Source: Dokdonella fugitiva (lineage in GTDB: Bacteria > Pseudomonadota > Gammaproteobacteria > Xanthomonadales > Rhodanobacteraceae). From it: a stretch of 64,000 bases of DNA. Every line of letters begins with the position of its first letter. The stretch's first letter is position 1. The DNA lies in the NCBI RefSeq assembly GCF_014138265.1, contig NZ_JACGXL010000004.1, forward strand, positions 310,001 through 374,000. The letters run 5' to 3'. Shown in pieces: positions 1 to 64,000 of this stretch. Position numbers and translations under genes: made by a program. The notes beneath the pieces were generated by a model that was given only the letters and a program-made list of their open reading frames with translations, searched no databases and was not told the DNA's origin.

Positions 1-95
1 AGCGCGAACGCGAACAGCGCAACGCGCAGCGAACGCAGCCAGCCGGCTTCGCCGAGGCTGCGCGCGTACGGCAGGGGCATCGCGAGCGCATTCAT
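1..95 (-). CDS. Truncated gene, N-terminus only (possible membrane protein)
   Basis: An open frame on the minus strand starts with ATG at 95 and runs off the left edge. The 31 visible codons begin MNALAMPLPYARSLGEAGWL, then a run rich in Leu, Val, Ala and Phe (RSLRVALFAFAL) that looks like the start of a membrane segment. There is only a weak GGAA upstream as a ribosome-binding site. Nothing more can be said about function. The main support is the open frame and the absence of another gene in 1-161. Confidence 0.4.
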   Translation of the reverse strand, partial: MNALAMPLPYARSLGEAGWLRSLRVALFAFA

Positions 96-161
96 GGGCA
101 GGTTCCGTGCTCGAACGCACTAGCGTGCGAGCCCGGTGTTGCGGAACGATGACGGCGGCGA

Positions 162-1142
162 TCAGCCCGGGGGCGACTGGCGCCAGTATTCGCCGAGCAG
201 CACGGCGACGCTCGCGGCGACGTTGAGGCTCTCGATCGCGCCGCTGCCCGGGATCGTCAGGCGCAGGTCGGCCGCGGCGATCATCGGCTCGCTCATGCCC
301 TCGCCTTCCGCGCCGAGCACGAGCACGAGGCGCCGCGGCAACGTCGTCGCGTACAGCGGCGCGCCGTCGCGCGGCACGGTCGCGGCGAGCGCGTAGCCGC
401 GTGCGTGCAGGTCGCGCAGCGCCTGCTGCGCGTCGTCGGCGTGAGCGAGCGGCACGACCTCCGCGGCGCCTTCGGCGACACGCGCGGCGGCACCGGACAC
501 GTCGAGGCCCGCGCGCGCGGGCACGATCACGCCGCCGACGCCGAAATGCGCCGCGCTGCGCAGCAGCGCGCCGAGGTTGTGCGGGTTGCCGACGCCGTCG
601 AGCCAGAGCAGCAGCGATGCCGTCGGCGCGGGCGGCTGAGCATCGAGCAGCGCCGACAGGGCGATCGGCTCGGGCCGCAGCAGGTCGAAGCAGACGCCTT
701 CGTGGTGGCGCGACGCGGTCAGGCGATCGAGGTCGTCGGCCTCGACCACGCGATAGCCGATGCGCCGCTGCACGCACCACGCGAGCACCGTCTTGAGCGC
801 ACCGATGCGCGCCTCGCTGAGGTAGACCTTGCGCAGCGCCTCGGGGCGCCGCGCGAACGCGGCGAGGCAGGCGTTGAGCCCGTACAGGCGCTGCTCGCGC
901 GACGACGGCGCTTCGCGCGGGACCGACGGCGCGGCATCCGCGGCGGCAGGACGATGTCCGCCGCCGCGCGCAGGCGCGTCGCTGCGCGCGCCGCGCCGGT
1001 CGTCGCGCGCGGGCGACGGCGGCGGACGCTTGCCGGCCTCCGCCTGGCGCTCGCGCTCGCGCTCGCGCTCGCGTCGCGACGGGCGCTCCGTGCGCGGCTT
1101 CGCGCCCGCCCAGGGGGAATCCGGTCGTGTGTCCTTGGCCAT
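162..1142 (-). CDS. TrmH/SpoU-family RNA 2'-O-methyltransferase (YfiF-like)
   Basis: SPOUT-class methyltransferase of 326 aa, expected to methylate a ribose 2'-OH in rRNA or tRNA using S-adenosylmethionine. Residues 1-80 are a low-complexity Arg/Glu/Pro-rich tail. A SpoU substrate-binding domain follows (LYGLNACLAAF at about 86), then the knotted catalytic domain: motif 1 NPHNLGALLRSAAHFG at 186-201, motif 2 LVLGAEGEG at 274-282 and motif 3 IESLNVAASVAVLLGEYWRQ near the end. The order and the HHEGVCF stretch recall E. coli YfiF, whose target I do not know. ATG 1142 was chosen over an upstream in-frame start because that would overlap the GNAT gene. It lies 10 bp downstream of that gene, so the two probably form one transcript. 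Confidence 0.88.
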   Translation of the reverse strand: MAKDTRPDSPWAGAKPRTERPSRRERERERERQAEAGKRPPPSPARDDRRGARSDAPARGGGHRPAAADAAPSVPREAPSSREQRLYGLNACLAAFARRPEALRKVYLSEARIGALKTVLAWCVQRRIGYRVVEADDLDRLTASRHHEGVCFDLLRPEPIALSALLDAQPPAPTASLLLWLDGVGNPHNLGALLRSAAHFGVGGVIVPARAGLDVSGAAARVAEGAAEVVPLAHADDAQQALRDLHARGYALAATVPRDGAPLYATTLPRRLVLVLGAEGEGMSEPMIAAADLRLTIPGSGAIESLNVAASVAVLLGEYWRQSPPG

Positions 1143-1152
1143 CGTCGTCCGC

Positions 1153-1758
1153 TCAGCGCCCGGTTTCGGGCGTCGCCATTGTTGCAGATTCGCGCGCGCC
1201 TGCCGGCGCATCGAGCTCGCGCCGCACGCGCGCGTACATGACGATGTCGAGCAGTTCGCCGCGCTTGACCACGGCCGACTTGTGCACGCCTTCGCGCTCG
1301 AATCCGGCCTTCTCGAGCACGCGCATCGAGGCCGGATTGTTCGCGTAGACGGTCGCGTACAGCCGATGCAGCCGGAATGCGCCCATCGCGCGCGGCGCGA
1401 ACGCGCCGATGATCGCGCTCATGAGGCCGCGGCCCCAGTAGCGCCGGCCGAGCCAGTAGCCGAGTTCGGCCGAGTGCCGATGCACGTCGGTACCCGGATG
1501 CAGGCTGACGCCGCCGACCGCCGCGCCGTCGAGGTCGATCGCCCACGCGCGGTCGGACTCGTCGACCGCGCGCGCGAGCCAGGCGCGACCGTCGTCGCCG
1601 GTGTACGGATACGGGAAGCGGTCGCGCAATCCGCGCGAGACGTCGGCGTGGCTCGCGTTGGCGACGAGGCTGTCGAGGTCGTCGCTACGCCACGGTCGCA
1701 GCCGCGCGACACCGCATTCGAGGCGGGGCAACGGCAGCGTGTCGGGATCGGTGGCCAT
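1153..1758 (-). CDS. GNAT-family N-acetyltransferase (RimJ/RimL type)
   Basis: Protein of 201 aa with the GNAT fold of the RimJ/RimL group, which moves acetyl from acetyl-CoA to an amine such as a protein N-terminus or small molecule. Visible signatures are the N-terminal LRPWRSDDLDSL strand-helix, the central ELGYWLGRRYWGRGLMSAII acetyl-CoA loop (R/Q-x-x-G-x-G/A type) and the terminal YANNPASMRVLEKAGFEREG motif. The substrate cannot be told from sequence. It is the first gene of a probable two-gene operon with the downstream RNA methyltransferase. A -10-like box ends 6 nt before the ATG, which would give a leaderless mRNA. Confidence 0.88.
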   Translation of the reverse strand: MATDPDTLPLPRLECGVARLRPWRSDDLDSLVANASHADVSRGLRDRFPYPYTGDDGRAWLARAVDESDRAWAIDLDGAAVGGVSLHPGTDVHRHSAELGYWLGRRYWGRGLMSAIIGAFAPRAMGAFRLHRLYATVYANNPASMRVLEKAGFEREGVHKSAVVKRGELLDIVMYARVRRELDAPAGARESATMATPETGR

Positions 1759-1764
1759 GCGGCG

Positions 1765-1770
1765 ATCGTA
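1765..1770 (-). promoter_or_regulatory. -10-like box for the GNAT gene (leaderless arrangement)
   Basis: On the minus strand the hexamer TACGAT stands 6 nt before the ATG at 1758. A sigma-70 start about 7 nt downstream of a -10 box would fall on the A of the start codon. No Shine-Dalgarno sequence and no clear -35 are visible. Confidence 0.35.
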
Positions 1771-1851
1771 CCGTCACCGCGCGCCGCCATGCAGCCCGGC
1801 AGACCGCGGGCCGGCCGGCGCAGCGTCGCACTCGCCGGCTGCGCGACGGGA

Positions 1852-3381
1852 TCAATGATCCGCGACGACCGCCGGAGCCGCGGCGCTGCGCACGGGCTTG
1901 AGCAGGAGCAGCAGCGGGATCGACACGACGGTCATGACCATCATGAGCCAGAAGTCGTCGAGGAACGCGATCGCGCTCGCCTGGCGCGTGACTTCGCCGT
2001 TGAGCGCGGCGAGGTTCGCAGCGCCGTGGCCGAGCGTCGCCGCGAGCTGCGCCGCGTTGTCGCCGAACGGGGTCAGGCGCGTGGCGATCTCGGCGTGGTT
2101 GAGCTGGGTGTTGCGCGACAATAGGGTCATCACGATCGAGATGCCGACGCTCGAGCCGATGTTGCGCATGAGGCTGAAGATGCCCGCCGCTTCGGTGCGC
2201 GCACCCGTCGGCAGGGTCGAGTACGCGATCGTCGAGATCGGCACGAACACGAGGCCGAGGCCGAGGCCCTGCACGACGCCGGTGACGACGATCGTCGACT
2301 GCGGCACGTCGAGGTTGAAGCGCGTCATCGCCCACAGCGAATACGCGGTGAGCAGCATGCCGATGCCCGCGAGCACGCGCGCGTCGGCGCCGCGCGCGAG
2401 CAGGCGGCCGACCAGCATCATCGCGATCAGCGTGCCGACGCCGCGCGGCGCGAGCAACAGGCCGGTCGTCACCACCGGGTAGTTCATGAGGCCCTGCAGG
2501 AACGGCGGCAGCAACGCCATCGTCGCGAACAGCACGACGCCGAGCACGAAGATGAACAGGCTGCTGGCGAGGAAGTTGCGATCGGCGAACAGGCCGAGGT
2601 CGAGGAAGGGCCTGGCGCTGAACTTCCAGTGCACCGCGTAGAGGTAGAAGCCGAGGAAGGCGAGCGCAGCCTCGACCTGGATCTCGACCGAGCCGAACCA
2701 GTCCTGCTGTTCGCCGCGATCGAGGAACAGCTGCAGCGCGCCGATGCCGATCGCGAGGAACGCGAAGCCGCGCCAGTCGAAACGCGATTGGCGCGTCTCG
2801 TCGGTCGGCAGGCTCGCGGCGACGCCGAACAGCGCGAGCGCGCCGATCGGCACGTTGATGAGGAACACCCAGTGCCAGCTGTAGCTGTCGGTGAGCCAGC
2901 CGCCGAGCGGTGGCCCGAGGATCGGGCCGACCATCACGCCCATGCCCCACAGCGCCATCGCCGCGCCGTGCTTCTCGCGCGGATAGACGTCGAGCAAGGT
3001 CGATTGCGACAGCGGCACGAGCGCGGCGCCGAACAGGCCCTGCAACAGGCGGAACGCGACCATCGCGCCGATGCCCGTCGCCATGCCGCACAGCACCGAC
3101 GCGAACGTGAATCCGGCGATCGCGATCAGCAGCAGGCGGCGACGCCCCATCACCGAGGCGAGCCAGCCGGTCGCCGGTGTGGCGATCGCCGCGGCGACGA
3201 TGTACGAGGTGAGCACCCAGGAGATCTGGTCCTGCGTCGCCGACAACGTGCCCTGCATGTTCGGCAGCGCGACGTTGGCGATCGTCGTGTCGAGCGCCTG
3301 CATGAGGGTCGCGAGCATCACCGAGGCGACCAGCAGGCCGCGGTTGGGGACTTCGCGATGGGTGGCGACGGCGGTGCTCAC
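1852..3381 (-). CDS. emrB: DHA2-family MFS multidrug efflux permease (EmrB/QacA type)
   Basis: Inner-membrane drug/proton antiporter of 509 aa, the usual size for a 14-helix DHA2 transporter. The N-terminal helix carries MQALDTTIANVALPNM, the LDTTIVNVALP-type motif D1 of this family. Motif A appears as GWLASVMGRRRLLL, and motif C as the Gly/Pro-rich GVMVGPILGPPLGGWL. It is the last gene of the marR-emrA-small ORF-emrB operon. With the EmrA adaptor and an outer-membrane TolC-type channel (not in the window) it would expel hydrophobic compounds across both membranes. Substrate range is unknown. Confidence 0.95.
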   Translation of the reverse strand: MSTAVATHREVPNRGLLVASVMLATLMQALDTTIANVALPNMQGTLSATQDQISWVLTSYIVAAAIATPATGWLASVMGRRRLLLIAIAGFTFASVLCGMATGIGAMVAFRLLQGLFGAALVPLSQSTLLDVYPREKHGAAMALWGMGVMVGPILGPPLGGWLTDSYSWHWVFLINVPIGALALFGVAASLPTDETRQSRFDWRGFAFLAIGIGALQLFLDRGEQQDWFGSVEIQVEAALAFLGFYLYAVHWKFSARPFLDLGLFADRNFLASSLFIFVLGVVLFATMALLPPFLQGLMNYPVVTTGLLLAPRGVGTLIAMMLVGRLLARGADARVLAGIGMLLTAYSLWAMTRFNLDVPQSTIVVTGVVQGLGLGLVFVPISTIAYSTLPTGARTEAAGIFSLMRNIGSSVGISIVMTLLSRNTQLNHAEIATRLTPFGDNAAQLAATLGHGAANLAALNGEVTRQASAIAFLDDFWLMMVMTVVSIPLLLLLKPVRSAAAPAVVADH

Positions 3382-3388
3382 GGTTGCC

Positions 3389-3598
3389 TCAACGCAGGGC
3401 GTCGCCGAGCGTGCTCGCGTGGCAGGTGTAGGCCTCGCGGGCGATGCGCCGCGCGATCTCGCGATACACCGGCGACAGCTCGCCGGTACGGTCGGCGAAG
3501 GCGAATTCGATGTCGAAGGTCGCGGCGGCCGGGGCCGGTGCGGCGTGCTGCCATGCGATGGCGTCGGTCAGGGGTTCGTAGCTCTGTTCACGAAACAT
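3389..3598 (-). CDS. Small protein between emrA and emrB, function unknown
   Basis: A 69-aa open frame beginning MFREQSYEPLTDAIAW lies on the operon strand between emrA and emrB. It ends 7 bp before emrB, spacing expected of a translated operon member. It has no signal peptide or membrane helix; the C-terminal half is a likely amphipathic helix (YREIARRIAREAY). I do not recognise a family. No good Shine-Dalgarno precedes it; the leader instead contains a pentanucleotide repeat at 3611-3630. It could be a genuine accessory protein or a chance frame in high-GC DNA. Confidence 0.5.
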   Translation of the reverse strand: MFREQSYEPLTDAIAWQHAAPAPAAATFDIEFAFADRTGELSPVYREIARRIAREAYTCHASTLGDALR

Positions 3599-3610
3599 GG
3601 TCTGTATCCG

Positions 3611-3630
3611 TTCGGTTCGGTTCGGTTCGG
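3611..3630. repeat. Pentanucleotide tandem repeat (TTCGG)x4
   Basis: Four perfect copies of TTCGG (CCGAA on the operon strand) lie in the 72-bp spacer between emrA and the small ORF, 12 bp before the latter's ATG. A short tandem repeat in a leader can change length by slipped-strand mispairing, but nothing here shows that it does. Confidence 0.85.
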
Positions 3631-3670
3631 GGTCGTGGTGCGGGCCGTCTTGGCGCGGCCCGTCGGTGGA

Positions 3671-4786
3671 TCACGGCGCCTGTGCGACGCTCGTTTGCGG
3701 CTGCGGTTCGCGGCCCTGCCAGCGGCCGATCACCGAGTTCTGCTTGCCGGTGTCGATCTCGACCACCGCGCTCATGCCCGCGCGCAGGATCATGCCGTCC
3801 TGCTGCGCGCCGTCGAGCGCGAGGCGCACCGGGATGCGCTGCACGATCTTCACCCAGTTGCCGGTCGCGTTCTGCGCGGGCAGCAGCGAGAACTCCGAAC
3901 CCGACGCGGGGCTGATCGAGGCGACGCGCGCCTGCCACTTGCGACCCGGGAACGTGTCGACTTCGATCGTCGCCGGCTGGCCGGCGACGACGTGGGTGAG
4001 ATCGGTCTCCTTGAAGTTCGCGTCGACCCACAACGTGTTGGCGACCAGCGGCATCGCGGCCTGGCCGACCGCGAGGAAGTCGCCCGGCTGCAAGGTGGTC
4101 TTGCCGATCGTGCCGTCCATCGGCGCGCGCACGGTCGCATGATCGAGATCGAGCTTCGCCTGCGCGAGCTGCGCCAGCGCGAGCTTGTAGCCGGCGAGCT
4201 GCTCGTCCGGCGTGCTCGGCAGGCCGCCGAGCATGTTCCGCGCCTTGCTCAGCGCCGCGTTGTTCGAATCCTGCTTCGCGCGCGCGGCGGCGAGGTTGTT
4301 GGCCGCGTCGTCGAGCGCCTGCTGCGCGATCAGCCCGCGACCGCGCAGTTCCTTCATGCGCTCGAACTGCTGCTTCTTGTAGTCGAGGTCGGCTGCGGCC
4401 GAACGGACGTCGGCCTGCGCGCCGTTGTAGCCGCTGCGCGCGGCGTCGAGCAGGCTCTGCACCGACTCGACCTGCGCCTGCATGCGTGCGGCGGCGATTT
4501 CGAGCGGCTCGGGATCGATGCGGAACAGCAGGTCGCCCTTGTGCACGACCTGGTTCTCGCGCACCGCGACCTCGACGACGCGACCGCCGACCTGCGGCGC
4601 GATCGTCACGCGATCGGCCTGCACGTAGGCGTTGTCGGTCGAGGCGTAGCGCCCCGAGGTGAGGTACAGCCAGGCGCCGACGCCGAGCACGAGCGCGGGC
4701 CCGGCGATCCAGAGCGTCGTGCGCAGCCAGCCGCGCCTGCGCGGCGCCGCGGCCGGGGTGTCGATCTGCGGTTGCTTGTCGGTCAT
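3671..4786 (-). CDS. emrA: EmrA-type membrane fusion protein (HlyD family)
   Basis: Periplasmic adaptor of 371 aa that links an inner-membrane MFS pump to an outer-membrane channel. A basic N-terminus (RRRGWLRTTLW) leads into one membrane anchor at about 22-42. Next come YASTDNAYVQADRVTIAPQV, the typical EmrA/HlyD start, and the first biotinyl-lipoyl half (VVEVAVRENQVVHKGDLLFR). A long alpha-helical hairpin follows at about 110-200, then the second lipoyl half and beta-barrel (ATVRAPMDGTIGKTTLQPGD). The start ATG overlaps the marR stop as ATGA, so the two are translationally coupled. Confidence 0.95.
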   Translation of the reverse strand: MTDKQPQIDTPAAAPRRRGWLRTTLWIAGPALVLGVGAWLYLTSGRYASTDNAYVQADRVTIAPQVGGRVVEVAVRENQVVHKGDLLFRIDPEPLEIAAARMQAQVESVQSLLDAARSGYNGAQADVRSAAADLDYKKQQFERMKELRGRGLIAQQALDDAANNLAAARAKQDSNNAALSKARNMLGGLPSTPDEQLAGYKLALAQLAQAKLDLDHATVRAPMDGTIGKTTLQPGDFLAVGQAAMPLVANTLWVDANFKETDLTHVVAGQPATIEVDTFPGRKWQARVASISPASGSEFSLLPAQNATGNWVKIVQRIPVRLALDGAQQDGMILRAGMSAVVEIDTGKQNSVIGRWQGREPQPQTSVAQAP

Positions 4787-5250
4787 GACGGTTCTCGCTG
4801 GTCGTTGGTCGCGCCCTCGTCGAGCGCGAGCAGGTTGTCCTTGAGCTGCGTGAGCACGCGCAGCAATGCATCGAAATCGGTGGGCTTGACGCCGCGCAGC
4901 GCTTCCTCGCGCAGGGCGGCGCCGATCACTTCCATCTCGTCGACGATCGCGTGCGCCTTCGCCGTGAGGTGCAGGCGCCAGCGCCGGCGGTCGGCCGGAT
5001 CGGCGCGGCGCTCGACGAAGCCGGTCTTCTCGAGGCGGTCGACGACGCGACCGACCGGGATCGGCTCCATGTCGAGGTAGTCGGCGAGCTCGGTCTGGCT
5101 CAGGCCTTCGTGACGGCGGATCACCTTGAGCGCGCGCCACTGCGCGCGGGTGAGCTCGAGCCGGGTCGCGCGGCGGTCGAAATGCTTGCGCATGAGCCGC
5201 GTGACGTCGTGCAGGAGGTAGGCGAACGTGTTGTCGGTTGTCTTGATCAT
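4783..5250 (-). CDS. MarR-family transcriptional regulator of the efflux operon
   Basis: Winged-helix regulator of 155 aa, a normal MarR length. The DNA-binding region is clear: TRAQWRALKVIRRHEGLSQT (helices 2-3), ELADYLDMEPIPVGRVVDRL (recognition helix) and ERRADPADRRRWRLHLT (the wing with the DxRRR signature). It heads the operon and overlaps emrA by 4 bp. By analogy with MarR/EmrR it is probably a repressor released by the pump's own substrates. Its promoter has an interrupted AT-rich dyad between -35 and -10, so autoregulation is likely. The ATG has no visible Shine-Dalgarno. Confidence 0.93.
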   Translation of the reverse strand: MIKTTDNTFAYLLHDVTRLMRKHFDRRATRLELTRAQWRALKVIRRHEGLSQTELADYLDMEPIPVGRVVDRLEKTGFVERRADPADRRRWRLHLTAKAHAIVDEMEVIGAALREEALRGVKPTDFDALLRVLTQLKDNLLALDEGATNDQREPS

Positions 5251-5261
5251 GGTTGCTGCGA

Positions 5262-5290
5262 ATATTATGTCCTAGGCAATATAATTTCAA
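5262..5290 (-). promoter_or_regulatory. Promoter of the marR-emrAB operon with a probable operator
   Basis: On the minus strand TTGAAA (RC of 5285-5290, 5/6 match to the -35 consensus) is followed by a 17-nt spacer and TAATAT (RC of 5262-5267, 4/6 match). The spacer contains CCTAGG at the centre of an imperfect AT-rich dyad, a typical place for a MarR dimer. The expected start lies about 5 nt before the marR ATG at 5250, so the leader would be extremely short. This is an AT-rich island in very GC-rich DNA. Confidence 0.65.
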
Positions 5291-5471
5291 TACCCTGCGG
5301 TACAAATTGTTTGCAGCGCAGCATGTGCCGCGATAAATAGAAAAAGAAACAATAGGTTGCGTGGATCCGGCGATCGGCGACGGCCGGCGCGGCGTAGCAC
5401 AACCCCGGCAACCCGCGCGTTGTGACGCGCGTCGGAGGCAGGACGCACGAGGCGGAGTTGCGGGGTGAGCG

Positions 5472-6050
5472 ATGGATCGCGACCCTAGCAACGACTCGAC
5501 GCCGACGCCGCCCGCGATGACCTCTTCCCTCCGCCTCATCGAAGCCGACATCACCACGCTCGCCGTCGATGCGATCGTCAACGCAGCGAACGACAGCCTG
5601 CTCGGCGGCGGCGGCGTCGACGGCGCGATCCACCGCGCCGCCGGCCCCGAGCTGCTCGAGGCCTGCCGCACGATTCCGCGGCGCGGCGGCGCGCGCTGCC
5701 CGACCGGCGAAGCGCGCATCACGCCCGGCTTCCGCTTGCCGGCGCGCTGGGTGATCCACACCGTCGGCCCGGTCTGGCGCGGCGGCACGCACGGCGAAGC
5801 GGACCTGCTCGCCGCGTGCTATCGGGCGACGCTCGCGCTCGCGCAGCAGCACGGCGTCGCGACGATCGCATTCCCGGCGATCAGTTGCGGCGTGTACGGC
5901 TATCCGATCGATGCGGCGACCGCGATCGCCGTGCGCGAGGCTCGCGAATGGCTCGCGCACGGACGCGGACCGCGTGAACTCGTGTTCTGCACGTTCGGTG
6001 CGGCGATCGCGGACGCGTACCGGCGTGAGCTCGCCCGGGCTCCCGCCTGA
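5472..6050 (+). CDS. Macrodomain protein, probable O-acetyl-ADP-ribose deacetylase
   Basis: Protein of 192 aa consisting almost only of one macrodomain (PF01661 type). Motifs match the YmdB/MacroD group, which hydrolyses O-acetyl-ADP-ribose and removes ADP-ribose from acidic residues: [20 protein letters not shown] at about 35-54 (ADP-ribose pocket with the catalytic Asn and Gly-rich loop), [21 protein letters not shown], and [12 protein letters not shown] (phosphate loop). ATG 5472 is preceded by GGGGTGAG at good spacing; an internal ATG at 5517 is possible but has no ribosome-binding site. It is monocistronic. Confidence 0.9.
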
Positions 6051-6169
6051 CGATCCGTACGCGAAGGCATGTCGATAGACGCACGCGTCATGTGTTCGCG
6101 CCCTCGCGTTTAGCCGGCATTTAACGCCGACGATGCTTGCATGCGCACACCTCGACAGGAGCCCATCGC

Positions 6170-6763
6170 ATGCAGCCCGGATCCGCCGCCGACGCCTGGC
6201 TCGCCGACGTCCGCACCACGCTCGCGCTGTCGCCGCGATCGCCGACGGCGCCGGCGATCGCGCGGCTCGCCGATGAACTCGCCGCGCGCGCGCTGCGTTT
6301 CGACCTGCCCGCCGCGCGCGCTCTCGCCGCCGAGCTCGCCGCGCACGGCCGCTACCATCGGCGCCTGGTCGCCGCGAACGACGACGCGTCGCTGACCGCG
6401 CTGCTGATCTCGTGGCCGCGCGCGCACCGCACGCCGCTGCACGATCACGCGGGGCTGTGGGGCATCGAACTCGTGCTCGACGGTGCGCTCGAAGTCGAGG
6501 AGTACCGCCTCGACGGCGGCGATCCCGCCCGCGCCCAGCCGGTGCCGCAGCGTCGCCTCGTGCTCGGTGTCGGCGATGCCGCGGTGTTCGGCGGCGGCGA
6601 CTACGCGCACCGCTGTCGCAACCTGTCGGCGACGCATGCCGCGCTGTCGCTGCACGTCTACGGCGGCGTGCTCGACCACCATCATGCGTACGACGCCACC
6701 CCGCGCGGCGACTACATCGCACGCCCGCAACGCGCGCACGTCGACGCGCACCTGGGCGCCTGA
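6170..6763 (+). CDS. Cysteine dioxygenase-type cupin
   Basis: Cupin of 197 aa resembling the cysteine dioxygenase type I family, non-haem iron enzymes that oxidise a thiol to a sulfinate. The HTPLHDHAGLWGIELVLDGA block gives the H-x-H metal pair (His91, His93) and DYAHRCRNLS gives the third ligand (His147). AGGAG 8 nt before ATG 6170 fixes this start over an upstream ATG at 6137. It is followed closely by an FAD/NAD(P)-binding protein and then the cys genes, so a role in cysteine or another thiol's oxidation is plausible. Bacterial relatives also act on 3-mercaptopropionate or mercaptosuccinate, so the substrate is open. Confidence 0.82.
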   Translation: MQPGSAADAWLADVRTTLALSPRSPTAPAIARLADELAARALRFDLPAARALAAELAAHGRYHRRLVAANDDASLTALLISWPRAHRTPLHDHAGLWGIELVLDGALEVEEYRLDGGDPARAQPVPQRRLVLGVGDAAVFGGGDYAHRCRNLSATHAALSLHVYGGVLDHHHAYDATPRGDYIARPQRAHVDAHLGA

Positions 6764-6780
6764 TGCGCGAGGAGAATGCC

Positions 6781-8181
6781 ATGCGACGCATCGCCGTCAT
6801 CGGTGGCGGCGCGGCCGGCTCCGCGCTCGTCGCCCGCCTGCTGCGCGACGCCGCGTCGCACGGCGCGCCCGCCTTCGCGCTGCACTGGTTCGGCGGCCGG
6901 CGTGCGCCCGGACGCGGGGTCGCCTACGACACCGCCGACCCGCTGCACCTGCTCAACGTGCGCGCGGCGAACATGAGCCTGTTCGCCGACGCGCCCGACG
7001 ACTTCCTCGGTTACGCGCAGGCGCGGGGGATCGCCGCGAGCGACGGCCAGTTCCTGCCGCGCTCGATCTACGGCGACTACCTCGACGCGACCTTGTCGAG
7101 CCTACGCGCGACCAGCGGCCGCGAGGTCGACCTCGTGCTGCACGCCACCGAGGCGGTCGCGCTGCGACCGCGCGCGGACCGGCGCTTCGAGGTCGTCGCG
7201 CGCGACCACGATGCGGTCGTCGCCGACGAGATCGTGCTCGCGATCGGCGCGTTGCCGCCCGCGGCCTTGCCGGGCGTCACGCCGGCCGCCCTCGCGAGCG
7301 GCGCCTATGCGACCGATCCGTGGGGTCCGCTGACGCCGCTGCGCACGCCCGGCCACGTGCTCGTGATCGGCACCGGCCTCAGCGCGGTCGACGCGCTGCT
7401 CGGCGCCGCTGCACGCTGGCCGCGCGCGCTGCTCACCGCGGTCTCGCGCCGCGGCCGCCTGCCGGCGCTGCACGCCGACCACGTGCTCGCTCCCTACGCC
7501 GGACGCGAAGCGCTGCTGCGCGACCTCGGCGGCGACGCCGATCCGCGGCGCTGGCTGCGGCGCTTCCGTGCCGCCACGCACGACCCGACGGTCGACTGGC
7601 GCGCCGTGCTCGATGCGGTGCGTGCGCAGACGCCGCGCCTGTGGGCGACGCTCGACGAAACCCGGCGCCGGCGTTTCCTGCGCCACCTGCGCCCGCTGTG
7701 GGAGGTCGCGCGCCATCGCGTGCCGCCGCAGACCGCGGCGCGCATCGAGGCGTTGCGCGCTGGCGGGCGCCTGCGCGTGCTCGCCGCGCGCGTCGCCTCG
7801 ATCGACGGCCGCGGACCGCTGCGCGTGCGCCTCCACCCGCGCGGCGAAGCGCGCCCGCACGCACTCGCGGTCGACCATGCGATCCAGGCGACCGGTCTCG
7901 AGGCCGACGCGCGCTCGACGCCGCACGTGCTGGTGCGCCAGCTCGTCGACGAACGCCTCGTGCGCGCGGACGCGCTCGGCCTCGGCCTCGCCGCGGCCGC
8001 GGACGGCCGCCTGCTGCGCGCGGAAGGCACGCCATGGCCGAACCTGCACGCACTCGGCACCCTGCTGCGCGGCAGCCTGTGGGAGTGCGGCGCGATGCCG
8101 GAAATCCGCACGCTCGCCGGCGAGGTCGCCGCCGGCCTGCTCGCCCGCGCCGCGCAGGGCGCCGCCGCGACCGTGCGCTGA
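6781..8181 (+). CDS. FAD/NAD(P)-binding oxidoreductase
   Basis: Protein of 466 aa with an N-terminal Rossmann dinucleotide-binding motif (RRIAVIGGGAAGSALVARLL, GxGxxG type) and the downstream VAYDTADPLHLLNVRAANMS block of the NAD_binding_9 group. A second nucleotide motif, HVLVIGTGLSAVDALL, lies near 190-205. ATG 6781 is preferred to ATG 6763 because GAGGAG lies 6 nt before it; 6763 would overlap the dioxygenase stop as ATGA. Coupling to the dioxygenase-like gene suggests a shared pathway, perhaps electron supply or oxidation of a sulfur metabolite. The reaction cannot be named from sequence. Confidence 0.78.
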   Translation: MRRIAVIGGGAAGSALVARLLRDAASHGAPAFALHWFGGRRAPGRGVAYDTADPLHLLNVRAANMSLFADAPDDFLGYAQARGIAASDGQFLPRSIYGDYLDATLSSLRATSGREVDLVLHATEAVALRPRADRRFEVVARDHDAVVADEIVLAIGALPPAALPGVTPAALASGAYATDPWGPLTPLRTPGHVLVIGTGLSAVDALLGAAARWPRALLTAVSRRGRLPALHADHVLAPYAGREALLRDLGGDADPRRWLRRFRAATHDPTVDWRAVLDAVRAQTPRLWATLDETRRRRFLRHLRPLWEVARHRVPPQTAARIEALRAGGRLRVLAARVASIDGRGPLRVRLHPRGEARPHALAVDHAIQATGLEADARSTPHVLVRQLVDERLVRADALGLGLAAAADGRLLRAEGTPWPNLHALGTLLRGSLWECGAMPEIRTLAGEVAAGLLARAAQGAAATVR

Positions 8182-8269
8182 GCGGATACGCCGCCGCACG
8201 GCCCCGTCCGGTGGACGGCCGGCGCATATGCGCATAACCATGCGTTCTTTCCGCGCCGCCGCGCGGAGG

Positions 8270-8277
8270 CCTAGCAT
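8270..8277 (+). promoter_or_regulatory. -10-like CCTAGCAT box for cysJ
   Basis: CCTAGCAT matches the recurrent box GCTAnnnT (one change at the first base) seen before many genes here. The predicted transcription start is about 8284, immediately before the dyad at 8289-8304 and 27 nt before the preferred cysJ ATG. No convincing -35 is visible. Confidence 0.4.
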
Positions 8278-8288
8278 CCGTGGCTCAT

Positions 8289-8304
8289 GGACGTTTGGAC
8301 GTCC
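8289..8304. promoter_or_regulatory. Perfect 16-bp dyad GGACGT-N4-ACGTCC in the cysJ leader
   Basis: GGACGTTTGGACGTCC has perfect 6-bp arms and lies just downstream of the -10-like box at 8270-8277. As two tandem octamers (GGACGTTT, GGACGTCC) it matches 12 of 16 positions of a double MetJ box (AGACGTCT twice). A similar site precedes the TonB receptor and a weaker one lies between cysB and cysG. A bound repressor here would block initiation of cysJ. Confidence 0.55.
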
Positions 8305-8310
8305 AGATGG

Positions 8311-10137
8311 ATGGATGCCGTGTCCGCCGTGCCGCCGCTGCCGATCGTTCCCTTGCCCGAGGAGAAGTCCGCCGAGGCGCTGCGCCTGCTCGAAGGCCTC
8401 GATGCCCCCGCGCTCTGGTGGTTGTCGGGCTATGCCGCGGCGCTCGCGCGCCACCACGGTGGCGCGACGCCGCGGCCCGCCGCTTCGCCCGCGCGCGAAG
8501 CCGTCGCGCAGGAACGCCTGACGATCGTCTACGGCAGCCAGACCGGCAACGCGAAGCGGCTCGCCGAGCAGCTCGCGCGCGACGCCGAGGCCGCCGGCCT
8601 CGCGGTGCGGCTCGTCCGCGCCGGCGCGTATCCGCAGCGCGAACTCAAAGCCGAACGCCTGCTCGTCGTCGTGATCAGCACGCAGGGCGACGGCGATCCG
8701 CCCGACGACGCGCGCGGCTTGGTCGAGTTCCTCGCCGGCAAGCGTGCGCCGCAGCTCGCCGACCTGCGCTACGCCGTGCTCGCGCTCGGCGATTCGAGCT
8801 ACCCGCAGTTCTGCGCGATCGGCCGCCGCGTCGACGCGCGCCTCGCCGAGCTCGGGGCGGTGCGCCTGCTCGACACGGGCGAGGCCGACGTCGACATCGA
8901 GACCGTTGCCGCGCCATGGCTCGCGCGCACGCTCGAACTCGCTCGCGAAGCGCTCAAGCCCGTCGCCGCGCGCAGCGCGACCGTCACGCCGCTGCGCACG
9001 GCGGCTCCCCTTGCCCCCGCCAGCGAATGGACGCGGGCGCGGCCGTTCGCGGCCGCGCTGCTGGCGAACCAACGCATCGTCGCGCGCGACGGCGCGCGCG
9101 ACGTCCGCCACGTCGAACTGTCGCTCGCCGATTCCGGCCTCGCCTACGAACCCGGCGACGCCCTCGGCGTGTGGCCGATCAATCCGCCCGCGCTGGTCGC
9201 CGCCGTGCTCGAGGCGACCGGACTCGATGGCGACGCACCCGTGCGCCACGACGGGCGCAGCCTGGGATTGCGCGACTGGCTCGCACGCGAGCGCGAGCTC
9301 ACGCGCCTTGCGCGCCCGTTCGTCGCGCTGCACGCGGCGCGCGCACGCAGCGACGATCTCAACCGCCTGCTCGCGCCGGACCGGCGCGAGGCGCTCGCCG
9401 CGCTGCTCGCGAGCCGCCAGCCGATCGACCTGCTGCGCGAGTACCCGGCCGCATGGGATGCCGAGGAGTTCGTCGCCGCGTTGCGTCCGCTCGCGCCGCG
9501 GCTTTACTCGATCGCGTCGAGCCGCAAGGCGGTCGGCGACGAAGCGCACCTCACGGTCGGCGTGGTCGACTACGAGGCGTTCGGTGCGCGCCATGTCGGC
9601 GCCGCCTCGCAGTTCCTCGCGCGGGCGGACGACGACGCGCGCGTGCCTGTCTACGTCGAACCGAACGAGCGTTTCCGCCTCCCCGCGGACGCCTCGCGCG
9701 ACGTCGTCATGATCGGCCCCGGTACCGGCATCGCGCCGTTCCGCGGCTTCGTGCAGGAGCGCCGCGAGACCGGCGCCGCCGGTCGCAACTGGCTGCTGTT
9801 CGGCAACCGCCATTTCCACAGCGAATTCCTCTACCAGACCGAATGGCAGGACGCGCTGCGCGACGGCAGCCTGCATCGCCTCGACCTCGCCTGGTCGCGC
9901 GACGGCGCTCGCAGCTACGTGCAGGACCGCCTGCGCGAACACGGCCGCGAGCTCCACGCATGGCTCGACGGCGGCGCGCACCTGTACGTATGCGGCGACG
10001 CGACGCGCATGGCCAGGGACGTGCACGCGGCGCTGCTCGACGCGTTCGTCGCGCACGGCGGGCTCGAGCGCGAGCGCGCCGAGGAACGCCTGCTTCAGCT
10101 CGCCGAGGAGGGCCGCTATGCGCGTGATGTGTACTAG
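8311..10137 (+). CDS. cysJ: Sulfite reductase (NADPH) flavoprotein alpha subunit
   Basis: Passes electrons from NADPH through FAD and FMN to CysI for reduction of sulfite to sulfide. The protein is 608 aa from ATG 8311 (E. coli CysJ is 599). Order: N-terminal WWLSGYAAALA region, flavodoxin domain (LTIVYGSQTGNAKRLAEQL, STQGDGDPPDD, ALGDSSYPQFC), FAD domain (RLYSIASS), NADPH domain (IGPGTGIAPFRGFVQER) and the terminal RYARDVY. ATG 8311 is chosen over ATG 8287 because the distance to the WWLSGY region then matches E. coli CysJ closely, and because 8287 lies inside the operator-like dyad. It is first in cysJ-cysI-cysH. Confidence 0.95.
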   Translation: MDAVSAVPPLPIVPLPEEKSAEALRLLEGLDAPALWWLSGYAAALARHHGGATPRPAASPAREAVAQERLTIVYGSQTGNAKRLAEQLARDAEAAGLAVRLVRAGAYPQRELKAERLLVVVISTQGDGDPPDDARGLVEFLAGKRAPQLADLRYAVLALGDSSYPQFCAIGRRVDARLAELGAVRLLDTGEADVDIETVAAPWLARTLELAREALKPVAARSATVTPLRTAAPLAPASEWTRARPFAAALLANQRIVARDGARDVRHVELSLADSGLAYEPGDALGVWPINPPALVAAVLEATGLDGDAPVRHDGRSLGLRDWLARERELTRLARPFVALHAARARSDDLNRLLAPDRREALAALLASRQPIDLLREYPAAWDAEEFVAALRPLAPRLYSIASSRKAVGDEAHLTVGVVDYEAFGARHVGAASQFLARADDDARVPVYVEPNERFRLPADASRDVVMIGPGTGIAPFRGFVQERRETGAAGRNWLLFGNRHFHSEFLYQTEWQDALRDGSLHRLDLAWSRDGARSYVQDRLREHGRELHAWLDGGAHLYVCGDATRMARDVHAALLDAFVAHGGLERERAEERLLQLAEEGRYARDVY

Positions 10138-10159
10138 GGAAGGCCTCGGCATGGGGGAA

Positions 10160-10181
10160 TCGCGGCTGAAGCCGCTCCCAC
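10160..10181. repeat. REP-like palindromic element (single copy)
   Basis: TCGCGGCTGAAGCCGCTCCC followed by AC contains a small hairpin (GCGGC / GCCGC) and the GTGGGAG head in reverse complement, the build of REP elements in pseudomonads and xanthomonads. Two related arms form the inverted pair at 45425-45505. It lies 22 bp after the cysJ stop. The rest of the 188-bp cysJ-cysI gap shows no clear promoter or gene. Confidence 0.6.
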
Positions 10182-10325
10182 GGGATCGAGGCTTCGCGCG
10201 AGCGGCGTCAGTCGCGATGGCGGTTGTTTCGACGGCCCTTCCATGCGCCTGTCGACCGATGCCGCCCTGAAGTCCGGAGCGGCCGTCCGTGGCCGCGCGT
10301 TTGAACGAGAGCAGTCCCCAATCCC

Positions 10326-12062
10326 ATGTCCACCGCACTTTCCGAACTCGAACGCATCAAGGCCGACAGCCGCCACCTGCGCGGCACGCTCGCCGCGAGC
10401 CTCGCCGATCCCGTGACCGGCGCGATCGGCGAAGCCGACAACAAGCTGCTGAAGTTCCACGGCAGCTACCAGCAGGACGATCGCGACCTGCGCGACGAGC
10501 GCCGCCTGCAGAAGCTCGAACCCGCCTACGCGTTCATGATCCGTGCGCGCCTGCCCGGCGGGGTGGTCACGCCCGCGCAATGGCTCGCGTTCGACGCGAT
10601 CGCGCGCGACCATGCGAACGGGACCCTGCGCATCACGACGCGGCAGACGTTCCAGTGGCACGGCGTGATCAAGCGCGACCTCAAGGCGACGATCGCCGCG
10701 ATCAACGCGAGCCTCGTCGACACGATCGCCGCATGCGGCGACGTCAACCGCACCGTGGTCGCCTCCGCCAACCCGGTCGAGTCGTCCGCGCACGCCGACG
10801 CGTACGCGTGGGCGAAGCGCCTGTCCGAGCACCTGCTGCCGAAGACGCGCGCCTACCACGAGATCTGGCTCGACGAAACGCCGCTCGGCGCCGAGGGCGC
10901 GCACGAACTCGCGCGCGTCGCCGGCGGCGACGAGGTCGAGCCGCTGTACGGCGCGACCTACCTGCCGCGCAAGTTCAAGATCGGCATCGCGGTGCCACCG
11001 ACGAACGACGTCGACGTGTTCGCGCAGGACCTCGGCTTCATCGCGATCATCGAGGACGGCGCGCTCGCCGGCTTCGACGTCGCGATCGGCGGTGGCATGG
11101 GCGCGACGCACGGCGACCCTTCGACCTATCCGCGCCTCGGCGACGTGGTCGGCTTCGTCCCGCCCGAGCGCGTGCTCGACGTCGCCGAGCACGTGATCGG
11201 CGTGCAGCGCGACTGGGGCAATCGCCGCGAGCGCAAGCATGCGCGCCTCAAGTACACGATCGACCACCACGGCCTCGGCGCGTTCGTCGCCGAGCTCGAG
11301 CGGCGCCTCGGCTTCGCGCTCGAGCCCGCGCGCGAATTCCGCTTCGAGCACAACGGCGACCGCTACGGCTGGATCGAAGGCGGCGACGGTCGCTCCCACC
11401 TCACCCTGCAGGTCGAAGCCGGTCGCATCGCCGATCGCGACGGCCAGGCGTGGCTGAGCGGGCTGCGCGAGATCGCGCGCGCGCATGCCGGAACGGAGTC
11501 GAAGGTCGAATTCCGCCTCACCTGCAACCAGAACCTCGTCGTCGCGAACGTCGATGAGGCGCAGCGCGCGACGATCGACGCGCTCGTCGCACGCCACGGC
11601 CTCGACGGCTGGCGTCGCGGCAGCGCGATCCGCCGCCATGCGGTCGCCTGCGTCGCGCTGCCGACCTGCGGCCTCGCGATGGCGGAGGCGGAGCGCTACC
11701 TGCCCGACCTGCTCGCGAAGATCGAGCGTCGCCTCGACGCGCACGACCTCGCCGACGCCCCGATCCTGTTGCGCGTTTCCGGTTGCCCGAACGGCTGTTC
11801 GCGGCCGTACCTCGGCGAGATCGCCCTGGTCGGTCGCGCGCCGGGTCGCTACGACCTGCGCCTCGGCGCCGACTTCGCCGGGCGCCGTCTCAACCGCGTG
11901 TTCCGCGAGAACATCGCCGAAACCGAGATCCTCGACGCGCTCGACCTGCTGTTCGCGCGCTACGCCGGCGACCGCGCGCACGGCGAAGGCTTCGGCGACT
12001 TCCTGCTGCGCGCCGGCGTCGTCGCACCGGCGACGCGTATCGCTGCCGAGGTGACCGCATGA
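10326..12062 (+). CDS. cysI: Sulfite reductase (NADPH) hemoprotein beta subunit
   Basis: Six-electron reduction of sulfite to sulfide at a coupled 4Fe-4S/siroheme centre. The protein is 578 aa (E. coli CysI is 570). The duplicated ferredoxin-like half begins [19 protein letters not shown], and [16 protein letters not shown] is the typical siroheme-binding stretch. The four cluster ligands are visible as CVALPTC (C-x5-C) and [10 protein letters not shown] (C-x3-C). The start ATG follows a 188-bp gap containing a REP element. The stop overlaps cysH as ATGA, so CysI and CysH are translationally coupled. Confidence 0.97.
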
Positions 12063-12781
12063 TCCCGCCCGACATCGTCAGCGCCGCCGAGGACGCGCGC
12101 GCGCTGGCCGACCTCAACCGCTGGCTCTCGCAGCAGGACGCCGACGCTCGCGTCGACTGGATGCTCGACACCCTGCCCGGCGCGCACGTGCTCTCGTCGA
12201 GCTTCGGCGCGCAGGCGGCGGCGAGCCTGCACCTCGTCACGAGCCGGCGGCGCGACGTGCCGGTCATCCTCATCGACACCGGCTACCTGTTCGCGGAAAC
12301 CTACCGCTTCGCCGACACGCTGACCCAGCGCCTCGGCCTCAACCTCAAGGTGTACCGCCCGCAAATCGGCATCGCCTGGATGGAAGCGCGCCATGGCCGG
12401 CTGTGGGAACAGGGCCTCGACGGCATCGAGCGCTACAACCGCCTGCGCAAGGTCGAGCCGATGCAACGCGCGCTCGACGAGCTCGGCGCGCGCACCTGGT
12501 TCGCCGGCCTGCGCCGCGCGCAGTCGGCGAGCCGCGCGGGCACGAACTTCGTCGAACTGCGCAACGGCCGCTGGAAGGCGCATCCGATCGCCGACTGGAG
12601 CGACCGCGACGTCGGCCGCTACCTCGCGCGACACGAGCTGCCGTACCATCCGCTGTGGGACGAGGGCTACGTGTCGATCGGCGACGTGCACACGACGCAC
12701 CGCTGGGAGCCGGGCATGAGCGCCGACGACACGCGCTTCTTCGGCCTCAAGCGCGAATGCGGGCTGCACCTCGAGGTGTGA
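12059..12781 (+). CDS. cysH: Phosphoadenosine phosphosulfate (PAPS) reductase
   Basis: Thioredoxin- or glutaredoxin-dependent reduction of PAPS to sulfite and PAP. The protein is 240 aa (E. coli CysH is 244). Visible: [17 protein letters not shown] (adenylyl-sulfate P-loop), [34 protein letters not shown] (Arg-rich PAPS contact) and the terminal [10 protein letters not shown] carrying the single catalytic Cys. The paired CC motifs of the iron-sulfur APS reductases are absent, so this is the PAPS-specific type. Its ATG overlaps the cysI stop by 4 bp. Sulfate activation genes (cysDN, cysC) are not in the window. Confidence 0.96.
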
Positions 12782-12802
12782 GGCGCAGCCGCGCGCTGCG
12801 CG

Positions 12803-13744
12803 TCATTGCAGCGGCAGGGTCGAACTCGGTGCACCGTCGCTGGTGTTGCCGCTGTTTCGGTTGTTGCCGAACGACAGCACGCGGCCGCCCTTCGCCGGCT
12901 TGACGCCGATCGCGTTGCCGGTGGTCGTGCTGCCGGACAGGCGCACCGTGCTGCCGGCGCCGTACGCGAACACGCCGCTCGCGACGTTGTGCGCCGCGAG
13001 CACGCCGTCGAGCACGAGCGACACGGGCTGCACTTCCTCGTACGCGGAGAAGCCGTTGCCGCCGTTCTCGCTCGCCACGCTGTCGCGCACCGCGACCGCG
13101 GACGCGCCGGAGACGAGCAGGCCGTCGGCGTTGTTGGCGACGAGCTGCACGCGCTCGAGCGTCGCGTTCACGCTGGCGTTGCCGCCGGGCTGGATCGCGA
13201 TGCCCGCGCCGCCCGCGACCGCGTCGCCGCAGCCGCGCACGAGCGTGTCGCGCACGACCACGCTGACCGGATTCGTCGACGGCGCCACGCTGATGCCGCT
13301 GCCGCGGAAGTTGTCGATCTCGCCGTTCTCGACGATCAACGTGCCGCCGCCGAGGAAACGCACGCCGGACGCCGAACCGGAGCCGCTCGCGTCGACGAAC
13401 TTGAGGCCGCGCAGCGTTACGACGTCGGTAGGCGCGGCGTTGACGACGACGCCGTTGGTGCCCGACGTGAGGATGCTGGCGACGACGCCGTCGGCTTCGA
13501 TCGTGATCGACTTGGTGATCGTCACCGCGCCGTAGCCGGCCGGATCGAGCGCGTTGATGACGCCTTTCGCGGCGGTCTTGCTGATCGCGCCCGCGAAGGT
13601 CTTGCACGGCGCCGTGCGGCTGCACGGATTGGCGTCGTCACCGACGCCGGAAACCCAGGTACGGGTGGCCTGGGCGTGGGCGGCACCGGCCGCGAACATT
13701 GCAACGAGAAACGACGCCGCGAAGCGGCGGACGAAGGCATGCAT
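12803..13744 (-). CDS. Exported right-handed parallel beta-helix protein
   Basis: Secreted protein of 313 aa with a signal peptide (basic start MHAFVRRFAAS, hydrophobic core, cleavage near AAHAQA). The mature start RTWVSGVGDDANPCSRTAPC followed by KTFAGAI is a module common on bacterial exported beta-helix proteins. The rest is short Val/Gly/Asn-rich strands of pectate-lyase-like repeats (for example NGVVVNAAPTDVVTLRGLKF). It ends STLPLQ and lacks the FADGF tag of the other exported proteins here. No catalytic signature was seen; a structural or adhesive role is possible. It sits between cysH and cysB with no evident link to sulfur metabolism. Confidence 0.82.
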   Translation of the reverse strand: MHAFVRRFAASFLVAMFAAGAAHAQATRTWVSGVGDDANPCSRTAPCKTFAGAISKTAAKGVINALDPAGYGAVTITKSITIEADGVVASILTSGTNGVVVNAAPTDVVTLRGLKFVDASGSGSASGVRFLGGGTLIVENGEIDNFRGSGISVAPSTNPVSVVVRDTLVRGCGDAVAGGAGIAIQPGGNASVNATLERVQLVANNADGLLVSGASAVAVRDSVASENGGNGFSAYEEVQPVSLVLDGVLAAHNVASGVFAYGAGSTVRLSGSTTTGNAIGVKPAKGGRVLSFGNNRNSGNTSDGAPSSTLPLQ

Positions 13745-13771
13745 GGTGGTGTCCCCCTGAAAGACCGCGCG

Positions 13772-13779
13772 AGCGTAGC
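13772..13779 (-). promoter_or_regulatory. -10-like GCTACGCT box for the beta-helix gene
   Basis: On the minus strand GCTACGCT, the recurrent GCTAnnnT form, lies 27 nt before the ATG at 13744. No matching -35 is obvious. Confidence 0.4.
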
Positions 13780-13800
13780 ATCACGCCCGCGGCCGTCCCA

Positions 13801-13828
13801 TCCGTGCCGCTACGTATCGCGGCACGGA
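13801..13828. terminator. Perfect 10-bp hairpin downstream of cysB
   Basis: TCCGTGCCGC and GCGGCACGGA are exact reverse complements separated by an 8-nt loop that itself contains the palindrome TACGTA. It lies 8 bp after the cysB stop and upstream of the beta-helix gene's promoter. There is no T-tract, so it may be a pause or RNA-stability hairpin rather than a factor-independent terminator. Confidence 0.5.
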
Positions 13829-13835
13829 CGGCGGC

Positions 13836-14825
13836 TCAGGCGGCGAGGCGCGCGGGGTCGAGCTCGCGCCAGCGCGGCGGCTCCGGCCATTCGTCGACCG
13901 CGATGCCATGGTCGAATGCGCGACGCACGTCGCGGCGATCGAGGTGCGGTGCGAAGCGCGCGATGAACTCGAGCGCGTACTCGCGCAGCACGCGGTCGCG
14001 GCGCAGCACGATCCAGGTCGTGCAGGTCGGCAGAAGCCCCTCGATCTCGAGGCCGACGACGTCGCGGTCGGCCGGATCGAGCGCCATCTCGGCGAGCACG
14101 CCGACGCCGAGGCCGGCACCGACGTAGGTGCGGATGAGGTCGGCGTCGCGCGCGGTGAACGCGAGGCGCAGCGGCAACCCGGCATGCTCGAACGCGCGGC
14201 GCAGCGAGGATTCGGCCTTGAGCGAGGATTCGTAGCTGACCAGAGGATGTTCGGCGAGGTCGGCCAGCGTAGGCGCGCGACCGAGCCTGGCGAGCGCGTG
14301 CGCGCGCGGCACGAGCACGACTCGGTCCCAGCGGTAGACCGGCAGCGCGAGGCCTGCCGGCGGTGGCGCGCCTGCAGTCGACACGACCGCGAGATCGGTC
14401 TGCCCGCGCTCGAGCAGCTCGAGGATCTCGGCATCGCCGCCCGGCTGCAGGTGCACGCCGACCTCGGGATAGCGACGGCGCAGCGCGGCGATCGCCGGCG
14501 GCAGCGCGTAGCGGGCCTGGGTGTGGGTGGTCGCGATGCGCAGTTCGCCCTGCGCCTCGTTGCGCAGGTTGGCGGCGAGCGCGCGGATGTTCGCGGCTTC
14601 GGACTGGATGATGCGGGCGCGTTCGATCACCTGCGCGCCGGCGGCGGTGATCGCTTCGAGGCTCTTGCCCCGGCGCGTGAAGAGGGAGAAGCCGAGCTCT
14701 TCCTCGAGTTGCTTGAGCTGCTTGCTGAGGCCGGGCTGCGTCGCGTGGACGCGTTCGGCGGCGAGCGTGATGTTGAGGCCGGAATCGGCGATGGCGATGA
14801 GGTAACGGAGCTGGGTCAGCGTCAT
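13836..14825 (-). CDS. cysB: CysB-like LysR-family regulator of sulfur assimilation
   Basis: LysR regulator of 329 aa (E. coli CysB is 324). The winged helix at 1-60 (MTLTQLRYLIAIADSGLNIT, AAERVHATQPGLSKQLKQLE) matches CysB/Cbl closely in its QLRYL start and TQPGLSKQ recognition helix. The rest is the two-lobed effector domain (ELRIATTHTQARYALPPAI), where CysB members sense N-acetylserine or sulfur status. ATG 14825 is used because an upstream extension would add 49 residues of non-LysR sequence. It is divergent from cysG, the usual layout for a regulator acting on its neighbour. Confidence 0.92.
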   Translation of the reverse strand: MTLTQLRYLIAIADSGLNITLAAERVHATQPGLSKQLKQLEEELGFSLFTRRGKSLEAITAAGAQVIERARIIQSEAANIRALAANLRNEAQGELRIATTHTQARYALPPAIAALRRRYPEVGVHLQPGGDAEILELLERGQTDLAVVSTAGAPPPAGLALPVYRWDRVVLVPRAHALARLGRAPTLADLAEHPLVSYESSLKAESSLRRAFEHAGLPLRLAFTARDADLIRTYVGAGLGVGVLAEMALDPADRDVVGLEIEGLLPTCTTWIVLRRDRVLREYALEFIARFAPHLDRRDVRRAFDHGIAVDEWPEPPRWRELDPARLAA

Positions 14826-14998
14826 GTCGGTGAGTCCACGGGCGGTCTGTGTCGGCGGTTGGTCGAATCGATGATCGTGGTCGGGCAACACATCGCTTTG
14901 CACATCGGGACTTTGGACGCCGGGAATTTCATGATCTGCTCCTGGGGACTCGGGTTCGCCGCGCGCGGGCACGGATTGTCCAGCCTACCGGAGCATTG

Positions 14999-15020
14999 TT
15001 TGGAAGTCTATCCGTCCAAA
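14999..15020. promoter_or_regulatory. Dyad TTTGGA-N10-TCCAAA, weak copy of the cysJ/TonB operator
   Basis: Perfect 6-bp arms separated by 10 bp. Inside, the minus strand reads GGACGGATAGACTTCC (15002-15017), which matches the TonB-receptor site GGACGTATAGACGTCT at 13 of 16 positions. It covers the expected -35 region of cysB. It may be a CysB (LysR-type) site, or a weak member of the RGACGT-N4-ACGTCY set. Confidence 0.45.
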
Positions 15021-15120
15021 ATGTGCCCTGCGTCACGCCCACCCCGGCGCGCGGACCGACATGACGGCGCGGCATAAGCGCCGGCGCGGCGATCATTTCC
15101 GCGCCGCGGCCGGCCGCCGC

Positions 15121-15126
15121 TAGCCT
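15121..15126 (+). promoter_or_regulatory. -10-like TAGCCT box for cysG
   Basis: CGCTAGCCT carries the GCTAnnnT box, with TAGCCT ending 26 nt before the cysG ATG at 15153. No good -35 is visible. Confidence 0.4.
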
Positions 15127-15152
15127 GTCCTGCCCCGTCCGCGTCCGCCGCC

Positions 15153-16613
15153 ATGCCGCTGTATCCGCTGTTCGCCGACCTCCGCCAGCGCGCCGTCCTC
15201 GTCATCGGTGGGGGCGCCGTCGCCGCACGCAAAGTCGAAGGGCTGCTGCGCGCGGGCGCAGCCGTCACGGTCGGTGCGCCCGCGCTCGACGCCGGACTCG
15301 CCGCGCTCGCGGCGGAAGGGCGTATCCGCCACCGCGCGGGCCGGTATGTCGACGAATGGCTCGATGACGGCGGGATCCGTGACGGCGGCAGCAGCGCCGG
15401 TCGTTGCTGGCTCGTCGTCGTCGCGACGGACGACGCCACGCTCAACCGTCGCGTCGCCGCCGCGGCCGAACGGCGCCGCATGTTCACCAACGTCGTCGAC
15501 GACGCGGAGCTGTCGAGCTTCCACGTACCTGCCGTGGTCGATCGCGCGCCGCTGCAGATCGCGATCTCCTCGGGTGGTGCCGCGCCGATGCTCGCGCGCC
15601 TGTTGCGCGAGCGACTCGAGACCGTGCTCGATGCAGCGCTCGGTCCGCTCGCCGCGCTCGCCGCGCGCTTCCGCACGCGCATCCGCGCTCGCCATCCCGA
15701 ACCCGCTGCGCGGCGCCGGTTCTATTCCTCGCTGTTCGCCGGGGCGGTCGTCGACCTGCTGCGCAAGGGCCAGCCTGCGCTCGCCGAAGCCGCGCTCGAC
15801 GCCGCGTTGCGTGCGCCGGCGGCGCCGGCCGCAGGCTCGGTCGTGCTCGTCGGTGCAGGCCCCGGCGATCCCGGCCTGCTCACCTTGAAGGCGTTGCGCG
15901 CGCTCAACGAAGCCGACGTGATCCTGCACGACCGCCTCGTCGGCGCCGGCGTGCTCGCGGTCGCGCGCCGCGACGCGACCCTGGTCGAGGTCGGCAAGAC
16001 CGGCGGTGCGCACTCGACCGCGCAGGACCGCATCCACGCGCTGCTGCTCGAGCACGCGCGCGCAGGCCGTCGCGTCGTGCGCCTCAAGGGTGGCGATCCG
16101 TTCGTGTTCGGCCGCGGCGGCGAGGAACTCGAGTTCCTGCGCGCGCGCGGGATTGCCTACGAGGTCGTGCCCGGCATCACCGCCGCGCTCGCCTGCGCCG
16201 CGTACGCGGGCGTGCCGCTGACCCACCGCGACCACGCGCAGTCGGTGCGCTTCGTCACGGCGCACTGCCGCGATTCGCTCGACACGCTCGACTGGAACGC
16301 GCTCGCGCAGGAACGACAGACGCTCGCGGTGTACATGGGCGTGGCCGGACTCGACACGCTGCGCGAGCGCCTGCTCGCGCACGGGCGCGCCGCGGCGACG
16401 CCGTTCGCGCTGGTCGAGAACGGTTCGCGCGAATCCCAGCGCGTCGTGACCGGCACGCTCGAACAGTTGCCGGAGCTCGCGAACGCGCACAGAGTATGCA
16501 CGCCGGCGCTGCTGATCATCGGCGAGGTCGCCGCACTCGCCGGGTGCCTGCACTGGTACGGCGCACCACCGCTCGGTGGCGTACCGGACCTGTCGCTGCG
16601 GCACGCGGCCTGA
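15153..16613 (+). CDS. cysG: Siroheme synthase (fused dehydrogenase/ferrochelatase and SUMT)
   Basis: Trifunctional enzyme making the siroheme needed by CysI. The protein is 486 aa (E. coli CysG is 457). N-terminal half: [20 protein letters not shown], Rossmann loop [28 protein letters not shown] and [17 protein letters not shown] form the precorrin-2 dehydrogenase/sirohydrochlorin ferrochelatase. C-terminal half from about residue 228: [68 protein letters not shown] and QTLAVYMGV are classic uroporphyrinogen-III methyltransferase blocks. It stands divergent from cysB and directly upstream of cysK. Confidence 0.96.
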
Positions 16614-16678
16614 TGTCAAGCTCGCGGACCTTTCGGCGTTCATAGCCGGACCGCACCGAACCCTGAGGACTCATCCCC

Positions 16679-17635
16679 ATGATCCACGACAGCATCCTCG
16701 ACACCATCGGCCGCACGCCGGTCGTCAAGCTGCACCGCCTCGCGCCCAAGCACGTCGAGCTGTACGTGAAGGTCGAAGCGTTCAATCCCGGCGGCTCGGT
16801 CAAGGACCGCCTCGCGATCGCGATCATCCTCGACGCCGAGCGCAAGGGCCTGCTCAAGCCGGGCGACACGATCGTCGAGGCGACGTCGGGCAACACCGGC
16901 GTCGCGCTCGCGATGGTCGCCGCCGCGCGCGGCTACAAGTTCGTCGCGATCATGACCGAGACGTTCTCGATCGAGCGCCGCAAACTCATGCGCGCGTACG
17001 GCGCGAAAGTGATCCTCACGCCCGCCGCCGAACGCGGCAGCGGCATGGTGCGCAAGGCCGAGGAACTCGCGAAGAAGCACGGCTGGTTCCTCGCGCGGCA
17101 ATTCCAGAACCCGGCCAACCCGGCCTATCACCGCCAGACCACGGCGGCGGAGATCCTGCGCGACTTCGCCGGCCGGCGCCTCGACTATTTCGTGACCGGC
17201 TGGGGCACCGGCGGCACGCTCACCGGCGTCGGCGACGTGCTGCGCGTCGCGCGCCCCGAGGTGAAGATCATAGTGAGCGAGCCCGCAGGCGCAGCCCTGC
17301 TGTCCGGCAACGAATGGAAGCCGCACAAGATCCAGGGCTGGACGCCCGACTTCGTGCCCGAAGTGCTCGACCGTTCCGTCGCGCACGCGATCGAACCCGT
17401 CGACGAGGTCGTCGCGCGCGACACCGCGCGCCGGCTCGCGAGCGAGGAAGGCATCTTCGTCGGCATCTCCTCGGGCGCGACGCTCGCCGCCGCGCTCAAG
17501 GTCGCCGAGTCCGCCGCGCAGGGCTCCGTGCTGCTCGCGATGCTGCCCGACACGGGCGAGCGCTACCTGTCGACGTTCCTGTTCGAGGGCGTCAACGAAG
17601 GATCCGACGAGGACTGGCTCGCCTCGCTCGGCTGA
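16679..17635 (+). CDS. cysK: Cysteine synthase A (O-acetylserine sulfhydrylase)
   Basis: PLP enzyme joining sulfide to O-acetylserine to give cysteine, the last step of the pathway in this window. The protein is 318 aa (E. coli CysK is 323). Visible: NPGGSVKDR with the PLP lysine, VEATSGNTGVALA (substrate loop), GWGTGGTLTGVG (phosphate-binding loop), SGNEWKPHKIQGW, and GISSGATLAAAL. TETFSIERRKL replaces the more usual PETMSIERR, a mild variation. CysM is the alternative, but the PHKIQG and FVPEVL blocks favour CysK. It lies 65 bp after cysG, probably in the same transcript. Confidence 0.94.
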   Translation: MIHDSILDTIGRTPVVKLHRLAPKHVELYVKVEAFNPGGSVKDRLAIAIILDAERKGLLKPGDTIVEATSGNTGVALAMVAAARGYKFVAIMTETFSIERRKLMRAYGAKVILTPAAERGSGMVRKAEELAKKHGWFLARQFQNPANPAYHRQTTAAEILRDFAGRRLDYFVTGWGTGGTLTGVGDVLRVARPEVKIIVSEPAGAALLSGNEWKPHKIQGWTPDFVPEVLDRSVAHAIEPVDEVVARDTARRLASEEGIFVGISSGATLAAALKVAESAAQGSVLLAMLPDTGERYLSTFLFEGVNEGSDEDWLASLG

Positions 17636-17695
17636 AGAACGCGGCACCGCGGTCGCGCCCAGGGCGGTGCACTCCTGCCGCCGCGATCTCCGGCG

Positions 17696-20428
17696 CTAAC
17701 GAGCGCGCAGCCGCTGCAGCGCATCGCGCGCGTAGCCGCTGAGGTCCTTCGGCGCGGCGGCTTCGGCCGGTAGCGCTGCCGCCAGTCGCGCCGCTTCTTC
17801 GGCGCGACCGTTTTCCATCGCGCACGTGGCGGCAAGGATCGTCGCTTCGACGTGCACACCCGGCGCGGCGCCTTCGGCCGACAGCGCCGCCTGCGCCGGC
17901 GCGCAGTCAGCCGGCATCCGGCCGAACCGCTGCAGCAGGCGCGCGTACTGCACGCGCACGGCCGCGCCCGGCGCACCGGAAAGGCGCGCCTTCGCGCCGT
18001 CGGTGTACGCCAGTGCCTTCGTCGCGACGTCGAGCGCGCGCGCGCCGTCGCCCGATTCCTCGAGCGCCCTCGCCAGCGCCGCGGTCGCGCGCGCCGCGGT
18101 GCGTCCGGACATTTCGTTGCGACGCTGCGAGATCGCGAGGCTCTCCTCGAGGTAGCCGACCGCGCCCTTGCCGTCGCCGGCGAGCGTATGGCTCGCGCCG
18201 ACGTTGACGAGGATGTCGGCGATGCGCCGATGGTCGGGCGCGAGATGGCGGCGTTCGATCGCGAGCACCTGGTCCATGACCGCGGCCGAATCGGCGAAGC
18301 GCTCGAGGTTGCGCAGCGACACGCCCCAGCTGATCTGCGCGGGCACGGTGCGCGGGTCGCCTTTGCCGTAGACGCGTTCGGCGAGGTCGAGTGCCTCGCG
18401 ACACAGCTGCTCCGCCTCGGCATAGCGCTTGGCGTTGCCGAGCGCGAGCGAGTAGGCGTGCGCGATCAGCGCGCGGCGCGCAAGCGGAATGTCGGCGCCG
18501 TTCGTCGCGCGGTAGCTCGTTTCGGCGAGCGACACCGCGTCGGCGCCGCGGCCGAGTCCCTTCAGCACGACTACCGACACCGGCAGCATCTGCGCGACGT
18601 CCTCGGACACCGCACCCTCGCGTTGCAGGCGCACCGCGTAGGCACGCTCGAGATAGTCCCACGCTTCGCGGTCGCGATCGAGGTTGTTGAGCGCGTTGCC
18701 GGTCGACGCGTCGACGTGCGCGAGCATGAGCGGATCGTCGATGCCGCGTTCGGCGATCAGGCGTCGCGCGATGCCGTAGTGCTCCAGCGTGTCCTGGTAG
18801 CGGCTGTTGTTCGAATACGCGTAGGCGAGGCCCATGTGTGCGCGGACGAGCGCGCGCGCATCGCCGCTGCGCTCGGCTTCGGCGAGCGAACGCTGCATGA
18901 GGTCCTGCACGCGCTGGCCGTCACCGAGGCCCGAATGCGCGCGCGCCATCGCGCCGAGCAGGGCCGAGCGCGTGGCCGGGTCGAGGTCGGTCTGCGCGTC
19001 GATGCCGGCGACGCCGTTGGCGAGCAGCTCGCTCGCGGCGGGATCGCGGCCGTCCGTATTGGCCGGGTCGGCGCCGGCGAACACGCCGGTGAGGAAGTCG
19101 ACCACGGCAGCCGAATTGCGCGCCTCGACGCGCGCGACGTCACGCTGCTCGCGCGCGACGCGCGCCTGCCACACCGCCGTGCCGAGACCGGCGACGAGCG
19201 ACGACAGCGCGACCGCGGCGAGGCCCGCGGCGAGCGCGTGCCGGCGCAGGAAGCGCGCGAGACGGTAGGAGACGTTGCCGCGCCGCGCCTTCACCGGCGC
19301 GTGCGCGAGGTACGCGCGCACGTCTTCGGCCATCGCTTCGACGCTCGCGTAGCGCTGCTCGGGTTCCTTGCGCAGCGCCTTCAGCACGATCGCGTCGAGG
19401 TCGCCGCGCAGGCGCGCACGCAGGCTCGCCGGTTGCAGGCTGCGCACGTGCGCGAGCGCGGCGCTGCGCGCGTCGGCCTGGGTTACCGCGCGCGACGGCC
19501 GCAGCGGTTCGGCGGTGAGGATCGCCTGCTCGTAAGCGGCCGGTGACGAGCCGGTCGCGTCGTACGGGCGCCGGCCGGTCAGCAGCTCGTACAGCAGCAA
19601 GCCGAGCGCGTGCACGTCGACGCCGGTCGTGACCGGCTTTCCCTGGATCTGCTCGGGCGCGGCGTATTCGGGCGTGAACATGCGCAGCGCCGTCGCGGTC
19701 GCCGCGGCGTCGCCCGCGTCGAGCAGGCGTGCGATGCCGAAGTCGAGCAGCTTCACGTGGCCTTGCGCGTCGACCAGGATGTTCGACGGCTTGAGGTCGC
19801 GGTGCACGACGAGGCTGCGGTGCGCGTAGGCGACCGCGTCGCAGACGGCGAGGAACAATGCGAGGCGTTCGCCGATGCCGAGGCGACGCGCGTCGCAATG
19901 TTCGGCGAGCGTGCTGCCGTCGACGTATTCGAGCGCGAGGAAGGGTCGGCCGTCGTCGTCGACGCCGCCGTCGAGCAGGCGCGCGATGTTCGGGTGGCCG
20001 AGCGTCGCGAGGATCTGCCGTTCGGCGCGGAAACGTTGCAGCAGCGCTTCGCCGCTCCAGCCACCGCGCATGAGCTTGACCGCGGCTTGCTGCACGTATT
20101 CGCCGTCGTCGCGTTCGGCGAGGTAGACCGTCCCCATGCCGCCGCGACCGAGTTCGCGCAGCAGGCGCCAGACACCGACGCGACGGCCGATCCAGGCGTC
20201 GCCTTCGCGTTCGCGCGTACCCGCGAGTGCCTCGGCGAACTCCGGCGTCGCCGCGGCGAGGCCGGTCGCCGCGGCGTCGGCGTCGGCTCGCAGCATCGCC
20301 TCGACCTCGCGCCGCAGCGTGGCGTCGTCTGCACAAGCCTCGTCGAGGAAACGCGCGCGCGCGTCCGCCGGCCACTCGAGCGCGCGCTCGAACAGCGCGC
20401 GTACGCGCTCCCACGCCTGCCTGTCCAT
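17696..20428 (-). CDS. Receptor-type Ser/Thr protein kinase with periplasmic TPR domain
   Basis: PknB-type kinase of 910 aa. A helical N-terminus (MDRQAWERVRALFERALEWP) is typical of this Lysobacterales/myxobacterial kinase family. The kinase domain spans about 85-350: ELGRGGMGTVYLAE (P-loop, 94-99), AAVKLM (Lys118), VVHRDLKPSNILV (catalytic loop), KLLDFGIARLL and YAAPEQIQGKPVT. A single membrane helix follows (about 395-420), then some 480 residues of TPR repeats (ALVRAHMGLAYAYSNNSRYQ and similar). Topology suggests a cytoplasmic kinase and an extracytoplasmic TPR sensor. Start ATG 20428 excludes an upstream extension of poor quality. No sigma factor partner is adjacent. Confidence 0.9.
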   Translation of the reverse strand: MDRQAWERVRALFERALEWPADARARFLDEACADDATLRREVEAMLRADADAAATGLAAATPEFAEALAGTREREGDAWIGRRVGVWRLLRELGRGGMGTVYLAERDDGEYVQQAAVKLMRGGWSGEALLQRFRAERQILATLGHPNIARLLDGGVDDDGRPFLALEYVDGSTLAEHCDARRLGIGERLALFLAVCDAVAYAHRSLVVHRDLKPSNILVDAQGHVKLLDFGIARLLDAGDAAATATALRMFTPEYAAPEQIQGKPVTTGVDVHALGLLLYELLTGRRPYDATGSSPAAYEQAILTAEPLRPSRAVTQADARSAALAHVRSLQPASLRARLRGDLDAIVLKALRKEPEQRYASVEAMAEDVRAYLAHAPVKARRGNVSYRLARFLRRHALAAGLAAVALSSLVAGLGTAVWQARVAREQRDVARVEARNSAAVVDFLTGVFAGADPANTDGRDPAASELLANGVAGIDAQTDLDPATRSALLGAMARAHSGLGDGQRVQDLMQRSLAEAERSGDARALVRAHMGLAYAYSNNSRYQDTLEHYGIARRLIAERGIDDPLMLAHVDASTGNALNNLDRDREAWDYLERAYAVRLQREGAVSEDVAQMLPVSVVVLKGLGRGADAVSLAETSYRATNGADIPLARRALIAHAYSLALGNAKRYAEAEQLCREALDLAERVYGKGDPRTVPAQISWGVSLRNLERFADSAAVMDQVLAIERRHLAPDHRRIADILVNVGASHTLAGDGKGAVGYLEESLAISQRRNEMSGRTAARATAALARALEESGDGARALDVATKALAYTDGAKARLSGAPGAAVRVQYARLLQRFGRMPADCAPAQAALSAEGAAPGVHVEATILAATCAMENGRAEEAARLAAALPAEAAAPKDLSGYARDALQRLRAR

Positions 20429-20551
20429 CGATGCGCTCCCCAGTCGCCAGCGGCGGCCGACAGAGTGCCACAGCGGTGGCGCCTCGGCGTGAGGCGAGCC
20501 GCCGGGAAAATCACCCGGCCGTCGCACACGGCCCAGGCGTTCCCGACGCCG

Positions 20552-21241
20552 TCAGTCGAGCGCGGCGTCGACCGCGGCTTCGGCGTGCAGCGCGGTCGTG
20601 TCGAACAGCGGCACGGCTGCGTCGTCGGCGCGGACCAGCAGCGAGATCTCGGTACAGCCGAGGATGATCGCCTCGGCGCCGCGCGCGACGAGTTCACGCA
20701 TGATGTCGCGATACGCGGCGCGCGAGTCGTCACGCACGACGCCGAGACAGAGTTCGTCGTAGATCACGCGATGCACGCGCTCGCGCGCGGTTTCGTCCGG
20801 CACGAGCACGTCGAGGCCGCGGTCGCGCAGGCGATCGCGGTAGAACGCCTGCTCCATCGTGAAGCGCGTGCCGAGCAGGCCGACGCGCGCGACGCCGGCG
20901 GCCTTGATCGCGGTCGCGGTCGGATCGGCGATGTGCAGCAGCGGGATCGCGACCGCGGCCTCGATCGCAGGCGCGACCTTGTGCATGGTGTTGGTGCAGA
21001 GCACGAGGACCTCGGCGCCCGCGCGCTCGAGCGCACGCCCCGCGTCGGCGAGCGTGACGCCGGCCGCGTCCCAGTCGCCCGTCTGTTGCAGGCGCTCGAT
21101 GTCGTGGAAGTCGACGCTGTACAGCACGAGTCGCGCCGAATGCAGGCCGCCGAGGCGGCGCTTCACCGCTTCGTTGACCAGCCGGTAGTAGCCGAGCGTC
21201 GATTCCCAGCTCATGCCGCCGATGAGGCCGATCGTCTTCAT
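20552..21241 (-). CDS. Aspartate/glutamate racemase-family protein
   Basis: Protein of 229 aa with the duplicated fold of cofactor-independent amino-acid racemases. The two catalytic cysteines are present in the usual contexts VLCTNTMHKV (about residue 83) and ILGCTEISLL (about 195), and the start MKTIGLIGGMSWESTLGYYR is that of the YgeA/aspartate racemase group. It probably interconverts L- and D-aspartate or another amino acid. It starts 8 bp after the cupin gene, so the two form an operon. Confidence 0.88.
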   Translation of the reverse strand: MKTIGLIGGMSWESTLGYYRLVNEAVKRRLGGLHSARLVLYSVDFHDIERLQQTGDWDAAGVTLADAGRALERAGAEVLVLCTNTMHKVAPAIEAAVAIPLLHIADPTATAIKAAGVARVGLLGTRFTMEQAFYRDRLRDRGLDVLVPDETARERVHRVIYDELCLGVVRDDSRAAYRDIMRELVARGAEAIILGCTEISLLVRADDAAVPLFDTTALHAEAAVDAALD

Positions 21242-21249
21242 CGCGGGCC

Positions 21250-21579
21250 TCAGTCGACGATGAACAAGCGTGCGCCGACCTCGGTCGACGAGCGATGCGG
21301 TTCGGCGTCGTCGCCGACCTGGTAGCTCATGCCCGCGGTGAGCGTGTAGCGGCGGCCGTCGGCGAGCTCGGTGTGCAGTTCGCCGTCGACGCAGAACAGG
21401 ATGTGGCCCTTGCGGCACCAGTGGTCGGCGCGATAGCCGGGCGTGTACTCGACGAGACGCACGCGCAGCGCGCCGAACTCGCGCGTGCGCCAGAACGCGG
21501 CGCCGTTCTCGCCCGCGTGTTCGGTCGGCTCGAGCCGCATCCAGTCGGTCGTGTCGAAAGCGAACGGCGGCATCTGCAT
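21250..21579 (-). CDS. DHCW-motif cupin-fold protein
   Basis: Small cupin of 109 aa with the RADHWCRKGHILFCVDGELH block, whose DHCW-type motif (here D-H-W-C order) marks a little-studied cupin family of unknown activity. A second conserved stretch is GMSYQVGDDAEPHRSSTEVG. The start MQMPPFAFDTTDW is taken at 21579; an ATG two codons later at 21573 is equally possible. It is the upstream partner of the aspartate racemase gene. A GCTACGCT box lies 32 nt upstream. Confidence 0.78.
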   Translation of the reverse strand: MQMPPFAFDTTDWMRLEPTEHAGENGAAFWRTREFGALRVRLVEYTPGYRADHWCRKGHILFCVDGELHTELADGRRYTLTAGMSYQVGDDAEPHRSSTEVGARLFIVD

Positions 21580-21638
21580 GCGGGACTCCAACGTGAAGGC
21601 GGCGACGCGACAGCGTAGCGCGAACCGCACCGCGCGGC

Positions 21639-22607
21639 TCAGCGCGCAGGCAGCGCCCACTGCAGGCCGCGGGTGATCGCGATCGGGAACACGCTCAGGT
21701 GACCCTCGCCCGCGACGACCTTCGTCTCGATGCGCAGGTGTGGATAGCGATGCGCCCTCAGGCGCGATTCGAACAGGCGCAGGTCGCGCAGCATGTCCTT
21801 GCTGCGGTTGTAGCGCGGGTCGTGCGCGACCGGATCCAGTGTCTCGTAGCTGCCGACCTCGAGCAGCACGTCGGCCGGCAGGTCGTCGTGAGTCGCGGCG
21901 TACTCGCGTTCGCGTCGCAGCACGACGCGATCGTCATACCACAGCGAAGGGCTGCTGATCACGTAGCGTTCGAACATGGTCGGCTCGGTCAGCAGCACGT
22001 GCGCGGCGAACAGGCCGCCGTAGGAATGGCCGGCGAGGATCTTGCGCTTCATGTCGACGCGATAGTTCGCCGCGACGAGCGGGAACACCTCGGTCGCGAC
22101 GAAGCGCCGGTACGCCTCCGCCTCGCCGTGCAGTGGCGCGCGGCCGGGCATGTCGGAACGTGCGTCGGCGTCGCCGCGCGGCGTGTAGTCGCGTCGGCGG
22201 CTGTACTGCGGCGTGTCGCCGGCGGCGTAGCCGAGGCCGACGAGCACGAAGTCCTCGAGGCCGCGGCCATGGTCACCGACCATGTGGGCGATGCTGCGAA
22301 CGAGCGGGAACGCGTAGTTCGCGTCGGTCACGAACAGCACCGGATAGCGACGTCCCGGCTGCGCCGCGTAGCCTTCGGGCAGGCCGACGAGGATGTCGTA
22401 GCGTCGACCTAGCGCGGTCGACGCGATCGTGCGCACTTCGGTATCGGCGAGTTCGACCGCGGGCGGCGACGCGGCGGCCTTCGGCGCGGCGACGACGAAC
22501 GGCGAAGCGAGGCCGAGCACGAACGCGAGCACCGCGCCCGCATGCGCCGCCGTCCGCGACGACGATGGCGAACGAAAAACGGGCGCCGCAGCGCCCGTCT
22601 TCCGCAT
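21639..22607 (-). CDS. Exported alpha/beta-hydrolase, putative esterase (PF00756 type)
   Basis: Hydrolase of about 322 aa related to esterase D/enterochelin-esterase-like proteins. YDILVGLPEGYAAQPGRRYP followed by VLFVTDANYAF is the typical first strand region, AGHSYGGLFAAHVLL carries the nucleophilic Ser, and EVGSYETLD and GEGHLSVFP supply the likely acid and His. A hydrophobic segment (AVLAFVLGLASPFVVAAP) is a probable signal peptide. The N-terminus is uncertain: the only ATG (22607) lies upstream of the fda terminator hairpin, which would then be translated as TGAAAPVF. A later GTG start is possible. Confidence 0.78.
   Translation of the reverse strand: MRKTGAAAPVFRSPSSSRTAAHAGAVLAFVLGLASPFVVAAPKAAASPPAVELADTEVRTIASTALGRRYDILVGLPEGYAAQPGRRYPVLFVTDANYAFPLVRSIAHMVGDHGRGLEDFVLVGLGYAAGDTPQYSRRRDYTPRGDADARSDMPGRAPLHGEAEAYRRFVATEVFPLVAANYRVDMKRKILAGHSYGGLFAAHVLLTEPTMFERYVISSPSLWYDDRVVLRREREYAATHDDLPADVLLEVGSYETLDPVAHDPRYNRSKDMLRDLRLFESRLRAHRYPHLRIETKVVAGEGHLSVFPIAITRGLQWALPAR
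22575..22598 (-). terminator. Rho-independent terminator of the aldolase gene
   Basis: On the minus strand ACGGGCGC-TGCG-GCGCCCGT forms a perfect 8-bp GC-rich stem with a 4-nt loop, followed by TTTT. It lies 45 bp after the aldolase stop. It overlaps the first codons of the esterase frame. Confidence 0.8.
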
Positions 22608-22642
22608 TCGCACCGGGGCGATCCGTGACGGATCGCGCCGGG

Positions 22643-23653
22643 TCACGCCACCTTCTTCCACTGGCCGAGCGCGGCGAGGCCGTTCTGCTTCGCGCGCAGC
22701 ACGACCATGTCCTGCGCGGCCTTGAAGTTGGCCTGCATGTCCTTGCCCCACAGCTGCAGCGCGGCGGTCTGCATCGCGCGGCCGTACGAGAACGACAGCG
22801 GCCACGGATGCGGGCCCATCTGGTTCATCGCGTTGAGGTGCGCGGTCGCCTGTTCGTCGGTCTGGCCGCCGGAGAGGAACACGATGCCCGGCAAGGTCGC
22901 CGGCACCGCGGACTTGAGGCAGCGCACGGTCGCTTCGGCGACGGAATCGACGTCGGCCTGGTCCGCGCAGTCCTTGCCGGACACGACCATGCTCGCCTTG
23001 AGGATCGTGCCTTCGAGCAGCACGTTCTGCTCGTACAGCGCGCCGAACAGCGAACGCAGCGTCGCTTCGGTGACTTCGTAGCAGACGTCGATGTCGTGGT
23101 CGCCGTCCATCAATACTTCCGGTTCGACCATCGGCACGATGCCCGCCTCCTGGCACAGCGCGGCGTAGCGCGCGAGCGCGTGCGAGTTCGCCTCGATGCA
23201 GGTACCGCTCGGGGTGTCCTCGCCGATCGTGATGACCGCGCGCCACTTGGCGAACTTCGCGCCGAGCTTGGCGTACTCGGCGAGGCGCTCGCGCAGGCCG
23301 TCGAGGCCTTCGGTGACGAGTTCGCCCGGGAAGCCCGCGAGCGGCTTGGCGCCGATGTCGACCTTGATGCCGGGCAGGATGCCCGCGTCCAGCATGATCT
23401 TCGTGAACGGTACGCCGGCCTTGGTCGCCTGGCGGATCGTCTCGTCGTAAAGAATTGCGCCGGAGATGTGCTCGCCGAGCCGCGGCGCGGTCAGCAGCAT
23501 CTCGCGGTAGGCACGCCGGTTCTCTTCGGTGTTCGGCACGTTGACCGAGTCGAAGCGCTTCTTGATCGTGGCGGTGGACTCGTCGATCGCGATGATGCCC
23601 TTGCCCGGTGCCACCATCGCCTGGGCAATGCTTTCAAGCTCTTCGATACTCAT
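22643..23653 (-). CDS. fda: Fructose-bisphosphate aldolase, class I
   Basis: Schiff-base aldolase of 336 aa cleaving fructose-1,6-bisphosphate in glycolysis and running in reverse in gluconeogenesis. Visible: GKGIIAIDESTATIKKRFDS (substrate phosphate region), FAKWRAVITI (catalytic Lys region), IVPMVEPEVLMDGDHDID (Glu pair), LEGTILKASMV (Schiff-base Lys) and FLSGGQTDEQATAHLNAMNQ (phosphate loop). ATG 23653 follows GGAG at 8 nt; an adjacent upstream TTG is less likely. It has its own terminator and a TATAAT upstream, so it is monocistronic. Pyruvate kinase and phosphoglycerate kinase lie further upstream on the same strand. Confidence 0.96.
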   Translation of the reverse strand: MSIEELESIAQAMVAPGKGIIAIDESTATIKKRFDSVNVPNTEENRRAYREMLLTAPRLGEHISGAILYDETIRQATKAGVPFTKIMLDAGILPGIKVDIGAKPLAGFPGELVTEGLDGLRERLAEYAKLGAKFAKWRAVITIGEDTPSGTCIEANSHALARYAALCQEAGIVPMVEPEVLMDGDHDIDVCYEVTEATLRSLFGALYEQNVLLEGTILKASMVVSGKDCADQADVDSVAEATVRCLKSAVPATLPGIVFLSGGQTDEQATAHLNAMNQMGPHPWPLSFSYGRAMQTAALQLWGKDMQANFKAAQDMVVLRAKQNGLAALGQWKKVA

Positions 23654-23735
23654 CAAACGGCTCCGTGACGAAACGAAAAGACGCCGCGGCCGCAGGATGG
23701 CTCGACCGGGCGCGGGATGATTTTCAGGGCCGGGG

Positions 23736-23741
23736 ATTATA
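23736..23741 (-). promoter_or_regulatory. Consensus -10 (TATAAT) of the aldolase promoter
   Basis: A perfect TATAAT on the minus strand lies 82 nt before the aldolase ATG. No good -35 is found at 16-18 bp. The predicted leader is about 75 nt. Confidence 0.5.
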
Positions 23742-23807
23742 GGTCAGTTCCGCCGCGGGTGCCGCCCGCCCCGGTGGCCGTTCAGGCGGCCTCACGCGCA
23801 GGTGTCT

Positions 23808-24839
23808 TCAATATGGCGACTGCCAGTGCCGCGCGAGGCCGATGCCGAACGCATCGCCATCGGCGAGGTCGAGTTCGAGCGCCTGGGCGCCGGTCGAGGT
23901 GTCGATCAGCACGCTGGCGTGCTCGTCGGCGAGCGATCGGGCGAGGTCGTCGATCACGAACGCCTCGACCAGCCAGCGGAACGCGGCGGCGAAATCGGGA
24001 CAGGCGCCGTTCGCCGAGAGGTTCTCGTCGCCGCCTTCCTGCGAGGTCCAGTAGTAGATGCCCTGCGCGCCGCAGGCCTTGGTCGGCGGCGGCCGGTACA
24101 GCAGGCCGCCGAGGCCGTCGCCGACCTCGGTGAACAGCAGCGTGCTCGCCTTGAGCAATTCCTGCATCTTCGGCGAATAGTCCTCCTGCATCGCCGCCTC
24201 GGGCGTGCCCCAGTCCTTGACGATCGCGCCGTAGGCGTCGCGCAAGTCGGCCGCGCTGGTCATCGCATGGTCGCCGATGCGGATCGCACCGACGGTCCGC
24301 TGCAGCGAGACGAGATCCGCGGGCAGGTCGAAGCCGAGCCGCTGCCGCGCACGGTCGATCGTCGCGGCATCGGCGGGCTTGCCCACGTCGAGCCAGACCT
24401 CGACGCCGTGCTCGCGCGCGAATGCACGGGTCGCCTTGATGAACGCGGCGACGCGCTCGCCGTACGGCCGGTCCGCTTTCGACAGCACGCTCGCGGCCGG
24501 CGCGAAATCGACCAGCGCGATCGCCTGCTCGCCCTTGCGCGCGTGGCGCTTGCCGTCGTCGCCGTCGAGCGCGTATTCGCCGTGCGCGCGCAGCGCGTGG
24601 GGACCTGGCGCGAGTTCGAAGCGGCAGAGCACGACGCGCGTCGCGTCGCCGGCGGCGTCGCGGCGCAGGCTGCAGGCGGGCTTGTCGTCGACGTCGATGA
24701 CGAGGTCGATGCGCGCAGGCTGCCATGGCGACATCACGTCGACCTGCACCGCCGCGGCACGCGTGCCCGCAAGCGCGACGCACAGCGCGGCGGAGAACAC
24801 GATCGCGTTCGGCAGGCGCACGGGAGCAGGCATCGTCAT
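23808..24839 (-). CDS. Exported protein with SMI1/KNR4-like domain
   Basis: Protein of 343 aa with a signal peptide (MTMPAPVRLPNAIVFSAALC, cleavage near TRAAA). The central part DRARQRLGFDLPADLVSLQR followed by TVGAIRIGDHAMTSAADLRD resembles the SMI1/KNR4 fold, best known as cytoplasmic immunity proteins of toxin systems, so an exported copy is unusual. Two Cys pairs (PACSLRRD ... VVLCRFEL; TKACGAQG ... NGACPDF) could form disulfides in the periplasm. It starts 16 bp after the upstream WD40 kinase gene, so the two are probably co-transcribed. Function unknown. Confidence 0.7.
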   Translation of the reverse strand: MTMPAPVRLPNAIVFSAALCVALAGTRAAAVQVDVMSPWQPARIDLVIDVDDKPACSLRRDAAGDATRVVLCRFELAPGPHALRAHGEYALDGDDGKRHARKGEQAIALVDFAPAASVLSKADRPYGERVAAFIKATRAFAREHGVEVWLDVGKPADAATIDRARQRLGFDLPADLVSLQRTVGAIRIGDHAMTSAADLRDAYGAIVKDWGTPEAAMQEDYSPKMQELLKASTLLFTEVGDGLGGLLYRPPPTKACGAQGIYYWTSQEGGDENLSANGACPDFAAAFRWLVEAFVIDDLARSLADEHASVLIDTSTGAQALELDLADGDAFGIGLARHWQSPY

Positions 24840-24855
24840 GGAATCCGTTCCTTCG

Positions 24856-27846
24856 TCAGCGCCGCGCCGGCGTCGCCGGCGCGGTCGCATCCGGCGGGTC
24901 CGCTTCGAGCGCCCCCTCGTAGAGTACGACGAGCGGCAGGTGCTGCGCATCGAGCGCGAGCAGGTGACCGTCGGCGTCGGCGAGCCAGAGCCGGCCGCTG
25001 CCCGCGTCGTAGTCCGCCGCGGTGAGGTCGCCGATGTCGCTGCGCAATGCGGCCTCGACGCGCACGCGCACAGCGCCGTCCGCGGCGCGCGCGAGCGCGT
25101 AGCGACAGAGCACGCCGCGACCCGCGGCGAACGCGCCGCCGCGGCCGTCCGGCGTCAACGTCCACAGGCGATGACCGAAATCGGGAAGGCGCGCCAGGCG
25201 CCGCGTGTCGAGGTCCCATGCGTACAGCCGCGTCGGCTCGGTGCCTTCGACGAGCACGACGCGCGCGGCGTCGAGCTCGAGCAGGTGGTAACCGCTCGCG
25301 CTCTCGATCGCGTGCGGCCGCGCGGACCAGGCGCCGGCGTCGTCGCGCGCGAGCTCGAGCAGGCGATGGTTCCACGTGCCGACCAGCGCCCGCCGTGCGT
25401 CGCGCGCGATCCAGAACGCGTGCAGGCGCAGGTCCGGCGTCGCCGCGAGCGCGCGCAGGTCGACGGCTTCCTCCTCTTCGAGCGAGGGCCAGCGCCAGCG
25501 CTTGAGCGTGCCGTCGGACGAACTCGACCACAGCGCCTGGCCGACGAGCGTGATCTGGTTGACGAGGTAGTCGTGCCCGCGCGAGCGCCAGCGCACGTCC
25601 ATCGCGGGCAGGTTCCAGATCGCGAGCGTTCGGTCGTCCGATGCGCTGGCGAGATGCCCCGCGTCGCCCGCGAGCGCGGTGACGCCATCCGCATGCAAGG
25701 CGTGCGGGACGACCTTGCCGCCGTCGATCGCGTAGACGACGCCGTCGCTCGAGCCGACGTACACCGCGTGCCGCGCGGTGTCGACGTGCACGGCCCAGCT
25801 TTCCGCCTTGCCGAGATCGAACCGTTGCGCGACCGGCAACACGCCGTAGTCGAGTCGCGCCAGGCGATGCGCGACGCCGTCGAGCAGCAGCACGCCCGCA
25901 CCGTCGGCCTGCACCGCACCCGGCGTGCTCGCGGCCCCGACGGGCGCGGCGTCGACGAAGCCGTCGTCGCGCCAGAGGCGCATGCCCGCTTCGCCGGCGA
26001 CGAGCAGGGTCGGTGCATCGGCGAGCCAGGCGAGCGACTGCGCGCCGCGCTGCACCGGCAGCGAGCGCATCGGCGCGCTGCGATCGAGCGCGAACACGTC
26101 GACTTCCGGCTCGCGTCCCGCGACCGCGAGGCGCGCCGGCTCGTCGAGCAGGGCGAGATCGCGCACCGCGCCGAGGTCGAGCGCCTCGTCGAGCACGACC
26201 GCGCCGTCGGCGCTGCGGATCACGCGCACGCGCGCACCGGACGCGTCGACGACGGCGAGCCAGCGGCGCGACAGGGCGATCGCCTGTGCATCGGCGGCGT
26301 CGGCGATGCTCGCGCCGCGCTGCAGGCGATCGTCCTCGCCGCGGCGCCACAGCACGAGTGCGCGGGCCGAGGCGGCGACGAGCGTGCGCGCATCCGGCGC
26401 GACGCGCACGATCGCGTCGGGCGCGAGTTCCTTCGGCAGGCGCGCGAGGGGCGTCGCTTCCGCCGTGACCGGATCGGTCGCCTGCAGCAGGTCGCCCGCG
26501 GCGACGGCGAGCCGCCCCTCCTCGAGTGCGCCGAGCAGGCGCTGCCCGTGCGGCAGCACGACACGGCTCGCTTCGACGCCGGCCTGCAGCGGGCGCAGGT
26601 ACCAGCCGTCGGCCGACGCGAGCACGGCGACGTCGTTGCGGCGCGCGAGCACGTTGCGCGCGTCGACCGGCACGCCGTAGCGCTCACGCTCGCGCAGCCA
26701 CGCCGTCGCCGGCGGCACCGCGACGGCAGCCGTCGCGGACGGCGCCGGTGCATGCAGGCGCCACAGTGCGAACGCACCGAGCAGCGCGGCCACGGCCGCG
26801 GCGATCGCGCCGGCCATCAACCGCCCCCGCGGACGCCGCGGCATCGCGCGTTCGACCGTCGCCGGCGGCGCGTGCACCGGCGCGGGCCGCGTCGCGACGT
26901 CGGCGCGGCCGTCGTCCTCGAGTGCGCGCAGGAACGCGACGACGTCGGCGTGCCGTTGCGCCGGGTCGACCGCGAGTGCGCGCGCGAGCGCCGCGGCGAT
27001 GCGCGGCGACGTGTCGCGCGGCAGTTCCGCGGTCATTGTCGCGGGCGTGCGCGTGAGGCCCTCGAGGCTGATCTCGCTGAAGCTGCGGCCGCTGCGCAAC
27101 GGCTTTCCGCGCAGCATCTCGGCGACGATCAGCGCGAGTGCGTACTGGTCCGTCGCGAGCGTCACCGGATAGCCGTAGAACTGCTCGGGCGCGAAGTATT
27201 GCGGCGTGCCGATCACGTGCCCGGCCTGGGTCAGCCGCGCGCCTTCGGAGGCATCGTCCTCGAGCACGCGCGCGATGCCGAAATCCAGCAGCTTGACCTG
27301 CTCGCGCCCCGCGACTCGTGCGAGGAACACGTTGTCGGGCTTGAGGTCGCGATGCACGATGCCCTGCGCGTGCGCGTGGGCGAGCGCGTCGACGATGCCG
27401 CGCAGGACCGTCATCAGGCGCGCGACCGGCAGCCCTTGCGGCGAGCGCGCGATCTCGGCGGCGAGGCTCTCGCCTTCGAGATGCTCCATCACGTAGTACG
27501 GCACGTCGCCGGGCGACACGTCGAAGTCGTGCACGTCGACGATGTTCGGATGACGCAATCCCGCGAGCAGGCGCGCCTCGCGCAGGAAGCGTTCGCGGAA
27601 CGCGGCGTCGCCGAGGCCGGGTTGCAGCAGCTTCACCGCGACCGCGTGTCCGAGCGCGACGTGCCGCCCCTGCAGCACGACGCCCATGCCACCCTCGCCG
27701 ATCAGCCCGAGCAGCGCGTACTTGCCGAACGTCTGACCGATGAACGCGCGCCCGTCGGCGCGCGCGGCGGCACCGCCGCAGCGTGCGCAACGGAGTGCGC
27801 CTGCGCCCATGGCGAGGCCGCAGGCCGTGCAGATCCGGAAGTCCAT
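24856..27846 (-). CDS. Ser/Thr protein kinase with N-terminal zinc ribbon and WD40-like propeller
   Basis: Protein of 996 aa. A small zinc ribbon opens it (C6-x2-C9 and C20-x2-C23). The kinase domain covers about 40-300: LIGEGGMGVVLQG (P-loop), AVAVKLLQ (Lys72), IVHRDLKPDNVFLA (165-167 HRD), KLLDFGIAR (188-190 DFG) and TPQYFAPEQFYG. After a Pro/Ala-rich linker comes one membrane helix (LMAGAIAAAVAALLGAFALW, about 345-365), then about 600 residues of WD40-type blades (DGVTALAGDAGHLASASDDR, then TLAIWNLPAMD, and SSSDGTLKRWRWP). It is a sensor kinase with a probable extracytoplasmic propeller, paired with the downstream SMI1-like gene. Confidence 0.9.
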   Translation of the reverse strand: MDFRICTACGLAMGAGALRCARCGGAAARADGRAFIGQTFGKYALLGLIGEGGMGVVLQGRHVALGHAVAVKLLQPGLGDAAFRERFLREARLLAGLRHPNIVDVHDFDVSPGDVPYYVMEHLEGESLAAEIARSPQGLPVARLMTVLRGIVDALAHAHAQGIVHRDLKPDNVFLARVAGREQVKLLDFGIARVLEDDASEGARLTQAGHVIGTPQYFAPEQFYGYPVTLATDQYALALIVAEMLRGKPLRSGRSFSEISLEGLTRTPATMTAELPRDTSPRIAAALARALAVDPAQRHADVVAFLRALEDDGRADVATRPAPVHAPPATVERAMPRRPRGRLMAGAIAAAVAALLGAFALWRLHAPAPSATAAVAVPPATAWLRERERYGVPVDARNVLARRNDVAVLASADGWYLRPLQAGVEASRVVLPHGQRLLGALEEGRLAVAAGDLLQATDPVTAEATPLARLPKELAPDAIVRVAPDARTLVAASARALVLWRRGEDDRLQRGASIADAADAQAIALSRRWLAVVDASGARVRVIRSADGAVVLDEALDLGAVRDLALLDEPARLAVAGREPEVDVFALDRSAPMRSLPVQRGAQSLAWLADAPTLLVAGEAGMRLWRDDGFVDAAPVGAASTPGAVQADGAGVLLLDGVAHRLARLDYGVLPVAQRFDLGKAESWAVHVDTARHAVYVGSSDGVVYAIDGGKVVPHALHADGVTALAGDAGHLASASDDRTLAIWNLPAMDVRWRSRGHDYLVNQITLVGQALWSSSSDGTLKRWRWPSLEEEEAVDLRALAATPDLRLHAFWIARDARRALVGTWNHRLLELARDDAGAWSARPHAIESASGYHLLELDAARVVLVEGTEPTRLYAWDLDTRRLARLPDFGHRLWTLTPDGRGGAFAAGRGVLCRYALARAADGAVRVRVEAALRSDIGDLTAADYDAGSGRLWLADADGHLLALDAQHLPLVVLYEGALEADPPDATAPATPARR

Positions 27847-27929
27847 CGACGGGACCGCCCCCCTCAGCGAGGGCCCATGGTGTCGGCAGCGCGATGCGCG
27901 CGTCAATGCGCGCGCGATGGCTGCGTCCG

Positions 27930-28370
27930 TCAGCGGTCGTTCCAGCCGAGCTTGTCGATCTGGCACTGCTGCATGACCGCGGTGCGCGCGGCCGGGTCGG
28001 TCGGTGCGTTGAACGGGAAGATGAGCCAGCTGAACACGCGGTCGCGACCGGAATTCGTCACGGTCGGCTCGAAACGCATGTTGCTCGCCATGCTCGTCGC
28101 GACCTTGGCGAGATCGCCCGCGGGCACCACGCGCTGCACCTTGATCGTGCTCGTTCGACCGTCCTTCTCGACGACGAACGACACCGCCGCGCAGCCGGGC
28201 GAGCTGATGTTGCGCGCCATGATCGGCACGTCGGCTTCGACCGACGCCGCGACGAGCGCCCAGTAACCGGCGAGCTTGTCCGGCACGACGACGCGTGGCG
28301 GCGCGTCGGATTGCGCGACGGCAACGGTACTGGTGGCCATGGCCAGGACGGCGATCATTCGGCGCAACAT
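27930..28370 (-). CDS. Small exported protein with TonB C-terminal-like domain
   Basis: Protein of 146 aa with a clear signal peptide (MLRRMIAVLAMATSTVAVAQ). The mature part carries FVVEKDGRTSTIKVQRVVPA and ASNMRFEPT, the VxxDGxVxxVxVxxSS...xxWRFxP pattern of TonB C-terminal (energy transducer) domains, but without a membrane anchor or Pro-rich arm. GGAG lies 6 nt before the ATG, and a TAGACT box lies 27 nt upstream. It is likely periplasmic; partner unknown. Confidence 0.72.
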   Translation of the reverse strand: MLRRMIAVLAMATSTVAVAQSDAPPRVVVPDKLAGYWALVAASVEADVPIMARNISSPGCAAVSFVVEKDGRTSTIKVQRVVPAGDLAKVATSMASNMRFEPTVTNSGRDRVFSWLIFPFNAPTDPAARTAVMQQCQIDKLGWNDR

Positions 28371-28411
28371 GGCGGGCTCCGTGCGGGACGTGCCCACAGT
28401 CTACGACGATC

Positions 28412-28960
28412 TCAGCCTCCCGGTGTTTCGTCGCGCTGCGGCGCCACCAGACCGTACTCGCGCCACCGGAACAAGGCCGTGGCCAATCCACGCGCACCGA
28501 GGGCAAGTCCGATGCCGAACGCGATCCGGATCGCGTCGCGGCCGATCCACGGCCAGCCGTACTGGCGCATGTACCGGTCGAGCGCGTCGCCGGTCAGCAC
28601 GCCCATCGAAAGAGACGTGCCGATGTCGACAAGGTCGACCAGCCCCTGCACGACGAAGCAGATGCCGAGCACGGCGAATGCGAGCTGCTGCAGTTCGGTC
28701 GCGGTGATCGGACTCTCGAACACCTGCTGGCTCGACGTGGCCGCCGCGATGCGCGCCAGGATCCCCGGATAGAGCCAGAGCAATCCGGCCAACGCCAGTT
28801 CGGCGACGCCGAAGGTGATCGCCGCCTTCGTCGAGACGGTGACCTGGGCGGCGAGAAGCTCGCCAAGCGCCGTCGGTACGCCGACGAGCACCTGCACCGC
28901 CATGAAGACCGCACCGAGGCGGATGGCAATGCAAAGGATGGAGTACAAGGATGTGCGCAC
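28412..28960 (-). CDS. Multi-pass membrane protein, unknown function (GTG start)
   Basis: Protein of 182 aa with about four hydrophobic segments: SILCIAIRLGAVFMAVQVLV, AAITFGVAELALAGLLWLYP, LAFAVLGICFVVQGLVDLVD, and IRIAFGIGLALGARGLATAL. No ATG start fits; GTG 28960 is proposed because GGAG stands 7 nt before it and the first helix follows directly. No family recognised. It ends 41 bp before the ATG of the TonB-like gene, so co-transcription is possible. Confidence 0.65.
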   Translation of the reverse strand: MRTSLYSILCIAIRLGAVFMAVQVLVGVPTALGELLAAQVTVSTKAAITFGVAELALAGLLWLYPGILARIAAATSSQQVFESPITATELQQLAFAVLGICFVVQGLVDLVDIGTSLSMGVLTGDALDRYMRQYGWPWIGRDAIRIAFGIGLALGARGLATALFRWREYGLVAPQRDETPGG

Positions 28961-29055
28961 AGGGATGCTCCATGCCGCGGAAACCGGCGTCGGTGGGCGG
29001 CATCGGATTCCGGCCGGGACGGACCAGGCTCGGCGCACCTCCGCCCCATGAGAAC

Positions 29056-30522
29056 TTACAAGTCGTTCAGTCCTTCGGCGACGCCGTCCGCACCGACCAT
29101 GAGCAGTTTGAGCGTATTGGTGCCGCCACCCTGCCCCGTGTGGTCGCCGTTGGTGATGAGCACGCGATCGCCGACCGCGAGGTGGCCGAGGCGGTAGAGG
29201 TGCTGGATCGCGTCGCGCGACGCCTGCGTCGGACCGACGCCGTGCGCGTCGAACTCGACCGGGTTGACGTCGCGGTAGAGCAGCATGCGCCGGCGTGCGG
29301 CGCCATTGCGCGACAGCGCGTAGATCGGCACGGTCGAGCGGTAGCGCGACAGCCATTGCGCGGTCGCGCCACTCTCGGTCAGCGCGATGATCGCGCGCAC
29401 GCGCACCTGGCTGGCGAGGAACATCGCGCCGAGCGCGATCGCCTGGTCGGTGCGGTCGAGCCGGTGCGCGCCGGGGCTGAGATCCTCGGTCGGCTCGAAC
29501 TGGCGTTCCGCGCCGAGGCAGACGCGGCGCATCGCCGCGACCGCCTTGTCGGGATGCTTGCCGGCCGCGGTTTCCTGCGACAGCATGACCGCATCGGTGC
29601 CGTCGATGACCGCGTTGGCGACGTCGAGCACTTCGGCGCGCGTCGGGATCGGCGACTCGACCATCGACTGCATCATCTGCGTCGCGGTGATGACGACGCG
29701 CGAGCGCGTGAGCGCCTCGCGGATGATCTTCTTCTGCAGGCCCGGCAGTTCGGCGTCGCCGATCTCCACGCCGAGGTCGCCGCGCGCGACCATCACCGCG
29801 TCGGACGCGTCGACGATCTCGGCGAGGTTGTCGATCGCCTCGGCGCGCTCGATCTTCGCGACGAGCGCGGCGCTGCCGCCCGCCTCGTGCAGCAGCCGGC
29901 GTGCCTGCTCGATGTCGTCGGCGACCTTCACGAACGAGACCGCGAGGAAATCGGCGCCGAGTTCGGCAGCGAGGCGGATGTCGGCGCGGTCCTTGTCCGA
30001 CAGCGCGGCGACCGTGAGACCGCCGCCGAGGCGGTTGATGCCCTTGCGGTCGGACAGGCGGCCGCCGACGAGCACGCTGCAGCCGATCGTGCGGTCGCCG
30101 ACCTCGACCACTTCGAGCGAGACCAGGCCGTCGTCGAGCAGCAGCACGTCGGCCGGCTTCACGTCGCGCCAGAGGTCGTGGTAGCTCACGCCGACGCGCG
30201 TCGCGTCGCCGGACGGCGCGTCGGCGCGGCAGTCGAGCGTGAACGCCTGCCCCGGCGCGAGTTCGATCGGGCCCGCGGCAAAGCGCTCGATGCGGATCTT
30301 CGGTCCCTGCAGGTCGGCCAGCACGCCGACTTCCACGCCGAGTTCGGCGGCCGCCGCACGTACCGCGTCGGCGCGCTGGCGGTGGTCGGCCGCGCTGCCG
30401 TGCGACAGGTTGAGGCGCACGACGTTGACGCCTTCGGCGATCAGCTTCTTCAGCGCACCGGGCGCGTCGGTCGCCGGCCCGAGCGTGGCGATGATCTTGG
30501 TACGGCGAAGCTGCTCTGCCAT
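29056..30522 (-). CDS. pyk: Pyruvate kinase
   Basis: Transfers phosphate from phosphoenolpyruvate to ADP, the last step of glycolysis. The protein is 488 aa, normal for a bacterial enzyme. Visible: RRTKIIATLGPATDAPGALK, VVRLNLSHGS, LADLQGPKIRIERF, LVAKIERAEAIDNLAEIVDA (catalytic Lys and Glu), DAVMVARGDLGVEIG, MMQSMVESPIPTRAEVLDVA, and DAVMLSQETAAGKHP. AAGGGAG precedes the ATG. A GCTAGCGT box lies 30 nt upstream. It shares the strand with pgk and the aldolase gene but is separated from them by unrelated genes. Confidence 0.97.
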   Translation of the reverse strand: MAEQLRRTKIIATLGPATDAPGALKKLIAEGVNVVRLNLSHGSAADHRQRADAVRAAAAELGVEVGVLADLQGPKIRIERFAAGPIELAPGQAFTLDCRADAPSGDATRVGVSYHDLWRDVKPADVLLLDDGLVSLEVVEVGDRTIGCSVLVGGRLSDRKGINRLGGGLTVAALSDKDRADIRLAAELGADFLAVSFVKVADDIEQARRLLHEAGGSAALVAKIERAEAIDNLAEIVDASDAVMVARGDLGVEIGDAELPGLQKKIIREALTRSRVVITATQMMQSMVESPIPTRAEVLDVANAVIDGTDAVMLSQETAAGKHPDKAVAAMRRVCLGAERQFEPTEDLSPGAHRLDRTDQAIALGAMFLASQVRVRAIIALTESGATAQWLSRYRSTVPIYALSRNGAARRRMLLYRDVNPVEFDAHGVGPTQASRDAIQHLYRLGHLAVGDRVLITNGDHTGQGGGTNTLKLLMVGADGVAEGLNDL

Positions 30523-30552
30523 CCGCGTCGCTCCCTTCCAGACGAGCCCGCT

Positions 30553-30560
30553 ACGCTAGC
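30553..30560 (-). promoter_or_regulatory. -10-like GCTAGCGT box for pyk
   Basis: On the minus strand GCTAGCGT lies 30 nt before the pyruvate kinase ATG, the usual position of the GCTAnnnT box in this window. Confidence 0.4.
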
Positions 30561-30620
30561 AGCGTCGCCGCAGCGGCGTCCATCGCGGCGCGCAATCGAT
30601 GAATGGAGCCGATGCGTCCT

Positions 30621-31268
30621 TCAGGCGCGATGCGCGAGCAGGTCGGGCAGGTGCGCGGGTTGGTCGGCGATCGCGTCCGCGCCGGCGTCGCGCAACTCGT
30701 CGACGCTGCCGAAGCCCCAGGCGACGCCGATCGCGCGGACCGCGTTCGCCTTCGCGCCATCGATGTCGAAATGGCGGTCACCGACCATCGCGGCGGCGCC
30801 GGGCGCGACGTCGAAGTCGGCCAGCGCGCGCGCGATCATCGACGCCTTCTCGCTGTCGCGGCTGCCCGGCGCAGCCGCGTACACGCGCGCGAAGCGGTCG
30901 CCGAATGGCAGGCTGCGCACGATCTTCTCGGCGTACAGGTCGACCTTGCTCGTCACGACCGCGAGCTGGATGCCGCACGCGGCGAGCGCGTCGACCGCGT
31001 CGCCGACGCCATCGTAGACGCGGTGCTCCTGCCAGCCGACCGCACTGAAGCGCTCGCGGTAATGGTCGACCGCGCGTTCGACCGCGACGGGATCGTCGCC
31101 GAGCGCGAGCGGGAACGTCGCGCGCAGCGGCGGCCCGATCCAGCCACGCAGGATGTCGCGCGGCGGGCTCGGCGCGCCGAGGCGGCCGAGCGCGTATTCG
31201 ATCGAGTTGACGATGCCCGCCTCGGAATCGATGAGGGTACCGTCGAGATCGAACAGCGCGAGCCTCAT
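30621..31268 (-). CDS. HAD-superfamily phosphatase (phosphoglycolate phosphatase-like)
   Basis: Protein of 215 aa with all HAD motifs: FDLDGTLIDSE (nucleophile Asp7 and Asp9), VVTSKVD (motif II), a Lys in SEKASMI (motif III) and MVGDRHFDIDGAKAN (motif IV). A four-helix cap lies between motifs I and II, as in Gph and PpaX. The substrate could be phosphoglycolate, pyrophosphate or another small phosphate ester. Its ATG overlaps the stop of the upstream protease gene as ATGA, so they are translationally coupled despite unrelated functions. Confidence 0.87.
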   Translation of the reverse strand: MRLALFDLDGTLIDSEAGIVNSIEYALGRLGAPSPPRDILRGWIGPPLRATFPLALGDDPVAVERAVDHYRERFSAVGWQEHRVYDGVGDAVDALAACGIQLAVVTSKVDLYAEKIVRSLPFGDRFARVYAAAPGSRDSEKASMIARALADFDVAPGAAAMVGDRHFDIDGAKANAVRAIGVAWGFGSVDELRDAGADAIADQPAHLPDLLAHRA

Positions 31269-32656
31269 CCGTCGAAGCCGTTCTTGAAGATCTGGTCGAC
31301 GAGCGCGCCGCGTTGCAGGTTGAGCACGAAGCCTTCGGCGCTCGCCGCCGTCACGCCGACCGTGAACGCGTTGCCGGGCGCGGTCCAGCTCTCGCCGACC
31401 TTGAACATCGAACCCTCGTCGTTCGCCGTGTCCGCGGGCGGCACGGTCGCGTCGACGCTCCACGCGGGTTCGTCGCGCGTCGTGTCGACCTCGTGGATGA
31501 TGACCGCGTCGCCGGCGAGGTTCGCCTCGTAGTAGCCGCTGCGCTTGCGCGCCTCGATCACGTAGTAGTGGCTCGCCGGGGCCGGCGCCGGCAGGGTGAC
31601 CACGATCATCTGCACGTGGGTCGAGCCGCGCAGGCTCGCGCGATCGAGCGTGATGTTGTTGTAGGTTCCGTTGGCCGACACGGTGAGCTTGCGCGCGGCG
31701 TCGATCCAGCCGAGATGGTCGCGCGACCAGATGCCGATGTGCTTGGGCTGCGTGCCGTAGGTCGCGTCGTCGCCGGCGTTGTCCCACGCGTCGCTCATGA
31801 CGTCCCACGGGTTGTCGTACGGATCGTCGTCGCCGTCGGAATTGTTCGCGTGCGGCAGGCCGAAGCCGTGCCCCATCTCGTGCGCGAGCGGCGCCTCGTT
31901 CGCGTAGCCCCACGGCGGCTCCCACGTCACGTACCAGACCTTGCTGACGCCATCGAGCGTCGCGTAGCGGCTGCCGCCCCAGGCGTAGCCGTCGAGGTCG
32001 TCGTTGTAGAACGTGTTGACGCCGACGAAGTTGGCGAAGTTGACGGTCGCGTCGGCGACGCCGGTGCAATCGGTGAACAGCTGGCCGAGGTTCGCCGAGC
32101 CGTTCGCGGGCACGTAGTACGAACGCGGATGCGGCAAGGTGAACCACCCGTATGCGGTGCTGCCGGCGACGTTGACCTTGTCGTACGACACTTCGCGCCA
32201 GTAGTGGTCGAGGCGGCCGGTCTGGTTCGACAGCATCGTGCCGAAGTACGGCAGGTCGTGCGGCTGCGCGGCGACGTCACTGAACTTGCACGCGAGCGTG
32301 ACCCACGGCTGGCTGCCGCTCACGCGTGGCGCGGCGGCGGCTTCGACCGAGGCGTCGGCGGCGACGATCGCGCCGGCGAGCACGCGGCCGCCCGGCCACG
32401 GCGCCGGTTGCGCGTCCAGCGCGACCTCGCGCCCGGCGAGCGCGTAGAGATCGCCTGCCGCACGCAGCGCGCTCGCGGTATCGAGCGGGTGGCGCGCACC
32501 ATCGCGCTCGACGAGCTCGGCCTCGAAGCGGCTCGGCGGCGTCGAACCCGGCGCGGGGTCACCCCAGCGCAGCTCGAGCGTGCCCTGCAGCAGGTCCTGC
32601 GCGGCGAGTGGCGCCGCGCATGCGAGCGCGACGCCCGCGATGAGGAATCGTTTCAT
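31265..32656 (-). CDS. Secreted metzincin-type zinc metalloprotease with terminal FKNGFDG tag
   Basis: Exported protein of 463 aa (signal MKRFLIAGVALACAAPLAAQ). The zinc site HEMGHGFGLPH at 259-269 is a full HExxHxxGxxH, and WDVM at 284-287 is a likely Met-turn, the hallmarks of metzincins. The context resembles the immune-inhibitor A/M6 group. Cys123 and Cys197 could pair. The C-terminus is VDQIFKNGFDG, a version of the short tag on other exported proteins in this window. It is coupled to the HAD phosphatase. A GCTAGGCT box lies 30 nt upstream. Confidence 0.85.
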   Translation of the reverse strand: MKRFLIAGVALACAAPLAAQDLLQGTLELRWGDPAPGSTPPSRFEAELVERDGARHPLDTASALRAAGDLYALAGREVALDAQPAPWPGGRVLAGAIVAADASVEAAAAPRVSGSQPWVTLACKFSDVAAQPHDLPYFGTMLSNQTGRLDHYWREVSYDKVNVAGSTAYGWFTLPHPRSYYVPANGSANLGQLFTDCTGVADATVNFANFVGVNTFYNDDLDGYAWGGSRYATLDGVSKVWYVTWEPPWGYANEAPLAHEMGHGFGLPHANNSDGDDDPYDNPWDVMSDAWDNAGDDATYGTQPKHIGIWSRDHLGWIDAARKLTVSANGTYNNITLDRASLRGSTHVQMIVVTLPAPAPASHYYVIEARKRSGYYEANLAGDAVIIHEVDTTRDEPAWSVDATVPPADTANDEGSMFKVGESWTAPGNAFTVGVTAASAEGFVLNLQRGALVDQIFKNGFDG

Positions 32657-32686
32657 TCGGTAGGGTTCGCGAACGGGCGGACGCGC

Positions 32687-32694
32687 AGCCTAGC
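32687..32694 (-). promoter_or_regulatory. -10-like GCTAGGCT box for the metalloprotease gene
   Basis: GCTAGGCT on the minus strand lies 30 nt before the ATG at 32656. It lies in the 79-bp gap after pgk, suggesting that the protease/phosphatase pair has its own promoter. Confidence 0.4.
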
Positions 32695-32735
32695 AGGCCA
32701 CGCGCGCGCCGCTTGCGACCGCGCGCACATCCTCG

Positions 32736-33908
32736 TCAGCCGCGCGCCTTCAGCGCCGCCACCGCGGGCAGTTCCTGGCCTTCGAGGAACTCGAGGAATG
32801 CGCCACCGCCGGTCGAGATGTAGGACACGCGCCCGGCCACGCCGTATTTCTCGATCGCGGCCAGCGTGTCGCCGCCGCCGGCGATCGAGAACGCGTCCGA
32901 CGCGGCGATCGCATGCGCGAGCGTCTCGGTGCCCTTGCCGAACGCGTCGAACTCGAACACGCCGACCGGGCCGTTCCAGACCACCGAGCCGGCCTTCGCG
33001 ATGAGTTCCGCATAGCGCCTGGCCGTCTGCGGGCCGATGTCGAGGATCATGTCGCCGGCGGCGACGTCCTCGACCTTCTTCACCGTCGCCGGCGCGTCGG
33101 CCTTGAATTCGGGCGCGACGACGACGTCGGTCGGCACCGGCACGTCGGCGCCGCGCGCCTTCGCCGCGGCGATGATCTTCTTCGCCGTGTCGAGCAGGTC
33201 GAGCTCGACCAGCGACTTGCCGACCGGATGGCCCGCCGCCGCGATGAACGTGTTGGCGATGCCGCCGCCGACGATGAGCTGGTCGACCTTGCCGACGAGC
33301 GTCTCGAGCAGGGTGAGCTTGGTCGACACCTTCGAGCCCGCGACGATCGCGAGCAGCGGGCGCGCGGGATGTTCGAGCGCCTTGGCGAGCGCGTCGAGCT
33401 CGGCCATCAGCAGCGGGCCGCCGGCGGCGACCTTGGCGAAGCGGATCGCGCCGTGCGTCGACGCCTGCGCGCGATGCGCGGTGCCGAACGCGTCCATCAC
33501 GTAGACGTCGCAGAGCGCGGCGTACTTCTTCGACAGCGCTTCGTCGTCCTTGCCTTCGCCGACGTTCATGCGGCAGTTCTCGAGCAGCACGAGCTGGCCG
33601 GGGGCGACGTCGACGCCGTCGAGCCAGTCGCGCACCAGCGGCACGTCGCGACCGAGCAGTTCGCCGAGGCGCCGCGCGACCGGCGCGAGCGAATCCTCGG
33701 CGCTCCACTGCCCCTCCTTCGGCCGGCCGAGGTGCGACATGACCATCACCGCGGCGCCTTTGTCGAGCGCGAGCTTCAGGGTCGGCAGCGCGGCGAGGAT
33801 GCGCGTCTCCGAGGTGATGCGCCCCGCGTCGATCGGCACGTTGAGATCCTCGCGGATCAGCACGCGCTTGCCGGCAAGGTCGAGATCGCTCATGCGCACG
33901 ACGGACAT
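32736..33908 (-). CDS. pgk: Phosphoglycerate kinase
   Basis: Interconverts 1,3-bisphosphoglycerate + ADP and 3-phosphoglycerate + ATP. The protein is 390 aa, the standard length. Visible: [59 protein letters not shown] (PGK signature), [36 protein letters not shown], and [16 protein letters not shown] (nucleotide loop). GAGGAG precedes ATG 33908. It lies upstream of, but not adjacent to, pyk and the aldolase gene. Confidence 0.97.
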
Positions 33909-34060
33909 CGGGAACTCCTCGGATTCGGATCGGGGAAACCGGTCATTACAGCGGCGAATGGCGCCCGGCGCAAATGCGCGCACGCGGTGCCCCGGACGGG
34001 CCGGCCACTACCGCCGCGGGCGCGACCGCGCAACGGCCCGACCTGCCCGCGTTGCCTGCT

Positions 34061-34303
34061 TCAGTGCGACGTGCCGCAGGCGAGCGCGCGACGCGCCGTC
34101 GAGGCAGGGTACTTCGCGAGCATCGCCGCGGGCCGCTGCGGCCGTCGCTCGAGGCCGCCGCCGCAGTTCGGGCAGGCGTGGTCGAGCCGCTGCGCGACGC
34201 ACGCCGCGCAGAACGTGCATTCGAACGAGCAGATCATCGCGTCGTCGGCATCGGCCGCGAGATCCTTGCCGCAGCATTCGCAGTGGGGACGCAGTTCGAG
34301 CAT
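34061..34303 (-). CDS. DUF1272-family zinc-ribbon protein
   Basis: Small protein of 80 aa. MLELRPHCECCGKDLAADAD, ICSFECTFCAACV and CPNCGGGLERRP match the DUF1272 family, with four CxxC-type pairs suited to binding two zinc ions. Function of the family is unknown; a nucleic-acid or protein-contact role is possible. It is monocistronic, between pgk and osmC. Confidence 0.85.
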   Translation of the reverse strand: MLELRPHCECCGKDLAADADDAMICSFECTFCAACVAQRLDHACPNCGGGLERRPQRPAAMLAKYPASTARRALACGTSH

Positions 34304-34450
34304 GGCGCACCTCGTGGACCGGACGTACCGCCATTGTGCGCGCCGATCCACGTCGCGGCGACGGCCGCCGCGCGACGTGCGGACGGGGCCATTGCGGCGT
34401 GGCCCTGCCGGCCCCGCGCGGAATGGCCCGCACCGTCCACCGCGCGCGGC

Positions 34451-34458
34451 GCTAGCAT
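34451..34458 (+). promoter_or_regulatory. -10-like GCTAGCAT box for the OsmC gene
   Basis: GCTAGCAT ends 26 nt before the ATG at 34485. It is a full match to the GCTAnnnT pattern. Confidence 0.45.
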
Positions 34459-34484
34459 GCACTCCCGGCCACGACGGAGCCCGC

Positions 34485-34946
34485 ATGAGCACGCATACCG
34501 CAACGATCGCCTGGCAACGCGGCGACGCGAGTTTCGCCGACGGCCGCTATTCGCGCCGGCACGAGTGGCGCTTCGACGGCGGCAGCGTCGTCGCCGCCTC
34601 GCCGTCGCCGCACGTCGTGCCCGCGCCATGGTCCGACGCGGGCGCGGTCGATCCCGAGGAGGCCTACGTCGCGGCGATCGCGAGCTGCCACATGCTCTGG
34701 TTCCTCTCGCTCAGCGCCGAGCGCGGGCTCGTCGTCGACACCTATGCGGACGACGCGGTCGGCACGATGGCGCGCATCGCGCCGGGGCGACAGGCGATCA
34801 CCGACGTCGTGCTGCGCCCGCGCATCGCGTTCGCGGGCGCGCAGCCGGACGCGGGCGTCGTGCATGCCCTGCACGAGGCCGCGCACGAACGCTGCTTCAT
34901 CGCGAACTCGGTGAAGACCGCGATCCGCGTCGAGTCGCCCGCATGA
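34485..34946 (+). CDS. OsmC-family peroxiredoxin-like protein
   Basis: Protein of 153 aa of the OsmC/Ohr superfamily, which reduces organic hydroperoxides by a Cys pair. The conserved first Cys lies in PEEAYVAAIASCHMLWFLSL (helix with the EA-x6-SC pattern), and the second in HERCFIANSVKT. The rest of the fold (TIAWQRGDASFADGRYSRRH, DTYADDAVGTM) fits an OsmC rather than an Ohr subtype. The stop overlaps the next cupin gene as ATGA. Confidence 0.88.
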   Translation: MSTHTATIAWQRGDASFADGRYSRRHEWRFDGGSVVAASPSPHVVPAPWSDAGAVDPEEAYVAAIASCHMLWFLSLSAERGLVVDTYADDAVGTMARIAPGRQAITDVVLRPRIAFAGAQPDAGVVHALHEAAHERCFIANSVKTAIRVESPA

Positions 34947-35287
34947 CGGAGCACGGCGCGTCGATCGCTTGCGTGGATGCGCTTGCACGCCTGCCCGGCC
35001 CCGGCGGCGTGCGCTTCGTCGAGGTGTTCCGCCACGGCACGCTGTCGCTCGAGCTGTACGCGCCGCGCGGGCACGACTCGCAACAGCCGCATGCGCGGGA
35101 CGAGCTGTACGTCGTCGTCGAAGGCGACGGCAGTTTCGTCTGCGGCGACGAACGCACGCGCTTCGAGCGCGGCGACGCGCTGTTCGCGCCTGCGGGGCGC
35201 GCGCACCGCTTCGAGGACTTCAGCGACGACCTCGTGGTGTGGGTGATGTTCTACGGCCCCGAGGGCGGCGAGACAGCCACCCGGTAG
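34943..35287 (+). CDS. Small cupin-domain protein
   Basis: Protein of 114 aa forming one cupin barrel. Motif 1 appears as HDSQQPHARDELYVVVEGDG, and motif 2 as GDALFAPAGRAHRFEDFSDD. Metal ligands (two His, one Glu, final His) are plausible. It overlaps osmC by 4 bp, so the pair is translated together, perhaps in a peroxide or electrophile response. Substrate unknown. Confidence 0.83.
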   Translation: MTEHGASIACVDALARLPGPGGVRFVEVFRHGTLSLELYAPRGHDSQQPHARDELYVVVEGDGSFVCGDERTRFERGDALFAPAGRAHRFEDFSDDLVVWVMFYGPEGGETATR

Positions 35288-35362
35288 GCCGGACGCGCGA
35301 CGCGCGGCCGGCGAGCGCGCTAGAGCGAACGGCGCCGGCCGACCTGCGGTCGTCCGGCCTAC
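35284..35362. repeat. Long imperfect inverted repeat between convergent genes
   Basis: GTAGGCCGGACG (35284-35295) and CGTCCGGCCTAC (35351-35362) are perfect 12-bp arms, with a second nested pair (GGCCGGC / GCCGGCC) inside. It fills the gap between the cupin stop and the convergent thioredoxin gene. It may act as a two-way terminator or be a REP-like pair. No T-tract is present. Confidence 0.6.
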
Positions 35363-35372
35363 GAAAGCGTGT

Positions 35373-35873
35373 TCACGGCACCGATGAAACCGGCGGCGCC
35401 ATCGGCAACCCGAGCCGCTCGCGCAACGCGGCCTCGACCGCTTCGGGCGCGTCGCCGCCGACGCGGCGATAGACGATCGCGCCGCTGCGATCGACGAGCA
35501 GCAGGCCGGGCGTGCCCTTGATGCCGTATTGCTCGGCGATCGCATCGCCGTCGCGCACGAGCGTGAACGTCTGGCCGCGCTCGCGCAGTTCGGCGACGGG
35601 ATCGCCGTCGTCCTTGATGTCGATCGCGTAGACGTCGAGCTTCGCCTTGCCCGCCGCATCGTAGACCGCCTGCACGTGCGGCATGAGCGCCTTGCAGTAC
35701 GGGCACCAGGTCGCCCAGAACAACAGCACGGCCGGGCGCTGCAGGTGACCGGGGTCGAAGCGGATCGGACGGCCGTCGGCGCCCTTGCCTTCCCACGGCG
35801 ACGCGCGGGTGGCATCCGCGGCGACGGCACTCGATGCGAACAACAGCGACAGGCAGAACAGCAGCGCACGCAT
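35373..35873 (-). CDS. TlpA/ResA-like exported thioredoxin
   Basis: Protein of 166 aa with a signal peptide (MRALLFCLSLLFASSAVAAD). The active site WATWCPYCKAL (Cys57, Cys60) is a CxxC of thioredoxin type, YGIKGTPGLLLVD supplies the cis-Pro, and LLFWATWC marks a TlpA-like subgroup. It is likely a periplasmic thiol-disulfide reductant or isomerase. GGAG stands 7 nt before the ATG. It is convergent with the osmC-cupin operon. Confidence 0.88.
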   Translation of the reverse strand: MRALLFCLSLLFASSAVAADATRASPWEGKGADGRPIRFDPGHLQRPAVLLFWATWCPYCKALMPHVQAVYDAAGKAKLDVYAIDIKDDGDPVAELRERGQTFTLVRDGDAIAEQYGIKGTPGLLLVDRSGAIVYRRVGGDAPEAVEAALRERLGLPMAPPVSSVP

Positions 35874-36000
35874 GGCGATCTCCGTGACGGGTCTCCCTGC
35901 AGACCGGCACCGCGGCGGATTCCTTGCACAGGCGGGTCGCGACTCGGGTCGGCGGTGGCGACTGCCGAAGCGCAGGCGCGACTCCGGAAAAGCAAAAGCC

Positions 36001-36128
36001 TGAAACACGGAGGACACGGAGTACACGGAGAAAAAGCGCTTCCTTGCCTTGCTTTCTCCGTGTGCTCCGTGTGCTCCGTGTTTCAATCTTCTTTTGTTTT
36101 TCCTTCGTGTCCTTCGTGTTTCAATCTT
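36001..36128. repeat. CACGGAG-type repeat cluster with a large hairpin
   Basis: 36001-36033 contains three tandem ACACGGAG-type units, and 36053-36085 is its near-exact reverse complement (33-bp arms, about 2 mismatches, 19-nt loop). A sister repeat with CCTTCGTG units follows (about 36098-36119), and GTGTTTCAATCTT occurs twice (36078-36090, 36116-36128). Sequences of this kind recur as intergenic repeats in unrelated bacteria. It is relatively AT-rich and non-coding. The rest of 35874-36149 shows nothing else. Confidence 0.75.
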
Positions 36129-36149
36129 TCGCCTTTCCGCGCGAAGCCC

Positions 36150-37166
36150 TCACCCCGCGAACTCGTCCGGCGTGATGCGCAGGTCGAGGCGGCGGTCGCG
36201 GCGCAGCAAGCGGATCGTCGCCGTGCGCGCGATCGCGTCGGCGCCGAGCGCGCGATGCAGCGCGTCGATGCCGTCGACCGTGGCGCCCTCGAACGCGACG
36301 ACGATGTCGCCGACCTCGACGCCCGCGCGCGCGGCCGCGCTGCCGGACGCGACTTCCATGACGCGAATCGCCGCATCGGAGGCGAGTTCGAACCAGCGCA
36401 CGTAGCGGCGCGGCAGGCGCAGGTTCTGCGCGCCGAGGCCTAGCGATGCGCGACGCACGCGACCGTGGCGCATGAGCTCGGTCACGACCTGGTTCGCGGT
36501 GTCGATCGAGGTCGCGAAACAGATGCCCTGCGCGCCGGCGATGATCGCGGTGTTGACGCCGATCACGCGCCCGTTCGCGTCGAGCAGCGGTCCGCCGGAA
36601 TTGCCGGGGTTGAGCGCGGCGTCGGTCTGGATCACGTCCTCGATGAGCCGTCCGCCGGTCGCGCGCAGGCTGCGGCCGAGCGCGCTGACGACGCCCGCGG
36701 TGACCGTGCAGGCGAAGCCGAGCGGGTTGCCGATCGCGATCGCGAGCTGGCCGACGCGGATCCCGCGCGCCGAGCCGAGCGGCAGCACCGGCAGCGCCTT
36801 CGGCGCGGACACGCGCAGCAGCGCGAGGTCGGTGTGCGGATCCTCGCCGATGAGGTCGGCCGTGAACGCCTGCCCCGCGGTGGTCGTCACCTCGATGCGC
36901 CGCGCGCGATGCACGACGTGCGAATTGGTGAGGATGAGGCCGTCGGGCGTGAACAGGAAACCGGAACCGCCGCCGCCGGGCAGCGCGCGGCCCGCCTCGT
37001 CGACGCGGTCGGACACGCCGATCGCGACGACCGCGGACGCAGCCGCGTCGACGACGCCGGTGACGACGCGCGAGTACGCGTCGAGGGCGACGGTGTCGAC
37101 GGCCGGGGACGCGTCGCCGTCGGGAAGCGGCGCCGTGGCGCCATCGGGGAATTCGCTGTCGAGCAT
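36150..37166 (-). CDS. HtrA/DegP-like trypsin-type serine protease with PDZ domain
   Basis: Protein of 338 aa. The trypsin-like domain has the full triad: LTNSHVVH (His), HTDLALLRV (Asp) and NPGNSGGPLLDANG (Ser). One PDZ domain follows (RVMEVASGSAAARAGVEVGD, then IVVAFEGATVDG). Unlike DegP/DegS it shows no signal peptide or membrane anchor; the start MLDSEFPDGATAPLPDG is acidic, so either it is cytoplasmic or an upstream start is missed. It lies 58 bp after the TonB receptor gene on the same strand. Confidence 0.87.
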   Translation of the reverse strand: MLDSEFPDGATAPLPDGDASPAVDTVALDAYSRVVTGVVDAAASAVVAIGVSDRVDEAGRALPGGGGSGFLFTPDGLILTNSHVVHRARRIEVTTTAGQAFTADLIGEDPHTDLALLRVSAPKALPVLPLGSARGIRVGQLAIAIGNPLGFACTVTAGVVSALGRSLRATGGRLIEDVIQTDAALNPGNSGGPLLDANGRVIGVNTAIIAGAQGICFATSIDTANQVVTELMRHGRVRRASLGLGAQNLRLPRRYVRWFELASDAAIRVMEVASGSAAARAGVEVGDIVVAFEGATVDGIDALHRALGADAIARTATIRLLRRDRRLDLRITPDEFAG

Positions 37167-37183
37167 CGCGCGGAGATGGGGCC

Positions 37184-37212
37184 GGCGGCGCGCGGCTCAA
37201 GCCGCGGCCGCC
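37184..37212. terminator. GC-rich hairpin between the TonB receptor and HtrA genes
   Basis: GGCGGCGCGCGGC, a TCAA loop and GCCGCGGCCGCC form an almost perfect hairpin 12 bp after the receptor stop. With no T-tract it may attenuate read-through into the protease gene rather than fully terminate. Confidence 0.4.
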
Positions 37213-37224
37213 CCGCAAGGCGCG

Positions 37225-39963
37225 TCAGCCGCCCTTCTTGCCCGCGCCGAAGTGGTAGTCGAACTGCAGCCACCACTGGCGTCCGTACGCGTCGTACCAG
37301 CCGGCCGAGTAGTTCGGCCAGCCCGCGCTCTTGTCGACCGGGCTCGAGTTGCGCAGGTTGTTCACCGCGAGCATCACGTGCGCGCGATCGCCGATGTCGT
37401 AGCCGACGCTGCCGTTGAACAGGGTGTAGGCGCTGCGCAAGCCGGAGTAGTCGTTCTTCGGGATGCGGCCCCAGCGCGTGCCGTCGATCGTCGCGCTCCA
37501 ATTGCCGCGGCTCCAGCCGACCGACGCGTCGACCTTGGTGCGCCAGTCGCTCTGGTAGGCGAGGTCGTTGAGGTAGTCGCGCACCGGATCGCCGGGAAAC
37601 TGCTGGTAGTCGTGGCCGAGCACGTGCGTGTAGCCGGCGTGGAGCTGGAACTTGCCGTAGCCGTCGGTCGCGATGCGGTAGTTCGCGGCGAGGTCGATGC
37701 CGTGCGTGCGCTCGGTCGCCGCGTTGACCGGGCTCAGCAGCAGGTTCGTCACCTGGTTCGGGTTGACGGCCGCGTCGGCGGGATTGCGCACGACGCGCGC
37801 GATCGCGTCGCGGCAGATCTGCGAGTCGCGGTCGATCGGCGTGCCGTCCTGCGCCTCGCCGAGCAGGCAGTCGGCCTCGGTCGCGAGGATCTGGTTCTCG
37901 TCGAGGTTGGTCACCTCGTCGCGGATGCGGATGCGGTAGTAGTCGAGCGAGACGTCGAAGCCGCCGCCGGGCGACCACACCAGTCCGTAGGTGAAGGATT
38001 TGCCGCGCTCGGGCAGCAGCTCGGTGCTGCCGGACTGGGCGAAGTTCATGTTGTAGAAGATGTCGCAGCTGTCGTACGGCTGGCCCGACAGGCGGCACTG
38101 GTAGTCGTCGGTCACGCTCGGGATGTAGCCGGTCGTGTTGCGCGCGAACAGGTAGTTCATGTCCGGCGCGCGGAACGAGGTCGCGTAGGTACTGCGCAGC
38201 AGCAGGCTCTCGAACGGCCGGTACTCGAGGCCGAGGTTGTAGGTGTTCTTCGAGATGTCCTTGTCGGCGTAGCTGTAGGCGTCGTGCCGGCCCGCGAGGG
38301 TCGCGTTGAGCTGCGAGAAGATCGGCACGTTGAGCTCGAAACCCGCCGCGTAACGATCGCGCGTGCCGAAGTCGGTCTCGGCGCCGGTCACGTGCCAGAT
38401 CGCGCCCGCGTCGATGCGCGGGTCGGGCGTGTTGCGGTAGCCCTGGCGGCCGACCTCGACGACGCCGGCGAAGCCGAGCGGTCCCGCGGGCAGCTGCAGC
38501 AGGTCGCCGTTGACCGAAAAGCTGACGTTCTCGGTCCACGCCTTGTCGCGCTCGCGCGTGTAGGTGCTGAAGCTGCGGAACTGCTCCGGCGTGACCGCCC
38601 GCAGGAACTGCGCCGGGTCCGCGTTGTAGGACGGGTACTCGTCGCCCTCGAACTCGTGCGTGCCGGTCTGCGGGCCTAGGAAGAAGTCGTCGACGTTGGC
38701 GAGGAAACGCGAGATGCCCTGGTCGCTGACGTAGTCGGAACGGTTCGCCGAGGCTTCGTAGTGCCAGTCGGACGCGCCGAACGTGCCGCGCGCGCCGAAC
38801 GTGAAATCGGTCGCGTGCTGCAGGAACGTGCGCGCGCTGCGTTCGCGCCCGCCGATCTCCTCCGGCGTGAGCACGCGCGTCCAGGTCTCGAGGCGGCCGG
38901 TCGCCTCGTTCCAGAACGCCGCCGGCGACGACCACGCGGGCGCACGCACGGTCGTCGCGATCTTCGAGAAGCCGTACAGCGCGTCGGCGAACAGCTCGGT
39001 CGTGTCGTTGAGCGCGTAGTGCAGGCTCGCGTAGCCGTTGGCGAGCTTCTTGCGCGTCTGGATCGTGCGGTTGCTGTAGTAGTGGTCGCTGCTGCAGTAG
39101 CTGCCGTCGTAGCGCGGGTTCTGGAAGCTCGTGAGGCTGCCGTCCAGGAGCTGGCCGAGCGCGTCGCAGCCGGCGCCGGGCAGGTCGTAGTAGTCGCGCG
39201 ACACCGGATCGCGGATCGCGAGGATCGGCGCCGGCACGTCGTCCGGCGTGGTGTAGCGCGTGTAGCTGTCGGTGAGGCGGCGATCGCCGTAGAAGATCGG
39301 CTCGCGCTGGGTCAGTTCGAGGCCGAACACGCCGGACAGGTCGCCCCAGCTGCCGCCGCCGATGAGCTGCACGCGCTGGTTGTCGCCGCCACCCTGCTGC
39401 GTGCCGCCGACCCTGACGCTGACGTCGAGCCCTTCGTGCTGCTGCTTGAGCACGATGTTGACGACGCCGGCGATCGCATCCGAACCGTACACCGCGGACG
39501 CGCTGCCGCTGAGGATCTCGATGCGGTCGATCATCACGCTCGGGATGTTGGCGAGGTCGACCGCGTTGACCGAGCCGTTGTAGGCGATCGGATAATCGGC
39601 GACGCGGTGGCCGTTGACGAGCACGAGCGTGTGGTTCGGCCCGAGGCCGCGCAGGTTGAGCACGTTGGCCGCCGGCGTGAACGTGCTGCCGAAGTCCTCG
39701 CCCTGCACGCTGCCGGTGTTCTGCGTGACCTGGGTCAGCACGTCGAACACGCTGCGGAAGCCGCCGGCGTCGATGTCCGAACCCTTGATCGTGATGACCG
39801 GCGCCGGCCCCTCGACCTGCGCGCGCGGGATGCGCGAGCCGGTGACGGTGATCTGCTCGAGCTGGTTCGTTTGCGCGGGCACCTGGGTGTCGTCCTGGGC
39901 GAACGCGAGCAGCGGCAGCAAGGCGGCGGCCAGCGCGGTGCGGCGGAATGCGGTGTGCTTCAT
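37225..39963 (-). CDS. TonB-dependent outer-membrane receptor
   Basis: Receptor of 912 aa with a signal peptide (MKHTAFRRTALAAALLPLLA, then FA-Q). LEQITVTGSRIPR at about 36 is a TonB-box-like start. The plug domain at about 50-170 contains VFDVLTQVTQN, NVLNLRGLGPNHTLVLVNGH and IEILSGSASAVYGSDAIAGV. A 22-strand barrel follows to WWLQFDYHF. It ends GAGKKGG, seven residues past the usual final aromatic. The substrate is unknown. A MetJ-box-like dyad at its promoter hints at sulfur- or methionine-linked control. No ExbB/ExbD/TonB is nearby. Confidence 0.93.
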   Translation of the reverse strand: MKHTAFRRTALAAALLPLLAFAQDDTQVPAQTNQLEQITVTGSRIPRAQVEGPAPVITIKGSDIDAGGFRSVFDVLTQVTQNTGSVQGEDFGSTFTPAANVLNLRGLGPNHTLVLVNGHRVADYPIAYNGSVNAVDLANIPSVMIDRIEILSGSASAVYGSDAIAGVVNIVLKQQHEGLDVSVRVGGTQQGGGDNQRVQLIGGGSWGDLSGVFGLELTQREPIFYGDRRLTDSYTRYTTPDDVPAPILAIRDPVSRDYYDLPGAGCDALGQLLDGSLTSFQNPRYDGSYCSSDHYYSNRTIQTRKKLANGYASLHYALNDTTELFADALYGFSKIATTVRAPAWSSPAAFWNEATGRLETWTRVLTPEEIGGRERSARTFLQHATDFTFGARGTFGASDWHYEASANRSDYVSDQGISRFLANVDDFFLGPQTGTHEFEGDEYPSYNADPAQFLRAVTPEQFRSFSTYTRERDKAWTENVSFSVNGDLLQLPAGPLGFAGVVEVGRQGYRNTPDPRIDAGAIWHVTGAETDFGTRDRYAAGFELNVPIFSQLNATLAGRHDAYSYADKDISKNTYNLGLEYRPFESLLLRSTYATSFRAPDMNYLFARNTTGYIPSVTDDYQCRLSGQPYDSCDIFYNMNFAQSGSTELLPERGKSFTYGLVWSPGGGFDVSLDYYRIRIRDEVTNLDENQILATEADCLLGEAQDGTPIDRDSQICRDAIARVVRNPADAAVNPNQVTNLLLSPVNAATERTHGIDLAANYRIATDGYGKFQLHAGYTHVLGHDYQQFPGDPVRDYLNDLAYQSDWRTKVDASVGWSRGNWSATIDGTRWGRIPKNDYSGLRSAYTLFNGSVGYDIGDRAHVMLAVNNLRNSSPVDKSAGWPNYSAGWYDAYGRQWWLQFDYHFGAGKKGG

Positions 39964-40066
39964 GTTTCGGGATCCCCAGGGTGGGCGACGGACGGGCCGG
40001 AGCGATCCGGGGCATCGGCCGGCGAGGCGGTACGGGACGCGCGATGCGACGTCGCGCACGAGCAAC

Positions 40067-40084
40067 GGACGTATAGACGTCTAT
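40067..40084. promoter_or_regulatory. MetJ-box-like dyad at the TonB-receptor promoter
   Basis: GGACGTATAGACGTCT (40067-40082) is a GGACGT-N4-ACGTCT dyad and contains the perfect palindrome ATAGACGTCTAT (40073-40084). It matches 14 of 16 positions of two tandem AGACGTCT boxes. It lies right after the -10-like box, covering the predicted start site, as in front of cysJ. Confidence 0.55.
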
Positions 40085-40091
40085 TCGGCGG

Positions 40092-40099
40092 ACGATAGC
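40092..40099 (-). promoter_or_regulatory. -10-like GCTATCGT box for the TonB receptor
   Basis: On the minus strand GCTATCGT fits GCTAnnnT. The predicted start is about 40085, so the leader would be near 122 nt and would begin in the dyad at 40067-40084. Confidence 0.4.
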
Positions 40100-40245
40100 A
40101 CGCGCCTCGACGGCCACGCAAATGACCGTGCATGCGTCACATATTCGCGCCTGCGCCGATTGCGCGATCGGCACGCGGGCTGCGCCGCGCACGATTGCGG
40201 GCGACGGTGTCCGAAGGGCGAGGCGCCGGCCGCGCTCCTCGCTTG

Positions 40246-40806
40246 CTACGCGCCCGGCTCGCGCGGCGGCGGCACGGCCTCGTCGCGCGCGACGGCCTTC
40301 GCGCCGCGCGACTCGTGCAGCAGGATACCGGCGTAGTAGGCGACGTAGTACGCGATGAGCAGGCCGAACAGCGCGAAGGTGAGTGGGCTGCGCTGGAACG
40401 CCGAGAACGGATCGGCGCCGGCCGCGCGCGCGCCGTCGAACGCGGGCGCGATCACGAACCATCGATACGCGAGCCGGCCGAGCAGCAGCGCGGACAGGAC
40501 CAACCCGATGCCGCCGTGCGGCGTGTAGCTGCGCCCCTGCGGCGTCGTCTCGAACGTGGTCAGGCGCAGGCCGAGCACGGCGAGCGCCGCGCCGCCGGCG
40601 AAGCCGAGCGTGAGCGCGAGCGCCATCGACGGATCGTGCGAGCCGCGCAGCATGAGCATCGCCCCGACCACGCCGAGGATCGCGATGCGCACCTTCATCC
40701 GCGCCGGCTGCACCGGCTGGCGGCCGAACAGGCGGCGGAAGCGCCGGTAGAGCATGAAGGCCAGCAGCATCGCGAAGCCCGCCGGGGCGAGGGCGGTCGG
40801 TGTCAT
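40246..40806 (-). CDS. Multi-pass membrane protein, unknown (CcdC/DUF1453-like?)
   Basis: Protein of 186 aa with about five hydrophobic segments, beginning MTPTALAPAGFAMLLAFMLY, then RRFRRLFGRQ and IAILGVVGAMLMLRG. A cytosolic tail rich in Lys, Arg and Glu ends the protein. The pattern of helices and the YRRFRRLFGRQ loop loosely recall CcdC/DUF1453 proteins, but that is a guess. GAGGAG lies 5 nt before the ATG, and GCTAGAGT lies 48 nt upstream. Confidence 0.68.
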   Translation of the reverse strand: MTPTALAPAGFAMLLAFMLYRRFRRLFGRQPVQPARMKVRIAILGVVGAMLMLRGSHDPSMALALTLGFAGGAALAVLGLRLTTFETTPQGRSYTPHGGIGLVLSALLLGRLAYRWFVIAPAFDGARAAGADPFSAFQRSPLTFALFGLLIAYYVAYYAGILLHESRGAKAVARDEAVPPPREPGA

Positions 40807-41012
40807 GGCATCTCCTCGGTCGCCGCCCGCGGACGTGCGCGGGCGCATGGGCCGACTCTAGCAAGTGTGACGGGCGACACATCGGCCGAAAGTGCCAAGG
40901 AATGGCAGTTCCACCCGCCTGCGCCGGGCCGGAGGGCCTTGTGGCGACCCCTCCGGCCGTGGCATGCCCCTTGCTTGAGGTTCAGCGACACACGACGACC
41001 AAACGGCTCGAC

Positions 41013-41510
41013 ATGCTGGCCACGATGGATTCCTTCGAAACGCTCTGCGGCGACCGCAACCCTCCTGCGACGGTCGCGCCGGCCTCCGGCCGCGCCCTGC
41101 AGTGGCGCACGCGTTACGACGGCCTCGTCACGGTCGCCTACATCGGCAGCAAGGCGGTCGCCGGGATCTCCGGTCCGTGGTCGGGCAAGTACGCGCTGAC
41201 CTGGTGGGAACGCCCGATGCCCGCGCGCGAACTCGAGCTGCACGATTCGCTCGGTTCGGCCCAGCGCGAAGTCGAGGAATGGGCGCTGCGCACCGGCGAC
41301 GACTACATCCTGCCGCTGCCGGCGCAGGCCGCGCACGCGGCGCCGCGCACCGACGGGGCCCAGGGCCCGCGCAAGTCCGGCCTGTTCGACCGCCTGCGCG
41401 CGCTGCTGCCGCTGCAGCCGTCGACGAGCGAGAAGATCGAGCGCCTGCGCCGCGAGCGCGTGCAGGACGATGCCGACCTCGGCGACCTGCGCTTCGCCGC
41501 GAACGAATGA
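41013..41510 (+). CDS. Hypothetical protein
   Basis: Protein of 165 aa without a signal peptide or membrane segment. The N-terminal half WRTRYDGLVTVAYIGSKAVA, GISGPWSGKYALTWWERPMP looks like a small beta-rich domain. After a Pro/Ala-rich linker a charged helical tail follows (SEKIERLRRERVQDDADLGD). I do not recognise it. A second ATG at 41025 is possible. It sits alone between a membrane protein and an exported beta-helix gene. Confidence 0.6.
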   Translation: MLATMDSFETLCGDRNPPATVAPASGRALQWRTRYDGLVTVAYIGSKAVAGISGPWSGKYALTWWERPMPARELELHDSLGSAQREVEEWALRTGDDYILPLPAQAAHAAPRTDGAQGPRKSGLFDRLRALLPLQPSTSEKIERLRRERVQDDADLGDLRFAANE

Positions 41511-41537
41511 CCCGGGCGGCGTCCCGCCGCCCTGCCC

Positions 41538-42809
41538 TCACGCTTGATCGAACCCGTCGCGGAAGATCGCATCGACGGGGCGCTCGTACGCGCCGAGATC
41601 GACGCCCGCGCCTTGCGGTCGCGGTTGCCCCTCGATGTCGCGGCCCGGCGCGAGCACGCTGCTGCCCGCGTCGATCGCCGCCGCGCCCGCACGCAGGTGC
41701 AGGTCGAACGGCGGTCCGGGCTGCCCGTCGGCGAGGTCGATGACCGTGTTGTTGACGATGCGCGAGTCGCGCATGCCGTAGAAGCTGATGCCGTGCCAGT
41801 GGTCGGTGATCACGACGTTGTTCTCGACCACCCAGTTCACGAACAGACCGTCGAAGCAGCCGATGCCCTGCAAGGTGCCGCGCAACGGATTGCCGGGGTC
41901 CTCGGCGTTGATGAACAGGCTGCCGCGCAGGACCACGTCGCGCACCTCGCCGGTGCCGACCTGGCCGTCGCTGCCGATCGACCAGCTCTGGAAGCCGTCG
42001 TCGTGGTTGGCGTCGAGTTCGTCGCCGATGTAGTCGTTCTCGATCGTGTTGTACTCGAACACGTCGCCGTCGCCGAGCCCGCGCAGGCCGTCGGCGGAGA
42101 ACCCGTCGACGACGTTGCGGCGGATGCGCGCGTCGACGCCGTCCACGCCGATGCCGAAGCGCACGTTGCGCACGCTGCAGTCGTGCACGTCGACGCGGTC
42201 GCCGCCGACGTAGATGCCGTCGGAGGCGAGGTCGATCCACTCGTTCGCGCCCCACGCGGACGCGTCGGCGACGCTGTAGAGCGTGCAGTGGTCGACGTCG
42301 ACGTCCCAACTCGGCCCGGTCCAGCCGTGGTTCTCGATACTGAGCATCGTCAGCGGTTCGTTGGTCGGCGCGAACGACGGGCTCACGACGAGGTCGCGCA
42401 GGATCCAGTTCTGCGCCGAACGCACGAGCACGCTGCGGATGCGCGGGCTCTGACCCGGCTGCGCGGCGATCGTGATCGGCGCGCTGTTGTACGCGTCGGC
42501 GACGACGAGGTCGCCGTGGTAGCCGCTGCGCAGCCAGATCGTGTCGCCCGCGCGCACGGGCGCGCCGGCGTTCACCGTCACGAGCGTCATGCCCGGCACG
42601 TACGGATACGAAGGCCAGTCGCGCGTCTCGACGAGGCCGTCGTCGAACACCGCCTGGAGCGAACGCCACGGCTGCGCCGCGCTGCCGTTGCCGGCGTCGC
42701 TGCCGTGATCGGGGTCGACGTAGAAGTCGTTCGCCGCGGCGAATGGCGCGGTGCAGAGCAGGATGGCGAGGGCAGCGATGCGCACGGCACGGCTCCGGGA
42801 TACCGACAT
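41538..42809 (-). CDS. Exported right-handed beta-helix protein with terminal FRDGFDQA tag
   Basis: Protein of 423 aa with a signal peptide (RSRAVRIAALAILLCTAPFA, AAN). The mature start DFYVDPDHGSDAGNGSAAQP, then WRSLQAVFDDG, is the usual entry of pectate-lyase-like beta-helices. Repeats continue through NVVDGFSADGLRGLGDGDVF and IVNNTVIDLADGQ, and AAIDAGSSVLAPGRDIEGQP, then RPQGAGVDLGAYE, is the standard closing module. It ends VDAIFRDGFDQA, the tag shared with other exported proteins here. It is possibly a polysaccharide-binding or lyase-like surface protein; no catalytic residues could be assigned. Confidence 0.82.
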   Translation of the reverse strand: MSVSRSRAVRIAALAILLCTAPFAAANDFYVDPDHGSDAGNGSAAQPWRSLQAVFDDGLVETRDWPSYPYVPGMTLVTVNAGAPVRAGDTIWLRSGYHGDLVVADAYNSAPITIAAQPGQSPRIRSVLVRSAQNWILRDLVVSPSFAPTNEPLTMLSIENHGWTGPSWDVDVDHCTLYSVADASAWGANEWIDLASDGIYVGGDRVDVHDCSVRNVRFGIGVDGVDARIRRNVVDGFSADGLRGLGDGDVFEYNTIENDYIGDELDANHDDGFQSWSIGSDGQVGTGEVRDVVLRGSLFINAEDPGNPLRGTLQGIGCFDGLFVNWVVENNVVITDHWHGISFYGMRDSRIVNNTVIDLADGQPGPPFDLHLRAGAAAIDAGSSVLAPGRDIEGQPRPQGAGVDLGAYERPVDAIFRDGFDQA

Positions 42810-42921
42810 CGCATCATCGCAGCCGGCGCGGACGCGCGGCGCGACGGAATGCACGGAAATGCAGCACGAACGCGTCCGGCAGGGCGCACCCCGTGCGCGA
42901 CCGCATCCCGTGGACCGTGCC

Positions 42922-43674
42922 TCACGTACCGCGTCGCGCGCGCTTGCCGGCCTGGCGCACGTAGATCGACGTCGTCGAACCGTCGCCGGTCTTGCGCTTC
43001 TCGACCTCGAACAGGCCGCTCGCGGCGACGAGCTCGCTGAGCTTCTGGTAGCCGTAGTTGCGCGCGTCGAATTCCGGCGCCTGCTTGGCGATGACGTTGC
43101 CGATCGCGCCGAGGAACGCCCAGCCCGAATCGTCCGACGCAGCCTCGACCGCGTTGCGCAGCAGGTTGACCAGGCGCGTGTCCTGCTTGAGCTGCGCACC
43201 GCTGCGCGGCGGCGGCGCCGCCGCTTCGTCGTCCTTGGCGACGAGGATCTCGGTGTAGATGAACTTGTCGCAGGCGGACACGAACGGCGCCGGCGTCTTC
43301 TTTTCGCCGAAGCCGTAGACGACGAGGCCCGCCTCGCGCACGCGCGCGGCGAGGCGGGTGAAGTCGCTGTCGCTCGAAACGATGCAGAAGCCACCGAGGC
43401 GGCCCGAATACAACAGGTCCATCGCGTCGATGATCAGCGCGGAATCGGTCGCGTTCTTGCCGGTGGTGTAGCGGAACTGCTGGATCGGCTGGATCGCGTG
43501 GGTCAACAGCGCTTCCTTCCAGCCCTTGAGCTGCGGCCCGGTCCAGTCGCCGTAGATGCGCTTGACCGTCGCGGTACCGTACTTGGCGATCTCGGCGAGC
43601 AGGCCCTCGACCACGGCAGGCTGCGCGTTGTCCGCATCGATGAGCACCGCGAGTTTGGTCGACTGCGTCGCCAT
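42922..43674 (-). CDS. NYN-domain nuclease-like protein with LOTUS/OST-HTH domain
   Basis: Protein of 250 aa. The NYN domain (PIN-like, LabA/limkain type) covers about 1-140: KLAVLIDADNAQPAVVEGLL with the first metal Asp residues, RYTTGKNATDSALIIDAMDL, and GFCIVSSDSDFTRLAARVRE with the last acidic cluster. The C-terminal part (TRLVNLLRNAVEAASDDSGW, then AFLGAIGNVI, and YGYQKLSELV) resembles an OST-HTH/LOTUS RNA-binding domain. This is a probable RNA-directed nuclease; targets unknown. A TAGGCT box lies 25 nt upstream. Confidence 0.87.
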   Translation of the reverse strand: MATQSTKLAVLIDADNAQPAVVEGLLAEIAKYGTATVKRIYGDWTGPQLKGWKEALLTHAIQPIQQFRYTTGKNATDSALIIDAMDLLYSGRLGGFCIVSSDSDFTRLAARVREAGLVVYGFGEKKTPAPFVSACDKFIYTEILVAKDDEAAAPPPRSGAQLKQDTRLVNLLRNAVEAASDDSGWAFLGAIGNVIAKQAPEFDARNYGYQKLSELVAASGLFEVEKRKTGDGSTTSIYVRQAGKRARRGT

Positions 43675-43877
43675 GCCGGCTCTCCGTCACCCGGCCTCCA
43701 GCCTACTCCGTCGCGGCCGCGGCGGTAAGCGCCGGCGGCGCCTCGACGCCGATGCCGTCCGCGTCCACCGCGAGGTCCGTGGCCGGTGCCGCATGCACCG
43801 ACGCCATCGCCACGCCACATCCGCGCCCCGCCGGCGACACGCGACGCGACCACTCTCGCGATCGAGGGAGGTCGCAT

Positions 43878-44849
43878 ATGCACACGCCATGCACCGACGA
43901 CACCGCACGGCCGGAGGTCGTCGCCCCGCGCACGACGCCGGCCGATCGCGCCTGGCCGCTCATCGCGCATTTCGCCGCCGCCGAGGCGCGTTTCGCCGAG
44001 CGCTTCGCGCGCACGCGCGCGCGCACGTTCGCCTACGAATTCGCGCGTTTCGGCTGCAAGCAGGCCTGGGCCTGCCTGTTCGGTGGTGCGATGGTCGCGC
44101 TGATCGTCGCCAGCCACCTGTGGTATCCGGCGGGCGCGCCGCTCGCGCGCTACGACGCGCTGTTCGTCGCCGCGCTCGCGCTGCAGGCGCTGCTGCTCGC
44201 GACGCGCATGGAGACGCCGGACGAAGCGAAGGTGATCCTCGTCTACCACGTGATCGGCACCGCGATGGAAGTGTTCAAGACCGGGGTCGGTTCGTGGAGC
44301 TATCCCGAGGCCGCGATCTTCAGCATCGGTGGCGTGCCGCTGTTCTCCGGCTTCATGTACGCGGCGATCGGCAGCTACATCGCGCGGTGCTGGCGCCTGT
44401 TCGACTTCCGCTTCACGCGCCACCCCAAACCGTGGGCGGTCGCGCTGCTCGCCTTCGCGATCTACGCGAACTTCTACACGCACCATCGCTGGATCGACCT
44501 GCGCATCGCGCTGTTCGCGGCCACCGCGCTGCTGTTCGCGCGCACCGAGGTGCACTACCGCATCTGGCGCGTGCACCGGCGCATGCCGCTGCTGCTCGGC
44601 TTCCTGCTGGTCGCCTCGTTCATCTGGATCGCCGAGAACCTCGGCACGCTGACCCACACCTGGACTTATCCGCACCAGGCGCACGGCTGGACGCTCGTGC
44701 GCCTGGGCAAGCTCGGCTCGTGGTTCCTGTTGCTGATCGTCAGCTACGCGCTCGTCGCGATGGTCAACCGGCCGCGGCCGTACGCGACGTCGCGGCGGCG
44801 GCGCGCGCGGCCGCTTCAGGTCAGGTACGTGAACAGCAGTGCGATGTAG
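43878..44849 (+). CDS. DUF817-family integral membrane protein
   Basis: Protein of 323 aa with about eight membrane segments. RTFAYEFARFGCKQAWACLF, MEVFKTGVGSWSYPEAAIFS and FIWIAENLGTLTHTWTYPHQ are characteristic DUF817 stretches. The activity of the family is unknown; its conserved Glu, Lys and His inside helices suggest an enzyme or carrier. GGGAGG lies 7 nt before the ATG. Its 3' end overlaps the convergent gene on the other strand by 34 bp. Confidence 0.86.
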   Translation: MHTPCTDDTARPEVVAPRTTPADRAWPLIAHFAAAEARFAERFARTRARTFAYEFARFGCKQAWACLFGGAMVALIVASHLWYPAGAPLARYDALFVAALALQALLLATRMETPDEAKVILVYHVIGTAMEVFKTGVGSWSYPEAAIFSIGGVPLFSGFMYAAIGSYIARCWRLFDFRFTRHPKPWAVALLAFAIYANFYTHHRWIDLRIALFAATALLFARTEVHYRIWRVHRRMPLLLGFLLVASFIWIAENLGTLTHTWTYPHQAHGWTLVRLGKLGSWFLLLIVSYALVAMVNRPRPYATSRRRRARPLQVRYVNSSAM

Positions 44850-45379
44850 CTGCCGATGCTGACTACGGCGACCACCGTCATGACTTCATGGAAACGCGCG
44901 TTGCGCGTGCACGCGCAGACGAGGCCGGTCGTCGCGAACACGAGGTGGTAGGCGAAGTTGAGCGGGTGCGGCCACTCGCCGTACACGACGCGGCTCTTCA
45001 CGATGCTCACGCCGATCAGCGCGACGAGCAACGCGAAGAACCAGCGATGGTGGTCGTAGTAGTGCGCGCGCAGATCGAACCCCGCGTCGCCGAAGAAATC
45101 CGGCAGCACGAGCGCGGCGAGCAGGTAGACGACGATCGTCTGCGTGAGCACGATCGAGAACTCCAGGAAGGTCCAGTCGTGGTGGTCGCGCAGGTCGAAC
45201 ATCGCCCACCACGACTGCACCGCGATCACGAGCACGAGGATCGACCAGACCACGGTCGGCCAGTACAGGCGCAGCCGCGAGCGCGACTGCATGAGCCCGC
45301 GGAACCCCTTCAGCACCTGCGTGATCGCGAGGCCGAGGATGATCGACAGCAGGACGGACAGGTAGCTGAAGGCGTCCAT
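44816..45379 (-). CDS. Multi-pass membrane protein, unknown
   Basis: Protein of 187 aa with five or six hydrophobic helices, beginning MDAFSYLSVLLSIILGLAIT and including PTVVWSILVLVIAVQSWWAM and LTQTIVVYLLAALVLP. A conserved-looking HHDWTF/YDHHRWFF pair of His-rich loops is present. No family recognised. It overlaps the DUF817 gene tail-to-tail by 34 bp. A REP-like inverted pair lies upstream of it. Confidence 0.72.
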   Translation of the reverse strand: MDAFSYLSVLLSIILGLAITQVLKGFRGLMQSRSRLRLYWPTVVWSILVLVIAVQSWWAMFDLRDHHDWTFLEFSIVLTQTIVVYLLAALVLPDFFGDAGFDLRAHYYDHHRWFFALLVALIGVSIVKSRVVYGEWPHPLNFAYHLVFATTGLVCACTRNARFHEVMTVVAVVSIGSYIALLFTYLT

Positions 45380-45424
45380 GAAATTCTTCCGATGTCAGGG
45401 GACTCAGGGGCCGGCGGCCTCTCC

Positions 45425-45505
45425 TGTGGGAGCGGCGGAAGCCGCGATGCTTTTCGAGGGAAGGTCCGATCGCCGAAGAGCATCGCGGCTTCCGCCGCTC
45501 CCACA
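45425..45505. repeat. REP-like perfect 27-bp inverted pair (BIME type)
   Basis: The arms 45425-45451 and 45479-45505 are exact reverse complements of 27 bp, separated by 27 bp. Each arm itself contains the small hairpin AGCGGCGGAAGCCGC and a GTGGGAG head, like the single element at 10160-10181. It lies between two minus-strand genes, downstream of the hydrolase gene. Such pairs typically protect mRNA 3' ends or mark REP-transposase activity; no transposase is in the window. Confidence 0.8.
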
Positions 45506-45528
45506 GCAATCGCGGGCGACAGCCCCGC

Positions 45529-47451
45529 TCACTCCGCAGCGACCACTGGCAGGTCGACGAAGCTCGCCTGCTCGCCCGCGACGTACACGCGCTGCGTCGC
45601 CTTGCGGTAGTCGCCCGGCTTGGCCGTGAAGATGTTGTCGACGTACGTCTGCGGGTTGCGGTCGTACAGCGGGAACCAGCTCGACTGCACCTGAACCATG
45701 ATGCGGTGGCCGGGCAGGAACACGTGGTCCGCGTTCGGCAGTTCGAAGCGGTACGCCTGCACCGTGTCGGCCGGGATCGCCGAGGGATGCTCGAGGCTTT
45801 CGCGGTAGCGGCCGCGAAAGATATCCATCGCAACGCCGAGCTGGTAGCCGCCGAGTTCGGGCTGCGCCGGCACTTCGTCGGGATAGACGTCGACGAGCTT
45901 GACGACCCAGTCGCTGTCGCTGCCGCTGGTCGAGGCGAACAGGTTCACGAGCGGCGCACCGGCGATCTTCAGCGGAGCCGTGAGCGGCGCGCTGGCATAG
46001 CTGAGCACGTCGGTGCGGCCGTCGACGAAGCGCTGGTCGACGACGAGCCAGCGGCGCCACGCATCGCCGTCCTCGAAGTGCACGGGACGCGGCTGGTACG
46101 GCACCGGCTTCGCCGGGTCGGACACGTACTCGTCGAACGCGCTGCCGTCGGCGCGTGCGAAATCGAGCGTGCCACCCGCGTGCAGGTAGATCGGCTTCGA
46201 CGTCGACGCGCAACCCCGCGCGCAGGCGAGCGGCCAGCGCGTCTCGCGTCGCCAGCGATTCGTGCCGGTCTCGTAGACGAACACCGGCGGCGTGTCCGCC
46301 TTCGGCGCGCCGTCCTTGAGATAGGCGTCGAGGAACGGTTTCATGACGTCGCGGCGGAATTGCAGCGCGGTGTCGCCGTCGAACTTCAGGGCGCCGAGCA
46401 TGCTGCCGTCGTAATTGACGCCGCTGTGCCGCCACGGGCCGAGCACGAGGAAGTTGCGATCGTTCGCGGTGTCCTTCGGTTCGGTCGCTTCGTACGTCGC
46501 GATCGCGCCGTACATGTCCTCCTGGTCCCACAGGCTGGCCACGATCATGCGTGGCACGCCGAGCGGTTGCGCGGCGATGACCGGGTCGAGCGCCTGGCCG
46601 TGCCAGTACGCGTCGTAGGCCGGATGCTCGACGATCTTGTTCCAGAAGCCGAGCTGGGTGAAGCCGAAGTGCTTCGCGTAGTCGCCGGCGGAACCGTACT
46701 TGAGGAAATTCGCGTAGTCGTCGAACGCGCCGCGCGGCACGTGCAGGCTGTCGTCCTTCGCCGCGGTCTGGCCGTAGATGTAGTCGAAGTTGGTCTGGCG
46801 GAACGCGCCGTTGTGGAACCAGTCGTCGCCCTTCCAGCCGTCGACCATCGGGCTCATCGGCACCGCGGCCTTGAGCGCGGGATGCGGGTTCACGAGCGCC
46901 ATCAGCACGGTGAAGCCCTCGTACGACGAACCGATCATGCCGACCTTGCCGTTGCTCTCCTTCACGTGCTTCACGAGCCAGTCGATCGTGTCGTACGCGT
47001 CGGTGGAATGGTCGACCTTGCTGTCGTTGAGCGGGCCGCGCAGCGGCCGCGTCATCACGTAGTCGCCTTCCGACTTGTACTTGCCGCGCACGTCCTGGAA
47101 TACGCGGATGTAGCCGTCGCTGGCGAACACCTCGTCGCCGAGCGGCAGGGTCGCGTGCATGCGCGGGCTCACGTTGCGCTCGGCGCGCCTGCTCGCGTTG
47201 TATGGCGTTCGCGTGAGGATGATCGGCGCGTGCTGCACGCCCTTCGGGATCACGATCACCGTGTGCAGGCGCACGCCGTCGCGCATCGGGATCATCTCCT
47301 CGCGCTTGATGTAGTCGGCGTCGCCGACCGGCACGTCGAACTTCCTGGGGATGTCGGGCGCGAGCGGCGGCGTCGCCGCGAGGACCGGCGCCGCGGCGGC
47401 GAACGCGGCCATGAGCAAGCATGCGCGTGACAGCGTGACGGACGACCTCAT
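45529..47451 (-). CDS. Exported CocE/NonD-family hydrolase (alpha-amino acid ester hydrolase-like)
   Basis: Protein of 640 aa with a signal peptide (SVTLSRACLLMAAFAAAAPV, LAA). The X-Pro dipeptidyl-peptidase S15-type alpha/beta-hydrolase has GMIGSSYEGFTVLMAL with the nucleophile Ser176, FVLGPWRHSGVN with the likely His, and a C-terminal jelly-roll domain (SDSDWVVKLVDVYPDE, then VPAQPELGGYQLGVAMDIFR). SSYEG and size fit alpha-amino acid ester hydrolases and glutaryl-acylases, which cleave or make beta-lactam side chains and dipeptide esters. The natural substrate is unknown. It appears monocistronic. Confidence 0.88.
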   Translation of the reverse strand: MRSSVTLSRACLLMAAFAAAAPVLAATPPLAPDIPRKFDVPVGDADYIKREEMIPMRDGVRLHTVIVIPKGVQHAPIILTRTPYNASRRAERNVSPRMHATLPLGDEVFASDGYIRVFQDVRGKYKSEGDYVMTRPLRGPLNDSKVDHSTDAYDTIDWLVKHVKESNGKVGMIGSSYEGFTVLMALVNPHPALKAAVPMSPMVDGWKGDDWFHNGAFRQTNFDYIYGQTAAKDDSLHVPRGAFDDYANFLKYGSAGDYAKHFGFTQLGFWNKIVEHPAYDAYWHGQALDPVIAAQPLGVPRMIVASLWDQEDMYGAIATYEATEPKDTANDRNFLVLGPWRHSGVNYDGSMLGALKFDGDTALQFRRDVMKPFLDAYLKDGAPKADTPPVFVYETGTNRWRRETRWPLACARGCASTSKPIYLHAGGTLDFARADGSAFDEYVSDPAKPVPYQPRPVHFEDGDAWRRWLVVDQRFVDGRTDVLSYASAPLTAPLKIAGAPLVNLFASTSGSDSDWVVKLVDVYPDEVPAQPELGGYQLGVAMDIFRGRYRESLEHPSAIPADTVQAYRFELPNADHVFLPGHRIMVQVQSSWFPLYDRNPQTYVDNIFTAKPGDYRKATQRVYVAGEQASFVDLPVVAAE

Positions 47452-47519
47452 CGACGACTCCTCGCTCGCGAAAGCGCCGACGATAAACGCAAACCCACGC
47501 GCTGCGAAGTGTCGCGGCC

Positions 47520-49076
47520 TCAGCCCTCGCGCGTGCGCGATAGCGCGTCATGCAGCGGCTGCAGCCGGTCCGCGTAGCGTTCCCAGCGGCCGATGCTCGA
47601 AGCGTACACCGGCTGGCGCGCCTGCACCGAGCTCAAGGTGTTGATCGAGCGTCCCGCCCAGGCCTCCGGCTCGACCACGCGCGGGTGCCAGTCGAGTCCG
47701 CAGAATGCGAATACGCGCCGCGACGTGCCGACCGGATCGCGCACGAGGTCCTCGTAGTCGACGTCGAGCACGAAGCCCGGGTGGACGCGGTGCCAGTGCG
47801 CCATCAGCCCGGTATAGAGGCCATGGTAGTGGGCGAGGTCGTCCTGCGCGTACGCGTGCGCGACGCTGTCGGCGAACAGCTCGCGCAGGTTGGCGAAACA
47901 CAAGTCCGTCGGCTCACGCCGCACATGGACGACCTTCGCCGCGGGTAGTGCCTGCCGGATGAAGCCGACGAGCTGGAACGTGCCTGGCATCTTCTCGGTC
48001 ACGAAGCGCGCGTCGCCGACGAGCCGCCGACCCGCGTCGAGGAAGCGGTCGCGCACGAGCGCAGGGTCGAGCCGCGGCGCCGCCTCGACGAGCGCCTCGT
48101 CGAGCAATGTGGTGCACGCGTGGTCCGCGGCATGGCGCAGCGCACCGCTGAGGCGCTGCGACTCGCCGTAGCCGTACACGGCGTCGTGTGCGGCGAGCAT
48201 GCTTTCGAGCAGCGTGCTGCCGCAGCGATGCATGCCGACGATGAAGATGGGCTGCGGCGCATCGGCGCGCACCGCGGCAGGCGGTCCGTCGAGCGGGAAC
48301 GTGCGCTCGATCGCCGCGAACAGCCGCTCGTGCGCGGCGCGGTCGTACGGCGCGCGCGCGCGCACGAGCCGGCACCCCGCGTCGAGCGCGGCCCAGGCGC
48401 CGTCGAGGTCGCCGATGTCGTCGAGTACCTTGAACAACGCGAACTGCAGGTACTCGCGATCGGCGGCGGCGGCGCCCTCGATGCGCGCGCGCAGTCGCTC
48501 GACGTGGTTCGCGTCGGGTCGCTGGCGCGACAGGCGCGCGAGCAGCCAGTGCGCGATCGCAGGGTCCGCGGGTGAGGCGATCACGCGCTCGAGGTCCGCG
48601 CCCGCGCCGCCGAAATCACCCGCGTAGCTGCGCAGCAGCGCGCGGTTGACGAGGCAGGTCGCGTCGTCAGGCGCACGCGCGACAGCCGCCTCGACCCAGT
48701 CGCGCGCGAGTGCGTGCGCGCCGATGCTCGCGAGCGCGGCGGCGACGCGCGCGAGGTCGGCAGCCGCGACGGCAGCGCGATGCGGGTAGGCACTCGCCCA
48801 TTCGACCAGCGCATCGTGCTCGACGAGCACGCGCAGGCATTGGACGACGTCGACGGCGAGTTCGGGCGGGCAGTCGTGCGCACGAATGGCGGCGACGGCT
48901 CGCGCGCCGGACGCGCGCACGCGTCCGCGCGCGAGGTCGATGCGCGCGTGCAGCAGTTCCGGCTCCACGCTCCCCGGCGTCCGCGCCCGCCATGCGTCGA
49001 GCGTGGCGAGCGCGGCGCCGAATCGACCGTGCATCGCGTGTTCGGCGACGCGCTGCCGATAACGGTCCTCGCGCAT
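47520..49076 (-). CDS. TPR-domain sulfotransferase
   Basis: Protein of 518 aa. About 260 residues of TPR-like helices (FGAALATLDAWRARTPGSVE, ATCLVNRALLRSYAGDFGGA) precede a sulfotransferase domain: IFIVGMHRCGSTLLESMLAA is the 5'-phosphosulfate loop, RFVTEKMPGTFQLVGFIRQA and VVHVRREPTDLCFANLRELF carry the 3'-phosphate loop. It would transfer sulfate from PAPS to an unknown acceptor. ATG 49076 lacks a clear Shine-Dalgarno, and it starts 17 bp after the upstream exported-protein gene, so translational coupling is likely. It competes with CysH for PAPS. Confidence 0.86.
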   Translation of the reverse strand: MREDRYRQRVAEHAMHGRFGAALATLDAWRARTPGSVEPELLHARIDLARGRVRASGARAVAAIRAHDCPPELAVDVVQCLRVLVEHDALVEWASAYPHRAAVAAADLARVAAALASIGAHALARDWVEAAVARAPDDATCLVNRALLRSYAGDFGGAGADLERVIASPADPAIAHWLLARLSRQRPDANHVERLRARIEGAAAADREYLQFALFKVLDDIGDLDGAWAALDAGCRLVRARAPYDRAAHERLFAAIERTFPLDGPPAAVRADAPQPIFIVGMHRCGSTLLESMLAAHDAVYGYGESQRLSGALRHAADHACTTLLDEALVEAAPRLDPALVRDRFLDAGRRLVGDARFVTEKMPGTFQLVGFIRQALPAAKVVHVRREPTDLCFANLRELFADSVAHAYAQDDLAHYHGLYTGLMAHWHRVHPGFVLDVDYEDLVRDPVGTSRRVFAFCGLDWHPRVVEPEAWAGRSINTLSSVQARQPVYASSIGRWERYADRLQPLHDALSRTREG

Positions 49077-49093
49077 GCGATGCGCGGACCGGA

Positions 49094-50761
49094 CTAGCGC
49101 TTCGCCTGCGTAAGGCGCGTGGGCGCGACGCTGCGCGTCGGGCGCGAGGGCTGCGCGACCGGCGCCGCCTTGTGCACCGTCTGCATCGTCATCGCCACCG
49201 GCACGCCGTCGAAGCCGTCCTCGAAGATCGACGCCTCGGCGCTCAGCAGCGAAAGCTCCGGCGTGCGGGCGAAAGCCACGCCGAAATCCTCGAAGTGGGC
49301 CCAGTCCCCGAACGGACTCGACGGCCAGACGACCCAGGTCGAGGCCGGCACATAGCGGTCGACATGCAACGCTAGCGGCAAGGTCTGTCCCGCGACCGGC
49401 TCGATCGCGGTGAGCACGTAGGTGCCCGCCGCGAGGAGGTGACGACCCGCTGCGAAAGCGACGTCGTACGAACCTCCCTCGTAAGTGCACGCCACCGGCA
49501 CCGTCGTGTCGATGACGTCGCCGGGCACGTTGTTGACCGTATCGAACGCACGCAGGTTGAGCGTGTAGTCGAAGCCGGGACACGGCGTCGGCGTCGGCGG
49601 CATGCCGCCGTCGTCCGGCGGCAGCGACAGCATCGTGAAGTGGGCACCGCCGACGAGCAGGTCGTGCTCGAGCGTGAACGCGACGCCGAGCTCGCCACCA
49701 TCGCCGGCGCCGATGCCGAGCGATCCCGAAACGGCGCCTTCCCAGCGCGCGAGTTCGTTGCCACCGATCGTCGTGCCGGGCACGTCGACGATGTTGTTGG
49801 CGGTGTTGGTCTCGCTGCCCGACTGGTCGGACGTGAGCGCGTACTCCGTGGTCCACGCGCCGTCGCCCGAGTAGGCCGCCGCCGCACCGAACGTCAGCGG
49901 CTCGCTCGCACCGATCGCCAGGCTCGCGATCGGCGCGCTCGCCGGCACCGGGATGCCCGCCGCGCTGCCGTCGAGCGTCGGCGTGGCCGTGCCCGACACG
50001 TTGGTGAGCGTCGCGCCGCCGCCGTTCATCGCCGTTACGCCGAGCAGCGGCGTCACGTCGTAGCCGGAAGGCGCGCGCGCGTAGTCGGTCGTGAATGTCG
50101 GCGACGCGGTAGCGACGAGATCGGGCGTGTCGTCGATCACGTGGACGTCGTCGATGACCAGCAGGAACTTGTCGTTGCTGTTGTTGCGGAAGCCGATGTA
50201 CACCGTCTGGCCGGCGTAGCTCGCCAGGCTCAGCGAATGGTCCGTCCAGGCCGTCTCCTCGGCCGGCGTCGAGAACACGACGTCGCTGGTGGCCTGGTTC
50301 GCCTGCGTCGGCACGGCGCCGGTCTTCACGCGGACCTCGTAGCCGTCGCGATAATCGGGGTCGTATGCGATCGCGCGCCAGCTCAGCGTCGCGCCGCCGG
50401 TCAGCGCCACGGCCGGAGACCAGGTCCAGTCGTCCGCTTGGCCCGCGGGCGAGTACCACGACGTGCTGAACGCCGCGCACTGCGTCACGTCGTGCCCGAA
50501 GTCCTCGCGCACTTCCCAGGCGTCGTTGACGTAGGCGACCGCCCCCGCCGGCGTGCGGCCGTCGACGTTGAAGAGCAGCCAGTCGCTCGGATACGGATAG
50601 GTTCCGGCGCCGCCGCCGAACTCCTCGGTGTGGCAGCCCGGCGGCTGGGTCACGCCGATGTTGAACGGCTGGTAGAGCAGGTCCACCGCCTGGGCGGCGG
50701 GTGCGGCCACGGCGCACGTGATCGCGGCGGCGAGGATATTGCGCTTGTGCATCGACTTCAT
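49094..50761 (-). CDS. Exported protein with choice-of-anchor J-like domain and internal FEDGFDG tag
   Basis: Protein of 555 aa with a signal peptide (KRNILAAAITCAVAAPAAQA). The first domain (YNDAWEVREDF-like segment VNDAWEVREDFGHDV, then SWYSPAGQADDWTWSPAVAL and VYIGFRNNSNDKFLLVIDDV) fits the cleaved-adhesin/choice-of-anchor J fold that often binds carbohydrate. A middle CARDB-like and a last beta-sandwich domain follow. ASIFEDGFDG occurs near the end but, unlike in the other proteins, is followed by about 35 Pro/Thr/Arg-rich residues ending LTQAKR. It is upstream of and perhaps coupled to the TPR sulfotransferase. Confidence 0.8.
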   Translation of the reverse strand: MKSMHKRNILAAAITCAVAAPAAQAVDLLYQPFNIGVTQPPGCHTEEFGGGAGTYPYPSDWLLFNVDGRTPAGAVAYVNDAWEVREDFGHDVTQCAAFSTSWYSPAGQADDWTWSPAVALTGGATLSWRAIAYDPDYRDGYEVRVKTGAVPTQANQATSDVVFSTPAEETAWTDHSLSLASYAGQTVYIGFRNNSNDKFLLVIDDVHVIDDTPDLVATASPTFTTDYARAPSGYDVTPLLGVTAMNGGGATLTNVSGTATPTLDGSAAGIPVPASAPIASLAIGASEPLTFGAAAAYSGDGAWTTEYALTSDQSGSETNTANNIVDVPGTTIGGNELARWEGAVSGSLGIGAGDGGELGVAFTLEHDLLVGGAHFTMLSLPPDDGGMPPTPTPCPGFDYTLNLRAFDTVNNVPGDVIDTTVPVACTYEGGSYDVAFAAGRHLLAAGTYVLTAIEPVAGQTLPLALHVDRYVPASTWVVWPSSPFGDWAHFEDFGVAFARTPELSLLSAEASIFEDGFDGVPVAMTMQTVHKAAPVAQPSRPTRSVAPTRLTQAKR

Positions 50762-51035
50762 GGATTCCCCCTGATGGTCCTATCGACGCGCGTCCGACCA
50801 TCGACGCGCATGCGGGGTCTTTCCTGCAACAACTGAGCCATCGCGCAGGCCCTGCGGCGCGCGGCCATGCTCCCCGGCGATTGGCCAAATGTTACGCCGA
50901 CGGTCGGATCGGGCGGCACGCCGGCGTCGCGGCGATGGATCACTCATCGGATTGGAAAGCGAATCTAATCGGAACATCAAGCCTTCCGCGCCGGCGCCCG
51001 CCATTGTCGGAGTTCCCCCGAACCGGTGTCCCGCC

Positions 51036-53210
51036 ATGGCCTTCGATCATTCCGTCTTCGCCCTGCCCGCGTGCATCGCGGCTGCCGTCGCGGCGCCGGC
51101 GCACGTCGCGTCGATCCCGCCGTCGATGTCGCCCGTGCGCACCGACCTGCAGGGCGTGCATGCGCCGCGCATCACTTCCGCTGCACACGACCTCAGCCCG
51201 GCGGGCGGTGGTACCTGGAACCCGCTCGGCCCGCCGGGCGGCGACGTCGCGGTCGTCGTCGCGTCGCCGACGACGCCGTCGATCGTGCTCGCCGGCACCG
51301 CGCCCGCAGGTGGTCCGGGCGGCAGCCTGTACCGCTCGACCGACGCCGGCACGCACTGGGCGCTGGTGCCCACGCTCGCGGGCACCAGCGTGCACGACGT
51401 CGCCTGGTCGAGCGACGGCCGCGTCTACGCGGCGACCCAGGACGGCGTCTGGACCAGCGACGACGCCGGCGCCAGCTGGACGCAGCGCAACCTCGGCATC
51501 GATCCGCTCAACGACGCGACCTTCTCGCTCGCCGTCGATCCGTCGACGCCGGCAACGGTGTGGGTCGGCGTGACCGCCGCCGCGGGCTTCCAGAGCGTGA
51601 ACCTCATGCGCTCGCTCGACCGCGGCGCGAACTGGTCCGATCGCACGCCGCCGCACGCGACGCCGCTGAACGGCACCGCGATCGCGATCGATCCGCAGCA
51701 GTCGGCGACGGTCGTCGCCGCGTTCCGCGGCGACTTCGGCACCGGCGAAGTGTGGACGAGCGTCGACGGCGGCGACCACTGGCAGGACCGCAGCGCCGGC
51801 CTGCCCGGCACGCCGGTCAACGCACTCCACTACGACGGCACGCGCCTGCTCGCGGGCGGCGGCATGAACTTCGGCTCGCAGTACTTCGGCCTGTACGCAT
51901 CGACCGACCTCGGCCAGAGCTGGTCGCCGCTGCACGACGCGACGTGGCCGCTGCCGATCGTGACGGCGATCGCGGTCGATCCCGCCGATGCGCAGACGAT
52001 CGTGGTCTCGACCGACGGCACCGGCGTGCACCGCACGCGCGACGGCGGCGCGCACTGGGACCTCGGCATCGGCGGCAGCGGCGCGCTCGCCGCGCAATCG
52101 GTGCATTGGGCCGCGGCGGGTTCGCAGGCCCTGCTCGTCGGCGCGAGTGCGCTCGGCGTGTACCGCTCGGCCGATGCCGACGCGCCGCTCGTCGCGTCGT
52201 CGGACGGCATCTCGGAATTCAACCTTGTCTCGATCGCCGGCAACCCGCTCGATCCCGCCGAGGTCGCGGTCGCGTTCCAGGGCAACAACAATGGCGGCGT
52301 CATGAGCTCGACCGACGGCGGCGTGCATTGGACGATCGAGGCGCTGCCGCCGACGCGCTACAGCAAGGTCGGATGGTCGCCGTCCGGCGTGCTCTACGCG
52401 ATCTCGAGCGGGCCGTCGTCGATCGCGCCCGAAGGCCTTTACCGGCGCGAAGCCGACGCGAGCTGGACCGGACTCGGCCCGGACCAAGGGCCACTCTACG
52501 AATCCGATCTCGCCGCGCTGCGCTTCAGCGAGGTCGACCCCGACCTCATCCTGCTCGGCGGCTCCGACTTCGGCGTCGCCGGCAGCGCCGGCACGGTGTG
52601 GCGTTCAGCCGACGCGGGCCAGACCTGGGACAAGCAGTACATCGGCGACGACGGGCTCTTCATCGGCGACATCGAGATCGCGGACGACGGCAGCGACCAG
52701 GTCATGCTCGCGCCGTACACGGGCTACCAGTCGCCCGACCAGGGCGGCCTGCTGCGTTCGGATGACGGCGGCGCGAGCTGGGCGCCGGTGCTCGAGCAGT
52801 CGACCTACGTGCAGCGCCCGCACCTGTGCGGATCGATCGCCGATCCGCGCGTGTTCTACCTCGGCATCGCGAGCGGCTGGAGCAACGGCACCGTGCTGCG
52901 CAGCGACGACGCCGGTGCGAGCTGGACGCCGGCCTGGAACGGCGCGTCGATCCTCGACATCGCCTGCGACACGACCGACGGCGACACGCTCTACATCGCG
53001 CAAGGCTCCGGCGCGCGCGTCGCGCGCTCCACCGACGCCGGCGCCACGTTCACGCCGTTCGCGAGCGGCCTCGACGCGGGCGGCGCGCCGACCGAACTCG
53101 CGACGGTGCGCTCCGGCGACGACGCGCGCCTGCTGCTCGCGACGAACAAGGGCAGCTACGTCGCGACGCTCGTCGTCGGCGACGCGATCTTCGCCGACGG
53201 CTTCGAGTGA
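51036..53210 (+). CDS. Exported Asp-box beta-propeller protein with terminal FADGFE tag
   Basis: Protein of 724 aa made of many BNR/Asp-box repeats (S-x-D-x-G-x-x-W: SDDAGASWTQ, SVDGGDHWQD, STDGGVHWTI, SADAGQTWDK, SDDGGASWAP), the pattern of sortilin/VPS10 and sialidase-type propellers. No sialidase catalytic arginines were identified, so binding is more likely than hydrolysis. The N-terminus MAFDHSVFALPACIAAAVAA has a hydrophobic export core but few basic residues, so the true start may lie upstream. It ends VVGDAIFADGFE. A strong hairpin and a tandem-repeat array follow. Confidence 0.85.
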   Translation: MAFDHSVFALPACIAAAVAAPAHVASIPPSMSPVRTDLQGVHAPRITSAAHDLSPAGGGTWNPLGPPGGDVAVVVASPTTPSIVLAGTAPAGGPGGSLYRSTDAGTHWALVPTLAGTSVHDVAWSSDGRVYAATQDGVWTSDDAGASWTQRNLGIDPLNDATFSLAVDPSTPATVWVGVTAAAGFQSVNLMRSLDRGANWSDRTPPHATPLNGTAIAIDPQQSATVVAAFRGDFGTGEVWTSVDGGDHWQDRSAGLPGTPVNALHYDGTRLLAGGGMNFGSQYFGLYASTDLGQSWSPLHDATWPLPIVTAIAVDPADAQTIVVSTDGTGVHRTRDGGAHWDLGIGGSGALAAQSVHWAAAGSQALLVGASALGVYRSADADAPLVASSDGISEFNLVSIAGNPLDPAEVAVAFQGNNNGGVMSSTDGGVHWTIEALPPTRYSKVGWSPSGVLYAISSGPSSIAPEGLYRREADASWTGLGPDQGPLYESDLAALRFSEVDPDLILLGGSDFGVAGSAGTVWRSADAGQTWDKQYIGDDGLFIGDIEIADDGSDQVMLAPYTGYQSPDQGGLLRSDDGGASWAPVLEQSTYVQRPHLCGSIADPRVFYLGIASGWSNGTVLRSDDAGASWTPAWNGASILDIACDTTDGDTLYIAQGSGARVARSTDAGATFTPFASGLDAGGAPTELATVRSGDDARLLLATNKGSYVATLVVGDAIFADGFE

Positions 53211-53217
53211 TCGCGCG

Positions 53218-53243
53218 GGGCGCGGCTCTCCGGCGCCGCGCCC
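53218..53243. terminator. Strong hairpin after the Asp-box protein gene
   Basis: GGGCGCGGC and GCCGCGCCC are perfect 9-bp arms with an 8-nt loop, 8 bp after the stop codon. The next T-run (TTTTT, about 53262-53266) is too far for a classical intrinsic terminator, but the hairpin may still mark the transcript end. Confidence 0.5.
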
Positions 53244-53390
53244 TTGGCCGCAGCGATTAGGTTTTTGCGCAGCGATGCGGGATCGAGCGGCATCGATGCG
53301 CGCGGGAGGCGCGCGCGTGCGACTTCGAGGCGCAACGGCGCGGGTCGGGGAGCGCAGCGTCGGGGGTTGGAGTCGCAAGCCTGCGCCGCG

Positions 53391-53625
53391 GAGGCGCAAT
53401 GGTGCGGCTCGAAGTCGCAACGATGGGGCCTGAAGTCGCGCCGATGCCGCTCGAAGTCGCAGCGATGAGGGTTCGAAGTCGCAATGGTGCGGCTCGAAGT
53501 CGCAACGATGGGGCCTGAAGTCGCAACGATGCCGCTCGAAGTCACAGCGATGGGGGTTCGAAGTCGCAATGGTGCGGCTCGAAGTCGCAACGATGCCGCT
53601 CGAAGTCGCAGCCGTGCGCGGTGGG
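53391..53625. repeat. Tandem array of 21/22-bp units in 85-bp higher-order repeats
   Basis: At least ten units starting GAAGTCGCA or GAGGCGCA run head to tail. Four unit types recur in order A-B-C-D (21+21+21+22 = 85 bp): starts at 53391 (A'), 53411 (B), 53432 (C'), 53453 (D), 53475 (A), 53496 (B), 53517 (C), 53538 (D), 53560 (A), 53581 (C), 53602 (decayed). Degenerate units flank it (for example 53645-53665). Because 85 is not a multiple of 3, no single frame carries the repeat, so it is non-coding. The remainder of 53211-53845 shows no gene. Confidence 0.85.
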
Positions 53626-53845
53626 AGGCGCATGCAGGCGGCTTGAAGCGGGATCGATGCGCCTCGGGAGCGGATCGGAGGGCCGCGGGGGCGCCTCGCG
53701 GGACGGCGGCGGTGCGAAAGCACTCACCTCGCCCCGCGCGACAGGAGCCCGGCGACGCGGTCCCGCGTCGAGCGCGAGGCGCGGGATCGATGCCCGCGTG
53801 CGCAGGAGGCACGGCGACGCCATGCGCCGCCGCCCCCGCCCCGCG

Positions 53846-54673
53846 TCAGTCGTCGTCGCGCGGCACGTCGGTGCGGCCGCGCACGCCGCGGTGGTGGACG
53901 TCGCCCGAGCCCTTGCTGCGCAGGCTGAAGTTGCCGCCGACGTCGGACACGTCGATGTCGCCGGAGCCGAGCGATTCGACGCTGACGTCGCGGTCGACGT
54001 GACCGATCGTGACGTCGCCGGAACCGACGCTGCCGATCGCAACGCCGCCGCCGACGTTGTCGAGGCGCACGTCGCCCGAGCCGACGCGGTCGACGCGGAC
54101 GTCGCCGCGCACGTCGCGCAGGATGAGATCGCCCGACGACACGCTGCGCACCTCGACGCTGCCGACGTCGCTCGCTTCGACGTCGCCCGAGCTCAGCTTG
54201 AGGTCGAACAGGCCGGCGATCTTCGCCGCGATGAGGTCGCCCGAGCTGCCGTCGTAGCGCAGCGACGCGACCTCGCGCACCTTGGCGTCGCCCGAACCGG
54301 AGCGCACCTCGACCGCGAGCGCGGCGGGCACACGCACTTCCAGGTCGACGTAGGCGTAGCTCGACTCGAACCAGTGCCAGCCGTGCGAGCGGTCCTGGCG
54401 CGGCGTGACGGTGAGGCGGTCGCCGCTGCGCTGCTGGTCGACGCCGAGGTCGGCGAGCCAGGCCTGTTCCGAGGCGCAGGCACGGCCGCGCACCTCGACC
54501 TTGGCGAGGCCGGGCACGCCGACGATCTCGAGGTCGCTCGAGCCGATCGCGGCGGCGAACGTCTTGAGGCCCGCGGCATCGACGTCGAAGTCGTGGCGGG
54601 CGGTGAACTTGCAGTCGTTCGCCGCCGCCAACGCAGGCAGCAAGGCGAACAGGACGAGGGACAGGCGGCGCAT
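53846..54673 (-). CDS. Exported DUF4097-like beta-solenoid protein
   Basis: Protein of 275 aa with a signal peptide (MRRLSLVLFALLPALAAAND). The second half is a regular ladder of about 19-residue turns each carrying SGSGD or SSGD (for example VEVRSGSGDAKVREVASLRY, DVRVDRVGSGDVRLDNVGGG, SVGSGDVTIGHVDRDVSVES), the hallmark of DUF4097-type beta-solenoids. It ends in an acidic RTDVPRDDD. Function is unknown; it may be a surface or periplasmic scaffold. It is monocistronic, next to the tandem-repeat array. Confidence 0.82.
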   Translation of the reverse strand: MRRLSLVLFALLPALAAANDCKFTARHDFDVDAAGLKTFAAAIGSSDLEIVGVPGLAKVEVRGRACASEQAWLADLGVDQQRSGDRLTVTPRQDRSHGWHWFESSYAYVDLEVRVPAALAVEVRSGSGDAKVREVASLRYDGSSGDLIAAKIAGLFDLKLSSGDVEASDVGSVEVRSVSSGDLILRDVRGDVRVDRVGSGDVRLDNVGGGVAIGSVGSGDVTIGHVDRDVSVESLGSGDIDVSDVGGNFSLRSKGSGDVHHRGVRGRTDVPRDDD

Positions 54674-54740
54674 GCGGGCGGCTCCGTGGGGAATCCCCTG
54701 TTCGGATGCGACCGCGGGCACGAAGGTTTAAAGCCGATGC

Positions 54741-54748
54741 GCTAGCCT
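54741..54748 (+). promoter_or_regulatory. -10-like GCTAGCCT box for the nitronate monooxygenase gene
   Basis: GCTAGCCT ends 27 nt before ATG 54776, and GGAGG lies between them as the ribosome-binding site. Confidence 0.45.
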
Positions 54749-54775
54749 GTACGCCGGCCCGACCGGAGGATCCCG

Positions 54776-55804
54776 ATGCCCAGCCTGCTCGGCACCGACC
54801 TGCCGCTGATCCAGGCGCCGATGGCCGGCGTGCAAGGCAGCGCGCTCGCGCTCGCGGTGTGCGGCGCGGGCGGCCTCGGCTCGCTGCCGTGCGCGATGCT
54901 GCCGGCCGACGCGCTGCGACGCGAACTCGACGCGCTGCGCGACGGCACCTCGCGGCCCTTCAACCTCAACTTCTTCTGCCATCGTCCGCCGACCGCCGAC
55001 GAGGCGCGCGAGCAGGCGTGGCGCGACGCGCTCGCGCCGTACTACCGCGAGGCCGGCCTCGATCCGGACGCGGTACCCGCGGCGGTCTCGCGCGTGCCGT
55101 TCGACGCGCGCACCGCGCACGTCGTCGAGGCGTACCGGCCCGCGGTCGTGAGCTTCCATTTCGGCCTGCCCGCGCCCGACCTGCTCGCGCAGGTGAAGGC
55201 GTGGGGTTCGACCGTGCTCGCCTCGGCGACGACGCTCGACGAGGCGCGCTGGCTCGAGGCGCGCGGCGTCGATGCGGTGATCGCGCAGGGTCTCGAGGCG
55301 GGCGGCCATCGCGGCCATTTCCTGTCCGACGACGCCACGCGCGAAGCGGGCACGTTCGCACTGCTGCCCCAGCTCGTGCGCGCGCTGCGCGTGCCGGTGG
55401 TCGCGACCGGCGGCATCGCCGACGCGCGCGGCGTCGCCGCTGCGCTCGCGCTCGGCGCGAGCGCGGTGCAAGTAGGTACGAGCTATCTCCTGTGCGACGA
55501 AGCGACCACGCACGCGGTGCATCGCGCCGCGCTGCGCAGCGACGCGGTGGCGCATACCGCGTTGACGAACCTTTTCAGCGGCGGCCTCGCGCGCGGCATC
55601 GTCAACCGGCTCATGCGCGAGCTCGGCCCGATCAGTCCGCTCGCACCGCCGTTCCCGCTCGCCGCGGCGGCGATCGCGCCGTTGCGCGCGCACGCCGAAC
55701 GCGCGGGTCGCGGCGACTTCTCGCCGCTGTGGGCCGGGCAGGACGCGAGCGGCTGCCGCGAGATCGGCGCGGCCGAGCTCACGCGCGAGCTCGCTGGCGC
55801 CTGA
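54776..55804 (+). CDS. Nitronate monooxygenase (2-nitropropane dioxygenase family)
   Basis: FMN-dependent TIM-barrel enzyme of 342 aa that oxidises toxic nitronates such as propionate-3-nitronate. Visible: LPLIQAPMAGVQGSALALAV (FMN region), GLGSLPCAML, FNLNFFCH, VSFHFGLP with the catalytic His, DAVIAQGLEAGGHRGHFL (FMN phosphate loop), VVATGGIADARGVAAALALG and ASAVQVGTSYLLCDEA. A good GGAGG precedes the ATG. A related enoyl-reductase (FabK) is less likely given the FNLNFF and GGHRGHF motifs. Confidence 0.9.
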   Translation: MPSLLGTDLPLIQAPMAGVQGSALALAVCGAGGLGSLPCAMLPADALRRELDALRDGTSRPFNLNFFCHRPPTADEAREQAWRDALAPYYREAGLDPDAVPAAVSRVPFDARTAHVVEAYRPAVVSFHFGLPAPDLLAQVKAWGSTVLASATTLDEARWLEARGVDAVIAQGLEAGGHRGHFLSDDATREAGTFALLPQLVRALRVPVVATGGIADARGVAAALALGASAVQVGTSYLLCDEATTHAVHRAALRSDAVAHTALTNLFSGGLARGIVNRLMRELGPISPLAPPFPLAAAAIAPLRAHAERAGRGDFSPLWAGQDASGCREIGAAELTRELAGA

Positions 55805-55907
55805 GGGCCGTCCGCGGCCTCCGATGTCCGGCGCCACGACGGACGCGGGCACGTCGACGCGACGTTTCGACCTTCGTCGGACGCGCTTCACGCGCGCGCC
55901 GCACGCC

Positions 55908-55915
55908 GCTACGCT
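55908..55915 (+). promoter_or_regulatory. -10-like GCTACGCT box giving a leaderless TPR-regulator mRNA
   Basis: GCTACGCT ends 6 nt before the ATG at 55922, so the predicted start site is the A of the start codon. No Shine-Dalgarno sequence is present. Confidence 0.4.
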
Positions 55916-55921
55916 GCGGCG

Positions 55922-58273
55922 ATGACCCGCACGTTCCTGCGCTTCGGCGACGACCGCATCGACATCGCCGCGCGCGAACTCTGGCGCGGCGACCGCCGCA
56001 TCGACCTGCCGCCGACGGTGTTCGACTGCATCGCCTACCTCGCGACGCACCGCGACCGCGCGGTCGGTCGCGACGAACTCGTCGCCGCAGTGTGGGGCAA
56101 GACCGCGGTGAGCGACACGATGCTCGGCAAGGCGATCCTCGCCGCGCGTCGTGCGATCGGCGACACCGCCGAGGCGCAGGCGATCCTGCGCACGGTGCCG
56201 CGCTACGGTTACCGCTGGGTCGCGCCGACCGAGGAGGTCGACGCCGGCGCCGCCGCTGCGACGCCGCCCGCAGTCGCGCAGGCGCCATCGCCGGGCGCCA
56301 TGGCGCCTGTCGCAGCACCCACGCGCCGCCACGGACTCGCAGCGCTCGTCGCCGCCGTCGCGATCGGGCTCGCGCTCGCCACCGGCTGGTTCGCCGCGCG
56401 CCATGCCCGCGAAGCCGACGCGCCGCGCGCCGACGCCGCCGCCCCCGCGCGCGGCGACGCGATCGCGGTGCTGCCCGCCGACGTGCTCGCCGGCAGCGAC
56501 GACGAATGGCTGCGCCTCGGCCTCATGGATCTGCTCGCGACGCGCCTGCGCGCACATGGCGTCGCGGTGATGCCGAGCGACAGCGTCGTGCGCGTCGTCG
56601 CCGGCAGCCGCGGCAGCGACGAGGCCGCGCAACGCCTGTCCGGTTCCGCCGCGCTGCGTTCGCTCGTGCTGCCCGCGGTGCGCAGGTCGGGCCACGACTG
56701 GGTCGTGCGCGCCGAGCTCGCCGACGTCGGCGGCGCGCGACGCGCGGTGCAGGCCGAGGCCGACAACCCGATCGCCGCGACCGATCGCGCCGCGCAGCAG
56801 CTGCTCGCGCTGCTCGGTCGGGCGCAGGCCGGCGACGCACCGCCCGACGCCGACATCGGCCTGACCGAGCTGCTGCAGCGCACCGACGCCGCGCGCCTCG
56901 CCGAGAACCTCGAGCTCGCGCGTTCGCTGATCGAGCACGCGCCGCCCGCGCTGCGCGACCTGCCGGAAGTGCGCGAACGCGCGGTCCGCATCGACCTGCG
57001 CGCAGGGCGCTTCGACGCCGCGCGCACGGCGATCGCCGCGCTGCTCGAACGCGTGACGGCCGAGTCCGATCCGGTCATGCACGCGCGCCTGCTCGAGAAC
57101 CTCTGCGTCGCCGACCTGCGCAGCGGCCGCCTGCCCGACGCACGCCGCGCCTGCGACGCGGCGATCGGCCTGCTCGACGGCCGCGGCGAGCCGATCGCGC
57201 TCGGCCGCGCCTACAACGACCGTGGCATCCTCGAAGCGCGCGAAGGCCACGCCGATGCAGCACTCGCCGACTTCTCGCGTTCGCGCGTCGCGCTCACGCT
57301 CGGCGGCGACCCGCTGCTGCTCGCCCAGCTCGACGGCAACGAGAGCACGGTGCAGATGGCGCACGGGCGCCCGGCCGAGGCGTTGCCGACGCTCGTGCGC
57401 GCGGGCGAGACGTTCCGCCGCTTCGGCATGGTCAACGAGTTCATCACCTCGATCGTCAACCAGATCGGTTCGCACCTCATGCTGCTGCAGCCGCTCGACG
57501 CGCTGAAGGCGAGCGACGCCGGCTGGGCCGAGCACGCGCGCATCACCGACCCGCAGGTGCGCAGCGCGTTCGAAGCCGCGCGCGCGGACACGCTCGCGGC
57601 GAACGGGCGCATCGCCGAGGCGCGCGCCGTGCTCGACGCACTGATCCACCGCACCGACCCGCCGGTCGATGCGGCGCAAGTAGGCCACGCACGCGCGATC
57701 GAAGCGCGCCTCGACCTCGCGCTCGGCGACGCGTCGACCGCCGCCGTGCTCGCGCGCGACGCGGTCGATGCGCTCGACGGTGCCGGCGACGAGGCCGACC
57801 GCGCGGATGCGTGGCTCACGCTCGTGCGTGCGCTGCACGCGGGCGAGGCGACCGCGGCGACGACGCAGTCGGTGGCGTTCGCGACCTGGGCCAAGGACAC
57901 CGACGACCCGCGCGTGCGCGTGCGGGTCGAACTCGCGCGCGCCGCGACCGCGGCCGACGCCGGCACGGCGAGCGCCGCGTTCGACGCCGCGCTCGCCGGC
58001 GTCGACGGGCGCAGCGAACTCGTCGCCGACGTCGCGACCGCGTACGGCAACGACCTGATCGCCGCAGGCCGGCTCGACGCCGCCGCGGTCGTCGCCGGTC
58101 GCGTCGCTCGCGCGGCCGAGCAGGACTTCGACTGCGCCCTGCTGCAGGTGCGGCTGTACCGCGCGCTCGGCCAGGCGTCGGCCTGGCGCGCCGCGCTCGC
58201 GCACGCACGCGAACTCGCCGGCGAACGACCGATTCCGGAGTCGCTGCAACGACTTGCACCCGCCGCGGACTGA
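55922..58273 (+). CDS. CadC-like membrane transcriptional regulator with TPR domain
   Basis: Protein of 783 aa. An OmpR/PhoB-type winged helix occupies about 1-100 (LRFGDDRIDIAARELWRGDR, LVAAVWGKTAVSDTMLGKAI, and VPRYGYRWVAP, the closing wing). A Pro/Ala linker leads to one membrane helix (GLAALVAAVAIGLALATGWF, about 140-160). The remaining periplasmic part is TPR-like helices. The architecture is that of CadC/ToxR-type one-component regulators that sense outside the membrane and bind DNA inside. Targets are unknown; the adjacent exported beta-helix gene is a candidate. Confidence 0.86.
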   Translation: MTRTFLRFGDDRIDIAARELWRGDRRIDLPPTVFDCIAYLATHRDRAVGRDELVAAVWGKTAVSDTMLGKAILAARRAIGDTAEAQAILRTVPRYGYRWVAPTEEVDAGAAAATPPAVAQAPSPGAMAPVAAPTRRHGLAALVAAVAIGLALATGWFAARHAREADAPRADAAAPARGDAIAVLPADVLAGSDDEWLRLGLMDLLATRLRAHGVAVMPSDSVVRVVAGSRGSDEAAQRLSGSAALRSLVLPAVRRSGHDWVVRAELADVGGARRAVQAEADNPIAATDRAAQQLLALLGRAQAGDAPPDADIGLTELLQRTDAARLAENLELARSLIEHAPPALRDLPEVRERAVRIDLRAGRFDAARTAIAALLERVTAESDPVMHARLLENLCVADLRSGRLPDARRACDAAIGLLDGRGEPIALGRAYNDRGILEAREGHADAALADFSRSRVALTLGGDPLLLAQLDGNESTVQMAHGRPAEALPTLVRAGETFRRFGMVNEFITSIVNQIGSHLMLLQPLDALKASDAGWAEHARITDPQVRSAFEAARADTLAANGRIAEARAVLDALIHRTDPPVDAAQVGHARAIEARLDLALGDASTAAVLARDAVDALDGAGDEADRADAWLTLVRALHAGEATAATTQSVAFATWAKDTDDPRVRVRVELARAATAADAGTASAAFDAALAGVDGRSELVADVATAYGNDLIAAGRLDAAAVVAGRVARAAEQDFDCALLQVRLYRALGQASAWRAALAHARELAGERPIPESLQRLAPAAD

Positions 58274-58405
58274 CGCGGAACGGAATCCGAACAGCAACGG
58301 AACGCGCCCGGCATGGACGCTGCACCCGCGGGTGCGATGCTTCAGGCGAGCCGCGTCGACCCGGGCGCGCGCCCCCTTCCTTTCGATCGCCCTTGGAGTT
58401 TCCGC

Positions 58406-60217
58406 ATGAGTCCTGCCCGTCCCCGCGCCCGTGCGCGCACCCTGCGACCGCAACGCCTCGCCGCCGGTCTCGCCCTCGCCCTCGCCGCTCCGCTCGCCGG
58501 TGCGGCGACCGTGACGAACTGCGACGACGCCGGCGCGGGCAGCCTGCGCGACGCGGTCGCGAACGCCGCGGCGGGCGAGACGATCGACGTCGCCGGCCTC
58601 GCCTGCAACACGATCGTCCTTACCGGCGGCGCGCTCGCGGTCACGGTCGCCGACCTCACGGTGCAGGGCCCGGGCAGCGGTGCGCTGTCGATCAGCGGCA
58701 ACGACGCGAGCCGCGTGTTCGAGCAGCCGGCCGCGGGCGCGCACCTGGTGCTGCGCGGGCTCGCGCTCACCCATGGTCATGCGGGCGGCGACGGTGGCTG
58801 CGTGCAGGCCGGCGGCGACCTCGTGCTCGACGACGTCGTCGCGAACGCGTGCGCGGCCGGCAGCGCGACGACCGCGCTCGTCTCCGGTGGTGCGGTCGCG
58901 GTCACCGGCAATGCGACGCTGACCGGCGGCGCCTTCGACGCCAACCACGTCGACGGCACGCAGCGCGTGCGCGGCGGCGCGATCGCGGTCGGCAACACGC
59001 TGACCGTGACCGGCACGTCGTTCACCAACAACACCGCGTGGAGCCATGCCGAGGGCAACCCGAACGACGACGTCGCCGAAGGCGGCGCGATCTTCGCGCT
59101 CGGCGACACCCACCTCACCGACAGCACGATCACCGGCAACACGGCGAAATCCGATTCGTACGAGGTGTTCGGCGGCGGCGTCGCGGTCGGTTCGCACCCG
59201 GACGACGCGATCGCCTCGCTCGACGTGCTGCGCGGCCACGTGCACGACAACACGACGACGACCCAATGCGGCGTGTGCGCGCCGCAGGGCGGCGGCATCG
59301 CCGCGGTCGGCGACACGCGCCTGCGCGACTCGACCGTGCTGAACAACACGGTGTACTCGCCCGGCCACTACGGCGGCGGCGGTGGCGTGCGCGTGTTCAA
59401 GGCGACGAGCCTCGAAGTGGACGGCTCGGTCATCGCCGGCAACCACGCGCCGTCGGCGGGCGGCGGCATCATGGGACCGGAACAAGGCGTGGTCACGCTC
59501 GACACGACGCTGGTGACCGGCAACAGCTCCGGCAACGAAGCCGGGCTCAACGAAGGCGGCGGCGGCATCCTCTGCCTCGGCTGCGCGGTGGTCCTGCAGA
59601 GCAGCACGGTCAGCGGCAACAGCGCGGGCGCGGAAGGCGGCGGCATCTTCATCCATTACGGCGAGTACGCACCGCAGGCGACCGCGATCATCGACAGCAC
59701 GATCAGCGGCAACACGAGCGGTCGCGAAGGCGGCGGCATCATGCTCGACGGCGGCGATGCGAGCTTCAGCAACAGCACGATCGCGTTCAACACGGCGGCG
59801 TCGCGCGGCGCCGGCATCAGCGCGGGCGAGTACACCTACCAGATCGAACTGCAGAGCACGATCGTCGCGAACAACGACACGGTCGGCGCGGCCAACAACG
59901 TGTGGGCGTTCCCCGACACGGTCGGCGGCGCGAACAACCTCGTGCCGAACGCGGGCGGCCCTGCCACGATGCCGGCCGACACGATCACCGCCGACCCGCT
60001 GCTCCAGCCGCTCGCGAACAACGGCGGCGCGACACCGACGCACGCACTCGGCGACGGCAGCCCGGCGATCGATGCCGGCAACAACGCGATCGGCCTCGTG
60101 TTCGACCAGCGCGGCGAGGGCTATCCGCGCGAAGCCGGCGTCGCGGCCGACATCGGCGCCTACGAACGGCAGCCGGTGGTGTCCGACGTGATCTTCGCCG
60201 ACGGCTTCGACGGTTGA
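58406..60217 (+). CDS. Exported right-handed beta-helix protein with terminal FADGFDG tag
   Basis: Protein of 603 aa with a signal peptide (basic RARARTLRPQRLAAGLALAL, cleavage near AGAA). It begins TVTNCDDAGAGSLRDAVANA, the entry motif of CSLREA/polymorphic beta-helix proteins, and continues as Gly/Asn-rich rungs (for example STISGNTSGREGGGIMLDGG). The closing module HALGDGSPAIDAGNN ... DIGAYERQP is standard for this type. It ends VSDVIFADGFDG. GGAG lies 8 nt before ATG 58406. It is probably a surface-exposed or secreted protein; no catalytic residues could be assigned. Confidence 0.85.
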   Translation: MSPARPRARARTLRPQRLAAGLALALAAPLAGAATVTNCDDAGAGSLRDAVANAAAGETIDVAGLACNTIVLTGGALAVTVADLTVQGPGSGALSISGNDASRVFEQPAAGAHLVLRGLALTHGHAGGDGGCVQAGGDLVLDDVVANACAAGSATTALVSGGAVAVTGNATLTGGAFDANHVDGTQRVRGGAIAVGNTLTVTGTSFTNNTAWSHAEGNPNDDVAEGGAIFALGDTHLTDSTITGNTAKSDSYEVFGGGVAVGSHPDDAIASLDVLRGHVHDNTTTTQCGVCAPQGGGIAAVGDTRLRDSTVLNNTVYSPGHYGGGGGVRVFKATSLEVDGSVIAGNHAPSAGGGIMGPEQGVVTLDTTLVTGNSSGNEAGLNEGGGGILCLGCAVVLQSSTVSGNSAGAEGGGIFIHYGEYAPQATAIIDSTISGNTSGREGGGIMLDGGDASFSNSTIAFNTAASRGAGISAGEYTYQIELQSTIVANNDTVGAANNVWAFPDTVGGANNLVPNAGGPATMPADTITADPLLQPLANNGGATPTHALGDGSPAIDAGNNAIGLVFDQRGEGYPREAGVAADIGAYERQPVVSDVIFADGFDG

Positions 60218-60338
60218 CGCTTCGCGGGCGTGCACCCGCCCGCGAGCAGTGGCACTCCCTCCGCCTTGCTGCGGATTTCCGTTCAACGCCGCCCGCCGCG
60301 GAACGGCCGATCGCGAGCCTCATCGCGGCCGGCGGCGC

Positions 60339-60932
60339 TCAGTCTTCCGTCGCCACGCGACGCAGCAACGCGAACGGATCGAAGCGCACGTCGACGCCGG
60401 AGGCGAGCACGCCGACCGACTTGATCTGGAAGTCGTCCTCGATGCGGAAGATCGTTTCGCCGAAGGCGATCGTGAGCTGGCCCGGCGTGTCGGTGAGGAT
60501 CTTCAGGTCGACCGGTTCGCCGCGCGGCAGCTCGACCTTGAACGGCGCGCGCGGCCGGTCCTTGCCGCGCCAGAGCTGCGGCGTGACGAGCTCGGTCGCG
60601 CGGTCGACCGAGAGGATGATCGACAGCTGGCGGCGGGCGTCGGCGCCGCCCGCACCGTACAGGTCGATGCGCGCGATCGATGCCCACTTCTCGCTGCGCC
60701 GGCCCTTCGCCGCCTTCACGAGGATCGTCGTCGCGATGCCGTCGAAACGGGCGAGGCCGGTGCGCTCCCATTCGCTGTACTGGCCCGCCTCGCCGCCGAG
60801 GTCGAAACGGTAGCGCTCGGCCGGGGTGAACTGCGCGAGCGTGGTCGTCGCTTCGCCCTGCACGCGCGTCGGCGGCAGTTCCTGCGGCGGCGGGGCCGCG
60901 AGGGCGAGGATCATCGCGAGCGTTGCGAGCAT
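60339..60932 (-). CDS. Exported hypothetical protein
   Basis: Protein of 197 aa with a short signal-like start (MLATLAMILALAAPPPQELP). The body is beta-rich and charged (AERYRFDLGGEAGQYSEWER, IDLYGAGGADARRQLSIILS) with no recognised domain. GGAGG stands 5 nt before the ATG. It sits convergent with the beta-helix gene and divergent from the delta-60 repeat gene. No close family known to me. Confidence 0.7.
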   Translation of the reverse strand: MLATLAMILALAAPPPQELPPTRVQGEATTTLAQFTPAERYRFDLGGEAGQYSEWERTGLARFDGIATTILVKAAKGRRSEKWASIARIDLYGAGGADARRQLSIILSVDRATELVTPQLWRGKDRPRAPFKVELPRGEPVDLKILTDTPGQLTIAFGETIFRIEDDFQIKSVGVLASGVDVRFDPFALLRRVATED

Positions 60933-61095
60933 CGGGCCTCCGGAGCGTGTTGAATCCCGGCGCGCGTCGCACGCATCGGCCGGCCTCCACCGCCGATCTT
61001 GCCTCGTCCGCGCCCGTCGCGGTACCCATGCGTCGCGGCGTGATCCCTCGCGCCGCGGCATTGCGTATGCCGATGCAACCGTAGAGGACATCGCC

Positions 61096-62499
61096 ATGCG
61101 CACCGCCCTGCTGTTCACCACCCTCGCCACCGCCGTCGCCACCGCCACGCCCGCGTTCGGCGCCGACGGCGCGCTCGATCCGACGTTCGGCACCGACGCC
61201 GAGTTCCCCGGCTTCGGCTTCTACCTCAACCCTTACGGCAGCACGTTCAACGCCCACCTCGAGACGCTGCGTCGCGCGCCGAACGGGCAGCTCTACCTGA
61301 TCGGGTCGATGATGGACGAACAGAACGTCTGGCGCACGACGATCCAGCGCCTCGACGCCGACGGCTATCCCGACTACACGTTCGGCGACACCGGCCTGCG
61401 CAGCTATCCGCTGCCGTGCGTGGGGGCGAACGCATCCGATGCGCAGATCGACGCGCAAGGTCGCATCTGGGTCGGCTTCAGCGGTTGCGACGATTTCACG
61501 ATCTACCGCTTCACGCCGTCGGGTGACGTCGACACGAGCCTGCTCGGCACCGGCGTGCTCACGATCGCGTTCGACCTCGGCGACGACGACGCGGACGATG
61601 CGCGCCAGCTGGCGATCGATGCGCAAGGCGGCGTGGTCGCCGCGGGCTTCGCCGCGGCGACGCCGGCCCGCCGACTCGCGATCGCCCACTACACCGCCGA
61701 CGGCGCGCCGGTCGCCGGCTTCGGCGTCGACGGCAAGGCCGACTTCGACGCCCAGAACCTCATCAACGCGGTGCAGGGCCTGCACCTCATGCGCGACGGG
61801 CGCATCGTCGTCACCGGCCGCTACGCACCGAACCTGCTGGAAGGCCGACAGACGGTCTTTCGCCTGCAACCGAACGGCGCGGTCGACGTCGGCTTCGGCA
61901 ACTTCGCGCCGGGCATCGCCCATGCCGACCTCGGCACCGCCTCCGGCGACCTGCAGAAGCGCGTGCTGAGCGAAGGCTCCCTGCTCGAGCCCGACGGCTC
62001 GATCCTGCAGGTCGGCACCGGCATCCACTACGGCGGCGCGCATTCGGACTACGACATCGTGCTGGTCAAGTGGCGCGCGGACGGGCAGCTCGACACGTCG
62101 ATCGGCCCGCTCGGTGCGCGCGCGTACAGTCTCGACTTCGGCGGTGCGAATCCGGCCAACGCGATCGACAACTTCGACCGTGCCTATGCGTTGGCACGCC
62201 AGGGCGACGGCAAGATCGTCATCCTCGGCGAAAGCCGCGCACCCGGTTCGCTCACCGGCGTCACGCTCGTGCGCCTCACGCCGTCGCTCGACCTCGACCC
62301 GAGCTTCGGCGACGGCGGCAAGGCGCGCTACCTCGCGCAGGTCGCGACGGACGACCTCGACTGCACGTACGCGGTGAATCCGCTGGTCCAGCCGGGACGC
62401 ATCATCGCGGGCGTGCAGGCCTGCATCGGCAATGCCACGCTGGCGCAGGCGACGATGGGCGTCGAGAACGACCTGCTGTTCGCCGACGGCCTCGACTGA
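61096..62499 (+). CDS. Exported delta-60 repeat propeller protein with terminal FADGLD tag
   Basis: Protein of 467 aa with a signal peptide (MRTALLFTTLATAVATATPA, FGA). The mature start DGALDPTFGTDAEFPGFGFY and later LDLDPSFGDGGKARYL match the delta-60 repeat (LDxxFGxxG), which builds a beta-propeller. Several more blades have the form RLDADGYPDYTFGDTGL and HYTADGAPVAGFGVDGKADF. It ends VENDLLFADGLD, a variant of the tag. Two tag-related paralogues lie directly downstream on the other strand. Function unknown. Confidence 0.83.
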   Translation: MRTALLFTTLATAVATATPAFGADGALDPTFGTDAEFPGFGFYLNPYGSTFNAHLETLRRAPNGQLYLIGSMMDEQNVWRTTIQRLDADGYPDYTFGDTGLRSYPLPCVGANASDAQIDAQGRIWVGFSGCDDFTIYRFTPSGDVDTSLLGTGVLTIAFDLGDDDADDARQLAIDAQGGVVAAGFAAATPARRLAIAHYTADGAPVAGFGVDGKADFDAQNLINAVQGLHLMRDGRIVVTGRYAPNLLEGRQTVFRLQPNGAVDVGFGNFAPGIAHADLGTASGDLQKRVLSEGSLLEPDGSILQVGTGIHYGGAHSDYDIVLVKWRADGQLDTSIGPLGARAYSLDFGGANPANAIDNFDRAYALARQGDGKIVILGESRAPGSLTGVTLVRLTPSLDLDPSFGDGGKARYLAQVATDDLDCTYAVNPLVQPGRIIAGVQACIGNATLAQATMGVENDLLFADGLD

Positions 62500-62506
62500 A
62501 GCGCGT

Positions 62507-63178
62507 TCAGCCGCCGCGCCAGGGCGAGATCGTGCAGATGTCGCCGCTGCATTCCGGGTCGTAGACCGCGTCGGCCTGGATCACGTTGATGTAGTAGTCG
62601 GTGTCCGGGCGCAGGTCGCACGCGAGCGCCGGGCTCGACGTGTTGAACTGCCAGAAGATCATCATCCCGTCCGCGCTCGGCACGTCGCGCGCGAGGCAGC
62701 CCGGCGAGGGCAGCCACCGCGAGAAGTCGCCGCACGCATAACTGATCGCGATCGTCGTGTGCGGGCTCGGCACCGATGCGGGATTGACGAACGATCCGAA
62801 CATGCCCGGCACCACCGTGGCCGGCGTGTGGAAATGCGCCGCCACGTAATTCCATCGGTGGAACTGCTTGAACACCGGCGCGGCGCCGGTCACGCCCGGC
62901 CACGACGTCACGCCGTCGTAGGGATTGTTGTGGCCCCAGATGTCGTCGTACTCGGCCAACGGCACGTCGCGCCGATACGCCGGCTGCGCGCCGTACTGGA
63001 TGTCCGACTTGAGCAGGCGCAGGCGCTGCGTGCCGTCGGGCACGAGGATCGTGTCGGGGCAATCGGTGATCGCGTCGAACTCGTCGGCGAACACGACTTC
63101 GTCCCACGACGGAGGTACGGCGGAACAGGGCACGGCGAGCACGAGCAGCAGGCCGGCGAGGGCAAGACGGATACGCAA
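62507..63178 (-). CDS. Exported protein, paralogue A of a tandem pair (TTG start)
   Basis: Protein of 223 aa. A TTG start at 63178 is preferred because GGAGG stands 8 nt before it and it gives a clean signal peptide (MRIRLALAGLLLVLAVPCSA). Mature start: WDEVVFADEFDAITDCPDTI, which repeats the FAD-x-F-D/E tag seen at the C-termini of other exported proteins. The body (IWGHNNPYDGVTSWPGVTGA, FVNPASVPSPHTTIAISYAC, GCLARDVPSADGMMIFWQFN) is closely matched by the next gene. It ends CSGDICTISPWRGG. Six or more Cys suggest disulfides. No known family. Confidence 0.72.
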   Translation of the reverse strand: MRIRLALAGLLLVLAVPCSAVPPSWDEVVFADEFDAITDCPDTILVPDGTQRLRLLKSDIQYGAQPAYRRDVPLAEYDDIWGHNNPYDGVTSWPGVTGAAPVFKQFHRWNYVAAHFHTPATVVPGMFGSFVNPASVPSPHTTIAISYACGDFSRWLPSPGCLARDVPSADGMMIFWQFNTSSPALACDLRPDTDYYINVIQADAVYDPECSGDICTISPWRGG

Positions 63179-63349
63179 GGTCGTAGCCTCCTCTGGGCGA
63201 CGGGTGGCAAGGAAACGTCCACCACTGCAGAGCAGGCTTTCTGGACGACGTGGGAGAACGGCGGCGAAACCGCAACGCATCATCATGCGCGAGCGCGGAT
63301 TCCGATTTCGTTCGGAAAACATTGTGCGAGCGTTGGAGCGGCGCGCTCG

Positions 63350-64000
63350 TCAGTTGCGCCAGGGCGCGACCGGACAGATGTCGCCGGCACACTCCGTATG
63401 CGAGTCCTCGTCCGACTGGATGATGTTGACGTAGTAGTCGGTGTCGGTTTCGAGGTTGCAGGCGGTTTGCGGACTCGACGAGCCGAATTGCCAGAACACC
63501 ATGTAGGCGTCGGCCGTCGGTACGTCGCGGGTGATGCAGCCGGGAGTCGGCAGGTGGTTGGCGAAGTCGCCGCAGGCGCGGCTGATCGCCATCGTGGTGT
63601 TTGGCCCGGCGATCGATGCGGGATTCACGAAACGCCCGGAGAAGCCCGGCGGAACCGTCGCCGGCGTCCTGAAATGCGCGCCGATGTAGTTCCAGCGGTG
63701 GAATTCCTTGATGACGGGCGCTGAGCCGGTGACGCCCGGCCACGCAGTGACGCCATCATAGGGCGTGTTGTGGCCCCAGATGTTGTCGTACTCGCCGAGG
63801 TAGGCCGCAGGCCGGAACGTCGGGAATACACCGTAGGAAATGTTGGAATTGAGCAGGCGCATGCGCGCCGTGCCATCGGGCACGACGGTGGTCGACGGGC
63901 AGGTGGCGAAACCTTCGAAGGCGTCGGCGAAGACGACTTCGCCCCACGGCGACGCGGCATGGCCGGGCGCGGCTCCGACCAGAAGGGCGATACACAAGAG
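63350..64000 (-). CDS. Exported protein, paralogue B of the tandem pair (5' end beyond window)
   Basis: At least 215 aa are visible; the frame stays open to the right edge, so the signal peptide start is truncated (LLCIALLVGAAPGHAA remains). Mature start: WGEVVFADAFEGFATCPSTT. Matching blocks with paralogue A include IWGHNTPYDGVTAWPGVTGS, NPASIAGPNTTMAISRACGD and VNIIQSDEDSHTECAGDICP. Identity looks about half by eye. Shared Cys positions suggest the same fold. Both genes lie on the minus strand, 171 bp apart, likely from a tandem duplication. Function unknown. Confidence 0.72.
   Translation of the reverse strand, partial: LLCIALLVGAAPGHAASPWGEVVFADAFEGFATCPSTTVVPDGTARMRLLNSNISYGVFPTFRPAAYLGEYDNIWGHNTPYDGVTAWPGVTGSAPVIKEFHRWNYIGAHFRTPATVPPGFSGRFVNPASIAGPNTTMAISRACGDFANHLPTPGCITRDVPTADAYMVFWQFGSSSPQTACNLETDTDYYVNIIQSDEDSHTECAGDICPVAPWRN

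Follow-up and report, generated by a model that had tools for sequence, protein, structure and literature searches.

In Dokdonella fugitiva a tandem array of 21- and 22-bp units lies between the 3' ends of two convergent genes, and it raises the question of where such an intergenic repeat comes from and what it might do. The first-pass annotation of the window, by which we mean the whole 64,000-nucleotide stretch that was analyzed, had offered three candidates for this array: a protein-binding array, a structured RNA or a simple satellite. The first of these fits our results best. The explanation that we favor, by a little more than even chances, is that the window array is an orphan copy of the array half of a two-part module made of a gene and an array. 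Such an array would probably act as a platform on which a protein binds, the module's own product being the likeliest candidate.

The anatomy of the array is regular (Table 1). TRF called a period of 85 bp over the young core (2.6 copies, 91% matches, score 375) and also a period of 21 bp (10.2 copies), and the first two 85-bp copies are identical at 79 of 85 bases. Segmentation of the minus strand, from 53674 down to 53272, yielded 18 units plus one within a 43-bp step. These two analyses bear out the 21/22-bp array with an 85-bp superperiod that had been described; the units on both sides are indeed decayed, which supports the proposed expansion and erosion, and the array is longer than first described. 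The 22-mers lie at 53632-53611, 53568-53547 and 53483-53462, with a fourth somewhere within the 43-bp step at 53377-53335. On the minus strand the unit approximates TGCGACT-TCG-AGCCGCA-TCGC, that is, a heptamer, a 3-base spacer, an inverted heptamer and a 4-base spacer (7+3+7+4), so that each helical turn carries one heptamer and the orientation flips at every step of 10-11 bp. The five related arrays contain ten 22-mers, not all of independent descent; in every one the second half-site matches better when shifted one base onward, and the extra base therefore sits between the half-sites. Within the 64-kb window, period 21 was the best period (of 15-30) with z>6 only at this array (z 10.5). Its contiguous 21/22-mers have no unique spacers, so the CRISPR arrangement of direct repeats and unique spacers is not seen here. 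Other repeats were noticed in the window: a pair of short tandem arrays of 9-bp units, 25 bp apart at 36005-36081, whose units ACACGGAGG and CTCCGTGTG are near reverse complements of each other, and period-57 repeats at 53957-54108 in the DUF4097 gene, as expected of its repeated strands.

Table 1. Positions, in window coordinates, of the array, its parts and the two genes that flank it.
Feature	Position	Strand
Upstream convergent gene, BNR/sortilin-type repeat protein, outside the module	50889..53210	+
Downstream convergent gene, DUF4097 'toastrack' protein, probably exported, outside the module	53846..54721	-
Whole array, 19 units of 21 or 22 bp	53272..53674	-
Young core, 85-bp higher-order period (21+21+21+22)	53395..53614	.
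85-bp copy 1	53389..53473	.
85-bp copy 2	53474..53558	.
Copy 3, short by one unit	53559..53622	.
Distal part of the window array, aligning with the C6 array at 77%	53491..53715	-
Stretch aligning with the C8 array at 74%	53441-53709	

Related arrays were sought in the same genome, whose contigs we take to be chromosomal from their size, by DNA searches with the window array and the array on contig C6, and with a model (R1) built from 26 unit triplets. Four arrays of the 21-bp type were found: the window array (on C4) and those on C1, C6 and C8. All 38 R1 matches with E<=0.01 fall in these four (36 of 8889 first-look candidates scored). The C6 and C8 arrays are 76% identical over 390 bp with unit-by-unit correspondence, and the distal array end is equivalent in the window, C6 and C8 arrays. 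The correspondence extends to the array on contig C11 of D. fugitiva A3, in which the 22-mers occupy places identical to those in C6 and C8. The window array is homologous to the C8 array; that these arrays match each other's reverse complement is due to their dyads. The C1 array is a separate expansion of its own, a run of near-identical 21-mers. A further DNA match in the genome was seen at C6:225322-225397 (E 1.2e-5), with weaker ones down to E 0.08; two such stretches, at C6:225322 (L076) and C1:139465 (L077), had no R1 match at E<=1 and were left out of the array set. A dispersed repeat with CTCTCCCGCTCGCGGGAGAGG adjoins the distal end of the C6 and C8 arrays (about 1776-1849 in L010; about 1636-1700 and 1822-1880 in L009), and none was seen beside the window array. 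Beyond this genome, the C6 array, searched as DNA, matched at E<=0.001 in only 2 of the 16 genus genomes, its own among them. R1 matched 38 of 148 relatives at E<=0.01, strongly only in G000 and G001 (the latter being D. fugitiva A3); the weak matches were taken as chance, except those beside the gene family described below (G001 C1, G063). An exact scan of a genome contig collection, which possibly lacks the D. fugitiva genome itself, with a degenerate 30-mer returned nothing.

The C8 array abuts a gene for a protein of about 155 amino acids, and in D. fugitiva A3 an orthologous gene (95%) abuts the orthologous C11 array. The gene is present in 8 copies in the D. fugitiva genome, in 11 of 117 family genomes and in 2 of 398 genomes drawn from the phylum (own included in both counts; at most nine candidates scored per genome in the latter). 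An AlphaFold model of the protein (mean pLDDT 87.9) consists entirely of helices, and the mean net charge is near zero. Among 63 members there was no NCBIfam match and no confident Pfam match (2 of the 63 touch the TetR C-terminal model, best E 0.0022), no more than two members were hit by PADLOC models, and PHROG matches were weak and confined to two of the three proteins scanned. The identities that single members suggested in PADLOC, PHROG and Pfam were weak and inconsistent, and we rejected them. Foldseek against the PDB gave 17 matches, none with E<=0.001 (best E 1.5), and a recognizable DNA-binding domain was found by none of the Pfam, NCBIfam and PDB-fold searches. The most conserved motif of the protein, which presumably resembles a widespread hypothetical family outside Proteobacteria, is nearly invariant although the array units differ.

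Three observations concern the surroundings of the module gene. About 110 bp upstream of it (about 2861-2970 in L009) are conserved among several paralogues compared and perhaps represent a regulatory leader. The terminator hairpin of the gene resembles a C8-type unit (L009 2345-2365, L091 1445-1467, L096 1992-2014), also in paralogues that carry other array types. Finally, two paralogous modules of the D. fugitiva genome (L096 versus L099 1366-2418) share an 84% match along 1.05 kb that takes in leader, gene and array, which indicates the size of the duplicated unit.

The linkage of gene and array was examined at 80 loci of the gene family from named public records, kept from 205 confirmed loci and spanning Lysobacteraceae, Rhodanobacter, Aquabacterium, Ralstonia, Zoogloea, Accumulibacter and others. 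We scanned for autocorrelation at periods 14-40, called an array strong at z>6, and used the distal flanks of the same 80 loci as controls. In the 900 bp downstream of the gene z exceeded 6 at 38 of 80 loci, and in 38 of 38 the period was 21. Narrowing to 600 bp left 37 of 80 loci above z 6, all of them at period 21, compared to a single case among 454 in six distal 600-bp blocks (0/80, 0/79 and 1/74 further downstream; 0/76, 0/73 and 0/72 further upstream); four distal blocks show periods of 15 or 18. Within 600 bp upstream, period 21 was seen at 4 of 77 loci and period 22 at one. At a looser cut-off an array is present at 48 of 80 loci (42 downstream, 6 upstream) and absent from 32. The downstream arrays that were fitted hold 8-26 units (median 13.5), and the step is mostly constant: 49 arrays contain 598 steps of 21 bp, 35 of 22, seven of 42, three of 41, two of 43 and one each of 20 and 23. 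The downstream array of L214, which is 805 bp away, was dropped from the step, side, frame and Mantel counts and the upstream array of L219 from the side and Mantel counts, and both were kept in the dyad count of 50.

No neighboring gene is common to more than 7 of the 80 loci once clusters that seem to overlap the gene are set aside; the three largest neighbor clusters (80, 79 and 63 loci) look like out-of-frame ORFs lying across the gene or array. Such changing company, the many paralogues in one genome, the existence of gene-less array copies and the patchy spread through family and phylum would also suit a recombination or mobility end, in which the array, much like an attachment site, is where the gene cassette, or the array alone, enters or leaves the DNA. 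We regard this as improbable: the example sequences of the 25 largest neighbor clusters include no recombinase, and searches of plasmid, phage and viral collections did not turn up the module gene.

At the window, the array has the 21-bp period and the homology to a gene-linked array, and no module gene or gene remnant was found anywhere in the window. The two genes beside the array are unrelated to the module. The downstream one has a signal-like start visible in its sequence, and its DUF4097 product is probably exported; homologues occur in 13 of 16 genus genomes (own included). When 15 of their 3' flanks were scanned (from 16 matches, window included), period 21 was the best period above z 4 only in the window's flank, and D. 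fugitiva A3 carries other sequence at this flank, with no array beside its DUF4097 gene. Among the flanks scanned the array is limited to the window's, and it has no module gene; we therefore consider it a lineage-specific orphan copy. As one part of the favored explanation, and with the same slight lean toward it, the window array would be a stray, gene-less copy of the array half of the module that has recently expanded. On the other side of the array, the strong terminator-like hairpin that had been reported after the upstream gene proved only half right: the hairpin is stable (-34.5 kcal/mol, z -2.05; 7 of 200 shuffles equally good), and it lacks a T-run and was not called by a terminator scan.

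The unit sequence differs among loci and even among paralogues of one genome, and what most arrays share is a dyad: it is significant at p<0.01 in 37 of 50 fitted arrays and absent at that level in 13. In the D. fugitiva genome, 5 of the 8 gene copies have an array with z21>=5 (C8, C5a, C1b, C1a and C5b); their consensus units differ, and all are dyadic (p 0.003, 0.003, 0.007, 0.003 and 0.003, respectively). The remaining copies have a weak array or none: C8b (z 4.0), C6:192632 (2.7) and C3 (3.2).

These data bear on the satellite candidate, according to which a chance 21-bp duplication grew and eroded through slippage and has no function. This candidate accounts well for the recent 85-bp expansion of the window core, for the separate expansion of near-identical 21-mers on C1 and for a window copy that is lineage-specific and lies among unrelated genes. 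However, slippage does not predict one period at 37 of 80 gene-family loci versus 1 of 454 distal blocks, nor the palindromic consensus seen in units of unrelated sequence, nor 22-mers kept at identical places in the C8 and D. fugitiva A3 arrays of two species. As an account of the whole we therefore judge the satellite unlikely, and for the orphan window copy taken alone it is quite possible.

Palindromic units could also belong to a structured RNA, the array being transcribed as a chain of small hairpins like those of RNA antitoxins. If so, the two halves of the palindrome should covary. In arrays with a dyad score of 0.40 or more, pairs between the halves numbered 2074 against 2088 expected on one axis (z -0.74) and 2044 against 2029 on the other (z 0.77), whereas z reached 4.1-4.8 in our power simulation when 5% of broken pairs were compensated. 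The halves vary independently, and most arrays thus behave as half-sites on duplex DNA and not as RNA hairpins. In agreement with this, 37 good-dyad arrays balance G.U against A.C (640 versus 635 downstream, 73 versus 58 upstream), with 19 arrays leaning one way and 17 the other. The 13 weak-dyad arrays, which were left out of this pooled count, speak for RNA: in 10 of them G.U exceeds A.C on the gene strand, with a strong lean (G.U:A.C) in L140 (60:1), L184 (45:1), L151 (29:1) and L195 (24:0). Against it, two 85-nt stretches taken from the window array gave folds no more stable than those of their shuffles, whichever strand was used (z -1.33 to 0.02), 18 of the 35 gene-to-array gaps tested contain a terminator-like hairpin by a loose rule (5 after one shuffle), and the only Rfam match over window 50000-57000 is a chance one outside the array (E 0.53). 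The balance points to half-sites on duplex DNA for most arrays, and a structured RNA, which these results disfavor, seems to us quite improbable.

The arrays might instead encode heptapeptide repeats, since 21 bp equal seven codons and most steps are 21. The downstream arrays of 42 loci contain fewer stop codons than three null models: only 1 of 42 arrays has no open frame, whereas the reversed string gives 8 of 42 and base shuffling an expectation of 20, and the mean number of open frames is 2.40 versus 1.43 with unit columns permuted. A frame-breaking step of 22 or 43 bp, however, occurs in 24 of 49 arrays, and such arrays are about as open as the others (2.29 versus 2.52 frames). Substitutions between the C8 and D. 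fugitiva A3 arrays are spread evenly over codon positions (39, 37 and 35, of 114 each), and sense and antisense are about equally open (1.12 versus 1.29). The HRCDFEP-like and LEVATM-like translations that had been called misleading are present in the window sequence. The non-coding assignment stands, with the depletion of stop codons in gene-linked arrays as a reservation, and we give a coding role very little credence.

Loci whose proteins are more alike also have more similar units (Mantel r 0.40, p 0.0005), as calculated for 41 of the 50 arrays because alignment A5 holds 63 of the 80 proteins and the L214 and L219 rows were dropped. This indicates that gene and array are inherited together, a correlation that is partly expected of any linked pair.

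In the explanation that we favor, the module consists of a gene for the all-helical protein of about 155 amino acids and a tandem 21-bp array, usually 3' of the gene, whose units are mostly palindromic. Each unit would be a duplex-DNA operator with two inverted half-sites; with half-sites 10-11 bp apart, all would lie on one helical face, and a dimeric protein could load side by side as a filament or platform. Duplex recognition is supported by the independent halves; that a protein binds the array is what we infer from the sequence pattern. The likeliest ligand would be the module's own protein, with the unit sequence as its private address, and the outcome may be silencing, anchoring or segregating DNA, or a sponge-like autoregulation. 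The 85-bp super-repeat of the window copy would have arisen when four units underwent slipped or unequal recombination. Several observations weigh against a platform of this kind: the protein has no recognizable DNA-binding domain and a mean net charge near zero, its conserved motif hardly varies while the units differ, 13 of 50 arrays lack a dyad at p<0.01, 32 of 80 loci have no array even at the looser cut-off, only 5 of the 8 D. fugitiva gene copies have an array with z21>=5, 10 of 13 weak-dyad arrays lean to G.U, and the window copy has neither gene nor remnant.

Known systems offer partial parallels. ParR-parC plasmid centromeres pair a short protein gene with helix-phased tandem binding sites that suit a filament along one DNA face, and they comprise a ribbon-helix-helix (RHH) protein, which binds the repeats and segregates DNA, and a motor gene. 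The module likewise combines a small protein gene with a helix-phased tandem array suited to a one-face filament; in contrast, it was not found on plasmids, its units are 21-bp palindromes of locus-specific sequence, its 63 members have no RHH or motor Pfam match, no motor gene recurs, and no partner gene of any kind is shared by more than 7 of 80 loci. Replication iterons are direct repeats, each about two helical turns long, that accompany a Rep gene at plasmid origins. Module sites are also in tandem at about two helical turns, but they are mostly palindromes, the C8 protein has no plasmid match, and the 63 members match no Rep family. The module may nonetheless work by analogy to ParR-parC or iterons. 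REP/BIME elements, which accompany RAYT transposases, are GC-rich intergenic palindromes, as are the module units. The latter, however, form contiguous 21-bp tandem arrays at four places in the genome and go with another gene family, and the sole PF01797 (Y1_Tnp) gene found is on C3, whereas the arrays are on C1, C4, C6 and C8. In type III toxin-antitoxin systems, tandem RNA repeats lie upstream of a gene for a ToxN-family endoribonuclease. The module's tandem repeats adjoin a small protein gene as well, but the array is mostly 3' of it (42 of 48 loci), its halves do not covary, and none of 63 module proteins matches ToxN (Pfam, E<=0.01). The literature searched, which covers few subscription journals, contained no description of this pair of gene and 21-bp array. 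In our best explanation the module is undescribed; by the features tested, it falls outside CRISPR, REP/RAYT, type III toxin-antitoxin systems, ParR-parC and iterons.

A wider proposal, which we make tentatively and at rather less than even chances, is that the modules form a new nucleoprotein system: diversifying small helical proteins, with several paralogues per genome, would each use a private palindromic 21-bp array to build filaments on one helical face that mark or organize chromosomal sites, and arrays would also spread gene-less, recruiting the protein to further sites, of which the window would be one. If true, this would place a protein family without recognized relative and a type of array not described in the literature searched side by side, where both can be tested together. 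The units vary by locus while the period and mostly the dyad are kept, a natural experiment on how a protein and its repeated DNA address evolve in step. One kind of orphan 'satellite' between bacterial genes would then have an explanation as well.
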